A stretch of DNA of 64,000 bases from assembly GCF_019355395.1 (NCBI RefSeq), contig NZ_CP048829.1, positions 2,707,001 through 2,771,000 on the forward strand, written 5' to 3'. This document shows, piece by piece, positions 1-64,000 of this stretch. The DNA is from Chordicoccus furentiruminis (GTDB lineage Bacteria; Bacillota; Clostridia; Lachnospirales; Lachnospiraceae). The notes below the pieces were generated by a model, which did not search any database, had not been told where the DNA came from, and saw only the letters and a list, made by a program, of their open reading frames with translations. Position numbers and translations under genes: made by a program. Positions within the stretch are counted from its first letter, which is position 1, and each line of letters starts with the position of its first letter.

Positions 1-2
1 CT

Positions 3-143
3 TTGAACCCATATGTGGACAGGCTGTATGTTGTTTCCACACCGAAATCCGGTCCATATAGACATCAGATGAAGATAGTGCCGGGGGTTCGAAAGTCGGG
101 AAAAGAGGGTGTGGAGGATGACAGACTACAGAAAGCGAATTGA
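3..143 (+). CDS. C-terminal end of a JetC-like (MukB/SbcC-type) ATPase, partial
   Basis: The frame is open from base 3 and stops at 141-143, giving the last 46 residues of a protein that begins upstream of the window. It contains LNPYVDRLYVVSTP, which resembles the tail of the SMC-like ATPase of Wadjet systems. The reading frame overlaps the start of the next gene, a JetD homologue, as expected for the jetABCD order. The fragment is too short to prove the family on its own; the assignment rests mainly on its position directly before jetD. Confidence 0.5.
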   Translation: MNPYVDRLYVVSTPKSGPYRHQMKIVPGVRKSGKEGVEDDRLQKAN

Positions 144-1365
144 AGCGGCAGCGGTTCGCAAAGTATATCAAGGCCGCGGGGAAAATGTGTATCTGTCCGC
201 TGCCAATATTGCTGATGCGGTGGGAGAACCTGATTATTCTGGAAAACGAAGCAATCTCCTCTCTATGGAAAGGAGAACCGCAATAAATGATGCCCTGAAA
301 GAACTGGAATCAGCGGGGCTGCTGAAGCTGAAGCGGGTAAGAAATCCGCATGCAGTCGTCTATCGTGCGGATATCAGCAGAGAACAGGGCTGCCGACTCT
401 ACGGCAGATACGGCTATACGGATCGGGAAGAGTCGGAACTTCTTCTCCAGTCTGAAATCAGGAAACTCCTGGAAAGCAGCAGTCTTATGCCCCAGACTAA
501 AGCATATCTGCACAACATACTTCTGCGGCCATTTGGGAAAGACTCTGTGTGGATGAAAACAAAAAGCTTTGGATCTTCTGATATCGAGAATGGATTGCAG
601 ATCATTAAGGGAGCAGATGCGGTGATCAGCAATGGCGAGCTGCAGCAAAATATCCTCGTCCGCAATCTGTCCGCATCTGTTTATGGGGGCTCCAAAACAT
701 TTGAGCATTATGAAAGCAGGATCTGCACCGCGATCCGCAGAATTCTGATGAGTGATGAAGAGAAAGACTGGGACCTGTTATTAGATGAGGCCGAGCAGTC
801 CGGGAAAAAAGTATATGAGCTATTCGGGGTATCAAAAAATCCGTTTTCAGAGACGATGAAAGGAAATGCCGAAATTACGACTCCGAATGGCACAATCCAT
901 ACATGCGGCTGTTCCTATGCTTTCTTTTCCGATGAAGAGGCTAGCTATCTTCATATCAGGATCCGGGACAGCAAACTGATCACGATTGAAAACCTTACAA
1001 CATATAATGATTTTTCAGAACCGTCCACTCTAAAAGTCTATACCGGGGGAATGCCTTCTCCTTTTCTTCAGAGACTGCTTAAGCGAATTGCGGAAGATAA
1101 CCCGGACCTGACGATTTCTCACTGGTCTGATATCGATGTGGGAGGATTCAGAATTTTCCGATTAATCAGTGAGAGCACAGAGGGACGTGCCATTCCATAC
1201 CATATGGATATTGAGACAATTCAGAATGCAATTGCAAAACAGCCTCTTTCGGATTGGGACAGAGAGCATCTGGAGAGTTTCCGCCATAAGGGCTGTTTTT
1301 CGAAAACAGCGGAATATATGCTGAAGGAGGACGTTAAGGTAGAGCAGGAAAGTGAACGAATATGA
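118..1365 (+). CDS. jetD: Wadjet defence system nuclease subunit JetD (DUF3322/DUF2220)
   Basis: JetD is the Toprim-like nuclease of Wadjet, an SMC-type system that recognises and cleaves circular plasmid DNA; it works with JetA, B and C, which would lie upstream. The protein of about 415 residues has an N-terminal winged-helix-like region and a C-terminal DUF2220-type region. The Toprim-like acidic signature is visible as an IEN Glu near residue 290 and the segment SHWSDIDVGGFRIFRLI near residue 340, comparable to the WGDIDTHGF segment of known JetD proteins. ATG at 118 or GTG at 109 are both possible starts; neither has ideally spaced ribosome binding sequence. The gene is clearly richer in A+T and in AGA/ATA codons than the genes that follow, which fits an acquired island. 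Confidence 0.8.
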   Translation: MTDYRKRIEAAAVRKVYQGRGENVYLSAANIADAVGEPDYSGKRSNLLSMERRTAINDALKELESAGLLKLKRVRNPHAVVYRADISREQGCRLYGRYGYTDREESELLLQSEIRKLLESSSLMPQTKAYLHNILLRPFGKDSVWMKTKSFGSSDIENGLQIIKGADAVISNGELQQNILVRNLSASVYGGSKTFEHYESRICTAIRRILMSDEEKDWDLLLDEAEQSGKKVYELFGVSKNPFSETMKGNAEITTPNGTIHTCGCSYAFFSDEEASYLHIRIRDSKLITIENLTTYNDFSEPSTLKVYTGGMPSPFLQRLLKRIAEDNPDLTISHWSDIDVGGFRIFRLISESTEGRAIPYHMDIETIQNAIAKQPLSDWDREHLESFRHKGCFSKTAEYMLKEDVKVEQESERI

Positions 1366-1772
1366 TTGAAAAAAATATCCTTGCAGTAAATCCCCTGCAC
1401 AGTGTAGTATACAATTACAAGGACAGAAGGATGGATGCATTGTCGATTTCGCCTGAGAAAGACTTTCTCAATTTCACTCTCGGCTTTCTCATTGTGTGAA
1501 GCAACTTTCTCAAAACTTTCTCACCGAAAAGTGAGAGTCTCAGAAGGAGAAAGAAGGCGGCTTGAAACGGAGTAATTCGGAATGGGAAAGGACAACGAAC
1601 CGACCATTTTACGGAGAAAACAGCAGCTTAATTCAGTTTAATGTGGGAAGAGAATGAACAAATTATTTGTCCTAGGCTACTACTTCCAGGCGTGATTCCA
1701 TCAGAGGGCGCCGCGGGAGGCTGCATGTCCCGCGCGCAGTCCGTCAGGCTGAAGACGCGGAGGTGACCGGCT
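1366..1772. other. Intergenic tail of the defence island with short repeats
   Basis: No convincing gene. 1454-1560 is packed with copies of CTTTCTCA (1463-1470, 1484-1491, 1505-1512, 1516-1523) and its complement TGAGAAAG (1454-1461); the first pair forms a near-perfect palindrome. Base composition changes from A+T-rich to the G+C-rich local norm at about 1690-1700, which is the likely island edge. A frame open from 1676 to a stop at 1781-1783 could be a remnant of an interrupted host gene, but it is too short to identify. Confidence 0.6.
1454..1540. repeat. Cluster of CTTTCTCA direct and inverted repeats
   Basis: Four forward copies of the octamer CTTTCTCA (starts 1463, 1484, 1505, 1516) and one inverted copy at 1454-1461 occur within 70 bases. 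A further inverted repeat, TCTCAC (1519-1524) with GTGAGA (1531-1536), overlaps the last copy. Spacing of 21, 21 and 11 bases is close to whole or half helical turns (two turns, two turns, one turn), which fits binding of a protein along one DNA face. Confidence 0.7.
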
Positions 1773-3215
1773 ACGCCAGCTGAACAGAAGAAGAAAAAAC
1801 AGAATTATTTCCGGAGTCTCCGGTTCCGGATCATGCTGGTCCTGATCGTGATCGGTCTGGCTCCGGTGATCATCGCTTCGTCCATTATCGTCCGGAGCTA
1901 TGAAGACAGAGCGGTCTCTGTACGGATCAGCAACGTCAAGAACCAGTGCGACATGCTGTGCAACCTTGTCGTATCGGAAGGCTTTCTCGAGCGGCCGTCG
2001 TCGAAGCTGCTGGACAGCGAGCTTACGCTGGTGGGCAACGTCTACAATGGGCGGATCCTGATCGTCGATTCAAGCTACAAGGTGATCAAGGATACGTTTG
2101 ATATCGATTCGGGCAAGACGTCCGTATCCAAGGAAGTCATCAGCTGCTTCCAGAGCGGGAGCGGCTCCACTCACTACGACAACCGGAACGCTTTTATCGA
2201 AATCACCGCACCCATCACCGACGGCCGCTCATCGGAGGTGAAGGGCGTGCTTCTCGCGTCCATTTCCACGAATGAGATCCTGCAGACGGTGAGGTATCTT
2301 GAGAATCAGGCGACGCTCATCGTGGTGCTGATGAGTACGGCGATTTTGCTGATGGGTTTCGTTCTGGCCAATATGCTGGTCAAGCCGTTCCATGACGTCA
2401 CCCGCGCGATTGAGGATGTGACAGACGGGTTCGAGGATCAGGCGATCTCCGTGCCGGATTACTCGGAGACCATGCAGATCATCGAGGCGTTCAACAATAT
2501 GCTCGCCCGCGTCCGGGCGCTTGACAACTCCAGACAGGAGTTTGTGTCCAACGTCTCCCATGAGCTCAAGACTCCGCTGACCTCCATGAAGGTGCTGGCG
2601 GACTCAATTAACGGCGCGGACAACGTACCGGTTGAAGTCTACCGGGAATTCATGAGTGACATCACAACGGAGATCGACCGCGAGAACAGCATCATTACCA
2701 GCCTGCTGACGATGGTCCGGCTCGACAAAAAGGCGGCCAGCATGAACTGGTCGAAGGTGGAGATCGGTCCGATGCTGGAGCAGATCATCAAACGTCTGAA
2801 GCCGATCGCCGACAAACGGAGCATCGACCTGATCCTCGATCCGTACCAGCCGGTGACGGCGGAGGTAGACGAGATGAAGATGTCCCTCGCCTTCTCCAAC
2901 CTGATCGAGAACGGAATCAAGTACAATATCGATGAGGGATGGGTCAGGGTGACGCTGAAGGCGGACAGCAAATACTTTTATGTTTCAGTGGCGGACTGCG
3001 GCCTCGGCATCGCGGAGGATCAGGTCGATCATATTTTCGAACGCTTTTACCGCGGTGACAAATCGCATTCCACCGAGATCGAAGGAACCGGGCTCGGGCT
3101 CTCCATCACGAAGAGCGTCATCGTGCTGCACCGCGGCGTGATCAAGGTCAGCAGCATGCTCGGAAAGGGGACCACCTTTATGGTGCGGATCCCGCTGGTC
3201 AGGCAGGAGAACTGA
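1773..3215 (+). CDS. Membrane sensor histidine kinase, probable ACG start
   Basis: Sensor kinase of a two-component system. From the ATG at 1833 the protein has TM1 (about 1-22), an extracytoplasmic region of about 130 residues, TM2 (about 158-180), HAMP, HisKA with FVSNVSHELKTPLTSMK (phospho-His near 243) and HATPase_c with N-box NLIENGIKYN, DCGLGIAEDQ and GTGLGLSI. There is no ribosome site before 1833. The same frame extends upstream to a TGA at 1764-1766 and encodes a basic cytoplasmic tail (KKKKQNYFRSLRFRI). A strong Shine-Dalgarno GGAGGTGA at 1759-1766 sits correctly before ACG at 1773, which I take as the start; no ATG, GTG or TTG exists in that interval. The usual neighbouring response regulator is absent. 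The next gene follows after one base. Confidence 0.85.
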   Translation, partial: TPAEQKKKKQNYFRSLRFRIMLVLIVIGLAPVIIASSIIVRSYEDRAVSVRISNVKNQCDMLCNLVVSEGFLERPSSKLLDSELTLVGNVYNGRILIVDSSYKVIKDTFDIDSGKTSVSKEVISCFQSGSGSTHYDNRNAFIEITAPITDGRSSEVKGVLLASISTNEILQTVRYLENQATLIVVLMSTAILLMGFVLANMLVKPFHDVTRAIEDVTDGFEDQAISVPDYSETMQIIEAFNNMLARVRALDNSRQEFVSNVSHELKTPLTSMKVLADSINGADNVPVEVYREFMSDITTEIDRENSIITSLLTMVRLDKKAASMNWSKVEIGPMLEQIIKRLKPIADKRSIDLILDPYQPVTAEVDEMKMSLAFSNLIENGIKYNIDEGWVRVTLKADSKYFYVSVADCGLGIAEDQVDHIFERFYRGDKSHSTEIEGTGLGLSITKSVIVLHRGVIKVSSMLGKGTTFMVRIPLVRQEN

Positions 3216-3216
3216 G

Positions 3217-4179
3217 ATGAGACGAGAAAGAAAAGGGTTCCGGCTCCTTGCCCTCATCAGCGCCGCCGCTGTGACGCTGACAGCCTGCAGCTTCGGCGCT
3301 CCGGGCGGGAAGGACGGAAAGAGTGAATCCGGACTGCTTGTCTACTATCTGAACCGGGAAGGGGACGGTCTTGTGACCGTCAGCGAACCGGCGCCGGACG
3401 GATCGGTCGCGGATCAGGTGGATCATCTGATCGCCGCCATGCAGACAGTGCCGAAGGAGGCGGACTATCAGGCCCTGCTACCTGATAACGTGACGCTGCA
3501 GAAATCCGAAGTGTCGGGCGGACTGCTTACGTTGGACTTCTCAAAGGGATATGAGAAGCTGTCGAGCACCCGGGAGGTGCTGGCCCGTGCCGGCGTGGTG
3601 CGGACGATGGTTCAGCTGGACAGCATCGACGGCGTGCAGTTCACCGTGGACGGGGCGGACGCGAAGGCGGCGGACGGCAAGACGCTCGGCGTCATGAACG
3701 CGGATACCTTTGTCGAGGATTCGGGCAAGATGATCAATGCGATCACGCACACATCCATCGACCTTTTCTTCGCCTCCAAGGACGGAGAGACGCTGAACCG
3801 GGAGTCGAGATCGATCTACTACAGCGCCAGCAAGCCGCTGGAGTGGGCGATCGTCGAACGGATCATCGCGGGACCGAAGGTAGAGGGCAATGATCCGACT
3901 GTGCCGTCAAATCTGCAGATCATCTCCGTGACATCCTCCAACGGAATCTGCTACGTCAATCTGAACGATACCTTTATCTCAAGTCCGCTCAGTGTTGACG
4001 AAAAAATACCGATCTATTCCATCGTCGATTCCATCTGCGAGAACTGCAGGGATATCCATGAGGTGCAGTTTGCGATCGACGGCGATTCCAATCTGACGTT
4101 CCGTCAGACGATGAAACTCGGGAAGCCGTTTAAACCGGATATGAGTCTGGTGAACGATTCCATCGAAAGCACGGACTGA
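3217..4179 (+). CDS. GerMN-domain lipoprotein
   Basis: A secreted lipoprotein of 320 residues with a signal peptide and lipobox ending LTAC, so it should be lipidated and anchored outside the membrane. Two GerMN-type modules follow (about residues 50-160 and 185-300), each with the TLDFS or YVNLND type strand. GerMN domains occur in the spore germination protein GerM and in the actinobacterial LpqB lipoprotein, which works with the MtrAB two-component system. It begins one base after the kinase stop, so the two are co-translated, and by analogy it may modulate the kinase. That functional link is inference. Confidence 0.8.
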   Translation: MRRERKGFRLLALISAAAVTLTACSFGAPGGKDGKSESGLLVYYLNREGDGLVTVSEPAPDGSVADQVDHLIAAMQTVPKEADYQALLPDNVTLQKSEVSGGLLTLDFSKGYEKLSSTREVLARAGVVRTMVQLDSIDGVQFTVDGADAKAADGKTLGVMNADTFVEDSGKMINAITHTSIDLFFASKDGETLNRESRSIYYSASKPLEWAIVERIIAGPKVEGNDPTVPSNLQIISVTSSNGICYVNLNDTFISSPLSVDEKIPIYSIVDSICENCRDIHEVQFAIDGDSNLTFRQTMKLGKPFKPDMSLVNDSIESTD

Positions 4180-4260
4180 GCACCGGCCCGACGCAGCGGA
4201 GGAGGATCCTGCGAATCGGCGGATCCTCCGGCCGGCTGCCGGTGCGGAAGGAGGGCGGTC

Positions 4261-6489
4261 ATGCGGCGACGGCCTGCGGCTCTCCTGTGCCTGCTCGTTC
4301 TTCTCTTCTTTTCGCTTCTGACTCTGTCCGGCTCTCCCTTGAGACCGGACCCGCCCGGAACGGCCGGAGCGGAAGCACTGTTCGATATACCCCGTTCTTA
4401 TCGGATCACGGGGAAGGTCGCGGAAACGAGGGCGCAGGAGTCTTATTCCGTTGTGATTCTTGACCGGCCCGTTCTTACCTTTCAATCGAAAGATTATCTT
4501 ATTTCCAGAGTAAAATTGATCTGCCGCGACCGATGCCGATATGAACCCGGCAATGTTCTGGAGGCGCGGGGCGCGGTGGAGAAAATCCGCGGGCCGGAGA
4601 ATCCGGGACAGACGGACACGGCGCTTCAGGACCGTGTACGCGGCATCCGGTTTCTGATGCGTTCCCCTTCGCTGACGCTGCGGAGCGCAGAGCGCGACGG
4701 CTTCACCTGCGCGCTCGCCGGAATCCGCTCGGAGGTGAATCGGATGATCCGCGCAGCCTTTCCCGATGATGCGGAAGACGTTTTCTGCGCGATGATGACC
4801 GGGGACCGCACCGGGCTGGATGACAGTGTCCGGTCTCTCTGGCGCACCGGCGGTGTGACGCATATGCTGGCGATTTCAGGTCTCCACCTGACGCTGCTCG
4901 GTATGGGGCTGTACCGCCTTCTCAGGAAAATGCACCTGAGCATCCGGGGCGCCGGCTTCGCAGTCTGTGCTCTGATGCTCCTCTATACGGTTTTCACCGG
5001 CGGATCCGTGTCGACTGTCCGCGCGTTCCTGATGTTTGTCCTTGCGGTCGGCGCGGAGATGACCGGACGTACCTATGATCCGCCCACGGCGCTTTCCGTC
5101 GCTGCGGTTCTGATTCTGCTGGGAAATCCGGATTATCTTCTTTTTCCCGGGTTTCAGATGAGCTGCGCGGCGATGGCCGCGGGCTGTCTGTTTTCCGGCA
5201 GGGGGCGGCCCGAGCAGATGCTGGAGCTGACGCTGATTATGCTGCCTTTTGTCCTTCGTGCCGGCTCGGAGATGCCGCTCCTGAGCATTCCGGTCAATCT
5301 GCTGGCCGTGCCGCTGCTTCCCACCCTGCTGGGGCTGGGAGCGGCCGGGACCGCGGCGGAGGCGGTCCGGGAAGCAGCCGCCGCGCTTGCTGGCCGGCCT
5401 CTGTCTCCGGAGGCGGCCTCCGGGCTGGGATCGACGCCAGCAGCGGTCCCGGGTACGGTGCTTCTCCGGCTTCTCCATCGGCTGCTCGGCTTCATACAGA
5501 GTCTTCCGTTTGCTTCTCCGGTTCTCGGACAGCCCGCCGTCTGGCAGATCGTTCTTTATTTTGCGCTTCTGTCCGCATGGTCATTTGCCCTGTGGGCGCT
5601 CCGGAGAAGCCGGCGGCGTTTTCTGCTGCTTCTTCTTCTGCCTCCGCTTGTGCTGACACTGAGGAAGCCTCCGCTTCACGGGATGAAGATCATCTTTCAG
5701 TCGGTGGGGCAGGGGGATTCGATTCTGATCGAGACGGGAGAGGAATCGACCGTGCTGGTTGACGGAGGCTCCTCGTCGGTCGGAAGCTGCGGCACTCGTC
5801 GGATTCTCCCGTGTCTTGAGAGTGAGGGCCGCGCCCGGATTGACTACTGCTTTGTCACGCATATGGACGCGGATCATATGAACGGCATCCGTGAGATGCT
5901 CGACATGATCCGGGAGCGCCGGACGCCGGTGAGGGTCGGGACGCTGGTCCTCCCGTATCTGCGACATCCCGATGAGGATTATCTGGAACTGGGCGCACTT
6001 GCACGGGAGGCCGGCGCGCGGGTGCTCGCGGTTTCGAAGGGGGACAGGATCCGGACAGGCGGACTTTGTCTCGATGTCCTGAATCCGGATCCCGCCTGTG
6101 AGACTGTGCCGGCGGACAGCAACGGGCAATGCATTGTGCTTTCACTGCGCTACGGTCGTTTCAATGCGCTGCTCACAGGAGATGTAAGCGGTGCGGGCGA
6201 GCGGCAGCTGGAGGACTATCTCGCAGCCGGACACAAACGGTATGACTGTCTGAAGGTGGCGCATCACGGCTCGAAATATTCGACTCCGAAGTCATTTCTG
6301 GAGGCGGTGCGTCCGGAGATCAGCGTGATCAGCTGCGGAGCCGGGAACGACTACGGTCATCCTCACGACACGCTTCTGAACCGACTGAAAGCCGCACACA
6401 CAAAGGTTTTCCGGACAGACCGTCAGGGGGCGGTGATTCTGACGACAGAAGGGGACGGATTCAGTGTGCGTACGTTCACTGACGGATGA
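4261..6489 (+). CDS. comEC: ComEC/Rec2 competence DNA channel protein
   Basis: Inner-membrane protein of 742 residues that carries single-stranded DNA into the cell during natural transformation. Order: N-terminal DUF4131-like region, the polytopic Competence domain with HMLAISGLHLTLLG and GGSVSTVRAFLMF, then a C-terminal metallo-beta-lactamase-like domain with VGQGDSILIE, THMDADHMNG, VAHHGSKYST and CGAGNDYGHPH, which preserve the expected metal-site motifs. Length is typical of full-length ComEC. A good ribosome site (GGAAGGAGG) precedes ATG 4261. No comEA is visible nearby. Full length and intact motifs suggest a working gene. Confidence 0.93.
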   Translation: MRRRPAALLCLLVLLFFSLLTLSGSPLRPDPPGTAGAEALFDIPRSYRITGKVAETRAQESYSVVILDRPVLTFQSKDYLISRVKLICRDRCRYEPGNVLEARGAVEKIRGPENPGQTDTALQDRVRGIRFLMRSPSLTLRSAERDGFTCALAGIRSEVNRMIRAAFPDDAEDVFCAMMTGDRTGLDDSVRSLWRTGGVTHMLAISGLHLTLLGMGLYRLLRKMHLSIRGAGFAVCALMLLYTVFTGGSVSTVRAFLMFVLAVGAEMTGRTYDPPTALSVAAVLILLGNPDYLLFPGFQMSCAAMAAGCLFSGRGRPEQMLELTLIMLPFVLRAGSEMPLLSIPVNLLAVPLLPTLLGLGAAGTAAEAVREAAAALAGRPLSPEAASGLGSTPAAVPGTVLLRLLHRLLGFIQSLPFASPVLGQPAVWQIVLYFALLSAWSFALWALRRSRRRFLLLLLLPPLVLTLRKPPLHGMKIIFQSVGQGDSILIETGEESTVLVDGGSSSVGSCGTRRILPCLESEGRARIDYCFVTHMDADHMNGIREMLDMIRERRTPVRVGTLVLPYLRHPDEDYLELGALAREAGARVLAVSKGDRIRTGGLCLDVLNPDPACETVPADSNGQCIVLSLRYGRFNALLTGDVSGAGERQLEDYLAAGHKRYDCLKVAHHGSKYSTPKSFLEAVRPEISVISCGAGNDYGHPHDTLLNRLKAAHTKVFRTDRQGAVILTTEGDGFSVRTFTDG

Positions 6490-6574
6490 AGGGCGGCGCG
6501 GATGCAGGACGCTGTGCAGGCCGGACGGATGGTGGTATGATCTTCAGTATAAGCTGTGGCGAAAGGAGGAGCCG

Positions 6575-7315
6575 ATGGCACTGTACGCACTGGGGGATCT
6601 TCATCTCAGCTTTCAGGCAGACAAACCGATGGACGCCTTCGGCCGGGTGTGGAAGCACCATGAGCGGAAGATCGGGACCTTTGTCCGGCAGACTGTGAAG
6701 CCGGAGGACACGCTGGTCCTCACGGGCGATCATTCGTGGGGACGGAAACTGGAGGAATGCCGCGAGGATCTCGCCTTCATCGAGAATCTGCCCGGCCGTA
6801 AGATCCTTTTACGCGGCAATCATGACATGTTCTGGGAGGCCGGGCACACGGCGCGCCTCAATGAGATGTACGGGGGACGGCTGCATTTTCTTCAGAACTC
6901 ATTTGAGACATATGAGGATTTTGCCCTGGTCGGGACGAAGGGATACACCTTCGAGGGCCCGTTTTACCTCGACCGGAGGGGACGGATCACCGGCTGGGAC
7001 GAAGAGAAGAAGGCGCAGGCGGACCGTCTTGTGGAGCGGGAGATGAAGCGGCTGCGGACGTCGTTCGGTCTGGCGGAGGCGGCCGGGTACCGACGCTTCA
7101 TCATGTTTCTGCATTATCCGCCGACCAGTATTCTGGAGACGGAGTCGCCTTTCACGAAAGTCGCGGAGGAGTACGGTGTCTCGGCTGTGGTGTACTCCCA
7201 CTGTCACGGGAAGGCGCGCTTCGGAGACAGCATCAGGGGCACGTTTCACGGAATCCGCTACATGCTGGTGAGCGGAGATTATCTGAACTTCCATCCGGCG
7301 CTTGTACTCGAATAA
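6575..7315 (+). CDS. Calcineurin-like metallophosphoesterase
   Basis: Cytosolic metal-dependent phosphoesterase of 246 residues. The family motifs are in order: GDLHLSF near the N-terminus, GDHSWG, LRGNHD, LHYPP and YSHCHGK near the C-terminus, giving the two-metal site. Substrate is unknown. ATG 6575 is preferred because AAAGGAGGA precedes it; a longer frame from 6464 would overlap comEC and has no ribosome site. It ends at a bidirectional terminator shared with hcp. Confidence 0.88.
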   Translation: MALYALGDLHLSFQADKPMDAFGRVWKHHERKIGTFVRQTVKPEDTLVLTGDHSWGRKLEECREDLAFIENLPGRKILLRGNHDMFWEAGHTARLNEMYGGRLHFLQNSFETYEDFALVGTKGYTFEGPFYLDRRGRITGWDEEKKAQADRLVEREMKRLRTSFGLAEAAGYRRFIMFLHYPPTSILETESPFTKVAEEYGVSAVVYSHCHGKARFGDSIRGTFHGIRYMLVSGDYLNFHPALVLE

Positions 7316-7350
7316 AAGAAAGGGGCCGCTGCAGATGCAGCGACCCTTTT
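7316..7350. terminator. Bidirectional terminator between the phosphoesterase and hcp
   Basis: CGCTGCA (7327-7333) pairs with TGCAGCG (7336-7342), extended after one mismatch by GGG with CCC (7344-7346) and by A and T runs on both sides. It separates convergent genes. Confidence 0.85.
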
Positions 7351-7367
7351 GCGATGAACGGACAGTG

Positions 7368-9011
7368 TCAGTTTTCTCCGAAGAACAGCTTCAGATCCTC
7401 GTCCACTGTGGTGATGCCGGCGATGCCGAAGTTTTTGACCAGCACATCGGTCACGTTCGGAGAGAGGAAGGCCGGAAGCGTCGGTCCGAGGTGAATATTC
7501 TTCACTCCGAGGGAGAGCAGGGCGAGCAGGACGATGACGGCCTTCTGCTCGTACCAGGCAATGTTGAACGCCAGCGGGAGCTGATTGACGTCGTCGAGCC
7601 CGAAGATCTCCTTCAGCTTGAGCGCGATCAGAGCCAGAGAGTAGCTGTCATTGCACTGTCCGGCGTCCAGCACTCTGGGGATGCCGCCGATGTCGCCCAG
7701 CGGAAGTTTGTTGTACTTGTACTTCGCGCAGCCGGCGGTCAGAATCACCACATCCTTCGGAAGACGCTTCGCAAATTCGGCGTAGTACTCCCGGGACTTC
7801 ATGCGGCCGTCGCAGCCGGCCATCACGACGAACTTGCGAATGGCACCGGACTTCACCGCATCCACGATCTTATCCGCGAGGGCAAAGACCTGCTCGTGGG
7901 CGAAGCCGCCGACGATCGTGCCCGTCTCAAGCTCCGTCGGCGGAGCGCAGTGCTTCGCCTGCTCGATGATGCCGGAGAAATCCTTCGTCTCGCCGTAGGC
8001 GCCGTCAATATGGCGGCAGCCCGGCACGCCGGTGGCGCCTGTTGTCCAGAGGCGGTCCCTGTAGCTGTCCGCGGGCGGAACGACGCAGTTGGTCGTCATC
8101 AGAATCGGTCCGTTGAAGGAAGCAAACTCTTCCTTCTGCTTCCACCACGCGTTGCCGTAGTTGCCGGCGAAGTTCGGGTACTTTTTAAATGCCGGATAGT
8201 AGTGGGCCGGCAGCATCTCCGAATGCGTGTAGACGTCAATGCCGGTGCCCTGCGTCTGCTCAAGCAGCATCTCCAGATCACGGAGGTCATGGCCGGAGAC
8301 GAGGATGCCCGGATTGCTCCGCACGCCGAGATCGACCCTGGTGATCTCCGGGCTGCCGTAGGCGCCTGTATTGGCCTCGTCGAGCAGCGCCATGCCCGTT
8401 ACGCCGTACTTGCCGGTTTCCAGCGTGAGTGCGACGAGATCGTCCGCGCTCAGGCTGTCGTCGAGCGTCGCGGCCAGCGCCCGCTGAATGAACGCGTCGA
8501 CCTCCTCGTTTTCCTTCAGCAGCGCGTTGGCATGCTTCGTGTAGGCGGAGAGACCCTTGAGACCGTAGGTGATCAGTTCGCGGAGACTGCGGATATCCTC
8601 GTTTTCCGTCGCCAGCACGCCGACAGAGGCCGCCTTCTCATCGAAGGAGTCCGGATTGCCGTCCCAGCGCGCGGCTTCCGGAAGACGGCCGGATCCGGCG
8701 CAGAGGGCAAGCAGAGAACGCTTCATCTCGAGCGTATCGCAGATTTTCCGGACGATCGCCTCCCGGTCGAAGTTGGCGTTGGTGATGGTGGTGAAAAGGT
8801 TCAGTGTCACCAGATGGTTGACATCCTTTCCGATTTCCTTTCCTTCCTTCCTGAGCTCAGTGGTGACGCAGGAAAGACCCTTCGTCACATAGATCAGAAG
8901 ATCCTGCATCCGGGCCACTTCCGGCTTCTTGCCGCAGACGCCGCAGCGTGTGCAGCCCTTTCCTCCTGCTGTTTCCTGACACTGATAGCAGAACATAGCC
9001 TGTTCCATCAT
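7368..9011 (-). CDS. hcp: Hydroxylamine reductase / hybrid-cluster protein
   Basis: Hcp reduces hydroxylamine and NO-derived species through a [4Fe-2S-2O] hybrid cluster and a [4Fe-4S] cluster; it protects anaerobes from nitrosative stress. The 547-residue length is normal. The N-terminal cluster motif reads [20 protein letters not shown]: the standard Cys spacing of the anaerobic class plus one extra Cys. ATG 9011 follows GAGGAGAAT; the second Met at 9008 is an alternative. The gene stands alone on the minus strand with its own promoter and a CRP/FNR-like palindrome upstream. Confidence 0.95.
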
Positions 9012-9080
9012 ATTCTCCTCTTTTCATACGCCGGTTCCAAAGATCCGGCTTTTGTGTGCCTGTTTCCTGTCACTGCAGTC

Positions 9081-9124
9081 AGATTAGCACAGCGTTCCGG
9101 ACCTGTATGTTGCCGGAGCAACAT
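9081..9124 (-). promoter_or_regulatory. hcp promoter with CRP/FNR-like palindrome
   Basis: The palindrome ATGTTGC-CGGA-GCAACAT lies at 9107-9124 with perfect 7-base arms. On the minus strand an extended -10 (TGC then TAATCT, 9081-9086) follows. A start site about 7 bases downstream (near 9074) would put the palindrome centre at about -41.5, the class II activator position. No good -35 is present, which fits an activated promoter. HcpR-type CRP/FNR regulators are known to control hcp in anaerobes; the regulator gene is not in this window. Confidence 0.6.
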
Positions 9125-9167
9125 CTTCGGAACGGCGGATGCATTTTCCAAAAAAAACAAAAACCAC

Positions 9168-9204
9168 TTGACTAGAGCAATAGTGTATTATATAACTAGT
9201 ACAC
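9168..9204 (+). promoter_or_regulatory. Promoter and YtrA-type operator of the gntR-ABC operon
   Basis: TTGACT (9168-9173), 17-base spacer and TATAAC (9191-9196). An inverted repeat GTGTA (9183-9187) with TACAC (9200-9204), with further matching bases inside, covers the -10. YtrA-subfamily GntR repressors bind such GTGTA/TACAC sites near their own genes, so autorepression is likely. Confidence 0.75.
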
Positions 9205-9229
9205 AAGCTGAACGGAAAGGAGACAGAGA

Positions 9230-9580
9230 ATGGAGCTGAATACATCGCTGCCCATCTATCTTCAGGTGGTGCATGCGATTGAGACCGATATCGCGGCCGG
9301 CCGGCTGAAGCCGGGAGAGAAGCTTCCGTCCGGAAGAGAGCTTGCCGTCGCGTGGAAGATCAACCCGAATACGGCCGCCCGCGTCTATCAGGTGCTGGAG
9401 GCGCAGGGCGTCTGCACGACGAAGCGCGGACTGGGTACGTTTGTGACGGGAGATGAGGGCGCACGTGATCGGATCCGGACGGAGATGGCCAGAAATCTGG
9501 TCGGGGAATTTCTGAGGAACATGCGGGAGCTCGGGTACACCGATGAGGAGATCCGGGGCAGACTGAAGGAGGAAATGTGA
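9230..9580 (+). CDS. GntR-family regulator, YtrA subfamily
   Basis: A 116-residue DNA-binding protein with an N-terminal winged helix (IYLQVVHAIETDIAAGRLKPGEKLPSGRELA in pieces across residues 7-45, followed by INPNTAARVYQVLEAQG) and only a short C-terminal tail. The small size without a ligand domain is typical of the YtrA subfamily, which regulates adjacent ABC transporter genes. AAGGAGACAGAGA precedes the ATG. Its TGA overlaps the ATG of the ABC ATPase, so the operon is translationally coupled. Confidence 0.9.
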   Translation: MELNTSLPIYLQVVHAIETDIAAGRLKPGEKLPSGRELAVAWKINPNTAARVYQVLEAQGVCTTKRGLGTFVTGDEGARDRIRTEMARNLVGEFLRNMRELGYTDEEIRGRLKEEM

Positions 9581-10281
9581 TGCTGGAGACAAAGAGTGTC
9601 AGCAAATACTATCTGAACAAGCCGGTGCTGAAAGATGCCAGCGTCCGGATCGAGCCGGGCAATATCTACGCGCTGCTCGGCCCCAACGGAAGCGGAAAGA
9701 CGACATGGATGAAGATCGCGGCGACACTGGCGAAGCCGACGGAAGGGGAGGTGCTGCTGGACGGAAAGCCGGCGGATACGGAGAGCCGGAAGAAGATCGC
9801 CTATCTTCCGACGGATCCGTTTTTCTACAACTGGATGACGGCTGAAGATGTGGGGCGCTATTATCAGGATTTCTTCGACGATTTTTCTGAGGAGAAGTAC
9901 CGGGAGATGCTCGGCCAGATGGAACTGACGGAGAACCTCAGAGTGAAAAACCTCTCCTCCGGCATGACGGCGAAGCTGAAGATCGCGGTCACGATGGCGC
10001 GGAACGCGGAGATTTATCTACTGGACGAGCCGCTGAACGGCATCGATCTTCTGGCGAGGGACCGGATCATGGAAGCGATCATCCGTTCCTCGGGACCGGA
10101 TGTGGCGATGATCATTTCCAGCCATCTGGTGGAAGAGATCGAGTCCTTTGTCAACCGGGTGATCTTCGTCCGTCAGGGGCGTATCGTGGAGCAGGCAGAT
10201 ACGGAGGAACTCAGGCAGACCCGAAACGTTTCGCTGACGGACCGCTACAGAGCGCTGATGGCGGGCGTGAGTGAACAGTGA
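9580..10281 (+). CDS. ABC transporter ATP-binding protein
   Basis: Cytosolic ATPase of 233 residues. Walker A is GPNGSGKT, the signature is NLSSGMTAKLKIA, Walker B is IYLLDEPLNGID and the switch His is in IISSHLVEE. It pairs with the membrane protein encoded next. ATG 9580 overlaps the preceding stop (TGATG); GTG 9577 is also in frame. Similar YtrA-linked transporters are implicated in envelope stress or antimicrobial responses, but the substrate here is unknown. Confidence 0.92.
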   Translation: MLETKSVSKYYLNKPVLKDASVRIEPGNIYALLGPNGSGKTTWMKIAATLAKPTEGEVLLDGKPADTESRKKIAYLPTDPFFYNWMTAEDVGRYYQDFFDDFSEEKYREMLGQMELTENLRVKNLSSGMTAKLKIAVTMARNAEIYLLDEPLNGIDLLARDRIMEAIIRSSGPDVAMIISSHLVEEIESFVNRVIFVRQGRIVEQADTEELRQTRNVSLTDRYRALMAGVSEQ

Positions 10282-10306
10282 ATGATGAGAGAAGGAGAAT
10301 GGAACG

Positions 10307-11083
10307 ATGGGAAAACTGATGAAATATGAGTTCCGGAAGATCCGGAACATTGCTATGGGGCTTCTGGTCGTGACCGGCATCGCGGAGATCTGCTATCTGA
10401 TCGGGCTTCTGACGCTGAACCCGGCCCGCATGGAGGACATGAGCGACAGCTGGCTGCTGACGGGAGGGATTCTCGCCCTTATCGCCTGCGCGGTCGTCGG
10501 CGTCCAGATCATCGGACTGATCAGCATTCTGATCTTTCACAACGAGCTGAACACGAAGCAGTGCTTCATGCTGTTCATGACGCCGCGGAACAGCTATCAG
10601 ATTCTCGGCGCCAAGGCGCTGGAGAACGGCATCAGCCTCGCGGCTTCGGGCGGGCTGTACGGCGGTCTTGCGATATTTGATCTGTATCTTCTCATGCAGA
10701 AGGGGGCGGTGATGATTGACGGAGGCGCAGTCGGAACACCGTTCGGGAAACTGATCATGCAGGCCGTCGCCGGTTGGACCGCGTCGGAAATTCTCGAGAC
10801 GATCGCCGCGGTCTTCAGCCTCTGGCTGATCTTCATCGTGCTGGCCTTCTTCGCGGTGGTGCTTCAGTCAACCTTTTTCAACGGCCGGAAGGGCAGCGGC
10901 TGGATCAGTTTCGGCATCTTCCTCGCGCTGGCCGCGGCGGTGTGGAAGCTCGTATCGTCCATACAGCCGCCGGTGGAAGGAAGCGGGGCCAGAACCGCCG
11001 TTCACGTGCTCCTCGCGCTGGCGCTGTCAGCTGTCTTCTACATTCTTTCCGGATGGATCATGGACCGGAAACTGAGTGTGTAA
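10307..11083 (+). CDS. ABC transporter membrane subunit
   Basis: A 258-residue polytopic membrane protein with about six hydrophobic segments (for example GLLVVTGIAEICYLIGLL near residue 18 and LIFIVLAFFAVVLQ near residue 178). It starts 25 bases after the ATPase gene and is its likely partner. It is of the ABC-2 type in general form, with no motif that points to a substrate. A strong terminator follows. Confidence 0.8.
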   Translation: MGKLMKYEFRKIRNIAMGLLVVTGIAEICYLIGLLTLNPARMEDMSDSWLLTGGILALIACAVVGVQIIGLISILIFHNELNTKQCFMLFMTPRNSYQILGAKALENGISLAASGGLYGGLAIFDLYLLMQKGAVMIDGGAVGTPFGKLIMQAVAGWTASEILETIAAVFSLWLIFIVLAFFAVVLQSTFFNGRKGSGWISFGIFLALAAAVWKLVSSIQPPVEGSGARTAVHVLLALALSAVFYILSGWIMDRKLSV

Positions 11084-11098
11084 TGCAGTCGGATGTCT

Positions 11099-11136
11099 CC
11101 GTCCGGGTCCTTCGGATCCGGGCGGGGGCATTTTTC
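11099..11136 (+). terminator. Terminator of the gntR-ABC operon
   Basis: A 12-base-pair stem (11099-11110 with 11114-11125, two wobble pairs) with a TTC loop, followed by a T run at 11132-11136. Confidence 0.88.
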
Positions 11137-11278
11137 TATCGGAGCGGTCCGACGGGAAATGCAGACGCCTGCGTAAGGTTCCGGATGAAAAACGGAAGAT
11201 AACTATGGTAGAATGACAGAAGAAGCCCGGCGGACTGGAAAGTCCGGGCACACTTTCTTACACAGGAGGTTACGGAAT

Positions 11279-11887
11279 ATGGACAGTAAGGTCATGTACA
11301 ATCTGAGCTACGGTCTCTTTGTTCTCACCGCCCGGGACGGCGAGAAAGACAACGGCTGCATCATCAACACGGTCTGTCAAGTCGCCAGCGAGCCGAACCG
11401 GATCTCGATCTCGGTCAACAAGAAGAACTACACCCATGACATGATTCTGAAGACAGGGGTTTTCAACGTCTCGATTCTCGATGAGAAAGCAAAGTTCGGA
11501 ACCTTTCAGCACTTCGGCTTCCGGAGCGGACGGGACGAGGACAAGACTGTGGGCGTCGAGCTCGCACGGTCCGGAAACGGCCTTTACTATCTGGCGGACG
11601 AAGAGGTGAACGGATATATCTCCGCGAAGGTGATTCAGTCCATCGACCTCGGCAGCCACACGCTGTTCATCGCGGATGTCACGGACGGGGCCGTGCTCGG
11701 TGATACGCCTTCGGCAACCTATGCCTACTACTTTGCGAATATCAAGCCGAAGCCGGAGAAGCGGTCGAAGAAGGGCTGGGTCTGCATCATCTGCGGCTAT
11801 ATCTACGAGGGTGAGGTGCTTCCGCCGGATTTCATCTGCCCGATCTGCAAGCACCCGGCGTCTGATTTCCGTCCGGTCGGGGACTGA
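11279..11887 (+). CDS. hrb: High-molecular-weight rubredoxin (flavin reductase-rubredoxin fusion)
   Basis: A 202-residue protein joining an FMN-binding flavin-reductase-like domain (residues 1-155, with NTVCQVASEP and VNKKNYTHDMI) to a C-terminal rubredoxin domain (WVCIICGYIYEG and DFICPICKHP, the four Fe-binding Cys). In acetogens and clostridia Hrb passes electrons from NADH to flavodiiron protein FprA for O2 or NO reduction; an fprA gene lies at about 50.6 kb. ATG 11279 has AGGAGG 9 bases upstream; the longer frame from 11213 has no ribosome site. A hairpin (around 11224-11250) lies in the leader. Confidence 0.92.
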   Translation: MDSKVMYNLSYGLFVLTARDGEKDNGCIINTVCQVASEPNRISISVNKKNYTHDMILKTGVFNVSILDEKAKFGTFQHFGFRSGRDEDKTVGVELARSGNGLYYLADEEVNGYISAKVIQSIDLGSHTLFIADVTDGAVLGDTPSATYAYYFANIKPKPEKRSKKGWVCIICGYIYEGEVLPPDFICPICKHPASDFRPVGD

Positions 11888-11940
11888 CTTGCCATTCTGT
11901 GATATACTCCTCTCAGAAGACCGAAAAGGAGGATATGCGA

Positions 11941-12711
11941 ATGAGCATCGTTCAGGGCCTTTACCCTGTAGTGAAACGGCGAAACCTCGCCAGAGATATT
12001 TTTGATTTCGAAATCTGCGCGCCGGAGATTGCCTCCGCCGCGCAGCCGGGTCAGTTCGTCCATATCGCGGTGCCGGGGCATTCGCTCCGGCGCCCGATTT
12101 CCATCTGCGGGACCAGTCCGGAGAAAGGCACGTTCCGCATCGTCTTTCAGGCGAAGGGAAGCGGCACCCGTGATCTCGTCGACATCGGACCGCATGCGGC
12201 GCTTGATGTGATGGGACCGCTCGGACACGGCTTCACGCTGCTGCCGGAGGCGCGCCGCGTGCTGCTGGCGGGCGGAGGAATCGGCGTGCCGCCGATGGTG
12301 TCGCTCGCTTCCCGGTATCATGAGCGGGCCACGGCCATCACCGGCTTCCGGGGACAGTCGGCCGTCATTCTGTCAGACGCGTTCGATTCCTTCCATACGC
12401 CGCAGATTCTCTGCACTGACGACGGATCTGCCGGCATCCACGGACTCGTGACGGTTCCGCTTGAGGAGGAACTGCAGAAGGAAGTCCCGGATATGGTTTA
12501 TGCCTGCGGGCCCACCCCGATGCTGCGGGCGATCGCGGCGGTCGCGGCGAAATATCACGCGCCCTGCGAGGTGTCGCTGGAGCAGCATATGGGCTGCGGT
12601 CTCGGGGCCTGCCTCGTCTGTCAGTGCCGGATCCGGACGGCGGACGGCGAGGAAGTGAAGCGGGTATGCAAGGACGGTCCGGTCTTCAACGCGGCGGACG
12701 TCGTTTTCTGA
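11941..12711 (+). CDS. pyrK: Dihydroorotate dehydrogenase B electron-transfer subunit
   Basis: PyrK carries FAD and a [2Fe-2S] cluster and passes electrons between PyrD and NAD in pyrimidine synthesis. The 256 residues show a ferredoxin-reductase fold: FAD site HSLRRPISICG, nucleotide-binding AGGGIGVPPM and the C-terminal cluster motif HMGCGLGACLVCQCRI with a later Cys in RVCKDGP. ATG 11941 is chosen because AAAGGAGG is 8 bases upstream; ATG 11935 would be too close. An extended -10 (TGATATACT, ending 11908) suggests a local promoter. pyrD follows directly. Confidence 0.95.
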   Translation: MSIVQGLYPVVKRRNLARDIFDFEICAPEIASAAQPGQFVHIAVPGHSLRRPISICGTSPEKGTFRIVFQAKGSGTRDLVDIGPHAALDVMGPLGHGFTLLPEARRVLLAGGGIGVPPMVSLASRYHERATAITGFRGQSAVILSDAFDSFHTPQILCTDDGSAGIHGLVTVPLEEELQKEVPDMVYACGPTPMLRAIAAVAAKYHAPCEVSLEQHMGCGLGACLVCQCRIRTADGEEVKRVCKDGPVFNAADVVF

Positions 12712-12732
12712 TCGGGAAGGGAGGATGCAGAT

Positions 12733-13638
12733 ATGGCTGATCTGAGCAGCACGGTATTTGGCAAACGGTTCAAAAACCCGATCGTGATGGCATCCGGCGT
12801 CTTCGGGTACGGACGGGAGTATGAGGAATTTTTCCCGCTCAGCCGGCTGGGCGGACTTTGCACAAAGGGCACGACGCTTCATAAACGGGCCGGAAACGAG
12901 GGCGTCCGCATCACGGAATGCGACAGCGGGCTGCTGTTTTCGGTGGGACTGCAGAATCCGGGTATCGACTACTACATCCGGAACGATCTGCCGAACCTTC
13001 TGACGAAGGACACCAATATTTTTACAAATGTGGCGGCGCTCGAGACGGATGAGTACGAGGCGATTGTCCGGAAGCTGGAGGAGACGGACGCGCCGCTGAT
13101 CGAGCTCAATATTTCCTGCCCGAATACGGCGGGGGAGCCGCTGGCGATGAGCGCGAAATCGACGGAGATGATCACGGCGCGGATCCGGAAGCTCACGAAG
13201 AAACCGTTTGTGGTGAAGCTGTCTCCCAACGCTGGCAATGTCGCCGAGATCGCGAAAGCGGCGGAGAGCGCGGGGGCGGACGGCATCTCGCTTGTGAACA
13301 GCATCCACGGCTTCAAGATCGATCTGAGAACCCGCCGTCCGGTCTTCCGCAACAATCTCGCGGGGATGAGCGGCAGCGCGATCTATCCGATCGCCCTCAG
13401 GATGGTCTGGCAGACGGCGCGTGCGGTGAAGATCCCGGTGATCGGCATCGGCGGCGTCGATTCCGGTGAAAAGGCGGTGGAGATGATGATGGCGGGGGCG
13501 TCGCTGGTTCAGGTCGGATCGGCGATCTTCCGTGATCCGTACGCTCCTCTTCATGTGATCGATGAGATGAACGAATGGATGGACGCCAATCATGTCTCCG
13601 ATGTAAAGGAACTGATCGGCAGCGTGAAGCCTTGGTGA
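12733..13638 (+). CDS. pyrD: Dihydroorotate dehydrogenase B catalytic subunit
   Basis: Oxidises dihydroorotate to orotate in de novo pyrimidine synthesis, with FMN; class 1B, working with PyrK. The 301-residue barrel has NPIVMASGVFGYG, the catalytic-Cys segment ELNISCPNTAGEPL, VKLSPNAGN, and the phosphate site IGIGGVDSGEKA. GGGAGG precedes the ATG. It sits 21 bases after pyrK. No other pyr genes are adjacent; pyrG is at 45.8 kb. Confidence 0.96.
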   Translation: MADLSSTVFGKRFKNPIVMASGVFGYGREYEEFFPLSRLGGLCTKGTTLHKRAGNEGVRITECDSGLLFSVGLQNPGIDYYIRNDLPNLLTKDTNIFTNVAALETDEYEAIVRKLEETDAPLIELNISCPNTAGEPLAMSAKSTEMITARIRKLTKKPFVVKLSPNAGNVAEIAKAAESAGADGISLVNSIHGFKIDLRTRRPVFRNNLAGMSGSAIYPIALRMVWQTARAVKIPVIGIGGVDSGEKAVEMMMAGASLVQVGSAIFRDPYAPLHVIDEMNEWMDANHVSDVKELIGSVKPW

Positions 13639-13700
13639 ACGAAGAGCGCGGCGGGAGGACGGCCGGAGGCCGCACCGCCGCGCCTTTGAGGGGAGACGCT

Positions 13701-14612
13701 GTGCAGGAGAATATGTCCGTACGAGGGGGTGCCGCGCCGGAGGACGTGATCCGCGGACCGTATCGCCCGTTCCGGCCGGGCAACGCGCTCCTGATCGCCG
13801 CCGGCTCCCTGATTTACGCCTGCGCGGTGAACTGGTTCATGATGCCGCTGCATCTCTACGCGGGAGGCATCGTCGGCCTTTCCCAGCTGATCCGGACGCT
13901 TGCCTTCAGCGGAATCAGGGGCGTGGATGTGGCGGGACTTGTCAATTTTGCTCTGAATATCCCGCTGTTTCTTCTGGCTTATCGGGCTATGAGCAGAAGG
14001 ATGCTGGCGGGAACGGTACTCTCGGTCATCGTGCAGACGGCAGCCTTTACATTTCTTCCGATTCCGGCGTCGCCTCTGATCGGCGACAGTCTTGCGAATA
14101 TCGCCATCGCGGGCCTGTTCGGCGGATTCGGCTGCGGGCTGATTCTCACCAACGGGGGAAGCGCGGGCGGACTCGATCTGCTGGGCGTCTATCTCACGCA
14201 GAAAGGTACGTTTTCGGTGGGGCTGATGAACCTCACGTTCAATGTCTGTCTCTATGCGGTGATGGCGGTCCTGTTCGAGCTTCCGGTCGCCATCTACTCG
14301 ATTCTGTTCATCGCCTTTTTCTCGGTGGCGATCGACCGTTTCCATTATCAGAACATCGAGCTGGAGCTGATGATTTTCACCCATCATCCGGAGATCCGGG
14401 ATGTCATCATGAAAAAATACATCCGCGGCGTGACATGCTGGAAGGGAATGGGAGCCTACACGGGAAAAGGAACGGAGGTTCTTGTCACCGTGGTCGCCAA
14501 AAACGAGGTCGATGAGGTGAAGCAGGACATTCTGGCTGTGGATCCGCAGGCCTTTATCATTGAGCATACGGGTGTACATGTGACCGGCGGTTATCAGAAG
14601 CGGCTGGTATAA
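13701..14612 (+). CDS. YitT family membrane protein (DUF161-DUF2179)
   Basis: A 303-residue membrane protein. After a polar N-terminus come five or so hydrophobic segments (LLIAAGSLIYACAVNWF, LAGTVLSVIVQTAAF, IAIAGLFGGFGCGLIL and others), with the family motif TNGGSAGGLDLLG, then a soluble DUF2179 domain (about 225-300). Role in the family is unclear; some members are linked to membrane transport. GTG 13701 is preferred (GGGGAG five bases upstream); ATG 13713 is an alternative. Upstream starts would overlap pyrD. Confidence 0.85.
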   Translation: MQENMSVRGGAAPEDVIRGPYRPFRPGNALLIAAGSLIYACAVNWFMMPLHLYAGGIVGLSQLIRTLAFSGIRGVDVAGLVNFALNIPLFLLAYRAMSRRMLAGTVLSVIVQTAAFTFLPIPASPLIGDSLANIAIAGLFGGFGCGLILTNGGSAGGLDLLGVYLTQKGTFSVGLMNLTFNVCLYAVMAVLFELPVAIYSILFIAFFSVAIDRFHYQNIELELMIFTHHPEIRDVIMKKYIRGVTCWKGMGAYTGKGTEVLVTVVAKNEVDEVKQDILAVDPQAFIIEHTGVHVTGGYQKRLV

Positions 14613-14629
14613 AAGAAGGGATTCTGAAA

Positions 14630-15994
14630 ATGGACGATGAGAAACGGAAGTTTGTCTGGGGCGCGGCGACAGCCGCGTATCAGGTGGAAGGCGCGGCCTT
14701 CGAGGGAGGTAAGGGGCTCACGATCTGGGACGTATTCGCCCACGAGAAGGGGCGGATCTATATGGATCAGAACGGAGACACGGCCTGCGACAGCTACCAC
14801 CATGTGGACGAGGACGTGGCGCTGATGGCGGAGCTGGGGATCACCGGCTACCGCTTTTCCATCGACTGGGCCCGTGTGCTGCCGGAGGGGACGGGTCGGG
14901 TCAATGAGGAAGGACTGGCGTGGTACAGCCATCTGGTCGACGCCCTCCTTGAGAAGGGCATCGAGCCTTTCGTGACGCTCTATCACTGGGAACTGCCGTA
15001 CGCGCTTCAGATGAAGGGCGGCTGGCTCAATCCGGGGATCGCCGATGCGTTCGCCGGGTACGCGGCGCTGATCGCGGAGCGCTTCTCCGGCCGGGTGAAG
15101 CATTACTTTACGATCAATGAGCCGCAGTGCGTCTCGGTGCTCGGATATGTGACCGGTGAGCACGCGCCGGGTCTCAGGATGGGCCGCCGGGAGTTTTTCC
15201 AGATTCACAAGAATATTCTGCTGGCTCACGGGCTGGCGGTCCGGGCGCTTCGTGAGCACAGCCGCGGTCCGGTGAAAGTCGGGTTTGCGCCCTGCGGCGC
15301 GTTCTACTACCCGTCAAGCGAACGGCCGGAGGATATCGAGGCGGCGCGGCGGGCAACCTTCCATACGGACAGCACGGAACTGAAGGAAGCGGGCTGGAAT
15401 GTCGCCCTGTTTACTGACCCGATTTATTTCGGGCGGTATCCGGAGGAGACGCTCCGGCTGTTCGGCGATGCGCTTCCGGGCATCAGCCGCGATGAGTGGG
15501 AGATCATCACGGAGAAACTGGATTTTCACGGTCAGAACCTCTACAACGGCGTGGAGGTCCGGGCAGGAAAAGACGGACGGCCGGAACGGGTGAGACGGTA
15601 TGACGGGTTCCCACGGACGGCGAACGGCTGGCCCGTGACACCGGAGGCGATGCGGTGGGCGATCCGCTTCCTGTCAGAGCGCTATCGTCTCCCGATCTAT
15701 ATCACGGAGAACGGCATGTCCGCTCATGACGAGGTCTCTCTGGACGGGCGGGTGCATGACCCGAACCGGATCGATTTTATGGACCGCTATCTGGGCGAGC
15801 TGAACAAGGCGGTCCGCGACGGCGCGGACGTCGCCGGTTATTTTGTGTGGTCGCTGATGGATAACTTTGAATGGACGCTCGGCTACAGCGAGCGGTTTGG
15901 CATCATCTATGTGGACTTCCCGACCGGAAGACGGATCCCGAAGGATTCCTTCTATCATTATCAGAGGATCATCCGCGGCGGAGAAACGCAGTGA
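14630..15994 (+). CDS. Glycoside hydrolase family 1 beta-glucosidase
   Basis: A cytosolic GH1 enzyme of 454 residues that releases beta-linked glucose or similar sugars. The N-terminal signature FVWGAATAAYQVEGA, acid/base Glu in FTINEPQC and nucleophile Glu in IYITENGMS are all present, and the end WSLMDNFEW-GY-RFG is typical. No PTS gene or phosphate-binding signature is obvious, so a plain beta-glucosidase is more likely than a 6-phospho enzyme. It begins 17 bases after the YitT gene. Confidence 0.93.
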   Translation: MDDEKRKFVWGAATAAYQVEGAAFEGGKGLTIWDVFAHEKGRIYMDQNGDTACDSYHHVDEDVALMAELGITGYRFSIDWARVLPEGTGRVNEEGLAWYSHLVDALLEKGIEPFVTLYHWELPYALQMKGGWLNPGIADAFAGYAALIAERFSGRVKHYFTINEPQCVSVLGYVTGEHAPGLRMGRREFFQIHKNILLAHGLAVRALREHSRGPVKVGFAPCGAFYYPSSERPEDIEAARRATFHTDSTELKEAGWNVALFTDPIYFGRYPEETLRLFGDALPGISRDEWEIITEKLDFHGQNLYNGVEVRAGKDGRPERVRRYDGFPRTANGWPVTPEAMRWAIRFLSERYRLPIYITENGMSAHDEVSLDGRVHDPNRIDFMDRYLGELNKAVRDGADVAGYFVWSLMDNFEWTLGYSERFGIIYVDFPTGRRIPKDSFYHYQRIIRGGETQ

Positions 15995-16044
15995 CGGCGC
16001 GGACGGAAAAGGATTTCGTCCGCTGATCAGGAAAGGACAGGTGC

Positions 16045-17007
16045 ATGTTTCAATCTCTCTTTGAGGACCGGGGCCGCTGGTACAAAGGCAATCTGCATAT
16101 GCATACGACTCGTTCGGACGGCCAGAGGAGTCCGCGGGAAGCGGTGGAGGAATACAGGCGGCACGGTTATGACTTTGTGGCTGTTACGGACCACAGAAAG
16201 CCGTCACGCACGATTGAGCCGGGGCAGTCCGGGCCGGTCGGAGAAGAGGGCGGCGACATCGTTTCCGCCGGTTCGATGCTTCTTTTGGCGGGCGTCGAGT
16301 GGGACAACGGCGGCGCCAACACGGATCGGCCGGACGACGTTCCGACGTATCACATTCTCGGGATCGGCATGAAAGAAAACCGGGGGATCGACTACAGCCG
16401 GACGCCTCATCCGGCGCCTCAGGCGATCGCCGACGCAATCCGGGCGGACGGGGGCCTTGTGATCCTCGCGCATCCGGCCTGGTCGGTGATGGATCCCGGC
16501 GGCATCCTCAATCTGAAGGGGCTGACAGCGGCTGAGATCTACAATTCCGTTTCGGATCTTCCGTTCAACGGCCGCCGGGCGGATTCCTCCGCGTGGTTTG
16601 ATATCTGGGCGACGAGCTACGGAAGGCTTGTGCCGGCGGTCGCGAGCGACGACGCCCATGCCTATGAGGGCGACCAGTGCGTGGCAGCCACGATGGTCAA
16701 CGCGGTGGCGCTGACGTCGGAGACCGTGAAGGATGCGCTCCGGGCGGGTAACTTTTACGCGACCCAGCGCCCGGTCATTCATGAGCTGGCGCTGGACCGG
16801 GAAAAAGGAACCGTTCATCTGGAGTGCTCGGAGGATGTGACGACTGCGGTTTTCCTCAGCAACGCGATCTGGACGCCGGAGCGCGTGACCGTCATGAAAA
16901 ACGGAAAGACGGACTACAGGATCACATCGGAGGAGTCGTATCTGCGCGCGGAGCTGATCACATGGGACGGCAGGCGGGCCTGGACTTCTCCCTTTGCGGT
17001 AAAGTGA
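16045..17007 (+). CDS. PHP-domain metal-dependent phosphoesterase
   Basis: A 320-residue PHP protein. Metal-ligand motifs: NLHMHTTRSDG near residue 14, VAVTDHRKP near 47, a central VEWDN, ILAHPAWS near 145 and ASDDAHAYEGD near 208. PHP enzymes hydrolyse phosphate esters such as nucleotides or histidinol phosphate; the substrate here is not evident. A C-terminal beta-rich part (after 240) may bind carbohydrate or nucleotide. It forms a close run with the unknown gene and the HD gene that follow. Confidence 0.85.
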   Translation: MFQSLFEDRGRWYKGNLHMHTTRSDGQRSPREAVEEYRRHGYDFVAVTDHRKPSRTIEPGQSGPVGEEGGDIVSAGSMLLLAGVEWDNGGANTDRPDDVPTYHILGIGMKENRGIDYSRTPHPAPQAIADAIRADGGLVILAHPAWSVMDPGGILNLKGLTAAEIYNSVSDLPFNGRRADSSAWFDIWATSYGRLVPAVASDDAHAYEGDQCVAATMVNAVALTSETVKDALRAGNFYATQRPVIHELALDREKGTVHLECSEDVTTAVFLSNAIWTPERVTVMKNGKTDYRITSEESYLRAELITWDGRRAWTSPFAVK

Positions 17008-17019
17008 CGGGAGGAAAAT

Positions 17020-17556
17020 ATGGCCTATATGGATTTTCTTGACGCTCTTGAAAAAAAGGTGGATGCGGAGGGGAATGCATTCCTCACCGATCTCCTCAAC
17101 CGGCTCGAACCGGCCGATGTGGAACTGAACGGAACGGTCTATTCCGTCCGGCGAATTTCGGATGAGTACATCGGCTCCGGACGCGGTAAGGTGAAAACCG
17201 GTTTTTTCTGCTTCCCGGAGAACGGGGCGAAGGACCGGATGTTTCAGGGCGGCGCGTTCTACGCCGCATCGGACATCATCGGGATCAAAGGCCGCCAGGC
17301 GGAGCTCGGGAGCCCGAAGATCATCGAGTACAGAATGCCGGACCGTCAGGTCGTGTATTACGGGATGGTTGCCCACAAGGCGCAGCGTCTGCTGCGGGCG
17401 GCCGGAGCCAACAGTTTTCTTTTTCATGATGTGATGATCACGACGCCGGAGGGGCGGATGGAGCCGCTTGATACCTTCGATTTCTCGAAGCACAGGCTCT
17501 TTATGCTGGGACTTTACGGCAATGAGTACAAGGTGGGTATAAGGGAGAAGGAATGA
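17020..17556 (+). CDS. Unrecognised cytosolic protein
   Basis: I do not recognise this 178-residue protein. It has no signal peptide or membrane segment. It is mixed alpha/beta, with a glycine-rich turn (YIGSGRGKVKTGFF, near residue 47), the segment MFQGGAFYAASDIIGIKG and a conserved-looking DFSKHRLFMLGLYGNEYKVG end. GGGAGG precedes the ATG 13 bases after the PHP gene, and its stop overlaps the ATG of the HD-domain gene (ATGA), so the three are probably co-translated. Codon use matches neighbours, so it looks native. Confidence 0.7.
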   Translation: MAYMDFLDALEKKVDAEGNAFLTDLLNRLEPADVELNGTVYSVRRISDEYIGSGRGKVKTGFFCFPENGAKDRMFQGGAFYAASDIIGIKGRQAELGSPKIIEYRMPDRQVVYYGMVAHKAQRLLRAAGANSFLFHDVMITTPEGRMEPLDTFDFSKHRLFMLGLYGNEYKVGIREKE

Positions 17557-18086
17557 GTAGGGAACGAAACGGGCTTTCGAAAGAATCGGAAGTTCCCGGC
17601 GAAAGCGGGAAGGAGAAGACGGGATCCGGAAGAGGCGCGGCCGGACCGGACCGGGAGGCGGATACGGCCGCGATTCTGGCTCCTCTCGCGGACGATCCGC
17701 GGACGCTGCGTATGAAGCGGTTCATCCAGCACGGAAGGATCACGACCTATGATCACTGTATGGCGGTGGCCAGACTGAGCGACCGGATCGACCGGACGCT
17801 GCATTTTCATTCCCACCGGAGCGATCTGATCCGGGGCGCGTTCCTGCACGATTATTACCTGTATGACTGGCACGTGCACGGCGACCGTCTGCACGGATTT
17901 CACCATCCCGCAATCGCCTGCAGCCGGGCCTCGGAGGACTTTGATCTGGACGAGAGGGAAAAAAAGATCATCCGGAGCCATATGTGGCCGCTGACGCTGC
18001 TTCACGCGCCGACATGCAGGGAGGCGGTCATCGTCTGCATCGCGGACAAGGTCTGCTCGACGAAAGAGACGCTGTTCTGCCGCTGA
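17553..18086 (+). CDS. HD-domain phosphohydrolase
   Basis: A 177-residue protein whose C-terminal 125 residues form an HD domain: ITTYDHCMAVARLS, FLHDYYLYDWH with the His-Asp pair, HPAIACSRAS and CIADKVCSTKE. These supply metal ligands for nucleotide or phosphate hydrolysis. The first 50 residues are low-complexity, rich in Gly, Glu, Arg and Pro, with no recognisable fold; ATG 17712 (MKRFIQHGR) could be a second start. The gene overlaps the preceding stop by four bases. Confidence 0.85.
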   Translation: MSRERNGLSKESEVPGESGKEKTGSGRGAAGPDREADTAAILAPLADDPRTLRMKRFIQHGRITTYDHCMAVARLSDRIDRTLHFHSHRSDLIRGAFLHDYYLYDWHVHGDRLHGFHHPAIACSRASEDFDLDEREKKIIRSHMWPLTLLHAPTCREAVIVCIADKVCSTKETLFCR

Positions 18087-18184
18087 GAAGAGGAGCAGAC
18101 CGGAGAAAAGGCGCGGCCGTGGAAGCGGCAGCGCCGGACCGGGAACGTGAGGGGCAGACAGACAAGACGGAAAAGAGGGCATAC

Positions 18185-19123
18185 ATGAAAAAGGTCAGAA
18201 TCTATATTGACGGACAGAGCGGGACGACAGGACTTGAGATCTATGAGCGCATCGGCATGCGGGACGATCTTGAACTTCTCAGGATCGATGAGGACAAGCG
18301 CCACGACAGAGAGGAACGGCGCCGCTTTCTGAATGCGGCGGATCTTGTATTCCTCTGCCTTCCCGACGCCGGAGCGGAGGAGGCGGTGTCTCTGATCGAC
18401 AACCCGGATGTCCGTGTGATCGACGCCTCGACGGCTCACCGGACGGCGGAGGGCTGGGACTACGGATTCCCGGAGCTTTCGAAGGAACAGCGCGCGCGGA
18501 TCGCGTCGAGCCGCCGCGTCGCCAATCCGGGGTGCCACGCGACCGGCTTTATCTCCACGGCGGCTCCTCTGGTGCGGATGGGAATCCTTCCGCAGGATGC
18601 GCCGGTCACCTGCTTCTCGCTGACGGGGTATTCAGGCGGAGGAAAGAAGATGATCGCCGCCTATGAGGCGGAGAGACGCGCGCCGGAGCTGTCCGCTCCC
18701 GGACTCTACGGACTCACGCTCCGGCACAAGCATCTGCCGGAGATGATGAAGCTGTCCGGTCTCCGTCACGCGCCGGTCTTTCTGCCGGTTGTGGACGACT
18801 ACTACCGCGGAATGGCGACGACAGTCATGCTGCAGAACCGGATGCTGAACGGACAGCCGACCGCGGAGGAGATCTGCGGGAAGCTCTCCGGATACTACAG
18901 AGATGAGCACTTCGTGTCGGTGCTTCCGTTCGGGAGTCAGGGCGGCACGCTGTACGCGGACCGTCTCGCCGGTACGAACCGGCTGGAGATCGCGGTCTGC
19001 GGGAACGAGGAACAGACGACGGTGACGGCGCTCTTTGATAATCTCGGCAAGGGCGCTTCGGGCGCGGCCGTTCAGAACATGAATATCATGCTGGGCCTTC
19101 CGGAGACGACGGGCCTCGAGTGA
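18185..19123 (+). CDS. argC: N-acetyl-gamma-glutamyl-phosphate reductase, type 2
   Basis: Catalyses the NADPH-dependent third step of arginine synthesis. The 312-residue length and N-terminus MKKVRIYIDGQSGTTGLEI mark the shorter type 2 group; the catalytic Cys is in VANPGCHATGF. Later motifs SLTGYSGGGKKM and the C-terminal GKGASGAAVQNMNIM fit. ATG 18185 is chosen because upstream frame from 17984 overlaps the HD gene and is not ArgC-like. No other arg genes are in the window. Confidence 0.94.
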   Translation: MKKVRIYIDGQSGTTGLEIYERIGMRDDLELLRIDEDKRHDREERRRFLNAADLVFLCLPDAGAEEAVSLIDNPDVRVIDASTAHRTAEGWDYGFPELSKEQRARIASSRRVANPGCHATGFISTAAPLVRMGILPQDAPVTCFSLTGYSGGGKKMIAAYEAERRAPELSAPGLYGLTLRHKHLPEMMKLSGLRHAPVFLPVVDDYYRGMATTVMLQNRMLNGQPTAEEICGKLSGYYRDEHFVSVLPFGSQGGTLYADRLAGTNRLEIAVCGNEEQTTVTALFDNLGKGASGAAVQNMNIMLGLPETTGLE

Positions 19124-19155
19124 CGGGAGGCGCTGCGGCGGTCAGAGGCGCCGCC

Positions 19156-19184
19156 TTGACAGTCTGAACGGGGCGGCATACAAT
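19156..19184 (+). promoter_or_regulatory. glmS promoter
   Basis: Perfect -35 TTGACA (19156-19161), 17-base spacer and TACAAT (19179-19184). Predicted leader is about 75 bases. Confidence 0.88.
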
Positions 19185-19265
19185 GATATGGTTTTTATAC
19201 CTGCCTCAGGCGAACGGCCTCCGGCTGCATGTTCCATATGAAGATCAGATGAGGGAGTCAGTCAT

Positions 19266-21104
19266 ATGTGCGGAATTGTTGGATACGTAGGGACGAGACA
19301 GGCGGCGCCGATCCTGCTGGACGGGCTCGCCAGACTGGAATACAGAGGGTACGATTCGGCTGGCATCGCAGTGCGTGACGGCGATGGCGTTCCGACGATC
19401 GTCAAGGCGAAGGGGAGGCTTTCAAATCTCCGTGCCAAGACGGACAACGGACTGACCGTGCCAGGGTGCTGCGGCATCGGCCACACGCGCTGGGCGACGC
19501 ACGGGGAGCCTTCCGAGACGAACGCCCATCCGCATTACAGCGATGACAAGAATGTGGTCGGCGTACACAACGGCATCATTGAAAACTACCAGGAGCTGAA
19601 GACGAAGCTGCTGCATCATAACTATACTTTCTACTCCGAGACCGATACGGAAGTCGCCGTAAAGCTGATCGACTACTATTACAAAAAGTACGAAGGCACG
19701 CCGGTGGATGCAATCAACCACGCGCTGGTCCGAATCCGCGGCTCCTATGCGCTGGCCCTGATGTTCAGGGACTATCCCGGCGAGATCTATGTCGCGCGGA
19801 AGGACAGCCCGATGATCCTCGGCGTCGCGGACGACGGCACATATGTCGGATCGGACGTCCCGGCCATCATGAACCACACAAGAAACATTTACTATATCGG
19901 CAACATGGAACTGGGCCGTCTCACCCGTGACGGCATCACGTTCTATAACCTTGACGGCGATGAGATTCAGAAGGAAATGCAGACCGTCGAGTGGGATGCC
20001 GCATCGGCCGAAAAAGGCGGGTACGAGCATTTCATGATCAAGGAAATTCACGAGCAGCCGAAGGCGATCCGGGATACGATGAACGCGTATGTGAAGGACG
20101 GCGCGATTTGTCTGGATGCGCTGAAGCTTGAGCAGGGCGCGCTGGGAAAGCTTGACCGTCTCTACATCGTGGCCTGCGGCTCCGCCTATCATGTCGCGAC
20201 GGTGGGCAAGTATGTGATCGAAAAGATCACGGACGTACCGGTGGAGGTGGATTTTGCCTCCGAGTTCCGCTACCGCTCGCCGAAGCTTGTAAAAAATTCG
20301 CTTGTGGTGATCATCTCCCAGTCCGGCGAGACGGCGGATTCCCTCGCGGCGCTCCGGCTCGCAAAGCAGCTGGGCTGCCTGACGCTGGCGATCGTCAACG
20401 TCATCGGGTCCTCGATCGCGCGAGAGGCGGATCATGTGATGTACACCTATGCCGGTCCGGAGATCGCTGTCGCGACGACAAAGGCGTACAGCTGCCAGCT
20501 GATCGCGGTGTATCTGCTCGCGCTGGCTGTCGCGGAAGAGGAAGGAAAGCTGCCGGACGAGCGTCTTGCGCAGTATCTTGAGGCGATGGGGCAGCTTCCG
20601 GATCAGATCAGCCGGATCATCGAGGACAAGGAACGGATTCAGTGGTTCGCGGCGAAGTTTGCGAACGCGCAGAACGCCTTCTTCATCGGGCGGGGCATCG
20701 ACTACGCGATCAGCCTCGAGGGAAGCCTCAAGATGAAGGAAGTGAGCTACGTTCACTCTGAAGCCTACGCGGCCGGCGAGCTGAAGCACGGCACGATTTC
20801 GCTGATCGAAAACGGCACGCTGGTCATCGGTGTGTGCACCCAGAGCGATCTTTACGAGAAGACGCGCAGCAATATGGTCGAGGTGAAGAGCCGCGGCGCC
20901 TACCTGATGGGACTGACGTCGGCGGGCAACTACAACATCGAGGATACGGCGGATTTTGTCGTCTATATTCCGAAGACAGAAGAAATCTTTACCCCGTCTC
21001 TGGCGGTGGTGCCGCTGCAGCTGATGGGCTATTATCTGTCGGTGGCCAGAGGACTCGATGTGGACAAGCCGCGGAATCTGGCGAAGAGCGTCACGGTGGA
21101 GTGA
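19266..21104 (+). CDS. glmS: Glutamine-fructose-6-phosphate aminotransferase
   Basis: Makes glucosamine-6-phosphate, the first committed step to cell-wall amino sugars. The 612 residues start MCGIVGYVG with the Cys2 nucleophile, continue through the glutaminase domain (RWATHGEPSETNAHPH), then two SIS domains (CGSAYHVA and SQSGETADSL; FIGRGIDYA and ELKHGTISLIE) and end DKPRNLAKSVTVE as the family does. Strong promoter upstream. The leader is too short for a glmS ribozyme. It faces the minus-strand operon across a shared terminator. Confidence 0.97.
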   Translation: MCGIVGYVGTRQAAPILLDGLARLEYRGYDSAGIAVRDGDGVPTIVKAKGRLSNLRAKTDNGLTVPGCCGIGHTRWATHGEPSETNAHPHYSDDKNVVGVHNGIIENYQELKTKLLHHNYTFYSETDTEVAVKLIDYYYKKYEGTPVDAINHALVRIRGSYALALMFRDYPGEIYVARKDSPMILGVADDGTYVGSDVPAIMNHTRNIYYIGNMELGRLTRDGITFYNLDGDEIQKEMQTVEWDAASAEKGGYEHFMIKEIHEQPKAIRDTMNAYVKDGAICLDALKLEQGALGKLDRLYIVACGSAYHVATVGKYVIEKITDVPVEVDFASEFRYRSPKLVKNSLVVIISQSGETADSLAALRLAKQLGCLTLAIVNVIGSSIAREADHVMYTYAGPEIAVATTKAYSCQLIAVYLLALAVAEEEGKLPDERLAQYLEAMGQLPDQISRIIEDKERIQWFAAKFANAQNAFFIGRGIDYAISLEGSLKMKEVSYVHSEAYAAGELKHGTISLIENGTLVIGVCTQSDLYEKTRSNMVEVKSRGAYLMGLTSAGNYNIEDTADFVVYIPKTEEIFTPSLAVVPLQLMGYYLSVARGLDVDKPRNLAKSVTVE

Positions 21105-21187
21105 TCCGTCCGTGTGACGGACGTGAAGTTCGCTTCTGAGGCGCCGGACGGGTCCGGAAGAATGGCGGACACAAAAGAGAGCATAAG

Positions 21188-21230
21188 AGAAGGAGCGGAA
21201 CGCCGGATCCGGTGTTCCGCTCCTTCTTTT
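21188..21230. terminator. Bidirectional terminator between glmS and the NYN gene
   Basis: GAAGGAGCGGAAC pairs with GTTCCGCTCCTTC around a GCCGGATCCG centre that itself pairs; T run on the plus side and A-rich sequence on the other. Confidence 0.9.
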
Positions 21231-21251
21231 CCTCCTTATACGGAAACGGAC

Positions 21252-22175
21252 TCAGTTCCGCGGAGCCTCCGGCTGTTCCGCGAAGACTTTCCGGTTGGTC
21301 GATTCGCCCCGGATTATGAGGCCCGGGATCGAGTCGATGAACTTGTAGAGCTGGGAGTATCCGTAAAGCTTGACGTTGAAACCCTGATGCTTCCGGCGGA
21401 TTTCCTGACCGAGGGGCGCCAGTGCGATGCCTTTTTTTCCGCGGCTCCTGACGATGTCGCGGATGTCACGGATCACTTCATCGTCCTCGTCGGAATCATC
21501 CTTCAGCGAGACGGTGATGGAGTTTCTTGATTTGGTGACATCCAGTTCCGGGATATCCTCGAGGAATTTGCTCAGCTGACTGTAGCCGAAGGTCCGGATG
21601 TCGAAATCCGGGTATTTGCTCTGTAGCCGGCTGCCGATTTCACCGGGTCCGGTCGTCTTCCCGTTGTTGTCGTTCTTTGTGATGATGTTGATGATATCCG
21701 CGACAATCGCGTCCCGGCTGGTCGGCGACGTCGTCTCGTTGGCCAGCACGTTTTCGAGCTCGGTGAAAACCGTGCAGGCGGCGCGGAAGGAATCCGGCGT
21801 CTTCTTCTCGCCCATCCCGATGACGATCTTGCCGGACTCGCGGAGACGGGAGGCGAGACGCGTAAAGTCGCTGTCTGAGCTTACGATGCAGAAGCCGTCG
21901 ACGTTGGAGTTGTAGAGCAGGTCCATCGCGTCGATGATCAGCGCGCTGTCGGTGGCATTCTTGCCGGTGGTGTTGGAAAACTGCTGGATCGGAATGATGG
22001 ACTTCTCCAGCAGCTTCGTGCTCCAGCGCGCGTTGGCCGGATTCGTGAAATCGCCGTAGATCCGGCGATAGGTGACAATGCCGTACTGAGACAGCTCATC
22101 GAAAATACCGTTGAGGTATTTTGAGGACACATTGTCCGAATCGATGAGCAGCGCCAGTTTTCTTTCTTCTTCCAT
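21252..22175 (-). CDS. NYN-domain putative RNase with two OST-HTH/LOTUS domains
   Basis: A 307-residue protein. N-terminal NYN (PIN-like) nuclease domain: LALLIDSDNVSSKYL, then YRRIYGDFTNPANARW, NATDSALIIDAMDLLYN and VDGFCIVSSDSDFTRLA supply the acidic metal site. Two OST-HTH modules follow (about 165-225 and 235-300), each with a GYSQLSKFLE or GYSQLYKFID motif; these domains bind RNA in eukaryotic LOTUS proteins. A role in RNA turnover is likely, but the target is unknown. It is third in a minus-strand operon after xpt and a UDP-sugar pyrophosphorylase. Confidence 0.88.
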   Translation of the reverse strand: MEEERKLALLIDSDNVSSKYLNGIFDELSQYGIVTYRRIYGDFTNPANARWSTKLLEKSIIPIQQFSNTTGKNATDSALIIDAMDLLYNSNVDGFCIVSSDSDFTRLASRLRESGKIVIGMGEKKTPDSFRAACTVFTELENVLANETTSPTSRDAIVADIINIITKNDNNGKTTGPGEIGSRLQSKYPDFDIRTFGYSQLSKFLEDIPELDVTKSRNSITVSLKDDSDEDDEVIRDIRDIVRSRGKKGIALAPLGQEIRRKHQGFNVKLYGYSQLYKFIDSIPGLIIRGESTNRKVFAEQPEAPRN

Positions 22176-22214
22176 GAAGGTATACCCTTTCTGTTGACCG
22201 GCCGGTGAGCGGAA

Positions 22215-23444
22215 TCAGAGCCGGAAGCCGTTCCGGATCAGCAGGGCACGGGCCGATTCAACCGAATCGACGCCGGTACGGTTCTTGATCGGAGCAAATT
22301 CCCTGTCCCGTTCCACTTCAAACGGCAGGCAGCCGTCCAGTTCGTGAATCAGATCAAAAATAAAATACTCGAATTTCCAGCCGTTGGGTTCCTTCGGATG
22401 AACAGGACGTCCCTTTTCATCGATGCAGTCAATCTTTTTGTGGGCAAAATGCAGCGGCATCGAGCCGTTCATGACACGGACGGCGTCTTCGATCCGGAAG
22501 AGGTAGTTGTTGATGACGCCGAAATCATACAGATAGCGGCCCTGCCCGTCCCGTGCGTTCCGCATTTCGTCGGTCAGCTCGTAGTATTCCACGACTGTCG
22601 GGCGGCCGTCTTCGAGACACATCACGCCTACTTTCTCTTCCGGGCCGGCCTTTCTTACGACCTTTGCCCCGCAGGGACGGCCGCTTTCCAGAGTGGCGCC
22701 GAAGAAGATGGGATCGCAGATATTCTGAAGCACATTGTCAACGGCAAAGACGTTGAGCCAGCGGACTCCATCCCTGCAGAAGAGATCCAGGATGCCGGAA
22801 GCCGCCATCGAGCGAAGCCAGCCGCCGTTTCCGTTCGGAGAGGTCGCGAGACGTCCGGGCGCCTCGAGAAGGAGATGCCCCTCCTCGTCGACAGCCGGCG
22901 CCATCTCCTGACGGAAAAAATGGACATAGTCAGCCGGATAGCCGAAGAAAGCGTGGGATGAGAGAAACGAGCGGGTTTCCCCGTCGTTCCGGTCACTTGT
23001 CATGACCGCCAGATGAACCGGCCGGCCGATCCGCGTCGCGGCGTACATCAGATTTTCGAAAATCCGCTGAAAGATATAGACCGGATGCGTGACCCCGATA
23101 TCGAAGACGCCTTTCGGGCCGTCGGCACCGAGTCTTGTCCCCATCCCGCCGGCGAGCAGAACCGCGCCCAGCGAACCTTTTTCCGCCGCCTCAAGGCCGC
23201 GCGTCCGGAATGCGTCCCGCTGCGCGTGGATGTCATCCAGCCGCATCGCGGGCAGCGGAGAGAAGACTCCGTGACGCACCGGATCAGTTCTGTGCGGAAA
23301 AGAGGCAAGGCAGGAAAAATCCGTGGATGACAGCTGAGCGAGGAACGCCTGCTGTTCATCCGGCGTCAGATCTCCGAAAAAGCGAAGAAGGTGCTCCTCA
23401 TGGAGCGCCTTCAGCCTGGCGTATACATCCTGTCTTTCCATCAC
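22215..23444 (-). CDS. UDPGP-family UDP-sugar pyrophosphorylase
   Basis: A 409-residue enzyme of the eukaryote-like UTP:sugar-1-phosphate uridylyltransferase family. The nucleotide motif LLAGGMGTRLGADGPKGVFDIG, VMTSDRND, SPNGNGGWL, FAVDNVLQ and YFIFDLIHELD near the end are seen. The substrate could be GlcNAc-1-P or glucose-1-P; sequence alone does not decide. The ATG overlaps the stop of xpt (TGATG on the minus strand). Confidence 0.85.
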   Translation of the reverse strand: MMERQDVYARLKALHEEHLLRFFGDLTPDEQQAFLAQLSSTDFSCLASFPHRTDPVRHGVFSPLPAMRLDDIHAQRDAFRTRGLEAAEKGSLGAVLLAGGMGTRLGADGPKGVFDIGVTHPVYIFQRIFENLMYAATRIGRPVHLAVMTSDRNDGETRSFLSSHAFFGYPADYVHFFRQEMAPAVDEEGHLLLEAPGRLATSPNGNGGWLRSMAASGILDLFCRDGVRWLNVFAVDNVLQNICDPIFFGATLESGRPCGAKVVRKAGPEEKVGVMCLEDGRPTVVEYYELTDEMRNARDGQGRYLYDFGVINNYLFRIEDAVRVMNGSMPLHFAHKKIDCIDEKGRPVHPKEPNGWKFEYFIFDLIHELDGCLPFEVERDREFAPIKNRTGVDSVESARALLIRNGFRL

Positions 23445-24022
23445 TCGTCCTGCTCCTCAAACTCGATGTCGGTATCGGTCATCGAGCGGACGATGGCCAG
23501 AGATTTCAGATTGACACCGCGTGCGCGAAGCTCGCGGCCGCCGTCCTGAAAGCCCTTCTCGATACAGATCCCCACACCCTCCAGCGTGGCCCCGGCCATC
23601 TGGATGATATCGATCAGCCCGTTGACTGCGCAGCCGTTTGCGAGGAAGTCGTCAATGATCAGAACATGGTCATCGCTCGTGAGAAACTTCTTCGAGAGGA
23701 TGACATCGTAGACGCGGCTGTGGGTGTAGCTGCGGATTTTGGTGATGTAGAGGCTTCCGTCCAGATTGAGGCTCTGGGACTTTTTCGCGAAGACAACGGG
23801 TACGTGAAAATACTGCGCAGTGATGCAGGCGATGCCGATACCGGATGCTTCTACCGTGATGATCTTTGTGATCGGGCGGTCGCCGAACAGGCGATAGAAC
23901 TCTTTTCCGATTTCGTTGATGAAGCTGATGTCCATCTGATGATTAAGAAAACTGTCTACCTTCAGAATATTTCCCGGCCGAACCTGGCCGTCCCTGCGGA
24001 TCTTCTCCTCGAGTGCCTTCAT
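23441..24022 (-). CDS. xpt: Xanthine phosphoribosyltransferase
   Basis: Salvages xanthine to XMP with PRPP. The 193 residues start MKALEEKIRRDGQVRPGNIL and have the PRPP motif VLIIDDFLANGCAVNGLID, plus VEASGIGIA for the base site. ATG 24022 is preceded by AGGAGGAATC; a longer frame lacks a ribosome site. Lead gene of the minus-strand operon. In many Firmicutes xpt is under a guanine riboswitch, but the leader here is only about 34 bases and holds none. Confidence 0.95.
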   Translation of the reverse strand: MKALEEKIRRDGQVRPGNILKVDSFLNHQMDISFINEIGKEFYRLFGDRPITKIITVEASGIGIACITAQYFHVPVVFAKKSQSLNLDGSLYITKIRSYTHSRVYDVILSKKFLTSDDHVLIIDDFLANGCAVNGLIDIIQMAGATLEGVGICIEKGFQDGGRELRARGVNLKSLAIVRSMTDTDIEFEEQDE

Positions 24023-24062
24023 GATTCCTCCTGCTGTAGCTGAATACAAGTATTTCAGTAAG

Positions 24063-24091
24063 ATTCTACAACGGAAAAAACGCGATGACAA
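24063..24091 (-). promoter_or_regulatory. xpt operon promoter
   Basis: On the minus strand TTGTCA (24091-24086), 17-base spacer, TAGAAT (24068-24063). Confidence 0.85.
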
Positions 24092-24356
24092 CGTCTTTTG
24101 CGCGAAGTGACCGGAAAATGTGAAAATGATTTCATATTGATCCGACGGAATCGTTACGGAAATATGAACAAATACGAACTATATGAACAAAAATCAAGAT
24201 TGATTTCTATGCAGATTTGACAAATTAAGTGGCTGAGTATAGAATGACAATCCGGTCAGTGAGCTGAGACTTAGCAGCTCATTCCGACCGCAGACATGAC
24301 TGGTTTCATGTTTATGTGATTCTCTGGAGACAGAGCGCCAAAGGAGTGTGATTCGT
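24092..24356. other. Divergent control region between xpt and the HPr-like gene
   Basis: Besides the two promoters, 24120-24215 is A+T-rich with two copies of TATGAACAAA (near 24163 and 24182), possibly an UP-like element. Between the HPr-like promoter and gene, about 100 bases of leader form a hairpin: GTGAGCTG (24259-24266) with CAGCTCAT (24275-24282), flanked by GGTC and GACC. No known riboswitch is recognised and there is no T run. Confidence 0.55.
24217..24245 (+). promoter_or_regulatory. Promoter of the HPr-like gene
   Basis: Perfect TTGACA (24217-24222), 17-base spacer, TAGAAT (24240-24245). Confidence 0.88.
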
Positions 24357-24581
24357 ATGGCAGAATATACTGTAAGGCTGACACAGAAGGAAGTGCCGGA
24401 TTTTGTCCATGCTGCTGAGCACTGTGACTGCGATGTCGATATTTTCTATAACAGATTTATTGTTGACGCAAAGTCCATACTCGGCGTGCTCAGCCTGGAT
24501 CTTTCCAGACCGCTTACGGTGCGGACCGCGGTGAAGGTTCCGTCGTTTGAGCGTGAGATCCGCAGATTCGCGGTGGCCTGA
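24357..24581 (+). CDS. HPr-like protein lacking the phosphorylatable His
   Basis: A 74-residue PTS-HPr-family protein. The region aligning to HPr Ser46 is kept (VDAKSILGVLSLDL, Ser near residue 40), but the segment that holds His15 and Arg17 (GIHARPA in HPr) is missing. It therefore cannot act as a PTS phosphocarrier in the usual way; like Crh of Bacillus it may be a signalling protein phosphorylated by HPr kinase, which is inference. ATG 24357 has AAAGGAG upstream. It has a strong promoter, long structured leader and stands alone. Confidence 0.78.
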   Translation: MAEYTVRLTQKEVPDFVHAAEHCDCDVDIFYNRFIVDAKSILGVLSLDLSRPLTVRTAVKVPSFEREIRRFAVA

Positions 24582-24723
24582 CGCGTCGTTTATACATTGC
24601 CTGCCGTTCCGCCGCCCGGGAATGACGTAAACGGGTTCGGGACAGAGGCGAGGCTATACAGCAGGGATTATTAACGGAAAAGTTACAAATTCAAACCGGA
24701 AACGGTTCGTCTGCTAAGTCAGG

Positions 24724-24760
24724 GACAGCCTGCGGCTTTATGCTGCGGGCTGTCTTTCTT
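24724..24760 (+). terminator. Intrinsic terminator before the helicase gene
   Basis: GACAGCC (24724-24730) pairs with GGCTGTC (24748-24754), with inner GC pairs around a TTTAT loop and T-rich tail. It lies 140 bases after the HPr-like gene; the sequence between (24582-24723) holds no gene I can support, so a short RNA is possible. Confidence 0.8.
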
Positions 24761-24812
24761 CGTTGTGCGGGCGTTTTCTTTGCGGTAGGATGGTTGCATG
24801 GAGGAACAGACA

Positions 24813-27392
24813 ATGAACAGGCGGACAGAGCCGGATCCGAAGGTGAGGACGGAAGAGGCACCGGGAACGCAGGAAACGGCGGAAGCGGACCCGGCGGAGC
24901 GGCCGGACGGCACACCGGGGACGCAGGAGGCGGAAGGGAAGGACTCGGCTGACCGGCCGGAGGAGCCGGTCTTCCGGATCTCCGTGCGCCGGATGGTGGA
25001 ATTTCTCCTCCGGTCGGGTGATCTGGACAACCGGTCGATGAGAGGTACGGATCCCGAGGCAGCCCTGGCCGGCGGAAGGGCGCATCGGAAGCTGCAGAAA
25101 GCGGCGAGGGGAGACTATGAAGCGGAGGTTCCCCTGACGGCGGAGTTTCATACCGGTAAGCTGGTGATCCGGGTGGAAGGGCGGGCGGACGGTGTGATCG
25201 ACGGGAAGGCAGCGGCTTCCGGAAAGGCGCTGCCGGTGATCGAGGAGATCAAAGGCATGTACCTCGATGTGAGCCGACTGACGGAACCGTTTCCGCTCCA
25301 TCTCGCGCAGGCGAAGTGCTATGCCGCGATGTATGCGGCGGAACACGGGTGTGCGGCCGCGGGCGTGCGGCTCACCTATGTCAGTCTGGAGACGGAAGAG
25401 ACGAGACGCTTCAACGAGACCTATCCGGCTAAGGAACTGACCAGCTGGTTCGATCAGCTGGTGAAATCCTATGAGCGGTGGGCCGGATGGCAGCTGGATC
25501 ACAGGCGTGCGCGAGACCGTTCGATGAAGAATCTGTCCTTTCCGTTCCCATACCGCGAAGGGCAGAAGAAACTCACGGCGGCTGTCTATCATACGATCCG
25601 GGAGAAGGAGGAACTTTTCCTGATGGCACCCACAGGCGTCGGCAAGACGATGAGCTGCGTCTATCCGTCGGTGCGCGCGGTCGGGGAGGGTCACGGCGAC
25701 AGGATCTTTTATCTCACGGCGAAAAATGAGACGCTTCGGGCCGGACTCGAAGCATTCGCCCTTCTGAAAGATCGGGGTCTTGATTTCCGCACGGTGCTGA
25801 TTACGTCGAAAGAAAAAATCTGTCCGATGAATGAACCGTCCTGCAATCCGGACGACTGTCCTTTTGCGAAAGGACACTTCGATCGTGTGAATGACGCGGT
25901 TTTCGAACTTCTGACGACAGCGGACTTCTATGACCGGGACACGCTGCTGGCGGAGGCGAGGGCGCGGACGGTCTGTCCGTTCGAGCTGACACTGGATGTG
26001 GCGGGCTGGTGCGACGCGATTCTCTGCGATTACAACTATGTGTTTGATCCGGATGCGCAGCTGAAGCGGTTCTTCGGGACGGGGGTCCGCGGCGACTGCA
26101 TTTTTCTGATCGATGAAGCTCATAATCTGGTCGAGCGCGGAAGGGATATGTACAGCGCGGAGCTTCTGAAAGAGGATGTGCTGAAGGTGAAGCGGCTGAC
26201 GAAGACGGCGGCTCCGAAGATCGCGCGGGCGGCTGAACGGGTCAATCGTCTGATGCTGGCCCTGCGGCACGAGACGGAGGAAAACCCGGCAGTTTCGGTA
26301 TCCGGTGATCCCTGCAGAGTCTGTGATCCCGCGGATCTCGCGCCTGTTTTCCGGGCCGCGTCCGGGCTGTGGGAGGCGATGAGCGGATTCTTCTCCGATT
26401 CGGGAGACGGCGCGCTGAAGGAGCAGCTGCTTGACAGCTTCTTTGCCCTGCGTTCCTTTGTCCGCGCGGCGGAACGGAATCATGAGCATGATCTTGCTTA
26501 CACGGAGAGGACAGGGGAAGGATTCCGGCTGAAGCTGCTCTGCGTGAATCCGGCTTCGCTTCTGACGGACTGCCTTGACCGGGGACGGGCTGCGGTCCTT
26601 TTCTCCGCGACACTGCTGCCGCTGGATTACTACCGGACGCTGCTGACCACGAGAGAAGACGCAAAGGCAGTGTACGCGGAATCTCCGTTCGCCGCGTCGG
26701 GACGGCTTCTGCTGGTAGCAGCCGATGTGAGCACACGATTCACGGACCGGGGCGAGACGATGTACCGGCGGATCGCGTCCTATATCGCCCGGACAGCGAG
26801 AGCGCGGACCGGCAATTATCTTGTCTTTTTTCCTTCCTATCGGATGATGAAGGATGTTTTTAAGGTATTCCGGGATGAATTTGACGCGCCGGATCTGAAC
26901 TGGGTCGTACAGCGCGCCGGGATGCAGGAGGATGACAGGGATATTTTTCTCGAGAATTTTTACGAGGACCCGCCGGTTTCGCTGATCGGGTTCTGCGTGA
27001 TGGGCGGCGTTTTCTCGGAGGGACTGGACCTCGCGGGAACCCGGCTGATCGGCGCGGTGGTTGTCGGCGCGGGGCTTCCCCAGGTTTCCAACGAACGGGA
27101 GCTTCTGAAACGGTTTTTCGATGAGGAAAACCGCGGCTTTGACTATGCTTACCGTTATCCCGGGATGAACAAGGTCGAGCAGGCGGCCGGAAGGGTAATC
27201 CGGACCGCCGACGACCGGGGCGTGATCCTCCTGCTGGACAGCCGGCTGCTGGGTACCTCCTACCGGAGGCTGTTTCCGCGGGAGTGGCGGAGCTTTGATC
27301 TGTGCACGCTGGATTCCGTGGATTCCCTGCTGAGGAACTTCTGGGAAAGCGTAAGCGTCTCTGCGCCGGGACAAGGGAAGCAGCCGGAGTAA
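24813..27392 (+). CDS. DinG/Rad3-like DNA helicase with N-terminal PD-(D/E)XK domain
   Basis: An 859-residue superfamily 2 helicase of the iron-sulfur XPD/DinG type. After an acidic, Pro-rich linker come a PDDEXK nuclease-like domain (RVEGRADGVID then VIEEIKG near residue 150), Walker A APTGVGKTMSC, four Cys of the FeS region (ICPMNEPSC, DDCPF, VCPFE), DEAH box LIDEAHNLVERG, and motif VI VEQAAGRVIRT. The combination suggests DNA repair on 5' tailed or structured DNA. ATG 24813 is chosen because GGAGG lies 8 bases upstream; ATG 24798 has no such site. Confidence 0.88.
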   Translation: MNRRTEPDPKVRTEEAPGTQETAEADPAERPDGTPGTQEAEGKDSADRPEEPVFRISVRRMVEFLLRSGDLDNRSMRGTDPEAALAGGRAHRKLQKAARGDYEAEVPLTAEFHTGKLVIRVEGRADGVIDGKAAASGKALPVIEEIKGMYLDVSRLTEPFPLHLAQAKCYAAMYAAEHGCAAAGVRLTYVSLETEETRRFNETYPAKELTSWFDQLVKSYERWAGWQLDHRRARDRSMKNLSFPFPYREGQKKLTAAVYHTIREKEELFLMAPTGVGKTMSCVYPSVRAVGEGHGDRIFYLTAKNETLRAGLEAFALLKDRGLDFRTVLITSKEKICPMNEPSCNPDDCPFAKGHFDRVNDAVFELLTTADFYDRDTLLAEARARTVCPFELTLDVAGWCDAILCDYNYVFDPDAQLKRFFGTGVRGDCIFLIDEAHNLVERGRDMYSAELLKEDVLKVKRLTKTAAPKIARAAERVNRLMLALRHETEENPAVSVSGDPCRVCDPADLAPVFRAASGLWEAMSGFFSDSGDGALKEQLLDSFFALRSFVRAAERNHEHDLAYTERTGEGFRLKLLCVNPASLLTDCLDRGRAAVLFSATLLPLDYYRTLLTTREDAKAVYAESPFAASGRLLLVAADVSTRFTDRGETMYRRIASYIARTARARTGNYLVFFPSYRMMKDVFKVFRDEFDAPDLNWVVQRAGMQEDDRDIFLENFYEDPPVSLIGFCVMGGVFSEGLDLAGTRLIGAVVVGAGLPQVSNERELLKRFFDEENRGFDYAYRYPGMNKVEQAAGRVIRTADDRGVILLLDSRLLGTSYRRLFPREWRSFDLCTLDSVDSLLRNFWESVSVSAPGQGKQPE

Positions 27393-27439
27393 GGCCGGAG
27401 AACGAATGGAGGATGTCTGGTCCGCCGTCAAACGCGCGC

Positions 27440-27468
27440 TTTTCAAACGGGACCGTTTCCTATATAAT
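27440..27468 (+). promoter_or_regulatory. Probable purL promoter
   Basis: TTTTCA (27440-27445), 17-base spacer and perfect TATAAT (27463-27468). The leader of about 125 bases has a small GC hairpin but no recognised riboswitch. Confidence 0.7.
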
Positions 27469-27599
27469 TGAGCTGGCCGTGTGCCGGGGACGAGATAGAG
27501 CGGGAAAACGCTGATTTTCGCCGGCTTTTTCCGGCGGCGGGTGCATGCTCCGCCTGATGCGGAACGAACCAGAAACGATGCAGATGAGGTGAATTTCAA

Positions 27600-30500
27600 A
27601 TGGTCAGAAGAGTCTATGTTGAGAAGAAACCCTCCTTCGCCGGTGCGGCGCATGATCTCCGTCATGAGATCCGGCATTACCTCGGGATACCGGAAGTATC
27701 GGAGGTCCGGATCTTTATCCGTTACGATGTGGAGAATGTGACGGACGAGGTCTACGAGAAGGCGCTGACGACAGTGTTTTCCGAGCCTCCGGTGGACGTG
27801 TATTACGAGGAGAAGCTCCCGGAGGTGAAGGACGCGCGCGTGTTCTCCGTTGAATTTCTTCCCGGACAGTTCGATCAGCGCGCTGACTCGGCCGAGCAGT
27901 GCATCCGCTTCCTTGATGAGAGAGAGAAGCCGGTTGTGAGGACGGCGACGACCTATATGATCATCGGCAGCGTGTCGGACGACGCCATGCGGGCGATCAT
28001 CGACGACTGCATCAATCCGGTTGATTCACGGATCACGGACGAGGTGAAGCCGGCGACTCTTACGGCGGAATATCCGGAGCCGGAGGATGTGAAGACGCTG
28101 ACCGGCTTCACATCGATGGAAGAAGCGCCTCTGAAGGAGCTGTATGACAGTCTCGGGCTGGCCATGACACCGGACGATTTCCGGTTCATTCAGACATATT
28201 TCAGAGACGAGGAGCACCGGGACCCGACGATGACGGAGATCCGGGTGCTGGATACCTACTGGTCGGACCACTGCCGCCACACCACCTTCCTCACGGAACT
28301 GAAGAACGTGACGTTCGGAGAGGGTGATTTCCGCGCGCCCATCGAGCAGACATACCGGCGGTATCTGGAGGATCACAGGGAACTGAACCGGGGCCGTGAC
28401 GACAAATACGTTTCCCTGATGGATCTGGCGCTGCAGGGTGCGAAGAAGCTGAAGAGAGAAGGAAAGCTTGAGGATCAGGAGGAGTCGGACGAGATCAACG
28501 CCTGCTCCATCATCGCGCCGGTTGACGTGAACGGGAAGGATGAGGAGTGGCTGATCAATTTCAAGAACGAGACGCATAATCATCCGACCGAGATCGAGCC
28601 GTTCGGCGGTGCGGCGACCTGCCTCGGCGGCGCGATCCGCGATCCGCTTTCGGGGCGGACCTACGTCTATCAGGCGATGCGCGTCACTGGAGCCGCGGAT
28701 CCGACGGTGCCTCAGAGCGAGACGCTTCCCGGAAAACTGCCGCAGAAAAAGCTGGTAAGGCAGGCGGCGCACGGCTACAGCTCCTACGGCAACCAGATCG
28801 GACTGGCGACCGGCTACGTGAAGGAAATCTATCACCCCGACTATGTTGCCAAACGGCTGGAAATCGGCGCTGTGATGGGCGCCGCGCCGCGCCGGGCGGT
28901 CCGAAGGCTCACCTCCGATCCGGGAGACGTGATCATTCTGCTCGGCGGCCGGACAGGCCGGGACGGCATTGGAGGCGCTACCGGGTCCTCCAAGGCGCAT
29001 AACCTTCAGTCCACGGAGACATGCGGCGCCGAGGTGCAGAAGGGAAATGCACCCACCGAGCGGAAGCTTCAGCGGCTCTTCCGTAGGGAAGAAGTCGCCC
29101 GTCTCGTGAAAAAGTGCAATGATTTCGGCGCCGGCGGCGTTTCCGTCGCAATTGGCGAGCTGGCGGACGGGCTCCGGGTCGACCTCGACAAGGTGCCGAA
29201 GAAATATGCGGGGCTTGACGGAACGGAACTCGCGATTTCCGAATCGCAGGAGCGGATGGCCGTCGTGGTGGATCCGAAGGACGTCGACGCCTTCCTTGCC
29301 TTCGCCCATTCCGAGAATCTGGAGGCTACGCCGGTCGCGCGCGTGACGAGCGAGCCGAGGCTGGTGCTGACCTGGCGCGGACGGGAAATTGTGAACATCA
29401 CCCGCGCTTTTCTGAATACAAACGGCGCGCATCAGGAGAACGACGTTTTCGTGGAGATCCCGAACCGGGCGGATTCCGAGATGAATCCGCAGCCCTGGTC
29501 GTGGTATGCGGGCGGGGACGAGGCGGTCCGGAACCGCTGGCTTGAGATGCTCGGCAATCTCAACGTCTGCTCGCAGCGCGGGCTTGTGGAGATGTTCGAC
29601 GGCTCGATCGGCGCCGCCTCGACGCTGATGCCGTACGGCGGAAAATATCAGCTCACCGAGACGCAGGCGATGGTTGCGAAGGTTCCCGTGCCGGGCGGCC
29701 GGACCCATACCGTGACCATGATGGCCTACGGCTTTGATCCGTACCTGATGAGCTGGAGCCCGTATCACGGAGCGGCCTGGTCTGTGGCTTCTTCTGTCAT
29801 GAAAATTGCGGCGGCCGGAGGCGATGTGACGAAGATCCGGTTCACATTCCAGGAATATTTCCGCCGGATGTCGAAGGATCCGAAGCGCTGGAGCCAGCCG
29901 TTTGCGGCCCTTCTGGGCGCCTACGACGCGCAGCTCGGCTTCGGACTGCCTTCTATCGGAGGCAAGGACTCGATGTCCGGAACCTTCGAGCGGATTGACG
30001 TGCCGCCGACGCTGGTTTCTTTCGCGGTGGATGTGGCGAAGACCGGGGATGTGGTGACGCCGGAACTGAAGACGCCGGGCAGCCGGCTTGTCTGGATCCG
30101 CGCGAAGAAGGACGAGAATCTGATGCCGGATTATCAGGCGATTCTTGCTGCCTGCGCTTCCCTTCGCGAGGATATTCAGGCCGGGCGTATCGTCTCCGTC
30201 TATGTGGCAGGCCGCTTCGGGCTGGCGGAAGCGGTCAGCAAGATGGCTTTCGGCAATCATCTCGGCGTGAAGATCGAGCACAATGTCAGCCCGGTGGATT
30301 TCTTCTCGCCGTCCTACGGCGATCTGGTCTGCGAGGTGAAGGAGGGTGAGACGGGCCGGCTTGCCTCGGAATACACAGTGATCGGTGGAGTGACGGATGA
30401 CGCGGTCTTCCGCTACGGAAACGTCGAGATTCCGCTTGATGAGGCGCTGAAGCACTGGACCGCCACGCTGGAGCCGGTGTTCCGCACAAGGGTATCCGAG

Positions 30501-31367
30501 AACCGGAGCAAGGTGGCCAGCCCGCTGTATGAGTCGGAGCATGTGGCGGTTTGCAGCCACAAGCTGGCACAGCCTCATGTCTTCATCCCGGTTTTCCCCG
30601 GCACCAACTGCGAGTATGACGCGGCGAGAGCCTTTGAGGCGGCCGGCGCGTCGGTGACGACGACTGTGTTCCGGAACCTCACGGAACAGGATATCCGGGA
30701 ATCAGTGGAGGAGTTCGCCAGAGAGATCGCAAAGGCGCAGATCATCATGTTCCCGGGCGGCTTCTCGGCCGGCGACGAGCCGGACGGCTCGGCGAAGTTC
30801 TTCGCGACGGCTTTCCGGAACGCGAAGATCAGTGAGGAAGTGCAGAAGCTGCTTTCCGAGAGGGACGGGCTTGTCCTCGGCATCTGCAACGGTTTTCAGG
30901 CGCTGATCAAGCTGGGACTGGTGCCGAACGGGCGGATCACGGGACAGACGGAGAACGCGCCGACGCTGACTTTCAATACGATCGGCCGCCATATCTCCCG
31001 GATGGTCTACACGAGAGTCGTCTCCAACAAGTCTCCGTGGCTTGCGGAGGCGGAGCTGGGCGGCGTCTTTGTCACGCCGGCTTCCCACGGCGAGGGCCGC
31101 TTTGTCGCAAGCGATGAATGGATCGAGAAGCTGATCGCAAACGGCCAGATCGCGACGCAGTACTGCGATCCGGAAGGAAACGTCACGATGGATGAGGAGT
31201 GGAACGTCAACGGTTCCTACCGCGCCATTGAGGGTATCACATCGCCGGACGGCCGTGTATTCGGTAAGATGGCTCATGTGGAGCGCCGCGGCGACGGCGT
31301 CGCGGTCAACATCTTCGGAGAGCAGGATATGAAGGTGTTCGAATCAGGCGTGAGGTATTTCAGATAA
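27600..31367 (+). CDS. purL: Phosphoribosylformylglycinamidine synthase, single-chain
   Basis: Makes FGAM from FGAR, glutamine and ATP in purine synthesis. At 1255 residues it is the long form with a C-terminal glutaminase, of the clostridial type. Seen: YWSDHCRHTTF, NETHNHPTEIEPFGGAATCLGG, GGRTGRDGIGGATGSS, DFGAGGVSVAIGE, and glutaminase motifs FVPVFPGTNCEYD-like VFIPVFPGTNCEYD, nucleophile GICNGFQALIK and ASHGEGRF. GAGGTGA precedes the ATG. No other pur genes are adjacent. The first 40 residues resemble the small PurS-like region. Confidence 0.97.
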   Translation: MVRRVYVEKKPSFAGAAHDLRHEIRHYLGIPEVSEVRIFIRYDVENVTDEVYEKALTTVFSEPPVDVYYEEKLPEVKDARVFSVEFLPGQFDQRADSAEQCIRFLDEREKPVVRTATTYMIIGSVSDDAMRAIIDDCINPVDSRITDEVKPATLTAEYPEPEDVKTLTGFTSMEEAPLKELYDSLGLAMTPDDFRFIQTYFRDEEHRDPTMTEIRVLDTYWSDHCRHTTFLTELKNVTFGEGDFRAPIEQTYRRYLEDHRELNRGRDDKYVSLMDLALQGAKKLKREGKLEDQEESDEINACSIIAPVDVNGKDEEWLINFKNETHNHPTEIEPFGGAATCLGGAIRDPLSGRTYVYQAMRVTGAADPTVPQSETLPGKLPQKKLVRQAAHGYSSYGNQIGLATGYVKEIYHPDYVAKRLEIGAVMGAAPRRAVRRLTSDPGDVIILLGGRTGRDGIGGATGSSKAHNLQSTETCGAEVQKGNAPTERKLQRLFRREEVARLVKKCNDFGAGGVSVAIGELADGLRVDLDKVPKKYAGLDGTELAISESQERMAVVVDPKDVDAFLAFAHSENLEATPVARVTSEPRLVLTWRGREIVNITRAFLNTNGAHQENDVFVEIPNRADSEMNPQPWSWYAGGDEAVRNRWLEMLGNLNVCSQRGLVEMFDGSIGAASTLMPYGGKYQLTETQAMVAKVPVPGGRTHTVTMMAYGFDPYLMSWSPYHGAAWSVASSVMKIAAAGGDVTKIRFTFQEYFRRMSKDPKRWSQPFAALLGAYDAQLGFGLPSIGGKDSMSGTFERIDVPPTLVSFAVDVAKTGDVVTPELKTPGSRLVWIRAKKDENLMPDYQAILAACASLREDIQAGRIVSVYVAGRFGLAEAVSKMAFGNHLGVKIEHNVSPVDFFSPSYGDLVCEVKEGETGRLASEYTVIGGVTDDAVFRYGNVEIPLDEALKHWTATLEPVFRTRVSENRSKVASPLYESEHVAVCSHKLAQPHVFIPVFPGTNCEYDAARAFEAAGASVTTTVFRNLTEQDIRESVEEFAREIAKAQIIMFPGGFSAGDEPDGSAKFFATAFRNAKISEEVQKLLSERDGLVLGICNGFQALIKLGLVPNGRITGQTENAPTLTFNTIGRHISRMVYTRVVSNKSPWLAEAELGGVFVTPASHGEGRFVASDEWIEKLIANGQIATQYCDPEGNVTMDEEWNVNGSYRAIEGITSPDGRVFGKMAHVERRGDGVAVNIFGEQDMKVFESGVRYFR

Positions 31368-31589
31368 TCAAGTGAGAGAAGGGAACGGACCGGCCGGCGC
31401 TCAGAACGGGAGCGCGGCCGGTCCGGCCTCTTCCTGCATGAACGATGAAAGGGAGCATTTAATAGAAATAATCAAGACCTTTCAAAGCACGCAGGAGACA
31501 TCTTCGTGTCATATTTTTGTTCAGACAGCCGCTTTCATTGCGGCATACCGGAATTTTCTCCACAGAGAAAGAATCGAGAAAAGCCCGGA

Positions 31590-31634
31590 AATAAAGCAAA
31601 AACCGGGAACGCCCGAATCTACGGGGTTCCCGGT
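31590..31634 (-). terminator. tRNA-Met terminator
   Basis: Reading the minus strand: ACCGGGAAC, a loop whose CCCG and CGGG also pair, GTTCCCGGT, then a T run (A run at 31597-31602 on the plus strand). It lies just after the tRNA. Confidence 0.9.
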
Positions 31635-31641
31635 CTGACCG

Positions 31642-31715
31642 TAGCGAGAGGGAGACTTGAACTCTCGACACCGCGGGTATGAACCGCGTGCTCTAGCCAA
31701 CTGAGCTATCTCGCC
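31642..31715 (-). tRNA. tRNA-Met (CAT), elongator type
   Basis: 74 bases. Acceptor GGCGAGA with TCTCGCT (first pair G-U), D arm GCTC/GAGC, anticodon stem CGCGG/CCGCG with loop TTCATAC (anticodon CAT), T loop TTCAAGT, discriminator A. No encoded CCA. The T stem GAGAG/CTCCC has one A-C mismatch. The acceptor pattern matches elongator tRNA-Met better than initiator or the lysidine-type tRNA-Ile. Confidence 0.95.
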
Positions 31716-31781
31716 ATTTGTGTGCACTGAGCGATTATCCTGAGAACTGATCGGATGATCTTGCTCCGCGACAACGATGTA

Positions 31782-31810
31782 ATTATACAAATCGACCGGA
31801 TCAGTGTCAA
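31782..31810 (-). promoter_or_regulatory. tRNA-Met promoter
   Basis: On the minus strand perfect TTGACA (31810-31805), 17-base spacer, perfect TATAAT (31787-31782). Confidence 0.93.
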
Positions 31811-31844
31811 GCGGAAATTCGAAAATTTTCCGGAGCGGCGGCGC

Positions 31845-31873
31845 TTGACTTATTGGAGAAAGTACCTTAGAAT
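31845..31873 (+). promoter_or_regulatory. rpsT promoter
   Basis: TTGACT (31845-31850), 17-base spacer, TAGAAT (31868-31873). It is back to back with the tRNA promoter, the -35 boxes being 34 bases apart. Confidence 0.88.
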
Positions 31874-31974
31874 ATCATCTGTGTGTTCCGCCCATGCCTC
31901 AAAATCCGTGTCTCTATGGCTAAAGACGGAGCCTGATGAGAACAAGACAAGACATTGTGTTGGAGGGAATTGAT

Positions 31975-32238
31975 TTGGCTAACATCAAATCTGCGAAGAA
32001 GAGAATTCTGACAAGTGCGAAGAGAGCGGAACGGAACAAGGCGGTCAGGTCTGAGGTGAAGACTTCGGCCAAGAAGGTGCGCGCAGCGATCGAGGCGGGC
32101 GACAAGGCGGCGGCAAGCGCGGCTCTGTCTGATTATCAGGGTGTGCTCGGAAGAGCGACGGCGAAGGGTATTTACAAGAAGAATACCAACGCGAGAAAGA
32201 TTTCCCGTATGTCTGCGGCTGTGGACCGGATGGAGTGA
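31975..32238 (+). CDS. rpsT: 30S ribosomal protein S20
   Basis: An 87-residue, Lys/Ala-rich helical protein that binds 16S rRNA. The family start ANIKSAKKRI fixes initiation at TTG 31975, with GGAGGG 7 bases upstream; the in-frame ATG at 31936 would add 13 unrelated residues. The TTG start is notable because S20 in enterobacteria also uses a poor start codon for autoregulation. A terminator follows closely. The rpsT-holA neighbourhood is common in Firmicutes. Confidence 0.95.
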   Translation: MANIKSAKKRILTSAKRAERNKAVRSEVKTSAKKVRAAIEAGDKAAASAALSDYQGVLGRATAKGIYKKNTNARKISRMSAAVDRME

Positions 32239-32273
32239 TCTTTTCGAACAGCGCCGGATGAATGCGTATGAAG

Positions 32274-32299
32274 AAAGGAGCCTGCGGGCTCCCTTTTTT
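32274..32299 (+). terminator. rpsT terminator
   Basis: GGAGCC (32278-32283) pairs with GGCTCC (32287-32292), extended by A and T runs; six T residues follow. Confidence 0.92.
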
Positions 32300-32373
32300 G
32301 ACGTCTGAATCAACATGTACATGAGGTGCGGATCTTTTGCGGCGGGCATATCGGAGCCTGCCGTCTGCACCGC

Positions 32374-32421
32374 TCACAGCCATATGCATCCTGCCTTCTC
32401 CGTCGTTCACAGCCATATGCA
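32374..32421. repeat. 15-base direct repeat
   Basis: TCACAGCCATATGCA occurs at 32374-32388 and again, identical, at 32407-32421, start-to-start distance 33 bases. It lies between the rpsT terminator and the end of holA. No gene covers it. Confidence 0.8.
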
Positions 32422-32485
32422 CTTTCCGAACACAGCCGGGACGGACGGTGCCTTTGCCTTTCGTACGCATGGACAGGAAGAGATG

Positions 32486-33520
32486 TCATGCGCCATCCGG
32501 TCTGTCCCCCGGAGCGGAGAGCTTCATGATCAGGAGCTCCACGGCGAGCCGGTCCTGCATCGTACCGGCTTTGATCGCCGCGTCCATATCGTTGCAGGCG
32601 CGCAGCGCGGCCTTCAGCTGGGAGACCGGGTAGCTACGGGCAAGAGGCAGGGAACGGCGCACGGCGAAGGGAGGTATGCCGGCGCGTGAAGCGATCTGCT
32701 GTGGACCGTTTCCCTCACTGTCGAGATCATGAATCAGAAGCAGCCGGTTGAACTGCTGTCCGAGGAGGATCAGAATCCGCAGCGGCGGTTCGCGAAGGGC
32801 GAGCAGATCCGAGTAAAGCGCCATCGCCTCCCGGCGGCGCCGGCGGGTGATGGCACTCATCATGTCGAAGATCCGGTTTTCTGTCTGGTCCGTCGTGACG
32901 GCCTCGATGTCTTCCCGGGTGATTTCGACAGGGGCGGATTCCGCTCCGTCAGCGGCCGGATGCATTTCCATACAGTAGTGGATCAGCTTGTCCACTTCCA
33001 GCCGGATATGCGTCATATCCGGGCCGGTCCGCGTCAGAAGCTCATCCATATTCGCTTTCCGGATGCTCAGATTGGCGGGCTTCAGCATCGTGAGGATCCA
33101 TTTTTCCAGCGTCGCGTCGGTCTGGCGGCTGAATTCGGCGACCGCGCCGTATTTTGCCACCGCCTTGTACAGACGGTTCCGCCTGTCGGTTTCGTCTTCG
33201 TTGAAGACAAGGTAAAGGTAGTCCGGGATTTCGGCAAGGTAATCCGGAAGCCGTTCGGCTGTGCGGGTGAAGAAACCCGTGTTCTCGATCCGGATGACCC
33301 TTCGTTCGGCGAAGAAGGGGAGCGTCTCGCCCTGGGAGATGATCTCGTTCTCGTCTGTGCCCCGTCCGCGGAAGGTCGTCAGATTCATGGCGTTTTCGTC
33401 TCCCATCAGCGCGGCGATGAGGCGGTCGCGGTACTGAAGCCGGAGGTAGGTTTCTTCGCCGGTGAGCAGATAGACATGACGGAAACGGCCGGATTTGATA
33501 TCACTGATCAGATTCTTCAT
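32486..33520 (-). CDS. holA: DNA polymerase III delta subunit
   Basis: Clamp-loader subunit that opens the sliding clamp. The 344 residues begin MKNLISDIKSGRFRHVYLLTGEETYL, matching the family start, with the AAA-like fold, internal NLTTFRG, and C-terminal collar motif LGQQFNRLLLIHDL. No clear ribosome site precedes the ATG; a -10-like TAGAAT lies only a few bases upstream, so a very short leader is possible. Confidence 0.92.
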   Translation of the reverse strand: MKNLISDIKSGRFRHVYLLTGEETYLRLQYRDRLIAALMGDENAMNLTTFRGRGTDENEIISQGETLPFFAERRVIRIENTGFFTRTAERLPDYLAEIPDYLYLVFNEDETDRRNRLYKAVAKYGAVAEFSRQTDATLEKWILTMLKPANLSIRKANMDELLTRTGPDMTHIRLEVDKLIHYCMEMHPAADGAESAPVEITREDIEAVTTDQTENRIFDMMSAITRRRRREAMALYSDLLALREPPLRILILLGQQFNRLLLIHDLDSEGNGPQQIASRAGIPPFAVRRSLPLARSYPVSQLKAALRACNDMDAAIKAGTMQDRLAVELLIMKLSAPGDRPDGA

Positions 33521-33798
33521 GCCGCCATTCTACCATAGAGAAAATGTTTTCGCCACGCTGACGGAGCGTTTCGGGCGACGGGCTGTTCCGGCCTGTTATT
33601 CTGAAAATGCAGCCGCCGCCCCGGACGTGTTCCGGTGGAAGTGATTCACGGGAGCCGGGCCGGTCTGTACTGCGGACGCCTCCGTTCGTGTCCGGGCGGG
33701 GAGCGGCGCTTGACGGCATGTGAAGAAATCGCGGTGCGCATGAGGTCCGGCGGGTGACGGTTTTATGATAAGATAACGGGAGAAAGGAGAAAGACGAT

Positions 33799-34554
33799 AT
33801 GATCGGACAGAGGATCGGGATGGCCGGCGGGATTTTGCTGGCGGTATGCTTCCTTTTTTACGGCACCGCGGTGTACCGGACCGGGTCCGGAAGCCGCTTC
33901 TGGCTCGTGTGGCTTTTTCTGGCGGGAATCTCCCTTCTGGCGGCCGTTTTCGCCCGCTTCGGTATCTGGACCGTGATGCCGCCGCTTCTGAAACGGGCGG
34001 TTCTTACCGCCGCGGTTCTTGCCGCTGCGCTGGTCGCGGCGACCTGGGGCTGTGTGCTTTCCTCTTTCAGTTCATCAGGAGAAGATGATCTGGATGTGCT
34101 GATCGTGCTCGGGGCCCAGGTCAGAGAGTCGGGGCCGAGCGTCGTACTTCGATACCGTCTCGATACGGCTGCCGGGTACCTCCGGGAAAATCCGGACACT
34201 CTCTGCATTGTTTCCGGAGGGAAGGGAGCGAACGAACCGGAGCCGGAAGGAACGGCGATGAAACGGTATCTTGTGTCGCGCGGAATCGCGGGATCAAGAA
34301 TCCGGACAGAAATCCGCTCGAAAAACACCATTCAGAACATACGCTTCAGCGGCCGGATGATTGACCGGGAGCGGGATCATGTCGGGATCGTGACCAGTGA
34401 CTTTCATGTTTTCCGCGGTGTTCATCTCGCGCAGCGGAACGGGTACCGTCATGTATGCGGCATCGCGGCGCCGTCCCGCCGCTTTTATCTTCTGAACAAC
34501 ATGCTCCGGGAATCCGGCGGGATTCTCAAGGACTTTTTCTGCGGACATCTCTGA
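33799..34554 (+). CDS. YdcF/SanA-family (DUF218) membrane protein
   Basis: A 251-residue protein with three N-terminal hydrophobic segments and a DUF218 domain: VLIVLGAQVRESGPS, YRLDTAAGYL, CIVSGGKGANEP, EGTAMKRYLVSRGI, SKNTIQNIRFS and VTSDFHVFRG. Family members act in envelope or vancomycin-resistance-related processes, mechanism uncertain. GAAAGGAGAAAGACG precedes the ATG. It ends at its own terminator. Confidence 0.88.
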   Translation: MIGQRIGMAGGILLAVCFLFYGTAVYRTGSGSRFWLVWLFLAGISLLAAVFARFGIWTVMPPLLKRAVLTAAVLAAALVAATWGCVLSSFSSSGEDDLDVLIVLGAQVRESGPSVVLRYRLDTAAGYLRENPDTLCIVSGGKGANEPEPEGTAMKRYLVSRGIAGSRIRTEIRSKNTIQNIRFSGRMIDRERDHVGIVTSDFHVFRGVHLAQRNGYRHVCGIAAPSRRFYLLNNMLRESGGILKDFFCGHL

Positions 34555-34575
34555 TCGGAACATGGTTCCGGGCGG

Positions 34576-34625
34576 AAGGCCGTCTCTCCGGCAGATCTGT
34601 TTTCTGCCGGGAGACGGCCTTTTGT
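34576..34625 (+). terminator. Terminator of the YdcF gene
   Basis: Long stem AAGGCCGTCTC-TCCGGCAGA with TTCTGCCGG-GAGACGGCCTT, T-rich tail. Confidence 0.9.
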
Positions 34626-34702
34626 GTTGGGCGAAAGCGGGAATTCTGACGGCGCGGAATGAACCGGATCGACAGTATCAATACGGATTGAGAAGAAAAT
34701 AG

Positions 34703-34764
34703 TTGACATATACCCCTGAAGGGTATATAGTCCCTGTCAGAACGAGATACCCGTGTGGGGTATA
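34703..34764 (+). promoter_or_regulatory. Copper operon promoter with two CsoR operators
   Basis: Perfect TTGACA (34703-34708), 17-base spacer, TATAGT (34726-34731). The spacer and -10 are covered by the palindrome TATACCCCTGAAGGGTATA (34709-34727). A second one, ATACCC-GTGT-GGGGTAT (34747-34763), lies just upstream of the ribosome site. Both match the C/G-tract, TA-flanked pattern of CsoR operators. Confidence 0.93.
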
Positions 34765-34775
34765 AGGAGGTCGGA

Positions 34776-35189
34776 ATGGCAGAAACAGACAAGGCACGCG
34801 CACTCGCATGCCGGTGCGGATCAGAGACGGGGAATGCATGTTCCTCTGACACGGATGAAAAAGCGCTGGAGGAGGCGGAGGCGGAAGCCGAGGACGCCTG
34901 CTGCGGAAGCGGGCGTCACAAGAACCGCACGCCGGAGGAGCAGAGAGCTCTCCTGCTGAGGCTGAAGCGGATAGAAGGACAGATCCGGGGTCTTGAGAAG
35001 ATGGTGGAGAACAATGCTTACTGTCCGGATATCCTGATTCAGGTTTCCGCGGCGACCAGCGCGCTCAACAGTTTCAACAAGACCCTGCTGGCCTGCCACA
35101 TCCGCGGCTGCGTTGCCCGGGATATCCGGGACGGGAAGGACGAATCCATTGACGAGCTCTGCGGAGTGCTGCAGAAGCTGATGAAATGA
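34776..35189 (+). CDS. csoR: CsoR-type copper-sensing repressor with Cys-rich N-terminal extension
   Basis: A 137-residue DUF156 repressor that leaves DNA on binding Cu(I). The core (about residues 50-137) has RLKRIEGQIRGLEKMV and the Cys-His-Cys copper ligands in AYCPDIL and CHIRGC. Ahead of it is an unusual 50-residue extension with five Cys (CRCG, NACSS, DACCGSGRH) and a long acidic run, which might bind copper or other metal. ATG 34776 has AAGGAGG upstream; a GTG at 34755 would lie in the operator. It is followed by copA. Confidence 0.92.
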   Translation: MAETDKARALACRCGSETGNACSSDTDEKALEEAEAEAEDACCGSGRHKNRTPEEQRALLLRLKRIEGQIRGLEKMVENNAYCPDILIQVSAATSALNSFNKTLLACHIRGCVARDIRDGKDESIDELCGVLQKLMK

Positions 35190-35211
35190 AGGAAGCGAGG
35201 AAACATTGCCG

Positions 35212-37815
35212 ATGAAACAGTATGTCGTGACCGGCATGACCTGCGCGTCGTGCCAGGCGCATGTCGAGAAGGCGGTGGCGAAGGTGCCGGGCGTGCAGTC
35301 CGTTACCGTCTCACTGCTGACCAATTCGATGGCAGTGAACGGTTCTGCGTCGGACGACGCGGTGGTCCGTGCGGTCGAGGCGGCCGGCTACGGCGCACAG
35401 CCGATGGCGCGGCCTGCGAAAGAAAGTGGAAGCAGCGGCCGGCTGGCTGCGGAGGAGGAGGCCCTGAAGGACCGTCAGACGCCGAGACTCATTCGGCGCC
35501 TGAAGCTTTCCCTGGTGTTCCTTGTGATCCTTATGTATGTCACGATGGGACACAATATGTGGGGCTGGCCGGTACCGGCGTTCCTTGTGCACAATCATAT
35601 CGGTCTGGCGATTCTGCAGATGCTGCTTGCGCTCATCGTCATGTTCATCAACCGCGATTTCTTTATCTCCGGATTCAGGTCGCTCCTCCATCTCGCCCCC
35701 AACATGGACGCGCTGGTCGCCCTGGGGTCCGGCGTCTCCTTCGGATGGTCGCTGTATGTCCTGTTCAGAATGACATGGATGGCAGCCAACGGGACGCCGA
35801 ACACGGATTTGATGCCGCTGTATCACAATCAGCTCTATTTTGAATCGGCGGCGATGATCCCCGCTTTCATCACGATCGGCAAGACGCTGGAATCTCTTTC
35901 CAAGGGGCGCACGACGGATGCGCTGAAGAATCTGATGAAAATGGCGCCGAAGACGGCTGTCGTCGAGCGGGACGGCAGGCAGGTCGAGACCGGCATCGAT
36001 GAGGTACAGCCGGGCGATATTTTCATCGTGAAGCCGGGCGAGTCGGTTCCGGTGGACGGCGTGATCGTGGAAGGGAGCACGGCCGTCGACGAATCCGCGC
36101 TGACGGGTGAATCCATTCCGGTGGACAAGACCGTGCATGATCAGGTCAGCGCCGCTACGATCAATCAGTCCGGCTTTATCCGGGCGAAAGCGACGCGGGT
36201 GGGTGAGGACACGACTTTCTCGCAGATTATCCAGATGGTGAGCGATGCCGCCGCGACGAAGGCGCCGATCGCCCGGATCGCGGACAAGGTTTCCGGTGTC
36301 TTTGTGCCGGCTGTGATCGGTATCGCAGCGCTGGTGATGGCCGGATGGATGATTTCCGGTGCAGCGCCTGCCGCCGCTCTGGAGAGAGCGATCACCGTAC
36401 TGGTGATTTCCTGCCCCTGCGCGCTGGGGCTTGCGACTCCGGTGGCGATCATGGTGGGCAACGGACTTGGGGCGAAGAACGGCGTTCTGTTCAAGACCTC
36501 CGAGGCGCTTGAGAACGCCGGAAAGATCCAGATCATCGCGCTCGACAAGACCGGGACGGTGACAGCCGGAAAACCGGTTGTCACGGACATCATTCCGGCA
36601 GACGGCGTTTCGGAGAAGGAACTTCTGACCGCGGCCTACGCGCTGGAACGGAAGAGCGAGCATCCGCTGGCCCGTGCCATCGTCGAGAAAGGAAGCGGGA
36701 TGGCGCTTCCGTCGAGGGATGTGACGGACTTCGAAGCGCTGACGGGCAGCGGTCTTGCCGGGCGGCTTGACGGACATCTGCTGCACGGCGGATCGGCGGC
36801 CTTCATCTCTGCCCTGACAGAGGTTCCGGACAGAATGCGGGCAGAGGCGGAGGCGCTGGCCGGAAGCGGAAAGACGCCGCTTTACTTTGAGCAGGACGGA
36901 AAGCTGATCGGGATGATCGCGGTCGCGGACGTGATCAAGGACGATTCGGCGCAGGCCGTGAAGGAAATGCAGCGGATGGGCATCGAGGTTGTCATGCTGA
37001 CCGGTGACAACGAGCGGACCGCGCAGGCGATCGGGAAGCAGGCCGGGGTGGACCGCGTCATTGCGGGCGTGCTTCCGGACGGCAAGGAGGCTGTGATCCG
37101 CGCCCTGCAGAAAAGGGGGCGCGTGGCGATGGTCGGCGACGGTATCAACGACGCGCCGGCGCTGACCCGGGCGGACACCGGCATCGCGATCGGAGCCGGG
37201 ACGGACGTGGCGATTGATTCGGCGGACATTGTTCTGATGAATTCCAGACTGTCCGATGTGTCCGCGGCGATCCGTCTCAGCCGGGCGACGCTGCGCAACA
37301 TCCACGAAAATCTGTTCTGGGCGTTTGCCTATAATGCAGTCCTGATTCCTGTGGCGGCCGGTCTTTACCCGCATCTGACGATCAGCCCGATGTGGGGCGC
37401 GGCGGCGATGTCACTCTCCAGCTTCACGGTCTGCATGAACGCGCTCCGGCTGAACCTGTTCCGGCTCCGCGACGCGTCCCACGATCATCCGATGAGGAAG
37501 AGGGCACTGCCGCCGGTTTCCGTCCCGGATCAGACGGCGGCCGCGGAGAATTTATATAAGAAGTCCGCTTCAAAAGCGGAGGTATACGCAAAGGAGGATT
37601 CAGAAATGAAGGAAACGGCAAAAATCGAAGGCATGATGTGCGGACACTGCGAGATGCATGTGAAGCAGGCACTGGAGGCGCTGGACGGCGTTGAAAGCGC
37701 GGTCGTCTCGAAGGACAGCGGCACTGCCGAGATGACACTCACCAAACCGGTGGAGGAATCGGCGGTCCGCAAAGCGGTCGAGGACGCGGGCTATCAGTTC
37801 AAGGGGATCGCGTAA
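35212..37815 (+). CDS. copA: Copper-exporting P1B-type ATPase with N- and C-terminal metal-binding domains
   Basis: An 867-residue Cu(I) pump. N-terminal HMA domain with GMTCASC, eight membrane segments, CPC motif SCPCALGLATPVAI, phosphorylation site DKTGTVTAGKP, and GDGINDAPAL. After a 50-residue linker (about 750-798) comes a second HMA domain, MMCGHC, at the C-terminus. Inside the linker a strong Shine-Dalgarno (AAAGGAGG, 37590-37597) precedes an in-frame ATG at 37606, so a separate CopZ-like product is possible. ATG 35212 is the likely start (TTG 35206 also in frame). Regulated by CsoR. Confidence 0.95.
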   Translation: MKQYVVTGMTCASCQAHVEKAVAKVPGVQSVTVSLLTNSMAVNGSASDDAVVRAVEAAGYGAQPMARPAKESGSSGRLAAEEEALKDRQTPRLIRRLKLSLVFLVILMYVTMGHNMWGWPVPAFLVHNHIGLAILQMLLALIVMFINRDFFISGFRSLLHLAPNMDALVALGSGVSFGWSLYVLFRMTWMAANGTPNTDLMPLYHNQLYFESAAMIPAFITIGKTLESLSKGRTTDALKNLMKMAPKTAVVERDGRQVETGIDEVQPGDIFIVKPGESVPVDGVIVEGSTAVDESALTGESIPVDKTVHDQVSAATINQSGFIRAKATRVGEDTTFSQIIQMVSDAAATKAPIARIADKVSGVFVPAVIGIAALVMAGWMISGAAPAAALERAITVLVISCPCALGLATPVAIMVGNGLGAKNGVLFKTSEALENAGKIQIIALDKTGTVTAGKPVVTDIIPADGVSEKELLTAAYALERKSEHPLARAIVEKGSGMALPSRDVTDFEALTGSGLAGRLDGHLLHGGSAAFISALTEVPDRMRAEAEALAGSGKTPLYFEQDGKLIGMIAVADVIKDDSAQAVKEMQRMGIEVVMLTGDNERTAQAIGKQAGVDRVIAGVLPDGKEAVIRALQKRGRVAMVGDGINDAPALTRADTGIAIGAGTDVAIDSADIVLMNSRLSDVSAAIRLSRATLRNIHENLFWAFAYNAVLIPVAAGLYPHLTISPMWGAAAMSLSSFTVCMNALRLNLFRLRDASHDHPMRKRALPPVSVPDQTAAAENLYKKSASKAEVYAKEDSEMKETAKIEGMMCGHCEMHVKQALEALDGVESAVVSKDSGTAEMTLTKPVEESAVRKAVEDAGYQFKGIA
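37606..37815 (+). CDS. Possible internally initiated CopZ-like copper chaperone
   Basis: In frame with copA. ATG 37606 is preceded at an 8-base gap by AAAGGAGG, the best ribosome site in the operon, and by a small hairpin (TCCGCTT-CAAA-AGCGGA, 37565-37581). The product would be a 69-residue HMA domain starting MKETAKIEGMMCGHC, the size of a CopZ chaperone. Whether it is made separately cannot be told from sequence. Confidence 0.5.
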   Translation: MKETAKIEGMMCGHCEMHVKQALEALDGVESAVVSKDSGTAEMTLTKPVEESAVRKAVEDAGYQFKGIA

Positions 37816-37838
37816 GACGGACATCATGATGAGAGAAA

Positions 37839-37868
37839 GACCGGGCGGCCGTGCCGTCCGGCCTTTTT
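37839..37868 (+). terminator. copA terminator
   Basis: CCGGGCGG pairs with CCGTCCGG around CCGTG, followed by TTTTT. Confidence 0.88.
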
Positions 37869-37882
37869 GGCAGTTATCGATA

Positions 37883-37912
37883 ATGACAGCAGCTATGTAC
37901 GCATGCTATAAT
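37883..37912 (+). promoter_or_regulatory. Promoter of the SH3-repeat protein
   Basis: ATGACA (37883-37888), 18-base spacer, perfect TATAAT (37907-37912) with an extended TG element. Confidence 0.75.
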
Positions 37913-37950
37913 GAGAATATAAGTACCATGAAGCATGATGGAGGTGTGAA

Positions 37951-38856
37951 ATGAAAAAGGTGAAGGGAAGGATGCTGCTGATTCTGGCAGCGTGTCTTGT
38001 GATGCTTGTCACGGGCGCTGTTTCGGTCAGTGCGGCGACGCTGAAGGCCGGGAGCGAAGGCGTGACGACCACGGGCGTCAACATGCGGTCGAAGGCGAGC
38101 AAAAGCGCGAGCCGTCTGACGACGATTCCCCGCGGTTATACCGTCTATATCAAGGGCGCAGCCGGCGGCTGGTATCACGTGTACTACAATGGAAAGACCG
38201 GTTACTGCTCCAGTAATTACGTGAAGGACATCAATACGGTCGCGAAGAACAAGTGGATGACCACAAGAGTGATGGCCGCTTCGATCCGGATGCGGAAGAG
38301 CGCGTCCTCCAACGCGAAGGTGCTCCTGACGATCAAATCCGGAAAACGCGTCGTGATTCTCGGAAAGACATCTTCCGGCAGATGGTACAAAGTATCGAGC
38401 TACGGCCGGATCGGCTATATCGAGGCCGGATATTTCACGACCGACGCGAAGACACTCTACGCGAAGAGCGGCGTGAATATGCGCAAGGGGCCGGCAACGA
38501 GCTACAAGAGAATTCTGACGGTGCCGAAGGGCGGCAAGGTGATCTGCTATAAAAAGGTGAACGGCTGGTGGCAGTGCAAGTACAACGGCCGGATCGGCTA
38601 TATTTCCGGAAGCTATCTTTCCGCCGGCAGAACATCCTCTTCCGGATCGGCGTCAACGACGGTTTCCTCCGGAACAAAGAAGAAGACGACGGCGGGCGTG
38701 GCGCTGCGGAGCGGCCCGGGCCGGAAGTACAGCTACCTCGACGGCATCGACAAGAATGAGTATGTACAGGTTCTGAAGACGCAGAACGGCTGGTCTTACA
38801 TCAGCTACAATGGTGAGAAGGGCTGGGTGTCCTCGAGTTATCTTAAGAAAGCATGA
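37951..38856 (+). CDS. Secreted protein with four bacterial SH3 repeats
   Basis: A 301-residue exported protein. Signal peptide MKKVKGRMLLILAACLVMLV with cleavage near VSAAT. Four SH3b modules follow (about 35-95, 105-165, 168-225 and 242-300), each with a GVNMRSK, SIRMRKS, GVNMRKG or GVALRSG start and a WY-Y-GK-GY or equivalent end. A Ser/Thr-rich linker precedes the last. No catalytic domain is present, so it probably binds cell wall or its fragments. Very basic overall. It has its own promoter and terminator. Confidence 0.9.
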   Translation: MKKVKGRMLLILAACLVMLVTGAVSVSAATLKAGSEGVTTTGVNMRSKASKSASRLTTIPRGYTVYIKGAAGGWYHVYYNGKTGYCSSNYVKDINTVAKNKWMTTRVMAASIRMRKSASSNAKVLLTIKSGKRVVILGKTSSGRWYKVSSYGRIGYIEAGYFTTDAKTLYAKSGVNMRKGPATSYKRILTVPKGGKVICYKKVNGWWQCKYNGRIGYISGSYLSAGRTSSSGSASTTVSSGTKKKTTAGVALRSGPGRKYSYLDGIDKNEYVQVLKTQNGWSYISYNGEKGWVSSSYLKKA

Positions 38857-38920
38857 GGCATATCCATTCCTGAAGCGGCTCGGGTGCCTTCTGTGCAGTG
38901 GGCGGACGACAGGAAAGGCT

Positions 38921-38953
38921 GGAGGGGAAGGAGAAATCCTTCCCCTCCTTTGT
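38921..38953 (+). terminator. Terminator of the SH3-repeat gene
   Basis: GGAGGGGAAGG pairs with CCTTCCCCTCC around AGAAAT, T-rich tail. Confidence 0.9.
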
Positions 38954-39086
38954 GCGTGAGAGGAGGATCCCGTATCTGCGCGAAGAAGAGACGGCCGGCG
39001 GCTGAAGGCATGGCCCGGCAGGATCGTGAACTGACGCGGGCCGTTGCAGAATCCGGCATGCCCGCGCGGGGTGAAGGGAGAGAACG

Positions 39087-39347
39087 ATGGAATGGAATAT
39101 TCTGGACCACAGTATCTACATCAGGAGCGGAGAAGGGAGAATTCTCGGAGAAGTGATGTTCCCCGAGAAGCAGCCGGGTGTATTTGACATCGAGCGGACC
39201 TATACGGCGGAAGAACTGATCGGATCGGATCTGCCCGCGCAGCTTGTGGACGCTGCGGTGAAACGGATCCGGGAGCAGGGAGGCAGGATAACGGCCAGCT
39301 GCCCGTTCGCGCTGAAGTACCTTCATCAGAAGGGGGTGCTCCGTTGA
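39087..39347 (+). CDS. Small GNAT-type N-acetyltransferase
   Basis: An 86-residue protein of the small YjdJ/GCN5-like type. Seen are the strand pair IYIRSGEGRILGEVMFPE, FDIERTYTAEELIGSDLPAQLVDAAVKRIREQGG and the ending CPFALKYLHQK, which together match the short acetyltransferase fold. Substrate unknown. GAAGGGAGAGAACG precedes the ATG. Its stop overlaps the start of the next gene. Confidence 0.8.
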   Translation: MEWNILDHSIYIRSGEGRILGEVMFPEKQPGVFDIERTYTAEELIGSDLPAQLVDAAVKRIREQGGRITASCPFALKYLHQKGVLR

Positions 39348-39691
39348 GCGGAGAAGAAACCGGCAGAGCCTGCTATACCTACATTCTCCGCTGCGCGGAC
39401 GGGACGCTCTATACCGGCTGGACGAATGATCTGGAACACCGGGTACGAACACACAACAGCGGGGCCGGCGCCCGGTATACGCGTTCCAGAAGACCGGTGA
39501 CACTGGTCTATTTCGAGACATTTGCCACACAGCATGAAGCGATGGCGAGGGAGGCCGGCATCAAGCGCCTCAGCCGGGCCGAAAAGGAAAAACTGATCCG
39601 GCGGGGAAGCGCAGGGAACGGGACGGAACGGAATACCCGGGATGACGAAGGAGAGGAACGACATGACACTGACGACACTTTGTTATATTGA
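39344..39691 (+). CDS. GIY-YIG nuclease-fold protein
   Basis: A 115-residue UvrC-N-like protein: YTYILRCADGTLYTGWTNDLEHRVRTHN gives the GIY-YIG core and Arg, followed by GARYTRSRRPVTLVYFE and HEAMAREAGIKRLSR. It resembles the YhbQ/YazA group of small nuclease-fold proteins of unknown target. It appears to start at TTG 39344, overlapping the previous stop (TTGA), which suggests translational coupling. Its end overlaps the Nudix-Maf gene by 29 bases. Confidence 0.88.
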   Translation: MSGEETGRACYTYILRCADGTLYTGWTNDLEHRVRTHNSGAGARYTRSRRPVTLVYFETFATQHEAMAREAGIKRLSRAEKEKLIRRGSAGNGTERNTRDDEGEERHDTDDTLLY

Positions 39692-40691
39692 ACAGAATGA
39701 CCAGTATCTGATGCTGCACCGGATTCGCAAGGAGAACGATCTCAACGAGGGAAAATGGATCGGTGTCGGCGGGCATGTCGAAAAAGGGGAGACGCCCGAG
39801 CAGTGCATCCGGAGAGAGACGAAGGAGGAAACCGGCCTTACGCTGGGCGGCGTGAAGCTTCGCGGCGTGGTGGATTTTCTCAGCGAACGGTGGGAAGACG
39901 AGGCGATGTACCTCTACACCTCGGATTCGTTTTCCGGTGAGATGCATGAGTGTGACGAGGGCGTGCTCCGCTGGGTGCCGAAGCGGGAGGTTTACCGTCT
40001 GAACCTGTGGGAGGGCGACCGGATCTTTCTTGACTATCTTCTGACGGACGAACCCTTTTTTCACCTGGAGCTCCGCTACGATGCGGAGGACCGCCTGATT
40101 TCCTCGAGAAGGCTTCCGTCCGTTATCCTCGCGTCCGCGTCGCCGCGCAGGCAGGAACTGATGAGACAGATCGGAATCGAGCCGATCATCATCCCGAGTG
40201 AACTGCCTGAGGAGCGGACGGAAACGGAACCCCGCCGGCTGGTGCAGAGTCTGGCGGATCACAAGGCGGAGGAAATTGCACGGCGTTTCTCACACGGGGA
40301 GACGGTGATCGGGGCTGACACAATGGTGACGGCCGGCGGGCGTATGCTCGGAAAGCCGGCGACTCATGAGGAGGCTGCCCGGATGATCGGGATGCTGGCA
40401 GGACATACGCATCAGGTTCTCACCGGTGTCTCCGTGATTCGCTGCGGCGGAAAGAAGGAGAGAAAGAAAATCCGTTTCGTGGAGGAAACGGCGGTGCACG
40501 TCGCGCCGATGACAGAAGAGGAGATTCTTCTGTACGCGGAGAGCGGGGAACCGATGGATAAAGCCGGCGCCTACGGGATACAGGGACCGTTCGCTGCTTT
40601 TATCAGCGGGATCGACGGTGATTTCTACAATGTGATGGGACTGCCGCTGCACCGGGTATGGGAAGCACTGAAAAAACTGGAGTCAGTCTGA
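39663..40691 (+). CDS. Nudix hydrolase fused to a Maf nucleotide pyrophosphatase
   Basis: A 342-residue two-domain protein. Residues 1-145 are an MutT-like Nudix hydrolase with a full Nudix box, GHVEKGETPEQCIRRETKEE followed by TGL. Residues 153-342 are a complete Maf protein: ILASASPRRQELM, IGADTMV, LGKPATHEEA, MDKAGAYGIQG and GDFYNVMGLPL. Both families remove non-canonical or damaged nucleotides, so the fusion would join two housecleaning activities. ATG 39663 has AAGGAGAGG upstream; ATG 39642 is also in frame. Confidence 0.9.
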   Translation: MTLTTLCYIEQNDQYLMLHRIRKENDLNEGKWIGVGGHVEKGETPEQCIRRETKEETGLTLGGVKLRGVVDFLSERWEDEAMYLYTSDSFSGEMHECDEGVLRWVPKREVYRLNLWEGDRIFLDYLLTDEPFFHLELRYDAEDRLISSRRLPSVILASASPRRQELMRQIGIEPIIIPSELPEERTETEPRRLVQSLADHKAEEIARRFSHGETVIGADTMVTAGGRMLGKPATHEEAARMIGMLAGHTHQVLTGVSVIRCGGKKERKKIRFVEETAVHVAPMTEEEILLYAESGEPMDKAGAYGIQGPFAAFISGIDGDFYNVMGLPLHRVWEALKKLESV

Positions 40692-40757
40692 CGGGCGTCC
40701 GATCTGCAGTAACCCGAAGCGGGACCACTGAAGCAACTGGAGTCAGTCTGACGGGCG
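40666..40757. repeat. Duplicated 32-base segment, 60 bases apart
   Basis: 40666-40697 and 40726-40757 are the same except for two bases. The first copy contains the last codons and stop of the Nudix-Maf gene (ACTGGAGTCAGTCTGACGGG), the second is untranslated. The exact 60-base offset suggests a small duplication. Confidence 0.85.
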
Positions 40758-40787
40758 GAGAGCCGCCTGCCGGACTGACCCGGAGCC

Positions 40788-41285
40788 TCATTTCTTCTGT
40801 GCGGCGGCCAGTCCGGTCTCTTCCAGAAAACGGTTTACCTGAATCTCCGCCTTGTTGCTGTAGCGGAGCGGATGACGAAAGCTGGCGGTTCCGATGACTT
40901 CGTTGCCGGCCATCAGCGTGCGGATGCCGTCGATGGTGCGGTCTGCCTTCCCGCTCGCCGAGCACGCAAAGATAGCCGTCTTCTTCCCCTCGAACGGGTG
41001 GCTGACGAGATATTCCCTGACAGCCGGCGTCATCCTTCCCGCCCAGACAGGAGAGCCCACCACAATCATGTCATACGCTTCCGGATCGTAAACGGTTGTG
41101 TTGAGACGCGCCTTTTCGTTGCGGATGGCCTCCCTGCCGCCGATGATGTAGCGAAGCGCATTCTTCGGCGGTTCGTTTTCCGGCCTGAGCCTCTCCAGAA
41201 CCGCGCCGCATTTGCGTGCGATCATCTGAGCGATATAATCCGTGTTTCCCTCAAGAGAATAGTAGACAACTAGAATTTTCATCAT
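40788..41285 (-). CDS. Flavodoxin-family protein
   Basis: A 165-residue FMN-binding electron carrier. Phosphate loop VVYYSLEGNTDYIA, VVGSPVWAGRMTP and FACSASGKADRTI form the FMN site. The family includes electron carriers and quinone-type reductases; partners are not evident. Probable promoter on the minus strand with TACAAT about 55 bases upstream. Start at 41285 or 41282. Confidence 0.9.
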   Translation of the reverse strand: MMKILVVYYSLEGNTDYIAQMIARKCGAVLERLRPENEPPKNALRYIIGGREAIRNEKARLNTTVYDPEAYDMIVVGSPVWAGRMTPAVREYLVSHPFEGKKTAIFACSASGKADRTIDGIRTLMAGNEVIGTASFRHPLRYSNKAEIQVNRFLEETGLAAAQKK

Positions 41286-41410
41286 AATCCTTTCTCATAA
41301 GCGGTCCGATGCGTTTTTTCTGCCTTCTTTATCTGCTTTTCGTCATTGTACAGCAAAATGCAGCGGATGACCAGAACCGTCCGGCCGGAAGCGGAACGGA
41401 TGGCCGGAAG

Positions 41411-42472
41411 TTACTGCGGACGGTCGGTTTTTCCGGCGTCCGGGGCATTGTGTCCGCGGTTCCGCCGTTTTTTGGTATATCGGTTCAGCTGCGCCTCCAC
41501 TTCTTTCAGAAGGTCATCGTACTGTTCATGAACCATATTCGGGAAAGCTTTCATCAGACGGCCGGAACCGAAATGAGTGGCTTCCGTCAGCTTCTGACGG
41601 GCTGCGCGATAGCTTTCCGTCAGCGCGTCACGCTGTGCGGCGAGTCCGGAGGCGACCGAGTCTTTCCGGGCGCTGAACTCCGCGGCCACAGCCTCTTTCC
41701 GGGTGTTGAATCCGGCGGCCATCTGCTCTGATTTTTCCTGAACCGCGTCGCGCAGCTCCGCACGGCCCAGCGCTGCCTGAACCTGACCATTCTGGACATG
41801 CTGAGCGGTCGAGATCGTCGTGTCGGCGATCGTGGCGCTGAGCTTGTCACTGATCGAGCGGATCGAGGCACGCAGCCGGTCAAGCTCGGCCAGTTTCCGG
41901 TTGAAGCCGACGACGGTGAGCACGGTCAGAATCAGATCCGCCAGGTAGAGGGCATAAAGAACCGCCATGATCGGCCATCCGCAGGTTTCGGGTACGACGC
42001 TGACCGTCTTCCGGCTGATCAGAGGATGAAGGACGCGGACGACGATGACGACCGCAATGCCCCAGATGATGCTGAATTCGAGACAGATATAGCCGTGAAA
42101 GTTCAGAGGCCGATCCCGGTAGTCCCACCACCGGGCGTGAAAGAGGTGATCAAGCGCCCAGCCGGCCGCCAGCTCCACCAGCGTGGTCAGCAGCATGCCG
42201 CCGAGAAAGAGAAGAAGCGTGTCGGTCCAGCCGCCACCCTGCATGGTGAAGGAAAAACCGAGCCGTGAGGCGGCTCCTTCGGCCGCATGGCCCGCGGACA
42301 GAACGGCGAGCATGCCGAAGCCATAGACAGGACAGACGGGACCGTTAAGAAATCCCCGGTTCACGACTTTGCCGAGACTGACGGCAAAGAACATGACTTC
42401 GACGATCCATCCGGCGAAGGAGTAAATCAGAAAGTAGGCGCAGATCTGGTAATACGTCATTCCAAACAGCAT
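41411..42472 (-). CDS. PF06541-type membrane protein with long coiled-coil tail
   Basis: A 353-residue protein. The N-terminal 205 residues have six hydrophobic segments and the family features FAGWIVEVMFFAV, NRGFLNGPVCPVYG, WWDYRDRPLNFHGYICLEFSI; these are called putative ABC permeases, though no ATPase is nearby. A long helical tail follows (about 205-330) with repeated EF-ARK, AAGFNTRKEAVAAEF-like heptads, probably cytoplasmic coiled coil. ATG 42472 is preceded by GGAGGAATACC; the longer frame overlaps the upstream gene. Confidence 0.82.
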   Translation of the reverse strand: MLFGMTYYQICAYFLIYSFAGWIVEVMFFAVSLGKVVNRGFLNGPVCPVYGFGMLAVLSAGHAAEGAASRLGFSFTMQGGGWTDTLLLFLGGMLLTTLVELAAGWALDHLFHARWWDYRDRPLNFHGYICLEFSIIWGIAVVIVVRVLHPLISRKTVSVVPETCGWPIMAVLYALYLADLILTVLTVVGFNRKLAELDRLRASIRSISDKLSATIADTTISTAQHVQNGQVQAALGRAELRDAVQEKSEQMAAGFNTRKEAVAAEFSARKDSVASGLAAQRDALTESYRAARQKLTEATHFGSGRLMKAFPNMVHEQYDDLLKEVEAQLNRYTKKRRNRGHNAPDAGKTDRPQ

Positions 42473-42554
42473 GGTATTCCTCCGTTGCGGTGCGGACCGG
42501 CGGATGCCTGCTCTGTCAGAAAACGGAATCCATCCGCCGGCGGGTCGTCGGCTT

Positions 42555-43526
42555 TCAATTGTCTGATCCGGGCGTCTCTCCGGCTGCATCAGCCGGCAGT
42601 GACCCGCGGGTCCTGTGTATCAGATTTCGGAACAGCTCGAAGTGACGGCGCTCGTTTTTTTCCTGATTGGAGAGGATCAGCCCGGCAAAAAAGGAAAGCA
42701 GCGCGGCGATCGCCGCAAAGCCGCAGGCGATCAGCGTCGGAAAGCGGGCGACGAGTCCGGTCGCGAGGTAGTCGAGAAAAACCGGGATGAAAAAGCCGGC
42801 CGCGAGTACGAGAAGAATCAGCGAAAAAAAACCGAAGAAGCCGAGCGGACGGTAGTTTCGATAGAGGGAAACGATCGTTCTGAGAACCCGGAGGCCGTCC
42901 GGAATCGTGCTGAGCTTGGAGGAGCTTCCCGCGGGCCGGTCCCGGTAGCTGACGACGACATTGTCCACCTGCATGCGGTGACAGACCGCGTGAATCGTCA
43001 TCTCCGTCTCGATCTCGAATCCCTGCGAGAGCACGGGGCAGGTCTTCACAAAGTCATAGCTGAAGGCGCGGAAGCCTGTCATGATGTCCTTCACGTCACA
43101 GTTGAAGAGTCGGTTGATGGTGCTCCGTACCAGTGAGTTGCCGAAATTGTGAAACGGCCGGCGGTTTTCCGTGAAGTAGGTGGAAGAGAGACGGTCGCCG
43201 ACTACCATGTCCGCATTGCGGTGAAGCACAAGGTCGGCCATTTCCGGTGCGCTGTCCATCGGATATGTGTCGTCTCCGTCCACCATGATATAGCAGCAGG
43301 CGTCAATTTCACGGAACATCCGGCGGATCACGTTTCCCTTTCCCTGCATCGGTTCGCTGCGCACGACGGCGCCGGCTTCGGCGGCCCGTTCGGCTGTCCG
43401 GTCGGTGGAATTGTTGTCGTAGACATAGACAGCCGCCTCCGGGAGGGCGGCCCTGGCATCCCGGACGACCTTTCCGATGGTCTGTTCCTCGTTGCAGCAG
43501 GGAATCAGAACGGCGATTGTATCCAT
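42555..43526 (-). CDS. GT2 glycosyltransferase (dolichyl-phosphate mannosyltransferase-like)
   Basis: A 323-residue membrane-attached glycosyltransferase. DTIAVLIPCCNEEQTIGKVV, VYDNNSTDRT and VDGDDTYP give the GT2 nucleotide-sugar and metal site; two C-terminal membrane segments (about 230-255 and 265-290) anchor it. It probably transfers a sugar to undecaprenyl phosphate or a related carrier. ATG 43526 has GGAGGAAGAG upstream. A minus-strand extended -10 (TGGTATAAT, 43597-43604) lies about 70 bases upstream. Confidence 0.88.
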   Translation of the reverse strand: MDTIAVLIPCCNEEQTIGKVVRDARAALPEAAVYVYDNNSTDRTAERAAEAGAVVRSEPMQGKGNVIRRMFREIDACCYIMVDGDDTYPMDSAPEMADLVLHRNADMVVGDRLSSTYFTENRRPFHNFGNSLVRSTINRLFNCDVKDIMTGFRAFSYDFVKTCPVLSQGFEIETEMTIHAVCHRMQVDNVVVSYRDRPAGSSSKLSTIPDGLRVLRTIVSLYRNYRPLGFFGFFSLILLVLAAGFFIPVFLDYLATGLVARFPTLIACGFAAIAALLSFFAGLILSNQEKNERRHFELFRNLIHRTRGSLPADAAGETPGSDN

Positions 43527-43624
43527 GGGCTCTTCCTCCAGAAGCTGTGATGATCCGGCACGTTTCCCGGTCAGTCCGGGAAGGCGTACGATCAACATTA
43601 TACCATAGTCCGGATGTTTTCGCG

Positions 43625-43658
43625 GCATAAAAAGACCGCGCGCCCAATCGGGCGCGCG
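43625..43658 (-). terminator. Terminator of the glnA-ANTAR operon
   Basis: On the minus strand ACCGCGCGCCC pairs with GGGCGCGCGGT around GATT, followed by CTTTTT. Confidence 0.92.
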
Positions 43659-43744
43659 GTGCGGGTTCGGTTCAGTATCCTGCGGCGGAACAGGAATGCC
43701 GGAACAAGGCTGTCCCAGGCGGATCCTCCGCGTCTTTCCGGCCG

Positions 43745-44281
43745 TCAGCTCAGTGCGGTCAGAATCATCTTCGCCACATCCGGCATAGGCGTCGAGGTCT
43801 CCATGCTTCTCTTCTGAATGAAGCGGTACGCCTGATCCTCGGTCATGTCGTTCTTCTCCATGAGGATCTCCTTGGCCTGGGTGATCAGCTCCTTCTCCTC
43901 ATCGGAACGTTTCGGTATGCGGGCCTGAGTGACGTGATCGTCCAGCTGCATCAGGATCCGTACGCCTCCGATCAGCTCTCCGGAATGTACAGGGAGAGGC
44001 ACGCGGAAGAGAGCCTCGTTCTCACAGTAATCCAGCTCGGAAGGGCGGGCGAGCACAAGAAACAGGGCGCTCCGCCCCAGTGTATCCGCCAGCTCATCGG
44101 CGGTCATGTCGGTGAGGCGGGCGGAACAGATGACGACGCCGCCGTCCATCCGCCGGACGGCCCGCACGGTTTCCTGACCGGAGCGGCAGCTGATCCGGAC
44201 CTCGATGCCGCTCCGGCGCAGAATTCGTATAATCGAATCACGCAGGGCGTCATCCGCGATAGCAACGATTGTCCGTACCAT
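43745..44281 (-). CDS. ANTAR-domain response regulator (RNA antiterminator)
   Basis: A 178-residue protein: N-terminal receiver-like domain (1-115) and C-terminal ANTAR RNA-binding domain (about 120-175) with the helix ELITQAKEILMEKNDMTEDQAYRFIQKRSM. The receiver keeps an N-terminal acidic pair (ADD) but the phospho-acceptor is not obvious, so control may not be by phosphorylation. ANTAR proteins prevent termination in leaders of nitrogen-metabolism genes. It lies 24 bases after glnA on the same strand, with AAAGGAG before the ATG. Confidence 0.9.
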   Translation of the reverse strand: MVRTIVAIADDALRDSIIRILRRSGIEVRISCRSGQETVRAVRRMDGGVVICSARLTDMTADELADTLGRSALFLVLARPSELDYCENEALFRVPLPVHSGELIGGVRILMQLDDHVTQARIPKRSDEEKELITQAKEILMEKNDMTEDQAYRFIQKRSMETSTPMPDVAKMILTALS

Positions 44282-44305
44282 AAGCCTGACTCCTTTGTCC
44301 GGTGA

Positions 44306-45634
44306 TCAATACATCTTCATGTACCGCTTCAGCTCCCAGGTGCTGACCTGCGTGCGGTACTCGTCCCATTCAGCCTTTTTGCCGGAAACGTACTGCGTGA
44401 AGATATGCTCTCCGAGTACCTTCACGAGAAGCTCGTCGCGCTCCAGCTCGCCGATGGCTTCCTGAAGGGATCCCGGAAGGGAGTCGATGCCGTTCTGCTT
44501 TCTCACAGCCTCGCTCATCGCGAAGATGTTGTCCGAGATTTCTGCCGGCGGCGTCATTCCTTTTTCGATACCGTCGAGACCCGCCGCGAGGCAGCCGGCC
44601 AGCGCGAGATACGGATTGCAGGACGGATCCGGGCAGCGGAGCTCGATCCGTGTCGCCTGACCTCTGGCGGCCGGAATCCGGATCAGCGCGGAGCGGTTCG
44701 AGGCGGACCAGGCGAGATAGCACGGAGCCTCATAGCCGGGAACCAGACGCTTGTAGGAGTTGACCAGCGGGTTTGTCAGAGCGGCGAGTCCCTTTACATG
44801 GGCGAGAATCCCGGCGATGAAGCTGTACGCCTCGGTGCTCAGCTTAAGCGAGCCGTCTTCCTGATAGAAAATATTCCGTCCGTTTTTGAAGAGGGACATG
44901 TTGATGTGCATGCCCGATCCGTTGACGCCGAAGAGCGGCTTCGGCATAAAGGTGGCGTGCAGGCCGTTGCGCTGGGCCAGCACTTTCACTGCCAGCTTGA
45001 AAGTCATGATCTTGTCTGCGGTGGGCAGGGCGGCACCGTACTTGAAGTCGATCTCGTGCTGTCCGCGCGCCACTTCATGGTGAGAGGCTTCGATCTCATA
45101 GCCCATCCGCTCGAGGTTCATGCAGATCTCCCGGCGCGTGTCAGAGCCATGATCAATCGGCGCGAGATCGAAATAGCCCGCCTCGTCAGCGGTTTCCGTG
45201 GTCGGCCGACCTTCCTCGTCGGTGGAGAAGAGGAAGAATTCGCATTCCGGACCAACATTGAATTCATAGCCGAGAGCGGCTGTATGCTCGATTTCACGCT
45301 TCAGAACAAAGCGGGGATCGCCGGCGAACGGCGTGCCGTCCGGGTTGTAGACGTCGCAGATCAGTCTCGCGACCTTGCCGTGCTGCGGACGCCAGGGAAG
45401 GACGCACCAGCTGTCCAGATCCGGATACAGGTACTGATCCGACTCATAGATGCGGGCGAAGCCCTCGATGGAGCTGCCGTCGATCATGATCTGGTTGTTG
45501 ACCGCCTTCTCGAGCTGAGAAGCCGTGATCGCCACGTTTTTCAGCTGGCCGAAGATGTCCGTGAACTGCATGCGGATAAACTCCACATCGTCTTCCTTGG
45601 CCATCCGGAGGATGTCCTCTTTCGTGTAACTCAT
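44306..45634 (-). CDS. glnA: Glutamine synthetase, type I
   Basis: Makes glutamine from glutamate and ammonia. The 442 residues are the short GSI-alpha type. Seen: [51 protein letters not shown] and [13 protein letters not shown]. The Firmicute form is controlled by feedback and expression, not adenylylation. ATG 45634 begins [10 protein letters not shown]. The leader of about 120 bases contains an intrinsic terminator. The ANTAR gene is downstream in the same operon. Confidence 0.95.
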
Positions 45635-45704
45635 ATGCGTACTCTTTCTCCCTTCTTTTCGCAGACAGGAAATGATGATGGTTTGTTCTGCCGTGACAAT
45701 GATG

Positions 45705-45748
45705 AAAAAAGAGCGAGGCTCTCCCATTCAGGAGCACCCTCGCTCTTT
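45705..45748 (-). terminator. Leader terminator upstream of glnA (probable attenuator)
   Basis: On the minus strand AAGAGCGAGG pairs with CCTCGCTCTT and is followed by a T run. It starts only a few bases after the predicted transcription start and lies 75-115 bases before glnA. The 5' half can instead fold as GAGC-GAGGGT-GCTC, a hairpin with a six-base loop, of the general form recognised by ANTAR proteins. Confidence 0.8.
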
Positions 45749-45758
45749 TATGCGACCG

Positions 45759-45788
45759 ATTATAAGCTGACCGCGTATTTCAAGTCAA
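45759..45788 (-). promoter_or_regulatory. glnA promoter
   Basis: On the minus strand TTGACT (45788-45783), 18-base spacer, perfect TATAAT (45764-45759). Confidence 0.87.
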
Positions 45789-45842
45789 CTGTTTTGACTT
45801 TGCGCCTTGCACTTTTTCCGGTACCCGGAAGGGGAGCGCCGC

Positions 45843-47456
45843 TTACCCGCGCGTGTCCCGGTGCTTCAGCGCGGCCTCGACGAAACCGCGGAACAGCGGA
45901 TGCGGACGGTTCGGACGGGACTTGAATTCCGGGTGGGCCTGTGTGGCGATGAAGAACGGATGGGAAGGCAGCTCGCACATCTCCACGATATGACCGTCCG
46001 GCGACTGGCCGGAAAAGACGAGGCCGGCAGATGCGAGCTTCTCACGGTAAGCGTTGTTGACCTCGTAGCGGTGACGGTGGCGTTCCGTGATCTCCGTCTT
46101 GCCGTAGAGATGCTCAGCCAGAGATCCTTCTGTCAGATGGCAGGGATAGGATCCGAGACGGAGCGTGCCTCCGATATCCTCCACATCGTTCTGGTCCGGC
46201 ATCAGTGCGATGACGGGATCAGGCGTGTGATCATTGAACTCAATGCTGTCCGCCTCCGGGAGGCCCGCTACATGCCGCGCGAACTCGACGATCGCCAGCT
46301 GCATGCCGAGGCAGAGCCCAAGATACGGAAGGCCGTTCTTCCGGGCGTACTCGATGGCGCAGATCATACCCTCGATGCCGCGGTCGCCGAATCCGCCCGG
46401 GACCAGTACGCCGTCCACGTCCTTCAGCAGAAGCTGAACCGTCTCGGGCGTTACGTCCTCGGACTCAATCCACTTGATGTGGACATCGGCGAAATTGTAG
46501 ATGCCGCCGTGCTTCAGAGACTCGACGACGCTTAAGTAGGCGTCATGGAGTGCGGTGTACTTCCCGACGAGCGCGACCGTGACCTCGGTCTTCGGGTGGC
46601 GGAGCCGTGCGACCATCTCCTTCCACTCCGTGAGATCCGGTTCCGGATCCGGGAGGTGGAGAGCCTGAAGAACCACATCGGCGATATGCTCGTTCTCGAG
46701 CATCAGAGGCGCCTCGTAGAGATAGTCCACGTCGAGATTCTGGAGCACATGGGCCTCTGGCACGTTGCAGAAGAGCGCGATCTTCTTCCGGATGGAAGAA
46801 GAGAGCTCGACCTCAGACCGGCAGATGATCACGTCCGGCTGAAGTCCCATGGACTGCATGGACTTGACGGCCATCTGGGTCGGTTTCGTCTTCATCTCAC
46901 GTGAGCAGCGCAGATAGGGCAGCAGAGAGACCAGCATCAGGCAGGCGTTGTCATGTCCGATCTCCTGCTGGAACTGCCGGATCGCCTCGAGGAACGGCTG
47001 GGACTCGATATCCCCCACGGTGCCGCCCACTTCGATGATCGCGATATGAGTGGCATCGTCGTCCGTGCTGCTGTAGAAGCGGCTCTTGATCTCGTTGGTG
47101 ATATGCGGGATGACCTGCACCGTGCCGCCGCCGTAATCGCCGTGACGCTCCTTCTGCAGAACGGACCAGTAGATCTTGCCGGTGGTGACGTTGGCGTTGA
47201 TGCCGAGGTTTTCGTCGATGAAACGTTCGTAATGACCGAGATCAAGATCCGTCTCAATACCGTCTTCCGTGACATAGACCTCGCCGTGCTGGATCGGGTT
47301 CATGGTTCCGGGATCAATGTTGATGTACGGATCCAGCTTCTGCATGGTGACGCTGTAGCCCCGCGCCTTCAGCAGACGGCCGAGGGAAGCGGCCGTGATT
47401 CCCTTGCCGAGACCGGAGACGACGCCTCCTGTCACAAAGACATATTTGGTTGCCAT
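45843..47456 (-). CDS. pyrG: CTP synthase
   Basis: Converts UTP to CTP using ATP and glutamine. The 537 residues begin [20 protein letters not shown]; the synthase domain has [19 protein letters not shown] and the C-terminal glutaminase has PGGFGDRG, nucleophile GLCLGMQLA and HPEF. AGGAGTGAACC precedes the ATG. Transcribed alone on the minus strand. Confidence 0.97.
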
Positions 47457-47498
47457 TGGTTCACTCCTTTCGTCTGACCGTTGTTTCAGGATGCTTCT

Positions 47499-47526
47499 AT
47501 TATAAGATGTCCGCCCGCCATTTCAA
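47499..47526 (-). promoter_or_regulatory. pyrG promoter
   Basis: On the minus strand TTGAAA (47526-47521), 16-base spacer, perfect TATAAT (47504-47499). Confidence 0.82.
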
Positions 47527-47638
47527 CAGGCTCTCTCTCATCGAAACAAAAACATACACCAGCATACCTCGATTCCGGAACGGTGTAAATAAAAAACACT
47601 GTCCGTGTTTTTGAACAATCGGATTCATCCGCGACCGA

Positions 47639-47667
47639 TTGACATACAGGAAAGCCGGTGATAGCAT
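47639..47667 (+). promoter_or_regulatory. asnB promoter
   Basis: Perfect TTGACA (47639-47644), 17-base spacer, TAGCAT (47662-47667). Confidence 0.75.
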
Positions 47668-47756
47668 GAGTCAGCAAACGGGACGCTTCGGTTTTGGAGA
47701 ATGCATCCGCATTTCAGGCCGTGCTGCCCGGAAAATGAAAAATGAGTCCGATGTGG

Positions 47757-47805
47757 GACAGCAGGTTCATGCGCAGAGGCATGGCTTGCTGTCTTTTGCT
47801 TTTTC
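47757..47805 (+). terminator. Leader terminator upstream of asnB (probable attenuator)
   Basis: GACAGCA (47757-47763) pairs with TGCTGTC (47787-47793), followed by TTTTGCTTTTT. Inside, CATGC-GCAGAG-GCATG forms a hairpin with a six-base loop. It lies between promoter and start codon, so it probably controls read-through. Confidence 0.75.
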
Positions 47806-47826
47806 GGGCGGAGAGGAGGGCGTCAG

Positions 47827-49497
47827 ATGTGTTCGATTATGGGTTTTACAAGGAGGAGTACCGCGCTTAATCGTGCGAAGGAAGCGTTTCTCAAGACCAC
47901 ATCCAGAGGACCGGACGCCATGCGTTTCGAAGAAGCAGGCGACGGCTGGCTCGGCTTTCAACGTCTGGCCATCATGGGCCTCACGGAGGAGGGCATGCAG
48001 CCGTTTCATCTGGACGGAGATATGGTGGTGTGCAACGGCGAACTTTACGGTTTCCGGGTACTTCGCCGGGAACTGATCGAGGACGGCTGCATGTTCCGCA
48101 GCAGCTCGGACTGTGAGATCATCCTGCCGCTTTACCACAAGTACGGAGTGGGGATGTTCTCCATGCTGGACGCCGAGTTTGCGATGGTGATCTATGACTC
48201 GAAGACCCGTTCCTTTATCGCGGCCCGCGATCCGATCGGCATCCGGCCGCTGCATTACGGCTATCTGGAGGACGGCTCCATTGTCTTCGCCTCGGAAGCG
48301 AAGAATCTGGTGGGACTCTGCAGCCGGGTGATGCCATTCCCTCCGGGCTGCTACTGGAAGGACGGTGTCTTCACGCGGTACGCGGAGATTTACAAAGGAA
48401 GAAAGACGTTTGAAGAACAGGCGCCGGACGGCAGCCGGTTCGATCCGACGGATGATGCCTGCGTAAGCGGACGCGGCGGAGCGCCGACGGAGGTCATCCA
48501 TGCGACGGCGGATGAAGCCTCCGCGGAGATCCGGAAGCTTCTGATCCGTGCGGTGGACAAGCGGCTGGATGCGGACGCGCCGGTCGGCTTCCTGCTGTCC
48601 GGAGGACTCGACTCCTCGCTTGTATGCGCGATCTCGGCACGTCTTCTCGCCCGCCCGATCCGGACATTCGCGATCGGGATGGATGTGGATGCCATTGACC
48701 TCAAATATGCGAAGGAGGCGGCGGACTATCTCGGCGCGGATCACACGGCCGTCATCATCTCGAGAGACGACGTGATCCGCAATCTTCCGAAGGTCATCGC
48801 CGCGCTGGGAACGTACGACATTACGACGATCCGCGCCAGCATGGGGATGTACCTGTGCTGCGAGTACATCCATCAGCATACCGATGTGAGGGTGCTGCTC
48901 ACCGGCGAGGTGTCCGACGAGCTGTTCGGATACAAGTACACGGATTTTGCTCCGTCGGCGGCGGAGTTTCAGGCGGAAGCGGAAAAACGGGTGCGTGAGC
49001 TGAACGTGTATGACGTACTCCGCGCCGACCGGTGTATTTCCGTTCATTCCATGGAGGCGCGCGTGCCATTCGGCGATCTGGATTTTGTCTCCTATGTAAT
49101 GAGACTCGATCCGTCCGTCAAAATGAATGTCTACGGCAAGGGCAAGTATCTGCTGCGGCACGCTTTTGAGAACGGCGAATGGCTGCCCCGTGACCTTCTG
49201 ATGAGAGAAAAGGCCGCGTTCTCGGACGCGGTCGGACATTCGATGGTGGACGACCTCCGCGCCTACGCGGAAGAGCAGTACACGGATGAGGAATTTGAGG
49301 AAAAGCGGAAAAAATACGTGTTCGCGACGCCGTTTACCAAAGAATCCCTTCTCTACCGCGAGCTCTTCGAGCAGTATTATCCGGGGCAGGCGGAGATGAT
49401 CCCGACCTTCTGGATGCCGAACCGGAGCTGGCCGGGATGCAATGTCAATGATCCTTCGGCCCGCGTGCTGAGCAACTACGGAGCCAGCGGCATCTGA
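47827..49497 (+). CDS. asnB: Asparagine synthase, glutamine-hydrolysing
   Basis: Makes asparagine from aspartate, ATP and glutamine. The 556 residues begin MCSIMGF with the Cys2 glutaminase nucleophile, followed by SRGPDAMRF and VVCNGELYGF. The synthetase domain has the ATP loop FLLSGGLDSSLVCAI and GEVSDELFGY. Length matches E. coli AsnB. GAGGAGGGCGTCAG precedes the ATG. It has its own promoter, leader terminator and downstream terminator. Confidence 0.96.
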   Translation: MCSIMGFTRRSTALNRAKEAFLKTTSRGPDAMRFEEAGDGWLGFQRLAIMGLTEEGMQPFHLDGDMVVCNGELYGFRVLRRELIEDGCMFRSSSDCEIILPLYHKYGVGMFSMLDAEFAMVIYDSKTRSFIAARDPIGIRPLHYGYLEDGSIVFASEAKNLVGLCSRVMPFPPGCYWKDGVFTRYAEIYKGRKTFEEQAPDGSRFDPTDDACVSGRGGAPTEVIHATADEASAEIRKLLIRAVDKRLDADAPVGFLLSGGLDSSLVCAISARLLARPIRTFAIGMDVDAIDLKYAKEAADYLGADHTAVIISRDDVIRNLPKVIAALGTYDITTIRASMGMYLCCEYIHQHTDVRVLLTGEVSDELFGYKYTDFAPSAAEFQAEAEKRVRELNVYDVLRADRCISVHSMEARVPFGDLDFVSYVMRLDPSVKMNVYGKGKYLLRHAFENGEWLPRDLLMREKAAFSDAVGHSMVDDLRAYAEEQYTDEEFEEKRKKYVFATPFTKESLLYRELFEQYYPGQAEMIPTFWMPNRSWPGCNVNDPSARVLSNYGASGI

Positions 49498-49543
49498 CGG
49501 CATCGAAGCGCAGAGAGACGAAGACGCCCTTTTGATTCAGGAC

Positions 49544-49577
49544 AAGGGGCCGGTCCGGAGGCGGACCGGCCCCTTTG
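49544..49577 (+). terminator. asnB terminator
   Basis: GGGGCCGGTCCG pairs perfectly with CGGACCGGCCCC around GAGG, followed by TTT. Confidence 0.9.
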
Positions 49578-49835
49578 CGCTGCCGTGCTTTTGAAAAGAA
49601 CTGTGCCGGACAGTTCGCACGGCGGCGGAAGAGACGGCTCATTACCTCCTCCTGTCCGGCTCCGTCGCGTCCTGCAGCATGTATGTCTCTGAATGTGGTC
49701 ATATAAAATATCGCAAAACTGGCTATATACATAGAACCAGATTCGACTATAATGAAGAAAACCTGTGAAAGCCAATCATTTTTGTAGGATTACGAGGAAA
49801 ATGACCGGCGCAGCGATTCAGAAGGAGGAAACAGT
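49578..49835. other. Upstream region of the ECF S-component gene
   Basis: No gene. 49690-49760 is A+T-rich with a TATAAT at 49748-49753 but no consensus -35, so control by an activator is possible. I looked for flavin, TPP and preQ1 riboswitch signatures in the roughly 75-base leader and found none. Confidence 0.5.
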
Positions 49836-50468
49836 ATGTCACAGTCTACGGCAGCCGTTACGGACGCGGGAAAGAGCCGCGCCTGGACCGCGCAGAGAAT
49901 CGCCTTCATCGGCGTATCGGCGGCGCTCAGTTTTATCGCGTATGAGTTTTTCCGTGTCCCGAACGTCTTCGGAACCGGCTCGTCCTTTCACCTCGGCAAT
50001 ACCTTCACCGCGCTGACCGCGATGCTGCTGGACGGCGTCTCCGGCGGACTTGCCGGCGCGATCGGTCTTTCGATGGCGGATATTCTGGCCGGCGATCCGG
50101 GGTATGCGGTCAGCACCTTCATCCTGAAATTCATCATCGGCATCGTCTGCGGACTGACGGCGCACCGTGGCTTCCATCTGCGGTCGCTCAGAGCGAAGCA
50201 GACGCCGAGGAAAAAGTACCTGACGGCCGTCATCGTCAGCGCGCTCAGCGGCCTTCTTGTCAATGTGGTGACGGATCCGGTGATCGGGTACTTCCGGGAC
50301 CGTTTCATCTTCGGACAGCCGGTGCAGTTCGTGAACTACGCGGTGAAGATTGCGGCCGGCGTGACGCTGGTCAATTCGCTGCTTTCGACGGTCTGCGCGG
50401 CGGTGCTGTATCTGGCACTTCGGCCGGCTCTGGAAGCGGGCCATCTGATCCCGGCGTCCGGAAAATAA
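49836..50468 (+). CDS. ECF transporter S component, substrate unknown
   Basis: A 210-residue membrane protein with about six hydrophobic segments. IAFIGVSAALSFIAYEFFRVP, FHLGNTFTALTAMLLDG and GGLAGAIGLSMADILAGDP are typical of the DUF1393-type substrate-binding subunit, which captures a vitamin or similar small molecule and uses a shared EcfAT module. No EcfA or EcfT gene is nearby, so it is of the solitary kind. AAGGAGGAAAC precedes the ATG. Substrate cannot be read from sequence. Confidence 0.88.
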   Translation: MSQSTAAVTDAGKSRAWTAQRIAFIGVSAALSFIAYEFFRVPNVFGTGSSFHLGNTFTALTAMLLDGVSGGLAGAIGLSMADILAGDPGYAVSTFILKFIIGIVCGLTAHRGFHLRSLRAKQTPRKKYLTAVIVSALSGLLVNVVTDPVIGYFRDRFIFGQPVQFVNYAVKIAAGVTLVNSLLSTVCAAVLYLALRPALEAGHLIPASGK

Positions 50469-50510
50469 GCGGCTGGATGAAAGCGGGCAGATCCCGCTGA
50501 AAGACAGGAT

Positions 50511-50538
50511 GGGGATCCGGCGATGCCGGGTCCCTTTT
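50511..50538 (+). terminator. Terminator of the ECF gene
   Basis: GGGATCCGGC (50512-50521) pairs with GCCGGGTCCC (50525-50534) around GAT, then TTTT. Confidence 0.88.
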
Positions 50539-50561
50539 CGTCTTCAGGCGATGGAAAAGCT

Positions 50562-50590
50562 TTGACTCAGATGCGTTTCTATAATATAGT
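50562..50590 (+). promoter_or_regulatory. fprA promoter
   Basis: TTGACT (50562-50567), 17-base spacer, TATAGT (50585-50590). A GGCCGG-AGCA-CCGGCC type hairpin lies in the leader. Confidence 0.85.
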
Positions 50591-50633
50591 GAATCCGGAC
50601 GGCCGGAGCAGCCGGCCCCGGAAGGAGACAGCA

Positions 50634-51779
50634 ATGACAGAAGATATCCGATATATCGGCGTCAATGACCATCAGGTGGATCTGTTTGAGGCCCAGTACC
50701 CGGTGCCGCACGGAATGTCCTATAATTCCTACCTGATCATGGACGAAAAGACCGCGGTGATGGATACGGTGGACATCCACTTCACGGACGAGTGGCTGAA
50801 AAAACTCGCCGGCGAGCTTGGCGGACGGAAACCGGATTATCTGATCGTACAGCATATGGAACCGGATCACTCCGCGAATATTCTTCATTTTCTGGAGACA
50901 TATCCGGATGCCACGGTGGTGGGCAATGCGAAGACCTTCGCGATGATGGACCAGTTCTTCCGCCTGCCGGAGAACATGAAGCGGCTTCTGGTGAAGAACG
51001 GGGATACGCTGACGCTGGGACGTCATGTGCTGACCTTTGTGTTCGCACCGATGGTACACTGGCCGGAAGTGATGGTGACCTATGACAGCACAGCTCATGT
51101 GCTGTTCTCGGCTGACGGCTTCGGCCGGTTCGGCGCGCTGGACTCAGGGGAAGAAGGCTGGGACGACGAGGCAGCCCGCTACTATATCGGGATCGTCGGC
51201 AAGTACGGCATGCAGGTACAGAATCTGCTGAAGGCGGCGTCCGGACTGGACATTCGGACGATCTGCTCCCTTCACGGTCCGGTGCTTGAGGGAGACCTCT
51301 CCCATTACCTCGATCTCTATAACAAGTGGTCCTCGTACACGCCGGAGCTCTCCGCCGTGACGCTGGCGTACACCTCCGTCTACGGCCACACGAAGGAAGC
51401 GGTGATGCTTCTCAAAAAGGAACTGGAGGCGGCCGGGACAAAGGTATTCCTCTTTGACCTTTGCCGGGACGACATGACGGAGGCTGTGTCCTACGCATTC
51501 CGCACGGATCGCCTTGTACTCGCGACGACGACTTACAACGCGGATATTTATCCGTTTATGCGCGATTTCATCGAGCGTCTGACGGAGCGGAATTTCCGGA
51601 ACCGGAAGATCGCGATGATCGAGAACGGGAGCTGGGCGCCGATGGCGAAAAAGGTGATGACCTGCCTTCTCGGGAAGTGCTGCGGCCTTACCTTCGCGGA
51701 GCACTGCGTGACGATCCGGTCTGCGCTCAGCGACGCGAACAGGGCGGAGATCGCTGCGCTGGCAAAGGAGTTGGCGTAA
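50634..51779 (+). CDS. fprA: Flavodiiron protein (A-type flavoprotein)
   Basis: Reduces O2 to water and/or NO to N2O. The 381 residues have a metallo-beta-lactamase-like diiron domain (HMEPDHSAN, VHWPEVM, FSADGFG, CSLHGPVLEG supply ligands) and a C-terminal flavodoxin domain (LAYTSVYGHTKEAVM, NGSWAPMA). ATG 50634 follows AAGGAGACAGCA; the longer frame starts inside the preceding terminator. Electrons probably come from Hrb (11.3 kb). It has its own promoter. Confidence 0.95.
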   Translation: MTEDIRYIGVNDHQVDLFEAQYPVPHGMSYNSYLIMDEKTAVMDTVDIHFTDEWLKKLAGELGGRKPDYLIVQHMEPDHSANILHFLETYPDATVVGNAKTFAMMDQFFRLPENMKRLLVKNGDTLTLGRHVLTFVFAPMVHWPEVMVTYDSTAHVLFSADGFGRFGALDSGEEGWDDEAARYYIGIVGKYGMQVQNLLKAASGLDIRTICSLHGPVLEGDLSHYLDLYNKWSSYTPELSAVTLAYTSVYGHTKEAVMLLKKELEAAGTKVFLFDLCRDDMTEAVSYAFRTDRLVLATTTYNADIYPFMRDFIERLTERNFRNRKIAMIENGSWAPMAKKVMTCLLGKCCGLTFAEHCVTIRSALSDANRAEIAALAKELA

Positions 51780-52217
51780 GCTTCCTCACGAGGCAGTCCG
51801 GCGGGCGCCGGAGTGCTTTGCGGGTGAGGCGCATGAACGACCGGCCGCGGGCTGCATTATCAGCCGGGAGGCCGGGTACTGAAGACTGGACAGGAAAGCG
51901 AGGTGACAGCGGTATGGATACGGACCATGATCGACGATGCAGCTGCCGCCGCGGGGGTCAGTCCGCCGCTTTCTCTGTCAGAAGATTTTTCCGCGCGTGA
52001 TGACGCGCGGTTCCCTCTTCGCATACGGAAGCGCGGTCCCTGCCGGCGGTATTCGCCGTGCATGGGACCGCGTTTTGTGTCTGCAGGTCAGCCGCATGAC
52101 GCGGATCGAAAGACAGAGGCGGTCATTCGGCCGGGAACAGGCCGGCCGACTGCATGTTCATAAAGACGCACGCCGGGCGGAGCCGATCCGTCCCGGCGGA
52201 AGAAGAGAGGGAGTCCG
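51780..52217 (+). other. Long structured leader region of mgtE
   Basis: 438 bases without a supportable gene. It is G+C-rich and full of potential stems. A strong terminator lies at 52032-52077, and near the gene there are further stems (GGCCGG pairs around 52130, and CGCCGGGCGGA with TCCGTCCCGGCG at 52171-52199). mgtE is often under the M-box magnesium riboswitch. I see only loose resemblance (GGTGAGGC near 51824, and AGGTGA, GTATGGATAC and GCTGCC between 51900 and 51955), not the full M-box core. Confidence 0.5.
52032..52077 (+). terminator. Terminator in the mgtE leader region
   Basis: CGCGGTCCC (52032-52040) pairs with GGGACCGCG (52064-52072), inner CCGGCG with CGCCG, then TTTT. It could end fprA transcripts or act as an attenuator for mgtE. 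Confidence 0.85.
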
Positions 52218-53702
52218 ATGAGCGACAGAGAGAAGGAACGGGAGTCGGGGCTGGCCGCCCCGGCGGAGACAGAACAGCAGAACAGCCATGAGCATGAGGC
52301 TGAGGACTTCGAGAGGACGAGACGGCTGAAGCAGCAGATTCTCGGCCTGCTTATGAAGAAAAAATACAAGGAGCTGCGCGACGCGACCAGCGACATGCAT
52401 CCGGCCGATCTCGCGTCCGTGCTGGAAGAACTTGATGAGAACAACCGGCTGGTGGTGTTCCGGCTGCTGCGAAAGGACGCGGCGACCGAGGCGTTTACGT
52501 TTATGTCGGACGACGCCCGGTCGGAGCTGGTGGAAGGGTTCTCCGACGCCGAGATCGTCAATACGATCGAGGAGATCAGTCTGGACGACGCGGCCGACAT
52601 GCTGGAGGATATGCCTGCCAGCGTGGTGAAGCGTGTGCTGGCGAAGTCGTCAAAGAAGACAAGGGATTCGCTGAACAAGCTGCTGCATTATCCCGAGTAT
52701 TCGGCCGGCTCAATCATGACGCCCGAGTACATCCGGTTCCGGGAGAACCTCACCGTCCGTCAGGCGCTGGAGGAAATCCGGAAGCAGGGACCGGACGCCG
52801 AGACGGTGTATACCGGCTATGTGGTGGACAAAAACCGGCTGAAGGGCGTCGTCAGCGCCCGCGATCTGCTGCTCAATGATCCGGACACGCCGATCCGTGA
52901 TCTGATGGACGAGAATCTGGTCTGCGTCAAGGTGACGGACGACCAGGAGTATGTGGCGCATCAGCTCGCGAAGTACGACTTCAACGCGATGCCGGTCGTG
53001 GATGATGAGGGCATGCTGGTCGGAATCGTCACGATTGACGATGCGGTGGACGTCCTGGTGGACGAGTCCACCGAGGACATGCAGAAGATGGCCGCGATCA
53101 TCCCGGAGGACCAGACGGCAAGCTATTTCGGAACCAGCGTATGGCAGCACGCGAAGCAGCGGATTCCCTGGCTGCTGATCCTGATGCTGTCCGCTACGTT
53201 CACGGGCATGGTGACGGAGCACTACGAGGCGGCCTTCAACGCGATCCCGCTGCTGGTTTCCTTCATGCCGATGCTGATGGATACGCCGGGCAACTGCGGC
53301 AATCAGGTCTGTACGCTGATGGTGCGCGGACTGGCGCTGGGAGAAGTGACCGTCCGGGATATGGGAAGGGTAATCTGGAAGGAACTCCGGGTCGCCGCGA
53401 TCGTGGGGCTGATTCTCGGGGCCGTCAACGGCGCCCGGATTATTCTGATGTACGGCGTGTTCGCGAAGCATCCGGATCCCTATGCGTTCCGCTATGCACT
53501 CGTCGTCTCGGTGGCCCTGTTCGGAGCGATCATCATGGCGAAGCTGGTGGGAGCGGTTCTGCCGCTGTTCGCGAAGCTGATCCATCTGGATCCGGCGATT
53601 ATGGCGACGCCGTTCATCACGACCATCGTGGACGCCTGCTCGCTGATCCTGTATTTCCATATCGCGGAGACGATTTTCGCGGCGGAAATCGGCGCGGTAT
53701 AA
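52218..53702 (+). CDS. mgtE: Magnesium transporter MgtE
   Basis: A 494-residue Mg2+ channel. N-terminal cytosolic domain (about 35-165) with MHPADLASVLEELDENNR, two CBS domains (about 165-290; SAGSIMTPEYIRF and FNAMPVVDDEGMLVGIV) that sense Mg2+, and a membrane domain of five segments (about 310-494) with SFMPMLMDTPGNCGNQ. A charged 30-residue N-terminal tail precedes. Ribosome site GAGAGGGAG. Long leader upstream. Confidence 0.95.
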   Translation: MSDREKERESGLAAPAETEQQNSHEHEAEDFERTRRLKQQILGLLMKKKYKELRDATSDMHPADLASVLEELDENNRLVVFRLLRKDAATEAFTFMSDDARSELVEGFSDAEIVNTIEEISLDDAADMLEDMPASVVKRVLAKSSKKTRDSLNKLLHYPEYSAGSIMTPEYIRFRENLTVRQALEEIRKQGPDAETVYTGYVVDKNRLKGVVSARDLLLNDPDTPIRDLMDENLVCVKVTDDQEYVAHQLAKYDFNAMPVVDDEGMLVGIVTIDDAVDVLVDESTEDMQKMAAIIPEDQTASYFGTSVWQHAKQRIPWLLILMLSATFTGMVTEHYEAAFNAIPLLVSFMPMLMDTPGNCGNQVCTLMVRGLALGEVTVRDMGRVIWKELRVAAIVGLILGAVNGARIILMYGVFAKHPDPYAFRYALVVSVALFGAIIMAKLVGAVLPLFAKLIHLDPAIMATPFITTIVDACSLILYFHIAETIFAAEIGAV

Positions 53703-53852
53703 GGGTTCGGACCGGACCGGCGTATGAGGGCCCGGGACATGAAACGGTCCGGGTGAAGCAGCCGCGGAGAGGGCGTGCGGCGGAGAGCGGAGCGGCCCGG
53801 AGCAGATGCTTCTTCCGGAATCCGGGAGATCGAAGAGGAGAGATTTGCTTTC

Positions 53853-54797
53853 ATGAAGGACCTGATGTTCAGTCTCAACGCGACGGTGCCGGTTTTTCTT
53901 CTCATGGTGCTGGGATGCATGATGCGCCGGTCCGGGCTCATCAGCGCGCGTTTTGCCGCGTCGATGAATACCTTCGTCTTCAAGGTGGCCCTGCCGGTCA
54001 ATTTATTCGCCGAGCTGTACGGCGTGAACATCCGGAAGCTGTGGGACGGGGGATACGTGCTGTTCTGCTTCGCCGCGACGCTGTTGTCCGCCGGGATTGC
54101 ACTGGCTGTTTCCTTTCTGTTCCGTGAACGGTCGGTCCGCGGAGAGTTCGTACAGGGCGCGTACCGGGGCAGCGCCTCCCTGCTCGGTATGGCCTATATC
54201 GAGAACATCTACAGGGACGGATCGGTCGGCACGCTGATGATGCTGGGCTGTGTGCCCATCTACAACATCATCGCCGTCGCAGTGCTTTCCCTGATGAATC
54301 CGGACGGCGGGAAGATGGACGGAAACAGGATGCGCCGCACGCTTGCCGGGATCCTGACAAATCCGATTATCTGGGGCATTCTGCTGGGCTTTGCATGGGC
54401 GCTGTCCGGCCTTCCGATGCCGGAGATACCGGCGAAGACGATCGATTACATCGGACGGATGGCCTCGCCGATGGGACTTCTCGCGCTCGGAGCCAGCCTT
54501 GACTTTCAGGCGATCGGGAAGCAGATGAAGCCGATCCTCACGGCCTCTTTCCTCAGGCTGATCGGGTTCTGCGCGATTACGTCGCTGATGGCGGTTCACT
54601 TCGGCTACCGGGACCAGAAACTGGTCGCTTCCGTCATTATGTCGGGATCAGCCGCGACGGTGGCAGGCTATGTGATGGCGAAGAATATGGGGTATCGCGG
54701 AGCGGTGTCGTCCGGCATCGTGATGGTGACGACGGTGATGAGCTCCTTCACGCTCACATTCTGGCTGTGGCTGTTCCGCTCGCTTGGTTATATCTGA
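53853..54797 (+). CDS. AEC family (auxin efflux carrier-like) transporter
   Basis: A 314-residue permease with about ten hydrophobic segments, starting MKDLMFSLNATVPVFLLMVLG and containing FKVALPVNLFAELYG, NPIIWGILLGFAWALSGLPMP and MSGSAATVAGYVMA. Bacterial members export or import organic acids such as malate; substrate here unknown. GAGGAG precedes the ATG. A terminator follows. Confidence 0.88.
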   Translation: MKDLMFSLNATVPVFLLMVLGCMMRRSGLISARFAASMNTFVFKVALPVNLFAELYGVNIRKLWDGGYVLFCFAATLLSAGIALAVSFLFRERSVRGEFVQGAYRGSASLLGMAYIENIYRDGSVGTLMMLGCVPIYNIIAVAVLSLMNPDGGKMDGNRMRRTLAGILTNPIIWGILLGFAWALSGLPMPEIPAKTIDYIGRMASPMGLLALGASLDFQAIGKQMKPILTASFLRLIGFCAITSLMAVHFGYRDQKLVASVIMSGSAATVAGYVMAKNMGYRGAVSSGIVMVTTVMSSFTLTFWLWLFRSLGYI

Positions 54798-54807
54798 AGG
54801 AAAGGAA

Positions 54808-54844
54808 CGGAGGCGCGACGGGAGATTCCGGCGCGCCTCCGTTT
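54808..54844 (+). terminator. Terminator of the AEC transporter gene
   Basis: CGGAGGCGCG (54808-54817) pairs with CGCGCCTCCG (54832-54841), followed by TTT. Confidence 0.82.
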
Positions 54845-54890
54845 GACGATCCGCCATTCCCGCACGGAAAAGCGGGAGGAAGGAGGTACT

Positions 54891-55550
54891 ATGAGTCTGG
54901 CATCCGTTCTGTTTCTCGCGGTATATCTGCTGCTCTCGGCAGTCTACGTGGCCGGCGTCTTCGCCGGAAAGGAAGAAATGATCCGGAACCGGATCAAGCC
55001 GCTGCTGATGCCTTCCCTTCTCGTGTTCTATCTCTCCGCGGCGCATCCGGCGGAGCCTCTGGTGATCTGGGCGCTTGCCCTCGGATTCCTCGGAGACGTC
55101 CTGCTGATGAGCAGCCGGCTTGCGCTGCTGGCTCTCGGATGCGTCAGCTTTCTGGGCGGACATCTATGCTATGCGGCTGTGTTTGCGGGGCGGATTACGT
55201 GGAGCGGATTTCATCCGGTGATGGCGGTTCTTGCCGTCTATCTCGTGGCGGCGGTGCTGGCGGTCAGAAAGCTTTGGCCGGCGATGGATATCGGACCGGG
55301 ACGCGGAGTCTGTCTGATCCCTGTGCTCGCCTACATGGCGGCGATCGTGACGATGAGCTTTCTCGCCGTTTTGTACGCCGCGCTGGGCGGCCGTCCGGGC
55401 GGAGCCGTCTCCGCGGCCGGCTCGCTGCTGTTCATCGTGTCGGACACCGTGCTTGCCTTCGGGTTCTTTCTTAAGACGTCACAGAAGGCGGTGATGCCGA
55501 CTTATCTCGCGGCCCAGATGATGATCGTCGCAGGCTTTCTTGCCGGATGA
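54891..55550 (+). CDS. YhhN/TMEM86-family membrane protein (lysoplasmalogenase-like)
   Basis: A 219-residue polytopic protein. KPLLMPSLLVFYL, ALGFLGDVLLM, FLGGHLCYAAVF and GSLLFIVSDTVLAFGFF correspond to the conserved family positions. Animal TMEM86B cleaves lysoplasmalogen; many clostridia make plasmalogens, so a similar activity is possible but unproven. AAGGAGGTACT precedes ATG 54891. Confidence 0.85.
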   Translation: MSLASVLFLAVYLLLSAVYVAGVFAGKEEMIRNRIKPLLMPSLLVFYLSAAHPAEPLVIWALALGFLGDVLLMSSRLALLALGCVSFLGGHLCYAAVFAGRITWSGFHPVMAVLAVYLVAAVLAVRKLWPAMDIGPGRGVCLIPVLAYMAAIVTMSFLAVLYAALGGRPGGAVSAAGSLLFIVSDTVLAFGFFLKTSQKAVMPTYLAAQMMIVAGFLAG

Positions 55551-55742
55551 CGGGAAGAAGACGCAGAGAGGCGTATCCTGTTCGCACTGCTGCCGTAAGG
55601 TGCGGGTCACGCGGAACCGGAGCGCGCCGGACGAAGCCGCGGATGTTTTCAACCTGCCGGCTTTGTGGTAAAGTAGGGCATATGAGCTCCGGAGGCGGCC
55701 TTCTGACAGCCCCGGGCATCGAGAAGAAAAAGGGGAAGAACA

Positions 55743-56879
55743 ATGCAGATCGAAAACTCAGAACAGATCCGACAGAGGATCGGCCGGCTTATCGCCGACC
55801 GGAATCTGAATGTGAATATGAACCGCACGCTGGCCGCTGCCGTCAACGGGAGCAGACCGCCGGAAAATCTCGCGGAGATCGATGAGACGGCGGAGCGGTA
55901 CCGTCAGGGCATGAAGGAGAAGAAGGTCGATCTCACGCCGGAGGAGGCAAGAGTGATGACGATCCTGATGGGCCTCGTCAAAGACCGGTATGCGGACCTG
56001 TTCAAAAATGCCGCTGACGAGAATTATGTGATGGCCTGCATCGCGAAATTCAGCCGCTGGTTCACGAAGGATACGTTTGCGGAGAACCCGTTCCTTAAGA
56101 AGATCCGTCTGGAGAATGTCGGCGCCGGTGATTACCGCATCGGCCAGATCGCGTTCCTGCCGGGACAGCTTTTCGTCTATAACACCCCGAAGCGAGGACC
56201 GCTGCGCGCCATCGACATGCCGCGTATCGCCGCGTTCAACGAGGAAGTACGCTTTCCTGCCATCCTGAAGGAGAGACGGGCCGTGAAGGCGGTGACGCCC
56301 AACGAGATCCTGACCATCGACCCTCATATCCGGGCGGCGAAGGGAAACGTACTGGCTCTCGGCTGCGGAATGGGCTATTTCGCTTATATGGCTTCGCTGA
56401 AGGAAAATGTGAAGACGGTGACGGTGGTGGAGAAGGATCCGGCGATTCTCGAGATCTTCGAGGATCACCTGCTTCCCCAGATGGAGACGAAGGACAAGAT
56501 CACGGTGATGGAGGACGATCCGGTGGACTTCGTCAGCGATCTGGACGACGGTATTTACGACCGGTGCTTCTCCAACTACGGAGATCTGGACGGGTATCTG
56601 GCGCTGGTGAAGGCGTGCCACCGCTTCAGGGAGATGAAGACGACCTACTGGCTGGAGGACGCTTTCTGCACCAATCTGGTCACCTACGTCTATCTGGTGA
56701 TCCTGAACAGCTTCTACAAGGCGGCGGGGCTTAAGGAACTGGACTTCTCAAAGGCGCCGGAGGGGGAGAAGAAACGGTTCGCGATGATCGATCAGCTTCT
56801 TGCCAATGCATCGGTGGAACGGCCGGAGCAGATCGACTCCTATATGGATCCGGCCAATCTCGTCTATCTGCTGCGCTGA
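55743..56879 (+). CDS. Methyltransferase-fold protein of unknown function
   Basis: A 378-residue protein with a central Rossmann methyltransferase-type domain: SAM-motif I VLALGCGMGYFAYMASL near residue 205, acidic motif II VTVVEKDPAILEIFEDHLL, and ITVMEDDPVDFV. The N-terminal 190 residues are helical and unfamiliar; a SPSG-type catalytic motif is not seen. It resembles the SAM-binding core of spermidine synthase-like proteins, but activity is not predictable. A stop is followed by a very long terminator hairpin. Confidence 0.7.
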   Translation: MQIENSEQIRQRIGRLIADRNLNVNMNRTLAAAVNGSRPPENLAEIDETAERYRQGMKEKKVDLTPEEARVMTILMGLVKDRYADLFKNAADENYVMACIAKFSRWFTKDTFAENPFLKKIRLENVGAGDYRIGQIAFLPGQLFVYNTPKRGPLRAIDMPRIAAFNEEVRFPAILKERRAVKAVTPNEILTIDPHIRAAKGNVLALGCGMGYFAYMASLKENVKTVTVVEKDPAILEIFEDHLLPQMETKDKITVMEDDPVDFVSDLDDGIYDRCFSNYGDLDGYLALVKACHRFREMKTTYWLEDAFCTNLVTYVYLVILNSFYKAAGLKELDFSKAPEGEKKRFAMIDQLLANASVERPEQIDSYMDPANLVYLLR

Positions 56880-56891
56880 GCGGCGGACGGG

Positions 56892-56950
56892 GACAATAAG
56901 GGGGGCGGCGCGTCTGACGTCTTGGTCAGATGCGCCGCCCCCTTATTGTC
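56892..56950. terminator. Very long bidirectional terminator hairpin
   Basis: Arms 56892-56918 and 56925-56950 form a 26-base-pair stem with one bulged G and one G-U pair around a six-base loop. A/T-rich outer ends serve as U runs on both strands. It separates the convergent methyltransferase-like and YheO-like genes. Confidence 0.88.
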
Positions 56951-56971
56951 TATGCGTCCGTCAGTGCCGTC

Positions 56972-57613
56972 TCATGATTCCTGCTTCGCCTCGTCCAGGT
57001 AGCTGTAGAGCGTGTATTTCGAGATACCGAAAACCTGACAGATCTTCGGTCCGGACTTGGTGATCAGAAAAGCGCCTCTGTCGTTCAGAAAGCGGATCGC
57101 GCGGACCTTTTCATCCTTTGACATCAGGGCGACGGGCTTTCCCACCAGTGAGATGCTCTGCTGGATCAGCGTGTCCAGCAGGTCGGTGACGCTGGTCGTG
57201 ATCTGTTCGGGCTCGACGCCCGGGACGTCCAGCGCATGGTAGGCGTGGAGGTACTGCTCCATCGCCATCGTCAGCGTGATGTCCGTGTTGATGCCGAGGA
57301 TGCCGATCACCTCGCCCTTGTTTCCGCGGAGATAGATGGTGCTGGATTTCAGAAGTTTGCCGGTCTCTGTCTTCGTGAGGTACGAGAGACGGTCGGTGAG
57401 ACGGTCCGGATCGGAACGGAGAGCCTCGATGACGACCTTTGACGGGCCGTCGCCGATCTTGCGTCCGGTGATTTCTCCGTGCTCGATGGCGACGATGGAA
57501 TGCTCGGGATCCCGGGCCCGGAGATCATGCACGACGAGTTCGGTGGAAGGGCCGAAATGATCGGCCAGATCATGGATCAGACGGGCGTAATAGCGGATAT
57601 CCGGTGCATTCAT
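56972..57613 (-). CDS. YheO-like PAS/HTH transcriptional regulator
   Basis: A 213-residue regulator: N-terminal YheO PAS-like domain (about 10-120) with LADHFGPSTELVVHDLR and YLRGNKGEVIGILGINTDIT, and a C-terminal HTH (about 155-208) ending FGISKYTLYSYLDEAKQ. It is divergent from ssnA across 132 bases, so it probably controls the molybdenum hydroxylase operon; a purine-related ligand is possible but inferred. Confidence 0.87.
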   Translation of the reverse strand: MNAPDIRYYARLIHDLADHFGPSTELVVHDLRARDPEHSIVAIEHGEITGRKIGDGPSKVVIEALRSDPDRLTDRLSYLTKTETGKLLKSSTIYLRGNKGEVIGILGINTDITLTMAMEQYLHAYHALDVPGVEPEQITTSVTDLLDTLIQQSISLVGKPVALMSKDEKVRAIRFLNDRGAFLITKSGPKICQVFGISKYTLYSYLDEAKQES

Positions 57614-57676
57614 ACGAGGCCCCCTTACACTTTTTTAGGTTCGATAACAATTTAACAACTTTCGGCTCAAAATGCA

Positions 57677-57712
57677 ATGACTATTCAAGCTGACAGATAT
57701 ATAATGAATAGT
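57677..57712 (+). promoter_or_regulatory. ssnA promoter with inverted repeat
   Basis: ATGACT (57677-57682), 17-base spacer, perfect TATAAT (57700-57705). ACTATTC (57680-57686) and GAATAGT (57706-57712) form a perfect 7-base inverted repeat spaced by 19 bases that flanks the promoter; it is a candidate operator for the divergent YheO-like regulator. Confidence 0.7.
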
Positions 57713-57745
57713 ACCAGAATAAATCGGAAAAAGGAGGGATGAATT

Positions 57746-59086
57746 ATGCTGATGCTTGGCAATGGCATGGTCTTGACACGAGATCCGGAAAACCCGTTCT
57801 TACGCGACGGCGCCGTGGTGATGGACGGCGATACCATCCGCGAGGTCGGGGATTCCGGGACGATGCGGAAGAAGTATCCTGATGCGGAGTTTGTCGACGC
57901 GAAGGGTCAGGTCATCATGCCCGGCTTCATCAACGCGCACACCCACATCTACAGCGGTCTCGCACGGGGACTCTCCATCGAGGGCAACAATCCGACCAAC
58001 TTCTTCGAGGTGCTGGACGGGACGTGGTGGGCCATTGACCGGAAGCTGACCCTTGACGGCACCCGCGCCAGTGCCTACGCGACGATTCTCGACTGCATCC
58101 GGGACGGCGTGACGACGATCTTTGACCACCACGCTTCCTTCTGCGAGATTCCCGGCTCTCTCTTCGCGATCCGGGACGTGGCGAAGGAACTCGGGATGAG
58201 GGCCTGTCTCTGCTATGAGGTTTCCGAGCGGGACGGCGAGGAGAAGTGCGATCAGGCGATCCGGGAGAACGCGGAGTTCGCACGCTGGGCTGCGAAGGAG
58301 GACGATGACATGATCCGCGCGATGTTCGGCGGGCACGCGCTCTTCACCATCTCCGACCGGACCTTCCGGAAAATGGTCGAGGCCAACGACGGACTCACCG
58401 GCTTCCACATCCATGTCTCGGAAGGAATGAACGACGTCTGGGACAGCCTCCGGAACTACGGCTGCCGGCCGGTTGAAAGGCTGCTTGACAACGACATCCT
58501 CGGACCGCGGACGCTGCTTGGCCACTGCATCCATGTGAACGGAGCCGAGATGGATATCATCCGCGAGACCGGGACGATGGTGGTCAACAACCCTGAGTCG
58601 AATATGGGAAATGCAGTCGGCTGCGCGCCGGTCCTGCAGATGATGAAGAAGGGCATCCTCGTCGGTATGGGAACGGACGCCTACACACACGATATGCTGG
58701 AGTCGCTGAAGGTCTTCCTCATCATCCAGCGGCACAACGCGGGACTTCCGAACGTGGGATTCGGGGAAGGAACGAAGATGCTCTTCGAGAACAACCGGAT
58801 CATCGCCTCAAAGTATTTCAAGAAACCGCTCGGCATCCTGAAGCCGGGAGCGGCCGCGGATGTCATCGTGATGGACTACCGTCCGTTCACACCGTTCTCG
58901 GACGCCAACGCGGACGGCCATATGCTGTTCGGTATGATGGGAAAGAACTGCCGCACGACGATTATCAACGGGCGCGTTCTCTATAAGGACCGCGAATTTG
59001 TGAATATCGACGAGGATAAGATCAACAACTGGACCATGGAGCAGGCGAAGAAGCTCTGGGGGAGCCTGAACCGCCGGACGTACTGA
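57746..59086 (+). CDS. ssnA: SsnA-type aminohydrolase
   Basis: A 446-residue amidohydrolase of the SsnA group. Metal ligands in MPGFINAHTHIYSG, FHIHVSEG, LGHCIHVNG and MGTDAYTHDM. Relatives deaminate chlorohydrolase- or guanine-type substrates; SsnA occurs next to ygfK and Se-dependent Mo hydroxylases and probably deaminates a purine or similar heterocycle. AAAAAGGAGGG precedes ATG 57746. First gene of the cluster; ygfK starts 12 bases later. Confidence 0.93.
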   Translation: MLMLGNGMVLTRDPENPFLRDGAVVMDGDTIREVGDSGTMRKKYPDAEFVDAKGQVIMPGFINAHTHIYSGLARGLSIEGNNPTNFFEVLDGTWWAIDRKLTLDGTRASAYATILDCIRDGVTTIFDHHASFCEIPGSLFAIRDVAKELGMRACLCYEVSERDGEEKCDQAIRENAEFARWAAKEDDDMIRAMFGGHALFTISDRTFRKMVEANDGLTGFHIHVSEGMNDVWDSLRNYGCRPVERLLDNDILGPRTLLGHCIHVNGAEMDIIRETGTMVVNNPESNMGNAVGCAPVLQMMKKGILVGMGTDAYTHDMLESLKVFLIIQRHNAGLPNVGFGEGTKMLFENNRIIASKYFKKPLGILKPGAAADVIVMDYRPFTPFSDANADGHMLFGMMGKNCRTTIINGRVLYKDREFVNIDEDKINNWTMEQAKKLWGSLNRRTY

Positions 59087-59098
59087 GGAGGATATGAG

Positions 59099-62000
59099 AT
59101 GAGTGACGTGATGAGACCGATTCCCTATCCGCAGCTGCTGGACTGGGTGCTCACGGAATACAGGAACGAAGGGAGTATCTTCGGCGTCTCGAAGATCATA
59201 CGTCATACCGACGGGTGCGCGCTGAGTCTTTTCGGTGAGAAGACGGAGGCGCCCTTCGGGCCGGCGGCCGGACCCAACACCCAGCTGGCGCAGAATATCG
59301 TAGCGGCCTATGCGGCCGGCGCACGGTTCTTCGAGCTGAAGACCGTGCAGAAGATGGATGGCCGCGAGCTGGCGGCCTGCGTGCCGAAGCCCTGCATCGC
59401 CGCCGGCGACGAGGGCTACAACTGCGAGTGGTCGACGGAGCTGACAGTGGAGCAGGCATATGAGGAGTATGTGAAGGCCTGGTTCCTCTGCAAGGTTCTG
59501 GCGAAGGAGCTGGGACTGGGCGATCCGGACGGCTTTATCTTCAATATGTCCGCCGGTTATGATCTGGACGGAATCCGGACGCCCAAGATTGACGCTTTCA
59601 TCGAGGGAATGAAGGACGCCTCGGCCCGTCCGGTCTTCGCGGAGTGCCGGGAGGCGACGCGAAAGGCCGTGCAGGAAGGACGGCTTGAGCGGGTGGACGA
59701 GTCGTTTGCGGACTGCATTTCCCCGCATATATCCCGTTCCATCACCGAATCGACGCTGCACGGATGTCCGCCGGCCGAGATCGAGCGGATTGCCACCTAT
59801 CTGCTGGAGGAGAAGGGGCTTCATACTTTTATCAAATGCAATCCGACGCTGCTCGGCTATGACTTTGCCCGGACGACCCTGGACCGGCTCGGATTCGATT
59901 ACGTCGCGTTTGACGACCACCATTTCCGGGAGGACCTGCAGTGGGGCGACGCCGTTCCGATGCTTCAGAGGCTGACGGAGCTTGGCAGGAAGCTTCAGCT
60001 GACATTCGGTGTGAAGCTGACGAATACATTCCCGGTGGACGTGAAGGCCGGCGAGCTTCCGAGCCAGGAGATGTATATGTCGGGACGCAGCCTGTTTCCG
60101 CTGACGATCGAGCTGGCGAGAAGAATCAGCGAAGCCTTCGGAGGTCAGATGAGGATCAGCTTTTCCGGCGGCGCTGACGCAGGTAATCTGGCGGCGCTGA
60201 CCGGCGCGGGTATCTGGCCGGTGACGATGGCGACCAATCTGCTGAAGCCGGGCGGCTATCAGCGCCTGAGCCAGATGGCTTCTCTGACGCAGAAGCTCAC
60301 TGCGGAACAGAACGGGTCCGCTGTGTTTGGCGGCGTCGACACGGCGGCGGTGGCTGCGCTGGCGGAGGACGCGCTGACAAATCCCCGGTACCGGAAGCCG
60401 GTGAAGGGAACGCCGGACCGGAAGTCGGAGGAGCCGCTTCCGCTGATGGACTGCTTCATCGCGCCCTGCCGCACGGGATGCCCGATCCGTCAGGATATTC
60501 CGGCCTATCTCCACGCGCTGGAGGAGGGACGGAACGAGGACGCGCTGAAAATCATTCTTTCCCGGAATCCGCTGCCCTTTACGACCGGCACGATCTGCCC
60601 GCATACCTGCACCGACCGCTGCATGCGGAGCCACTACGAGGAGGGCGTGCATATCCGCAGGATGAAGCTTTTTGCGGCTGAGACAGCATTTCAGACCGTG
60701 AAGCCCTCGATCCGGCCGAAGCCCGCGCGGACCGGACGGCGGATCGCCGTGGTCGGCGGAGGCCCGGCCGGGCTGGCCGCGGCGTCTTTCCTCGCACGGG
60801 AAGGATTTCCGGTCACGGTCTTCGAAAAAAGAGAGCAGGCAGGCGGCGTGCCGCGATGGGCGATTCCGGCGTTCCGGATTTCATCCGGCGCGATCGACCG
60901 GGATGTGGAGCTGGCGCTTTCTTTCGGGGCGGAGATCCGGACCGGACGGGAGGTCTCGTCCGTCGCGGAGCTGAAGGCGGAGGGATTTACGGATGTGATC
61001 GTATCCTGCGGCGCGTGGGCGCCCGGACGCAAGGTTCTCCCGGACGGCGCGGATCTCGACGCGCTGACGTTCCTTGTGAAGGCGAAGGAGGATCCGGCGG
61101 GACTTCAGACCGGCGAGGACGTCGTGGTCGTCGGCGGCGGCAACACGGCGATGGACGTGGCGCGCGCCGCGGCGCATCTTCCCGGCGTGAAGCATGTCCG
61201 CCTTGTTTACCGCCGGACGAAACGGTATATGCCGGCCGATGAGGAAGAGCTTCAGGCGGCGGTCGCGGACGGCGTGGAGTTCCATGAGCTTCTGTCGCCG
61301 GTGTCCCTTGCGGACGGAGTCCTGACACTGGACGTGATGAAGCTGGGCGATCCGGATGCGTCCGGACGCCGCGCTCCGGTTTCATCGGGCGTGACGGTCC
61401 GGATGGCAGCGTCCTGCGTGATCTCTGCGGTAGGCGAACGGGTGGATGCATCTTTGCTGAGAGACGCAGGCGCTGAACTGGACGCCCGGGGTCTTCCGGT
61501 GACGGATGCGTGGAACCGGACCACGGTGCCTCATCTCTATGCGGCCGGAGACGGCCGGAGGGGCCCGGCGACGGTGGTGAAGGCTATCGCCGACGCCCAG
61601 CGGGCGGCTGCCGCCATCTGTGCGGAGGCGGACGGCGTGACAGAGGAAGAGGCGGACCGGAATCTGTTCGGCGCCTTTGAGGAAGACAACGCCTCACTTC
61701 CGGCTGAAGAGGCGAAGGCAAGAAAGGGACGGATCGAGCCGGATACCACGGCGCTGCCGGACCGGCGGTGCCTCGGCTGCGCCGGTGTCTGCGAGGTCTG
61801 CACGGACGTCTGCCCGAACCGGGCCAACATTGCAGTCCGTGTGCCGGGCCTTTCGGAGGAGCAGATCCTTCATATCGACGGGATGTGCAACGAGTGCGGC
61901 AACTGTGCGGTCTTCTGTCCGCATACGGGCCGTCCGTACCGGGATAAGCTGACGCTGTACTGGACGGAGGAGGATTTCCTGAATTCGGAGAACACCGGAT

Positions 62001-62152
62001 TCCTGCCGCTCGGCGGGACGCGGGTGCGCATTCGCCTTAACGGGACGGTGCGTGATCTTGACGCGGGCGATCCGCACTGCGGTCTTGATGAGCCGCTTCG
62101 GAAGCTGATCGTCACGGTTCTCACGGACAAGCCGTATCTTTTGAGAAAATAA
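59099..62152 (+). CDS. ygfK: YgfK: putative selenate reductase-like flavoprotein subunit
   Basis: A 1017-residue iron-sulfur flavoprotein. N-terminal half is dihydropyrimidine-dehydrogenase-like (EAPFGPAAGPNTQLAQNI, FELKTVQ, SLHGCPP-like TLHGCPPAEIE). Middle: FeS region CRTGCPIRQDIPAYL and CPHTCTDRCMR, then FAD/NAD sites VVGGGPAGLAAASFL and VVGGGNTAMDVAR. C-terminal [4Fe-4S] Cys in CLGCAGVCEVCTDVCPNR and CNECGNCAVFCPH. It is thought to link NAD(P)H or ferredoxin to the Mo hydroxylase. GAGGAGG precedes ATG 59099. Confidence 0.93.
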   Translation: MSDVMRPIPYPQLLDWVLTEYRNEGSIFGVSKIIRHTDGCALSLFGEKTEAPFGPAAGPNTQLAQNIVAAYAAGARFFELKTVQKMDGRELAACVPKPCIAAGDEGYNCEWSTELTVEQAYEEYVKAWFLCKVLAKELGLGDPDGFIFNMSAGYDLDGIRTPKIDAFIEGMKDASARPVFAECREATRKAVQEGRLERVDESFADCISPHISRSITESTLHGCPPAEIERIATYLLEEKGLHTFIKCNPTLLGYDFARTTLDRLGFDYVAFDDHHFREDLQWGDAVPMLQRLTELGRKLQLTFGVKLTNTFPVDVKAGELPSQEMYMSGRSLFPLTIELARRISEAFGGQMRISFSGGADAGNLAALTGAGIWPVTMATNLLKPGGYQRLSQMASLTQKLTAEQNGSAVFGGVDTAAVAALAEDALTNPRYRKPVKGTPDRKSEEPLPLMDCFIAPCRTGCPIRQDIPAYLHALEEGRNEDALKIILSRNPLPFTTGTICPHTCTDRCMRSHYEEGVHIRRMKLFAAETAFQTVKPSIRPKPARTGRRIAVVGGGPAGLAAASFLAREGFPVTVFEKREQAGGVPRWAIPAFRISSGAIDRDVELALSFGAEIRTGREVSSVAELKAEGFTDVIVSCGAWAPGRKVLPDGADLDALTFLVKAKEDPAGLQTGEDVVVVGGGNTAMDVARAAAHLPGVKHVRLVYRRTKRYMPADEEELQAAVADGVEFHELLSPVSLADGVLTLDVMKLGDPDASGRRAPVSSGVTVRMAASCVISAVGERVDASLLRDAGAELDARGLPVTDAWNRTTVPHLYAAGDGRRGPATVVKAIADAQRAAAAICAEADGVTEEEADRNLFGAFEEDNASLPAEEAKARKGRIEPDTTALPDRRCLGCAGVCEVCTDVCPNRANIAVRVPGLSEEQILHIDGMCNECGNCAVFCPHTGRPYRDKLTLYWTEEDFLNSENTGFLPLGGTRVRIRLNGTVRDLDAGDPHCGLDEPLRKLIVTVLTDKPYLLRK

Positions 62153-62157
62153 GGCAG

Positions 62158-62184
62158 CCGGATCCCGGCTTTGCCGGGATCCGG
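62158..62184. other. Perfect 12-base-pair hairpin between ygfK and the ferredoxin gene
   Basis: CCGGATCCCGGC (62158-62169), loop TTT, GCCGGGATCCGG (62173-62184). No T run follows, so it may be a processing or stability element in the operon transcript instead of a terminator. Confidence 0.75.
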
Positions 62185-62280
62185 AACGCCGGTATGTCCG
62201 GTGTCTGCATCTTGATGCGGCGGGGGCCCGGCTTCGAAGGCGGAGGCCGGCTGACGCACTGCGCGGAGGGAGAACAGCGG

Positions 62281-62775
62281 ATGGAGAGAAAGGGCAAAAT
62301 GAGGGCTGTCGTCGCGTGCGCGGGCGGCTGCGAACGGAAGAGTGACGGGACGCGCGCGTGCCGGTACGGCTGTCTGGCCTGCGGCGCCTGTGCCGCGGCC
62401 TGTCCCCGCGGCGCCATCCGCATTCTGCGGACAGGCCGGGGGGAGGCCGCACAGAGCGACCAGACACGCTGTATCGGCTGCGGACAATGCGTCAGTGCCT
62501 GTCCGCAGCATCTGATCCGGCTTGTGCCGGCGGAGAACCGGATTCAGGTGATCTGCTCGAACCGGGATCCCGGACGGGAGGCGCGGACGGAGTGCCCGAA
62601 CAGCTGCATCGGCTGCGGACGGTGCGAAAGGGTCTGTTCATCCGGTGCGATCCGGCTTGAGGGCGCGCTGGCCGTGATCCGGGAGGAGAAGTGCATTGCA
62701 TGCGGGATGTGCGCCGTGAGCTGTCCGCGAAGCGTGATCCATGACGCGGACGGTCTGCTTTCTGATCCCTGGTGA
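62281..62775 (+). CDS. Ferredoxin-type protein with four [4Fe-4S] motifs
   Basis: A 164-residue electron carrier. Cys motifs in order: CLACGACAAACPRGAI, CIGCGQCVSACPQHLI, CIGCGRCERVCSSGAI and CIACGMCAVSCPRSVI, with extra N-terminal Cys in VACAGGC and ACRYGC. The layout resembles the C-terminal part of RnfB. It likely carries electrons between YgfK and the Mo hydroxylase encoded next. ATG 62281 has GGAGGGAGAACAGCGG upstream; the frame from 62194 lacks a ribosome site. Confidence 0.88.
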   Translation: MERKGKMRAVVACAGGCERKSDGTRACRYGCLACGACAAACPRGAIRILRTGRGEAAQSDQTRCIGCGQCVSACPQHLIRLVPAENRIQVICSNRDPGREARTECPNSCIGCGRCERVCSSGAIRLEGALAVIREEKCIACGMCAVSCPRSVIHDADGLLSDPW

Positions 62776-62787
62776 GGAGGAGAACGG

Positions 62788-64000
62788 TTGGAAGAATACA
62801 CATTTACCGTGAACGGGGCGGTATGCCGTACGGCGGAGAAGACGTCCCTGCTGCGCTATCTCCGGGATGAGCTCCGGCTCTACTCCGTGAAAGACGGATG
62901 CAGCGAGGGTGCCTGCGGGACCTGTACGGTGATCGTCGACGGCGTCGCGGTCCGGGCCTGCGTGATGACGACGGAGAAGGCGGCCGGACACCGGATTCTG
63001 ACGGTGGAAGGGCTCTCCGTCCGTGAGAAGGAGGCCTTTGTCTGCGCTTTCGGCTCAAGCGGCTCTGTGCAGTGCGGCTTCTGCATTCCGGGGATGGTGA
63101 TGGCAGGAAAGGCGCTGCTCGACCGCTGCCCGGATCCGGCGGAGGAGGAAATCCGAACCGCGCTCCGCGGCAATCTGTGCCGCTGCACCGGGTACAAGAA
63201 GATCGTCGAGGGGATCCGGCGGGCCGCCGCGATCCTTCGCGGAGAGGCGCAGCCGGAGGACTTCGAGGCGGATGAGGACATCCGCGTCGGCAGGAGAACC
63301 TTCCGTGTGGATGTGAGGAGAAAGACGCTTGGCTATGGCAAGTACCCGGACGATATCGGACCCGAGTACTTTGTACCGGAGGGAAGCCGGCCGGAGTTTT
63401 TGAATCCGGACGTGAAAGGGGACGCGGGCATCCGCTCGTTTGTGACGGTCGGTTCCTCGATGCCGCCGATGGCCTACGCCTCCTGCGTCCGGTCCCGATA
63501 CCCCCGGGCGAGGATTCTGAAGATCGACGCCTCCCGGGCGCTTGCGCTTCCCGGCGTGCTCCGGGTGCTGACCGCGAAGGACGTACCCTGCAATAAGGTA
63601 GGTCATATTCAGCAGGACTGGGATGTGATGATCGCGGAAGGCGATGTCACAAGGTATGTGGGAGACGCACTTTGTCTGGTGGTCGCGGAGTCGCCCTATA
63701 TCCTCGCGAAGGCAAAGGCACTGGTGAAGGTGGAATATGAAGAACTGGAGCCGGTGCGGAATATCTTCGAGGCGAGGACGGAAGGCGCGCCCCGGATCCA
63801 CGAGGATACGCCCGGCAATCTCTGCCAGTCGCGTCATGTGGTGCGGGGCGACGCGAAGGGCGCGCTCGCCCGCTCGGCCCATGTGGTGACCCGGCACTTC
63901 GTCACGCCGTTTACGGAGCATGCGTTTCTGGAACCCGAGTGCGCGGTGGCCTATCCGTACCGGAACGGCGTCAAGGTGCTTACTACGGATCAGGGGGCTT
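62788..64000 (+). CDS. Molybdenum hydroxylase (Se-dependent xanthine dehydrogenase type), partial
   Basis: The frame starts at TTG 62788, after GAGGAGGAG, and is still open at the window end (404 codons seen). Residues 1-155 are the [2Fe-2S] domain: DGCSEGACGTCTV, then CGFCIPGM and NLCRCTGY. Residues 165 onward begin the Mo-binding large subunit: FVTVGSSMPPMAYAS, VLRVLTAKDVP, VGDALCLVVAES and TPFTEHAFLEPE. This single-chain fusion of FeS and Mo parts, next to ssnA and ygfK, is the form described for Se-dependent xanthine dehydrogenases of clostridia. The selenium is a cofactor ligand, not selenocysteine. Confidence 0.88.
   Translation, partial: MEEYTFTVNGAVCRTAEKTSLLRYLRDELRLYSVKDGCSEGACGTCTVIVDGVAVRACVMTTEKAAGHRILTVEGLSVREKEAFVCAFGSSGSVQCGFCIPGMVMAGKALLDRCPDPAEEEIRTALRGNLCRCTGYKKIVEGIRRAAAILRGEAQPEDFEADEDIRVGRRTFRVDVRRKTLGYGKYPDDIGPEYFVPEGSRPEFLNPDVKGDAGIRSFVTVGSSMPPMAYASCVRSRYPRARILKIDASRALALPGVLRVLTAKDVPCNKVGHIQQDWDVMIAEGDVTRYVGDALCLVVAESPYILAKAKALVKVEYEELEPVRNIFEARTEGAPRIHEDTPGNLCQSRHVVRGDAKGALARSAHVVTRHFVTPFTEHAFLEPECAVAYPYRNGVKVLTTDQGA

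Follow-up and report, generated by a model that had tools for sequence, protein, structure and literature searches.

The window, as we call the whole 64,000-nt stretch of Chordicoccus furentiruminis DNA that was analysed, carries a gene for a sensor histidine kinase beside the edge of a genomic island, followed in the same operon by a gene for a GerMN-domain lipoprotein. The features on which the analysis turns are the following.

1675-1686, + strand: right-hand copy of the 12-nt island attachment repeat GGCTACTACTTC; the identical 12 nt lie at the 3′ end of the response regulator (RR) gene, L052:2170-2181 (G000:C1:2620598)
1675-1694, + strand: relic of the native RR 3′ end (GYYFQA-stop), matching the RR C-terminus KWGVGYYFQ of relatives
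1759-1766, + strand: candidate Shine-Dalgarno sequence (SD) of the kinase, GGAGGTGA, containing TGA 1764; −13.8 kcal/mol, 6 nt before the ACG
1773-1775, + strand: putative kinase start codon ACG, the only in-frame candidate backed by an SD; aligned with near-cognate codons in relatives
1773-3215, + strand: sensor histidine kinase, 480 aa plus stop, with two membrane helices, an extracellular sensor, HisKA and HATPase_c (Pfam, AlphaFold model; nearest WalK/VicK)
1833-1835, + strand: first standard start, ATG, within membrane helix 1; rejected as the start (codon unconserved, SD weak and misplaced, model helix 16-68 spanning residue 21)
3217-4179, + strand: GerMN-domain lipoprotein gene, same operon, normal ATG (Germane domain, Pfam PF10646; SD −7.4)

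The candidate SD was recognised by direct inspection of the window, and its last three bases form TGA 1764-1766, a stop in the kinase frame. The codons after ACG 1773 are CCA GCT GAA CAG AAG AAG AAA AAA CAG AAT TAT TTC CGG AGT CTC CGG TTC CGG ATC, then ATG 1833, so that no ATG, GTG, TTG or CTG precedes the latter in frame; ORF calling opens the longest kinase frame with a standard start at 1833. A duplex with the 16S 3′ end as strong as that preceding ACG 1773 is reached by 0.27% of random window positions. By itself the 8-base motif is not rare, with five copies in the window and 2.4 expected, and its weight derives instead from its position and from the relatives described below. The SD of ATG 1833 reaches merely −5.9 kcal/mol at a spacing of 15 nt, and ATC 1830 was rejected as a start (−6.1 at 12 nt). 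The initial annotation had claimed that GGAGGTGA is correctly spaced from ACG 1773, that no standard start exists between TGA 1764 and ATG 1833, and that ATG 1833 lacks a ribosome site and lies inside the first membrane helix; all three claims held, and the second extends to CTG.

Translation from ATG 1833 would yield a 460-aa kinase without the basic tail, and this codon, as the first standard start, is the one that ORF callers would choose. We nevertheless consider this highly improbable, because, besides its weak and distant SD, many relatives have ACG, CTG, ACA or GCG in its place and the residues upstream of it (..YFRSLRFRI) are conserved. In the AlphaFold model, a short N-terminal helix (2-13) is followed by a long one (16-68), and residue 21, encoded by ATG 1833, falls within the latter. 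Comparison with the related locus L028 revealed 3, 2 and 11 changes at codon positions one, two and three, respectively, in the stretch before this ATG, a preponderance of third-position changes which argues that the stretch is coding.

The product is a histidine kinase, as initially annotated, with matches to PF00512 (1.5e-11) and PF02518 (1e-24). Its catalytic motifs are intact, with an invariant SHELKTP and invariant N and G boxes, leaving both the H-box and the ATPase domain in place. The best full-length match of the AlphaFold model is WalK, and in profile and fold comparisons the kinase and its partner RR come closest to WalK/VicK and WalR/YycF, respectively. Unlike WalK and WalR, however, both proteins score below the NCBIfam cut-offs (239 bits for the kinase against 725 for WalK NF033092; 277 bits for the RR against 340 for YycF/WalR NF040534), and the gene order around the kinase in relatives is ComEA-RR-kinase-GerMN-ComEC.

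The partner RR gene, at G000:C1:2619929, lies 88 kb from the kinase and shares 89% identity with the RR of L005. GGCTACTACTTC forms a direct repeat whose two copies are 88,077 bp apart, the upstream one at the RR 3′ end and the other in the window. The native RR tail CAGGCGTGA comes after the window copy, indicating that an 88,077-bp element is integrated in the RR 3′ end; on the far side of the island, the RR today terminates in ..KWGVGYYF-SH (GYYFSH). The repeat, and the distance between kinase and RR, bear out the earlier proposal of an island edge beside the kinase. In our reconstruction of the locus before insertion, the putative ACG start lies 79 nt past the RR stop.

A Wadjet-like jetABCD cluster occupies the right end of the island (L047:12859-19999 plus window 109-1365, with DUF4194, AAA/SbcC pieces and JetD_C), and its jetC-like gene is apparently split by an ISL3-family transposase (L047:15959-17371). 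Just inside the left end (L052:2322-3684), an integrase-like frame, recognised by eye and with no Pfam hit, runs into an apparent transposase on the opposite strand. The catalytic domain PF00589 was not found anywhere in the island, which may therefore be immobile. Loci from other species of the genus (L212, L213 and L214) contain about 2.5 to 10 kb of unrelated DNA between RR and kinase, suggesting that this junction has been invaded repeatedly. Elsewhere in the window, a long open frame (7302-9239, + strand) lies antisense to an ORF resembling, by eye, hydroxylamine reductase (hybrid-cluster protein; 7368-9011, − strand), and is probably a composition effect.

The insertion raises the possibility that the start codon was lost, through mutation or base error, and that the kinase has been unexpressed or degenerating ever since the operon was broken up by the island. 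The 88 kb cut the kinase from the operon promoter, and a scan upstream of the window kinase found no promoter-like site on the kinase strand. Even so, the 480-aa frame is unbroken, no catalytic motif is damaged, the SD is perfect, and standard starts are missing also in relatives with and without insertions, making such a loss very unlikely.

All 42 genomes searched from the genus gave a kinase match, nearly all of them a close orthologue, as did 220 of the family's 299 at E ≤ 1e-120; no relative was found in viral contigs. We inspected the start regions of 39 loci in the genus and 88 in other genera, 127 in all. The infC, RR and GerMN genes served as controls; RR starts in the same loci as the kinases were standard in 108 of 108. 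In the clade of the window, where the two genes are separate, the SD is followed by ACG in the window, L033 and L034, by ATT in L028, L029, L030 and L038, and by ATA in L036 and L032 (where ATC is also possible), and in each of these relatives the codon stands behind the best in-frame SD. The strength of the SD at the near-cognate codon in relatives ranges from about −6.5 to −13.8 kcal/mol. ATG occupies the kinase start in L031, L035/L037 and L046. The tree places L028, which has ATT, as the sister of the window, and the residues downstream of the start align (TPAEQKKKKQNYFRSLRFRI versus IQTGEKKKKQNFFRSLRFRF). In L063 the equivalent position is an ATG preceded by GAGAGGAACGCCT, an independent marker of the start site.

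This class of codon is kept across species, as ATT, ATA or ACG in the genus and family and as ATT in other families, ATT being the commonest overall, with a minority of relatives having an SD-backed ATG, TTG or GTG, which suggests that a weak start is not obligatory. The initial annotation had left two options, low-efficiency use of ACG or a mutated ATG, and had proposed a comparison with close relatives. That comparison, in which the matching codon is ATT, ATA or ACG behind a strong SD, supports the first option and speaks against the second, since the sister lineage has ATT and related lineages ATT, ATA or ACG; a kinase beginning at the 1833 position, which would have favoured the shorter protein, was found in none of the relatives examined. 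Judged from these alignments, ACG 1773 is not a one-off mutation, and near-cognate starts appear to be the ancestral state of the kinase gene in the genus rather than island damage.

The kinase frame opens inside the RR 3′ end in 65 of the 127 loci (17 from the genus and 48 from other genera). RR codons TGG GGN GTN GGN TAY TAY TTY read GGG GNG TNG GNT AYT AYT TYC in the kinase frame, and in these overlap loci the conserved Gly-Tyr-Tyr-Phe codons of the RR give ATT behind a GGGGAG-type SD. Several further families of the order share this arrangement (L192, L195, L196, L198, L200, L203, L204, L209 and L211), as does an Anaerotignum MAG (L018). The distance from the RR stop to the SLRF motif of the kinase varies from 13 to 40, always in the same phase (1 mod 3), and 65 of the 74 loci with an RR-kinase gap below 45 nt share the frame phase despite indels. 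No ATG, GTG or TTG exists between SD and SLRF in 29 of the 65 overlap loci; in 13, an in-frame stop stands directly before AYT AYT, leaving AYT alone. A TTG lies two codons upstream of the near-cognate start in 28 of the 65, badly placed because it touches the SD and an unlikely, though conceivable, start in those loci; this TTG was rejected as a general start, having zero spacing and being absent from the other 37.

A frame open into the RR gene in constant phase might also reflect programmed frameshifting that produces an RR-kinase fusion, with the ACG arrangement of the window as a secondary derivative. We consider this extremely improbable and rejected it: no slippery motif was seen, separated loci keep an SD and a near-cognate codon with stops upstream and no adjacent RR, and the codon bias of the RR genes fits the spacing of SD and start.

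This bias is evident at each critical position of the junction. The pair TAC-TAC, which removes both ATTs, was found in 0 of 63 overlap loci, where the codon use of the individual loci predicts 9.7, and in 5 of 42 separate loci (5.5 expected); it was likewise absent from 46 non-genus loci taken as one genome per genus (6.0 expected) and from the 27 overlap loci with an upstream TTG (4.0 expected). GGA, which forms the SD by making GGGGAG, is used in 41/65 overlap versus 5/46 separate loci, and the SD-breaking GGC in 2/65 versus 26/46; GGT stands just before the start in 51/65 versus 10/46. P values for GGA, GGC, GGT and TAC-TAC, with shared ancestry ignored, were 2e-8, 8e-11, 3e-9 and 0.009, respectively. 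Codon choice in overlap loci thus keeps the SD and at least one ATT. The only overlap case of TAC-TAC (ACT ACT) is L170, with TTG as the next codon, and in L168, L182 and L009 a Phe-to-Tyr change in the RR makes the next codon ATG; these exceptions agree with the position proposed for the near-cognate start. We also observed that the Val codon before GYY avoids GTC in overlap RR 3′ ends (1/65 versus 13/44) and is often GTA, so that in the kinase frame a TAG immediately precedes the start.

Amino acids of the RR force AYT AYT in the kinase frame, and the overlap start could accordingly be a by-product of the Tyr-Tyr constraint, with AUU tolerated and weak initiation unselected. This alternative, which concerns the purpose and not the use of the codon, and is compatible with the use of a near-cognate start, seems unlikely to us, because near-cognate codons persist across divergent species in copies free of RR coding. 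Besides the clade of the window, L058 and L060 carry after the RR stop a second copy of the RR tail (GGGGTGTAAGCCATTTTTTCC), non-coding for the RR, that retains SD and ATT, and L044, with an insertion of about 540 nt, retains ATTATTTCCAG behind a new GGGGA SD, suggesting that the weak start persists without the coding constraint. Partial conversions to ATG do occur, so that drift would play some part, but the near-cognate start is most likely under selection.

We therefore favour, as the probable explanation, a near-cognate kinase start (AUU; ACG here) that would be an old, order-wide design, probably holding the kinase well below the RR. In the window, ribosomes would start at ACG 1773, driven by the perfect SD, and produce a protein of 480 aa whose first membrane helix is preceded by a basic cytoplasmic tail. 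The ancestral layout would have had its AUU start inside the last RR codons, where GGN TAY TAY TTY reads AYT AYT TYC in the +1 frame, and its SD supplied by the RR codons TGG GGA GTN; in the lineage of the window the genes would have come apart, the kinase gaining a strong SD of its own and keeping a near-cognate codon (ATT, ATA or ACG). Poor decoding in the P site would keep kinase synthesis well under that of the RR, giving an excess of RR; a low kinase-to-RR ratio is usual in two-component systems. The sequences themselves establish where the codons lie, the lack of standard starts, the constant frame phase, the biased codon choice and the conservation; the use of these codons by ribosomes, their low yield and their purpose in dosage are what we infer from this pattern, together with a probable sensitivity of kinase initiation to IF3. 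Slightly more likely than not, the last codons of the WalR-like RR would be selected twice throughout the order, for the conserved C-terminal WGVGYYF and for the SD and AUU of its own kinase, whose dose, perhaps tuned by IF3, would thereby be fixed in the RR coding sequence; kinases separated from the RR by mobile elements or inserted genes would re-evolve a strong SD while keeping the weak start. The infC gene of the same genome (L165, G000:C1:244170-244379, − strand) has AGGAGG, nine bases and then ATA, with no nearby standard start with a well-placed SD; from its sequence, it appears to start at ATA, as in S. aureus.

To our knowledge, no more than a few bacterial genes are recognised as having a conserved non-AUG start. 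Standard gene finders accept ATG, GTG and TTG only, and if the near-cognate starts are used, annotated N-termini of these kinases would therefore often be wrong. The case concerns a signalling kinase whose near-cognate start is apparently kept across an order of gut and rumen bacteria and written inside the partner gene. If used, this start would offer a clean natural example of a start codon that sets protein dosage, in which a one-codon swap could test the value of a low kinase-to-regulator ratio. The principle of a weak start is known from infC, pcnB and S. aureus ccpN and cvfC1; our literature searches found no report of a near-cognate start in this order-wide kinase, which is apparently an unreported case.

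Among known systems, E. coli infC has an AUU start through which IF3 autoregulates its own synthesis, and Binns and Masters reportedly found in 2002 that a weak AUU start limits the synthesis of pcnB. Both resemble our proposal in that a weak AUU start limits synthesis, but they are single genes of other function, without ACG. S. aureus cvfC1 (AUU), ccpN (AUA) and infC (AUA) combine, like the window kinase, a conserved near-cognate start with a strong SD, and in cvfC1 and ccpN a strong SD with AUU or AUA yields about 10% of AUG (PMC13009471). They are not two-component kinases, however, nor are their starts said to lie within a preceding gene, and those AUU and AUA starts were experimentally measured, whereas that of the window kinase is deduced and is ACG. 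Borrelia burgdorferi PncA likewise has an AUU start and a longer N-terminus that is truncated in databases, but is an enzyme in one species (PMC13398362). In the phosphorelay protein RcsD-Hpt of Y. pestis, the AUU start is functional but weaker than AUG, lowering the level of the protein, and a swap to AUG raises function; unlike the order-wide kinase start, it is an internal start made by a frameshift in one pathogen (PMC10191623). Initiation at AUU is also functional in Clostridium butyricum and C. sporogenes (PMC11040787).
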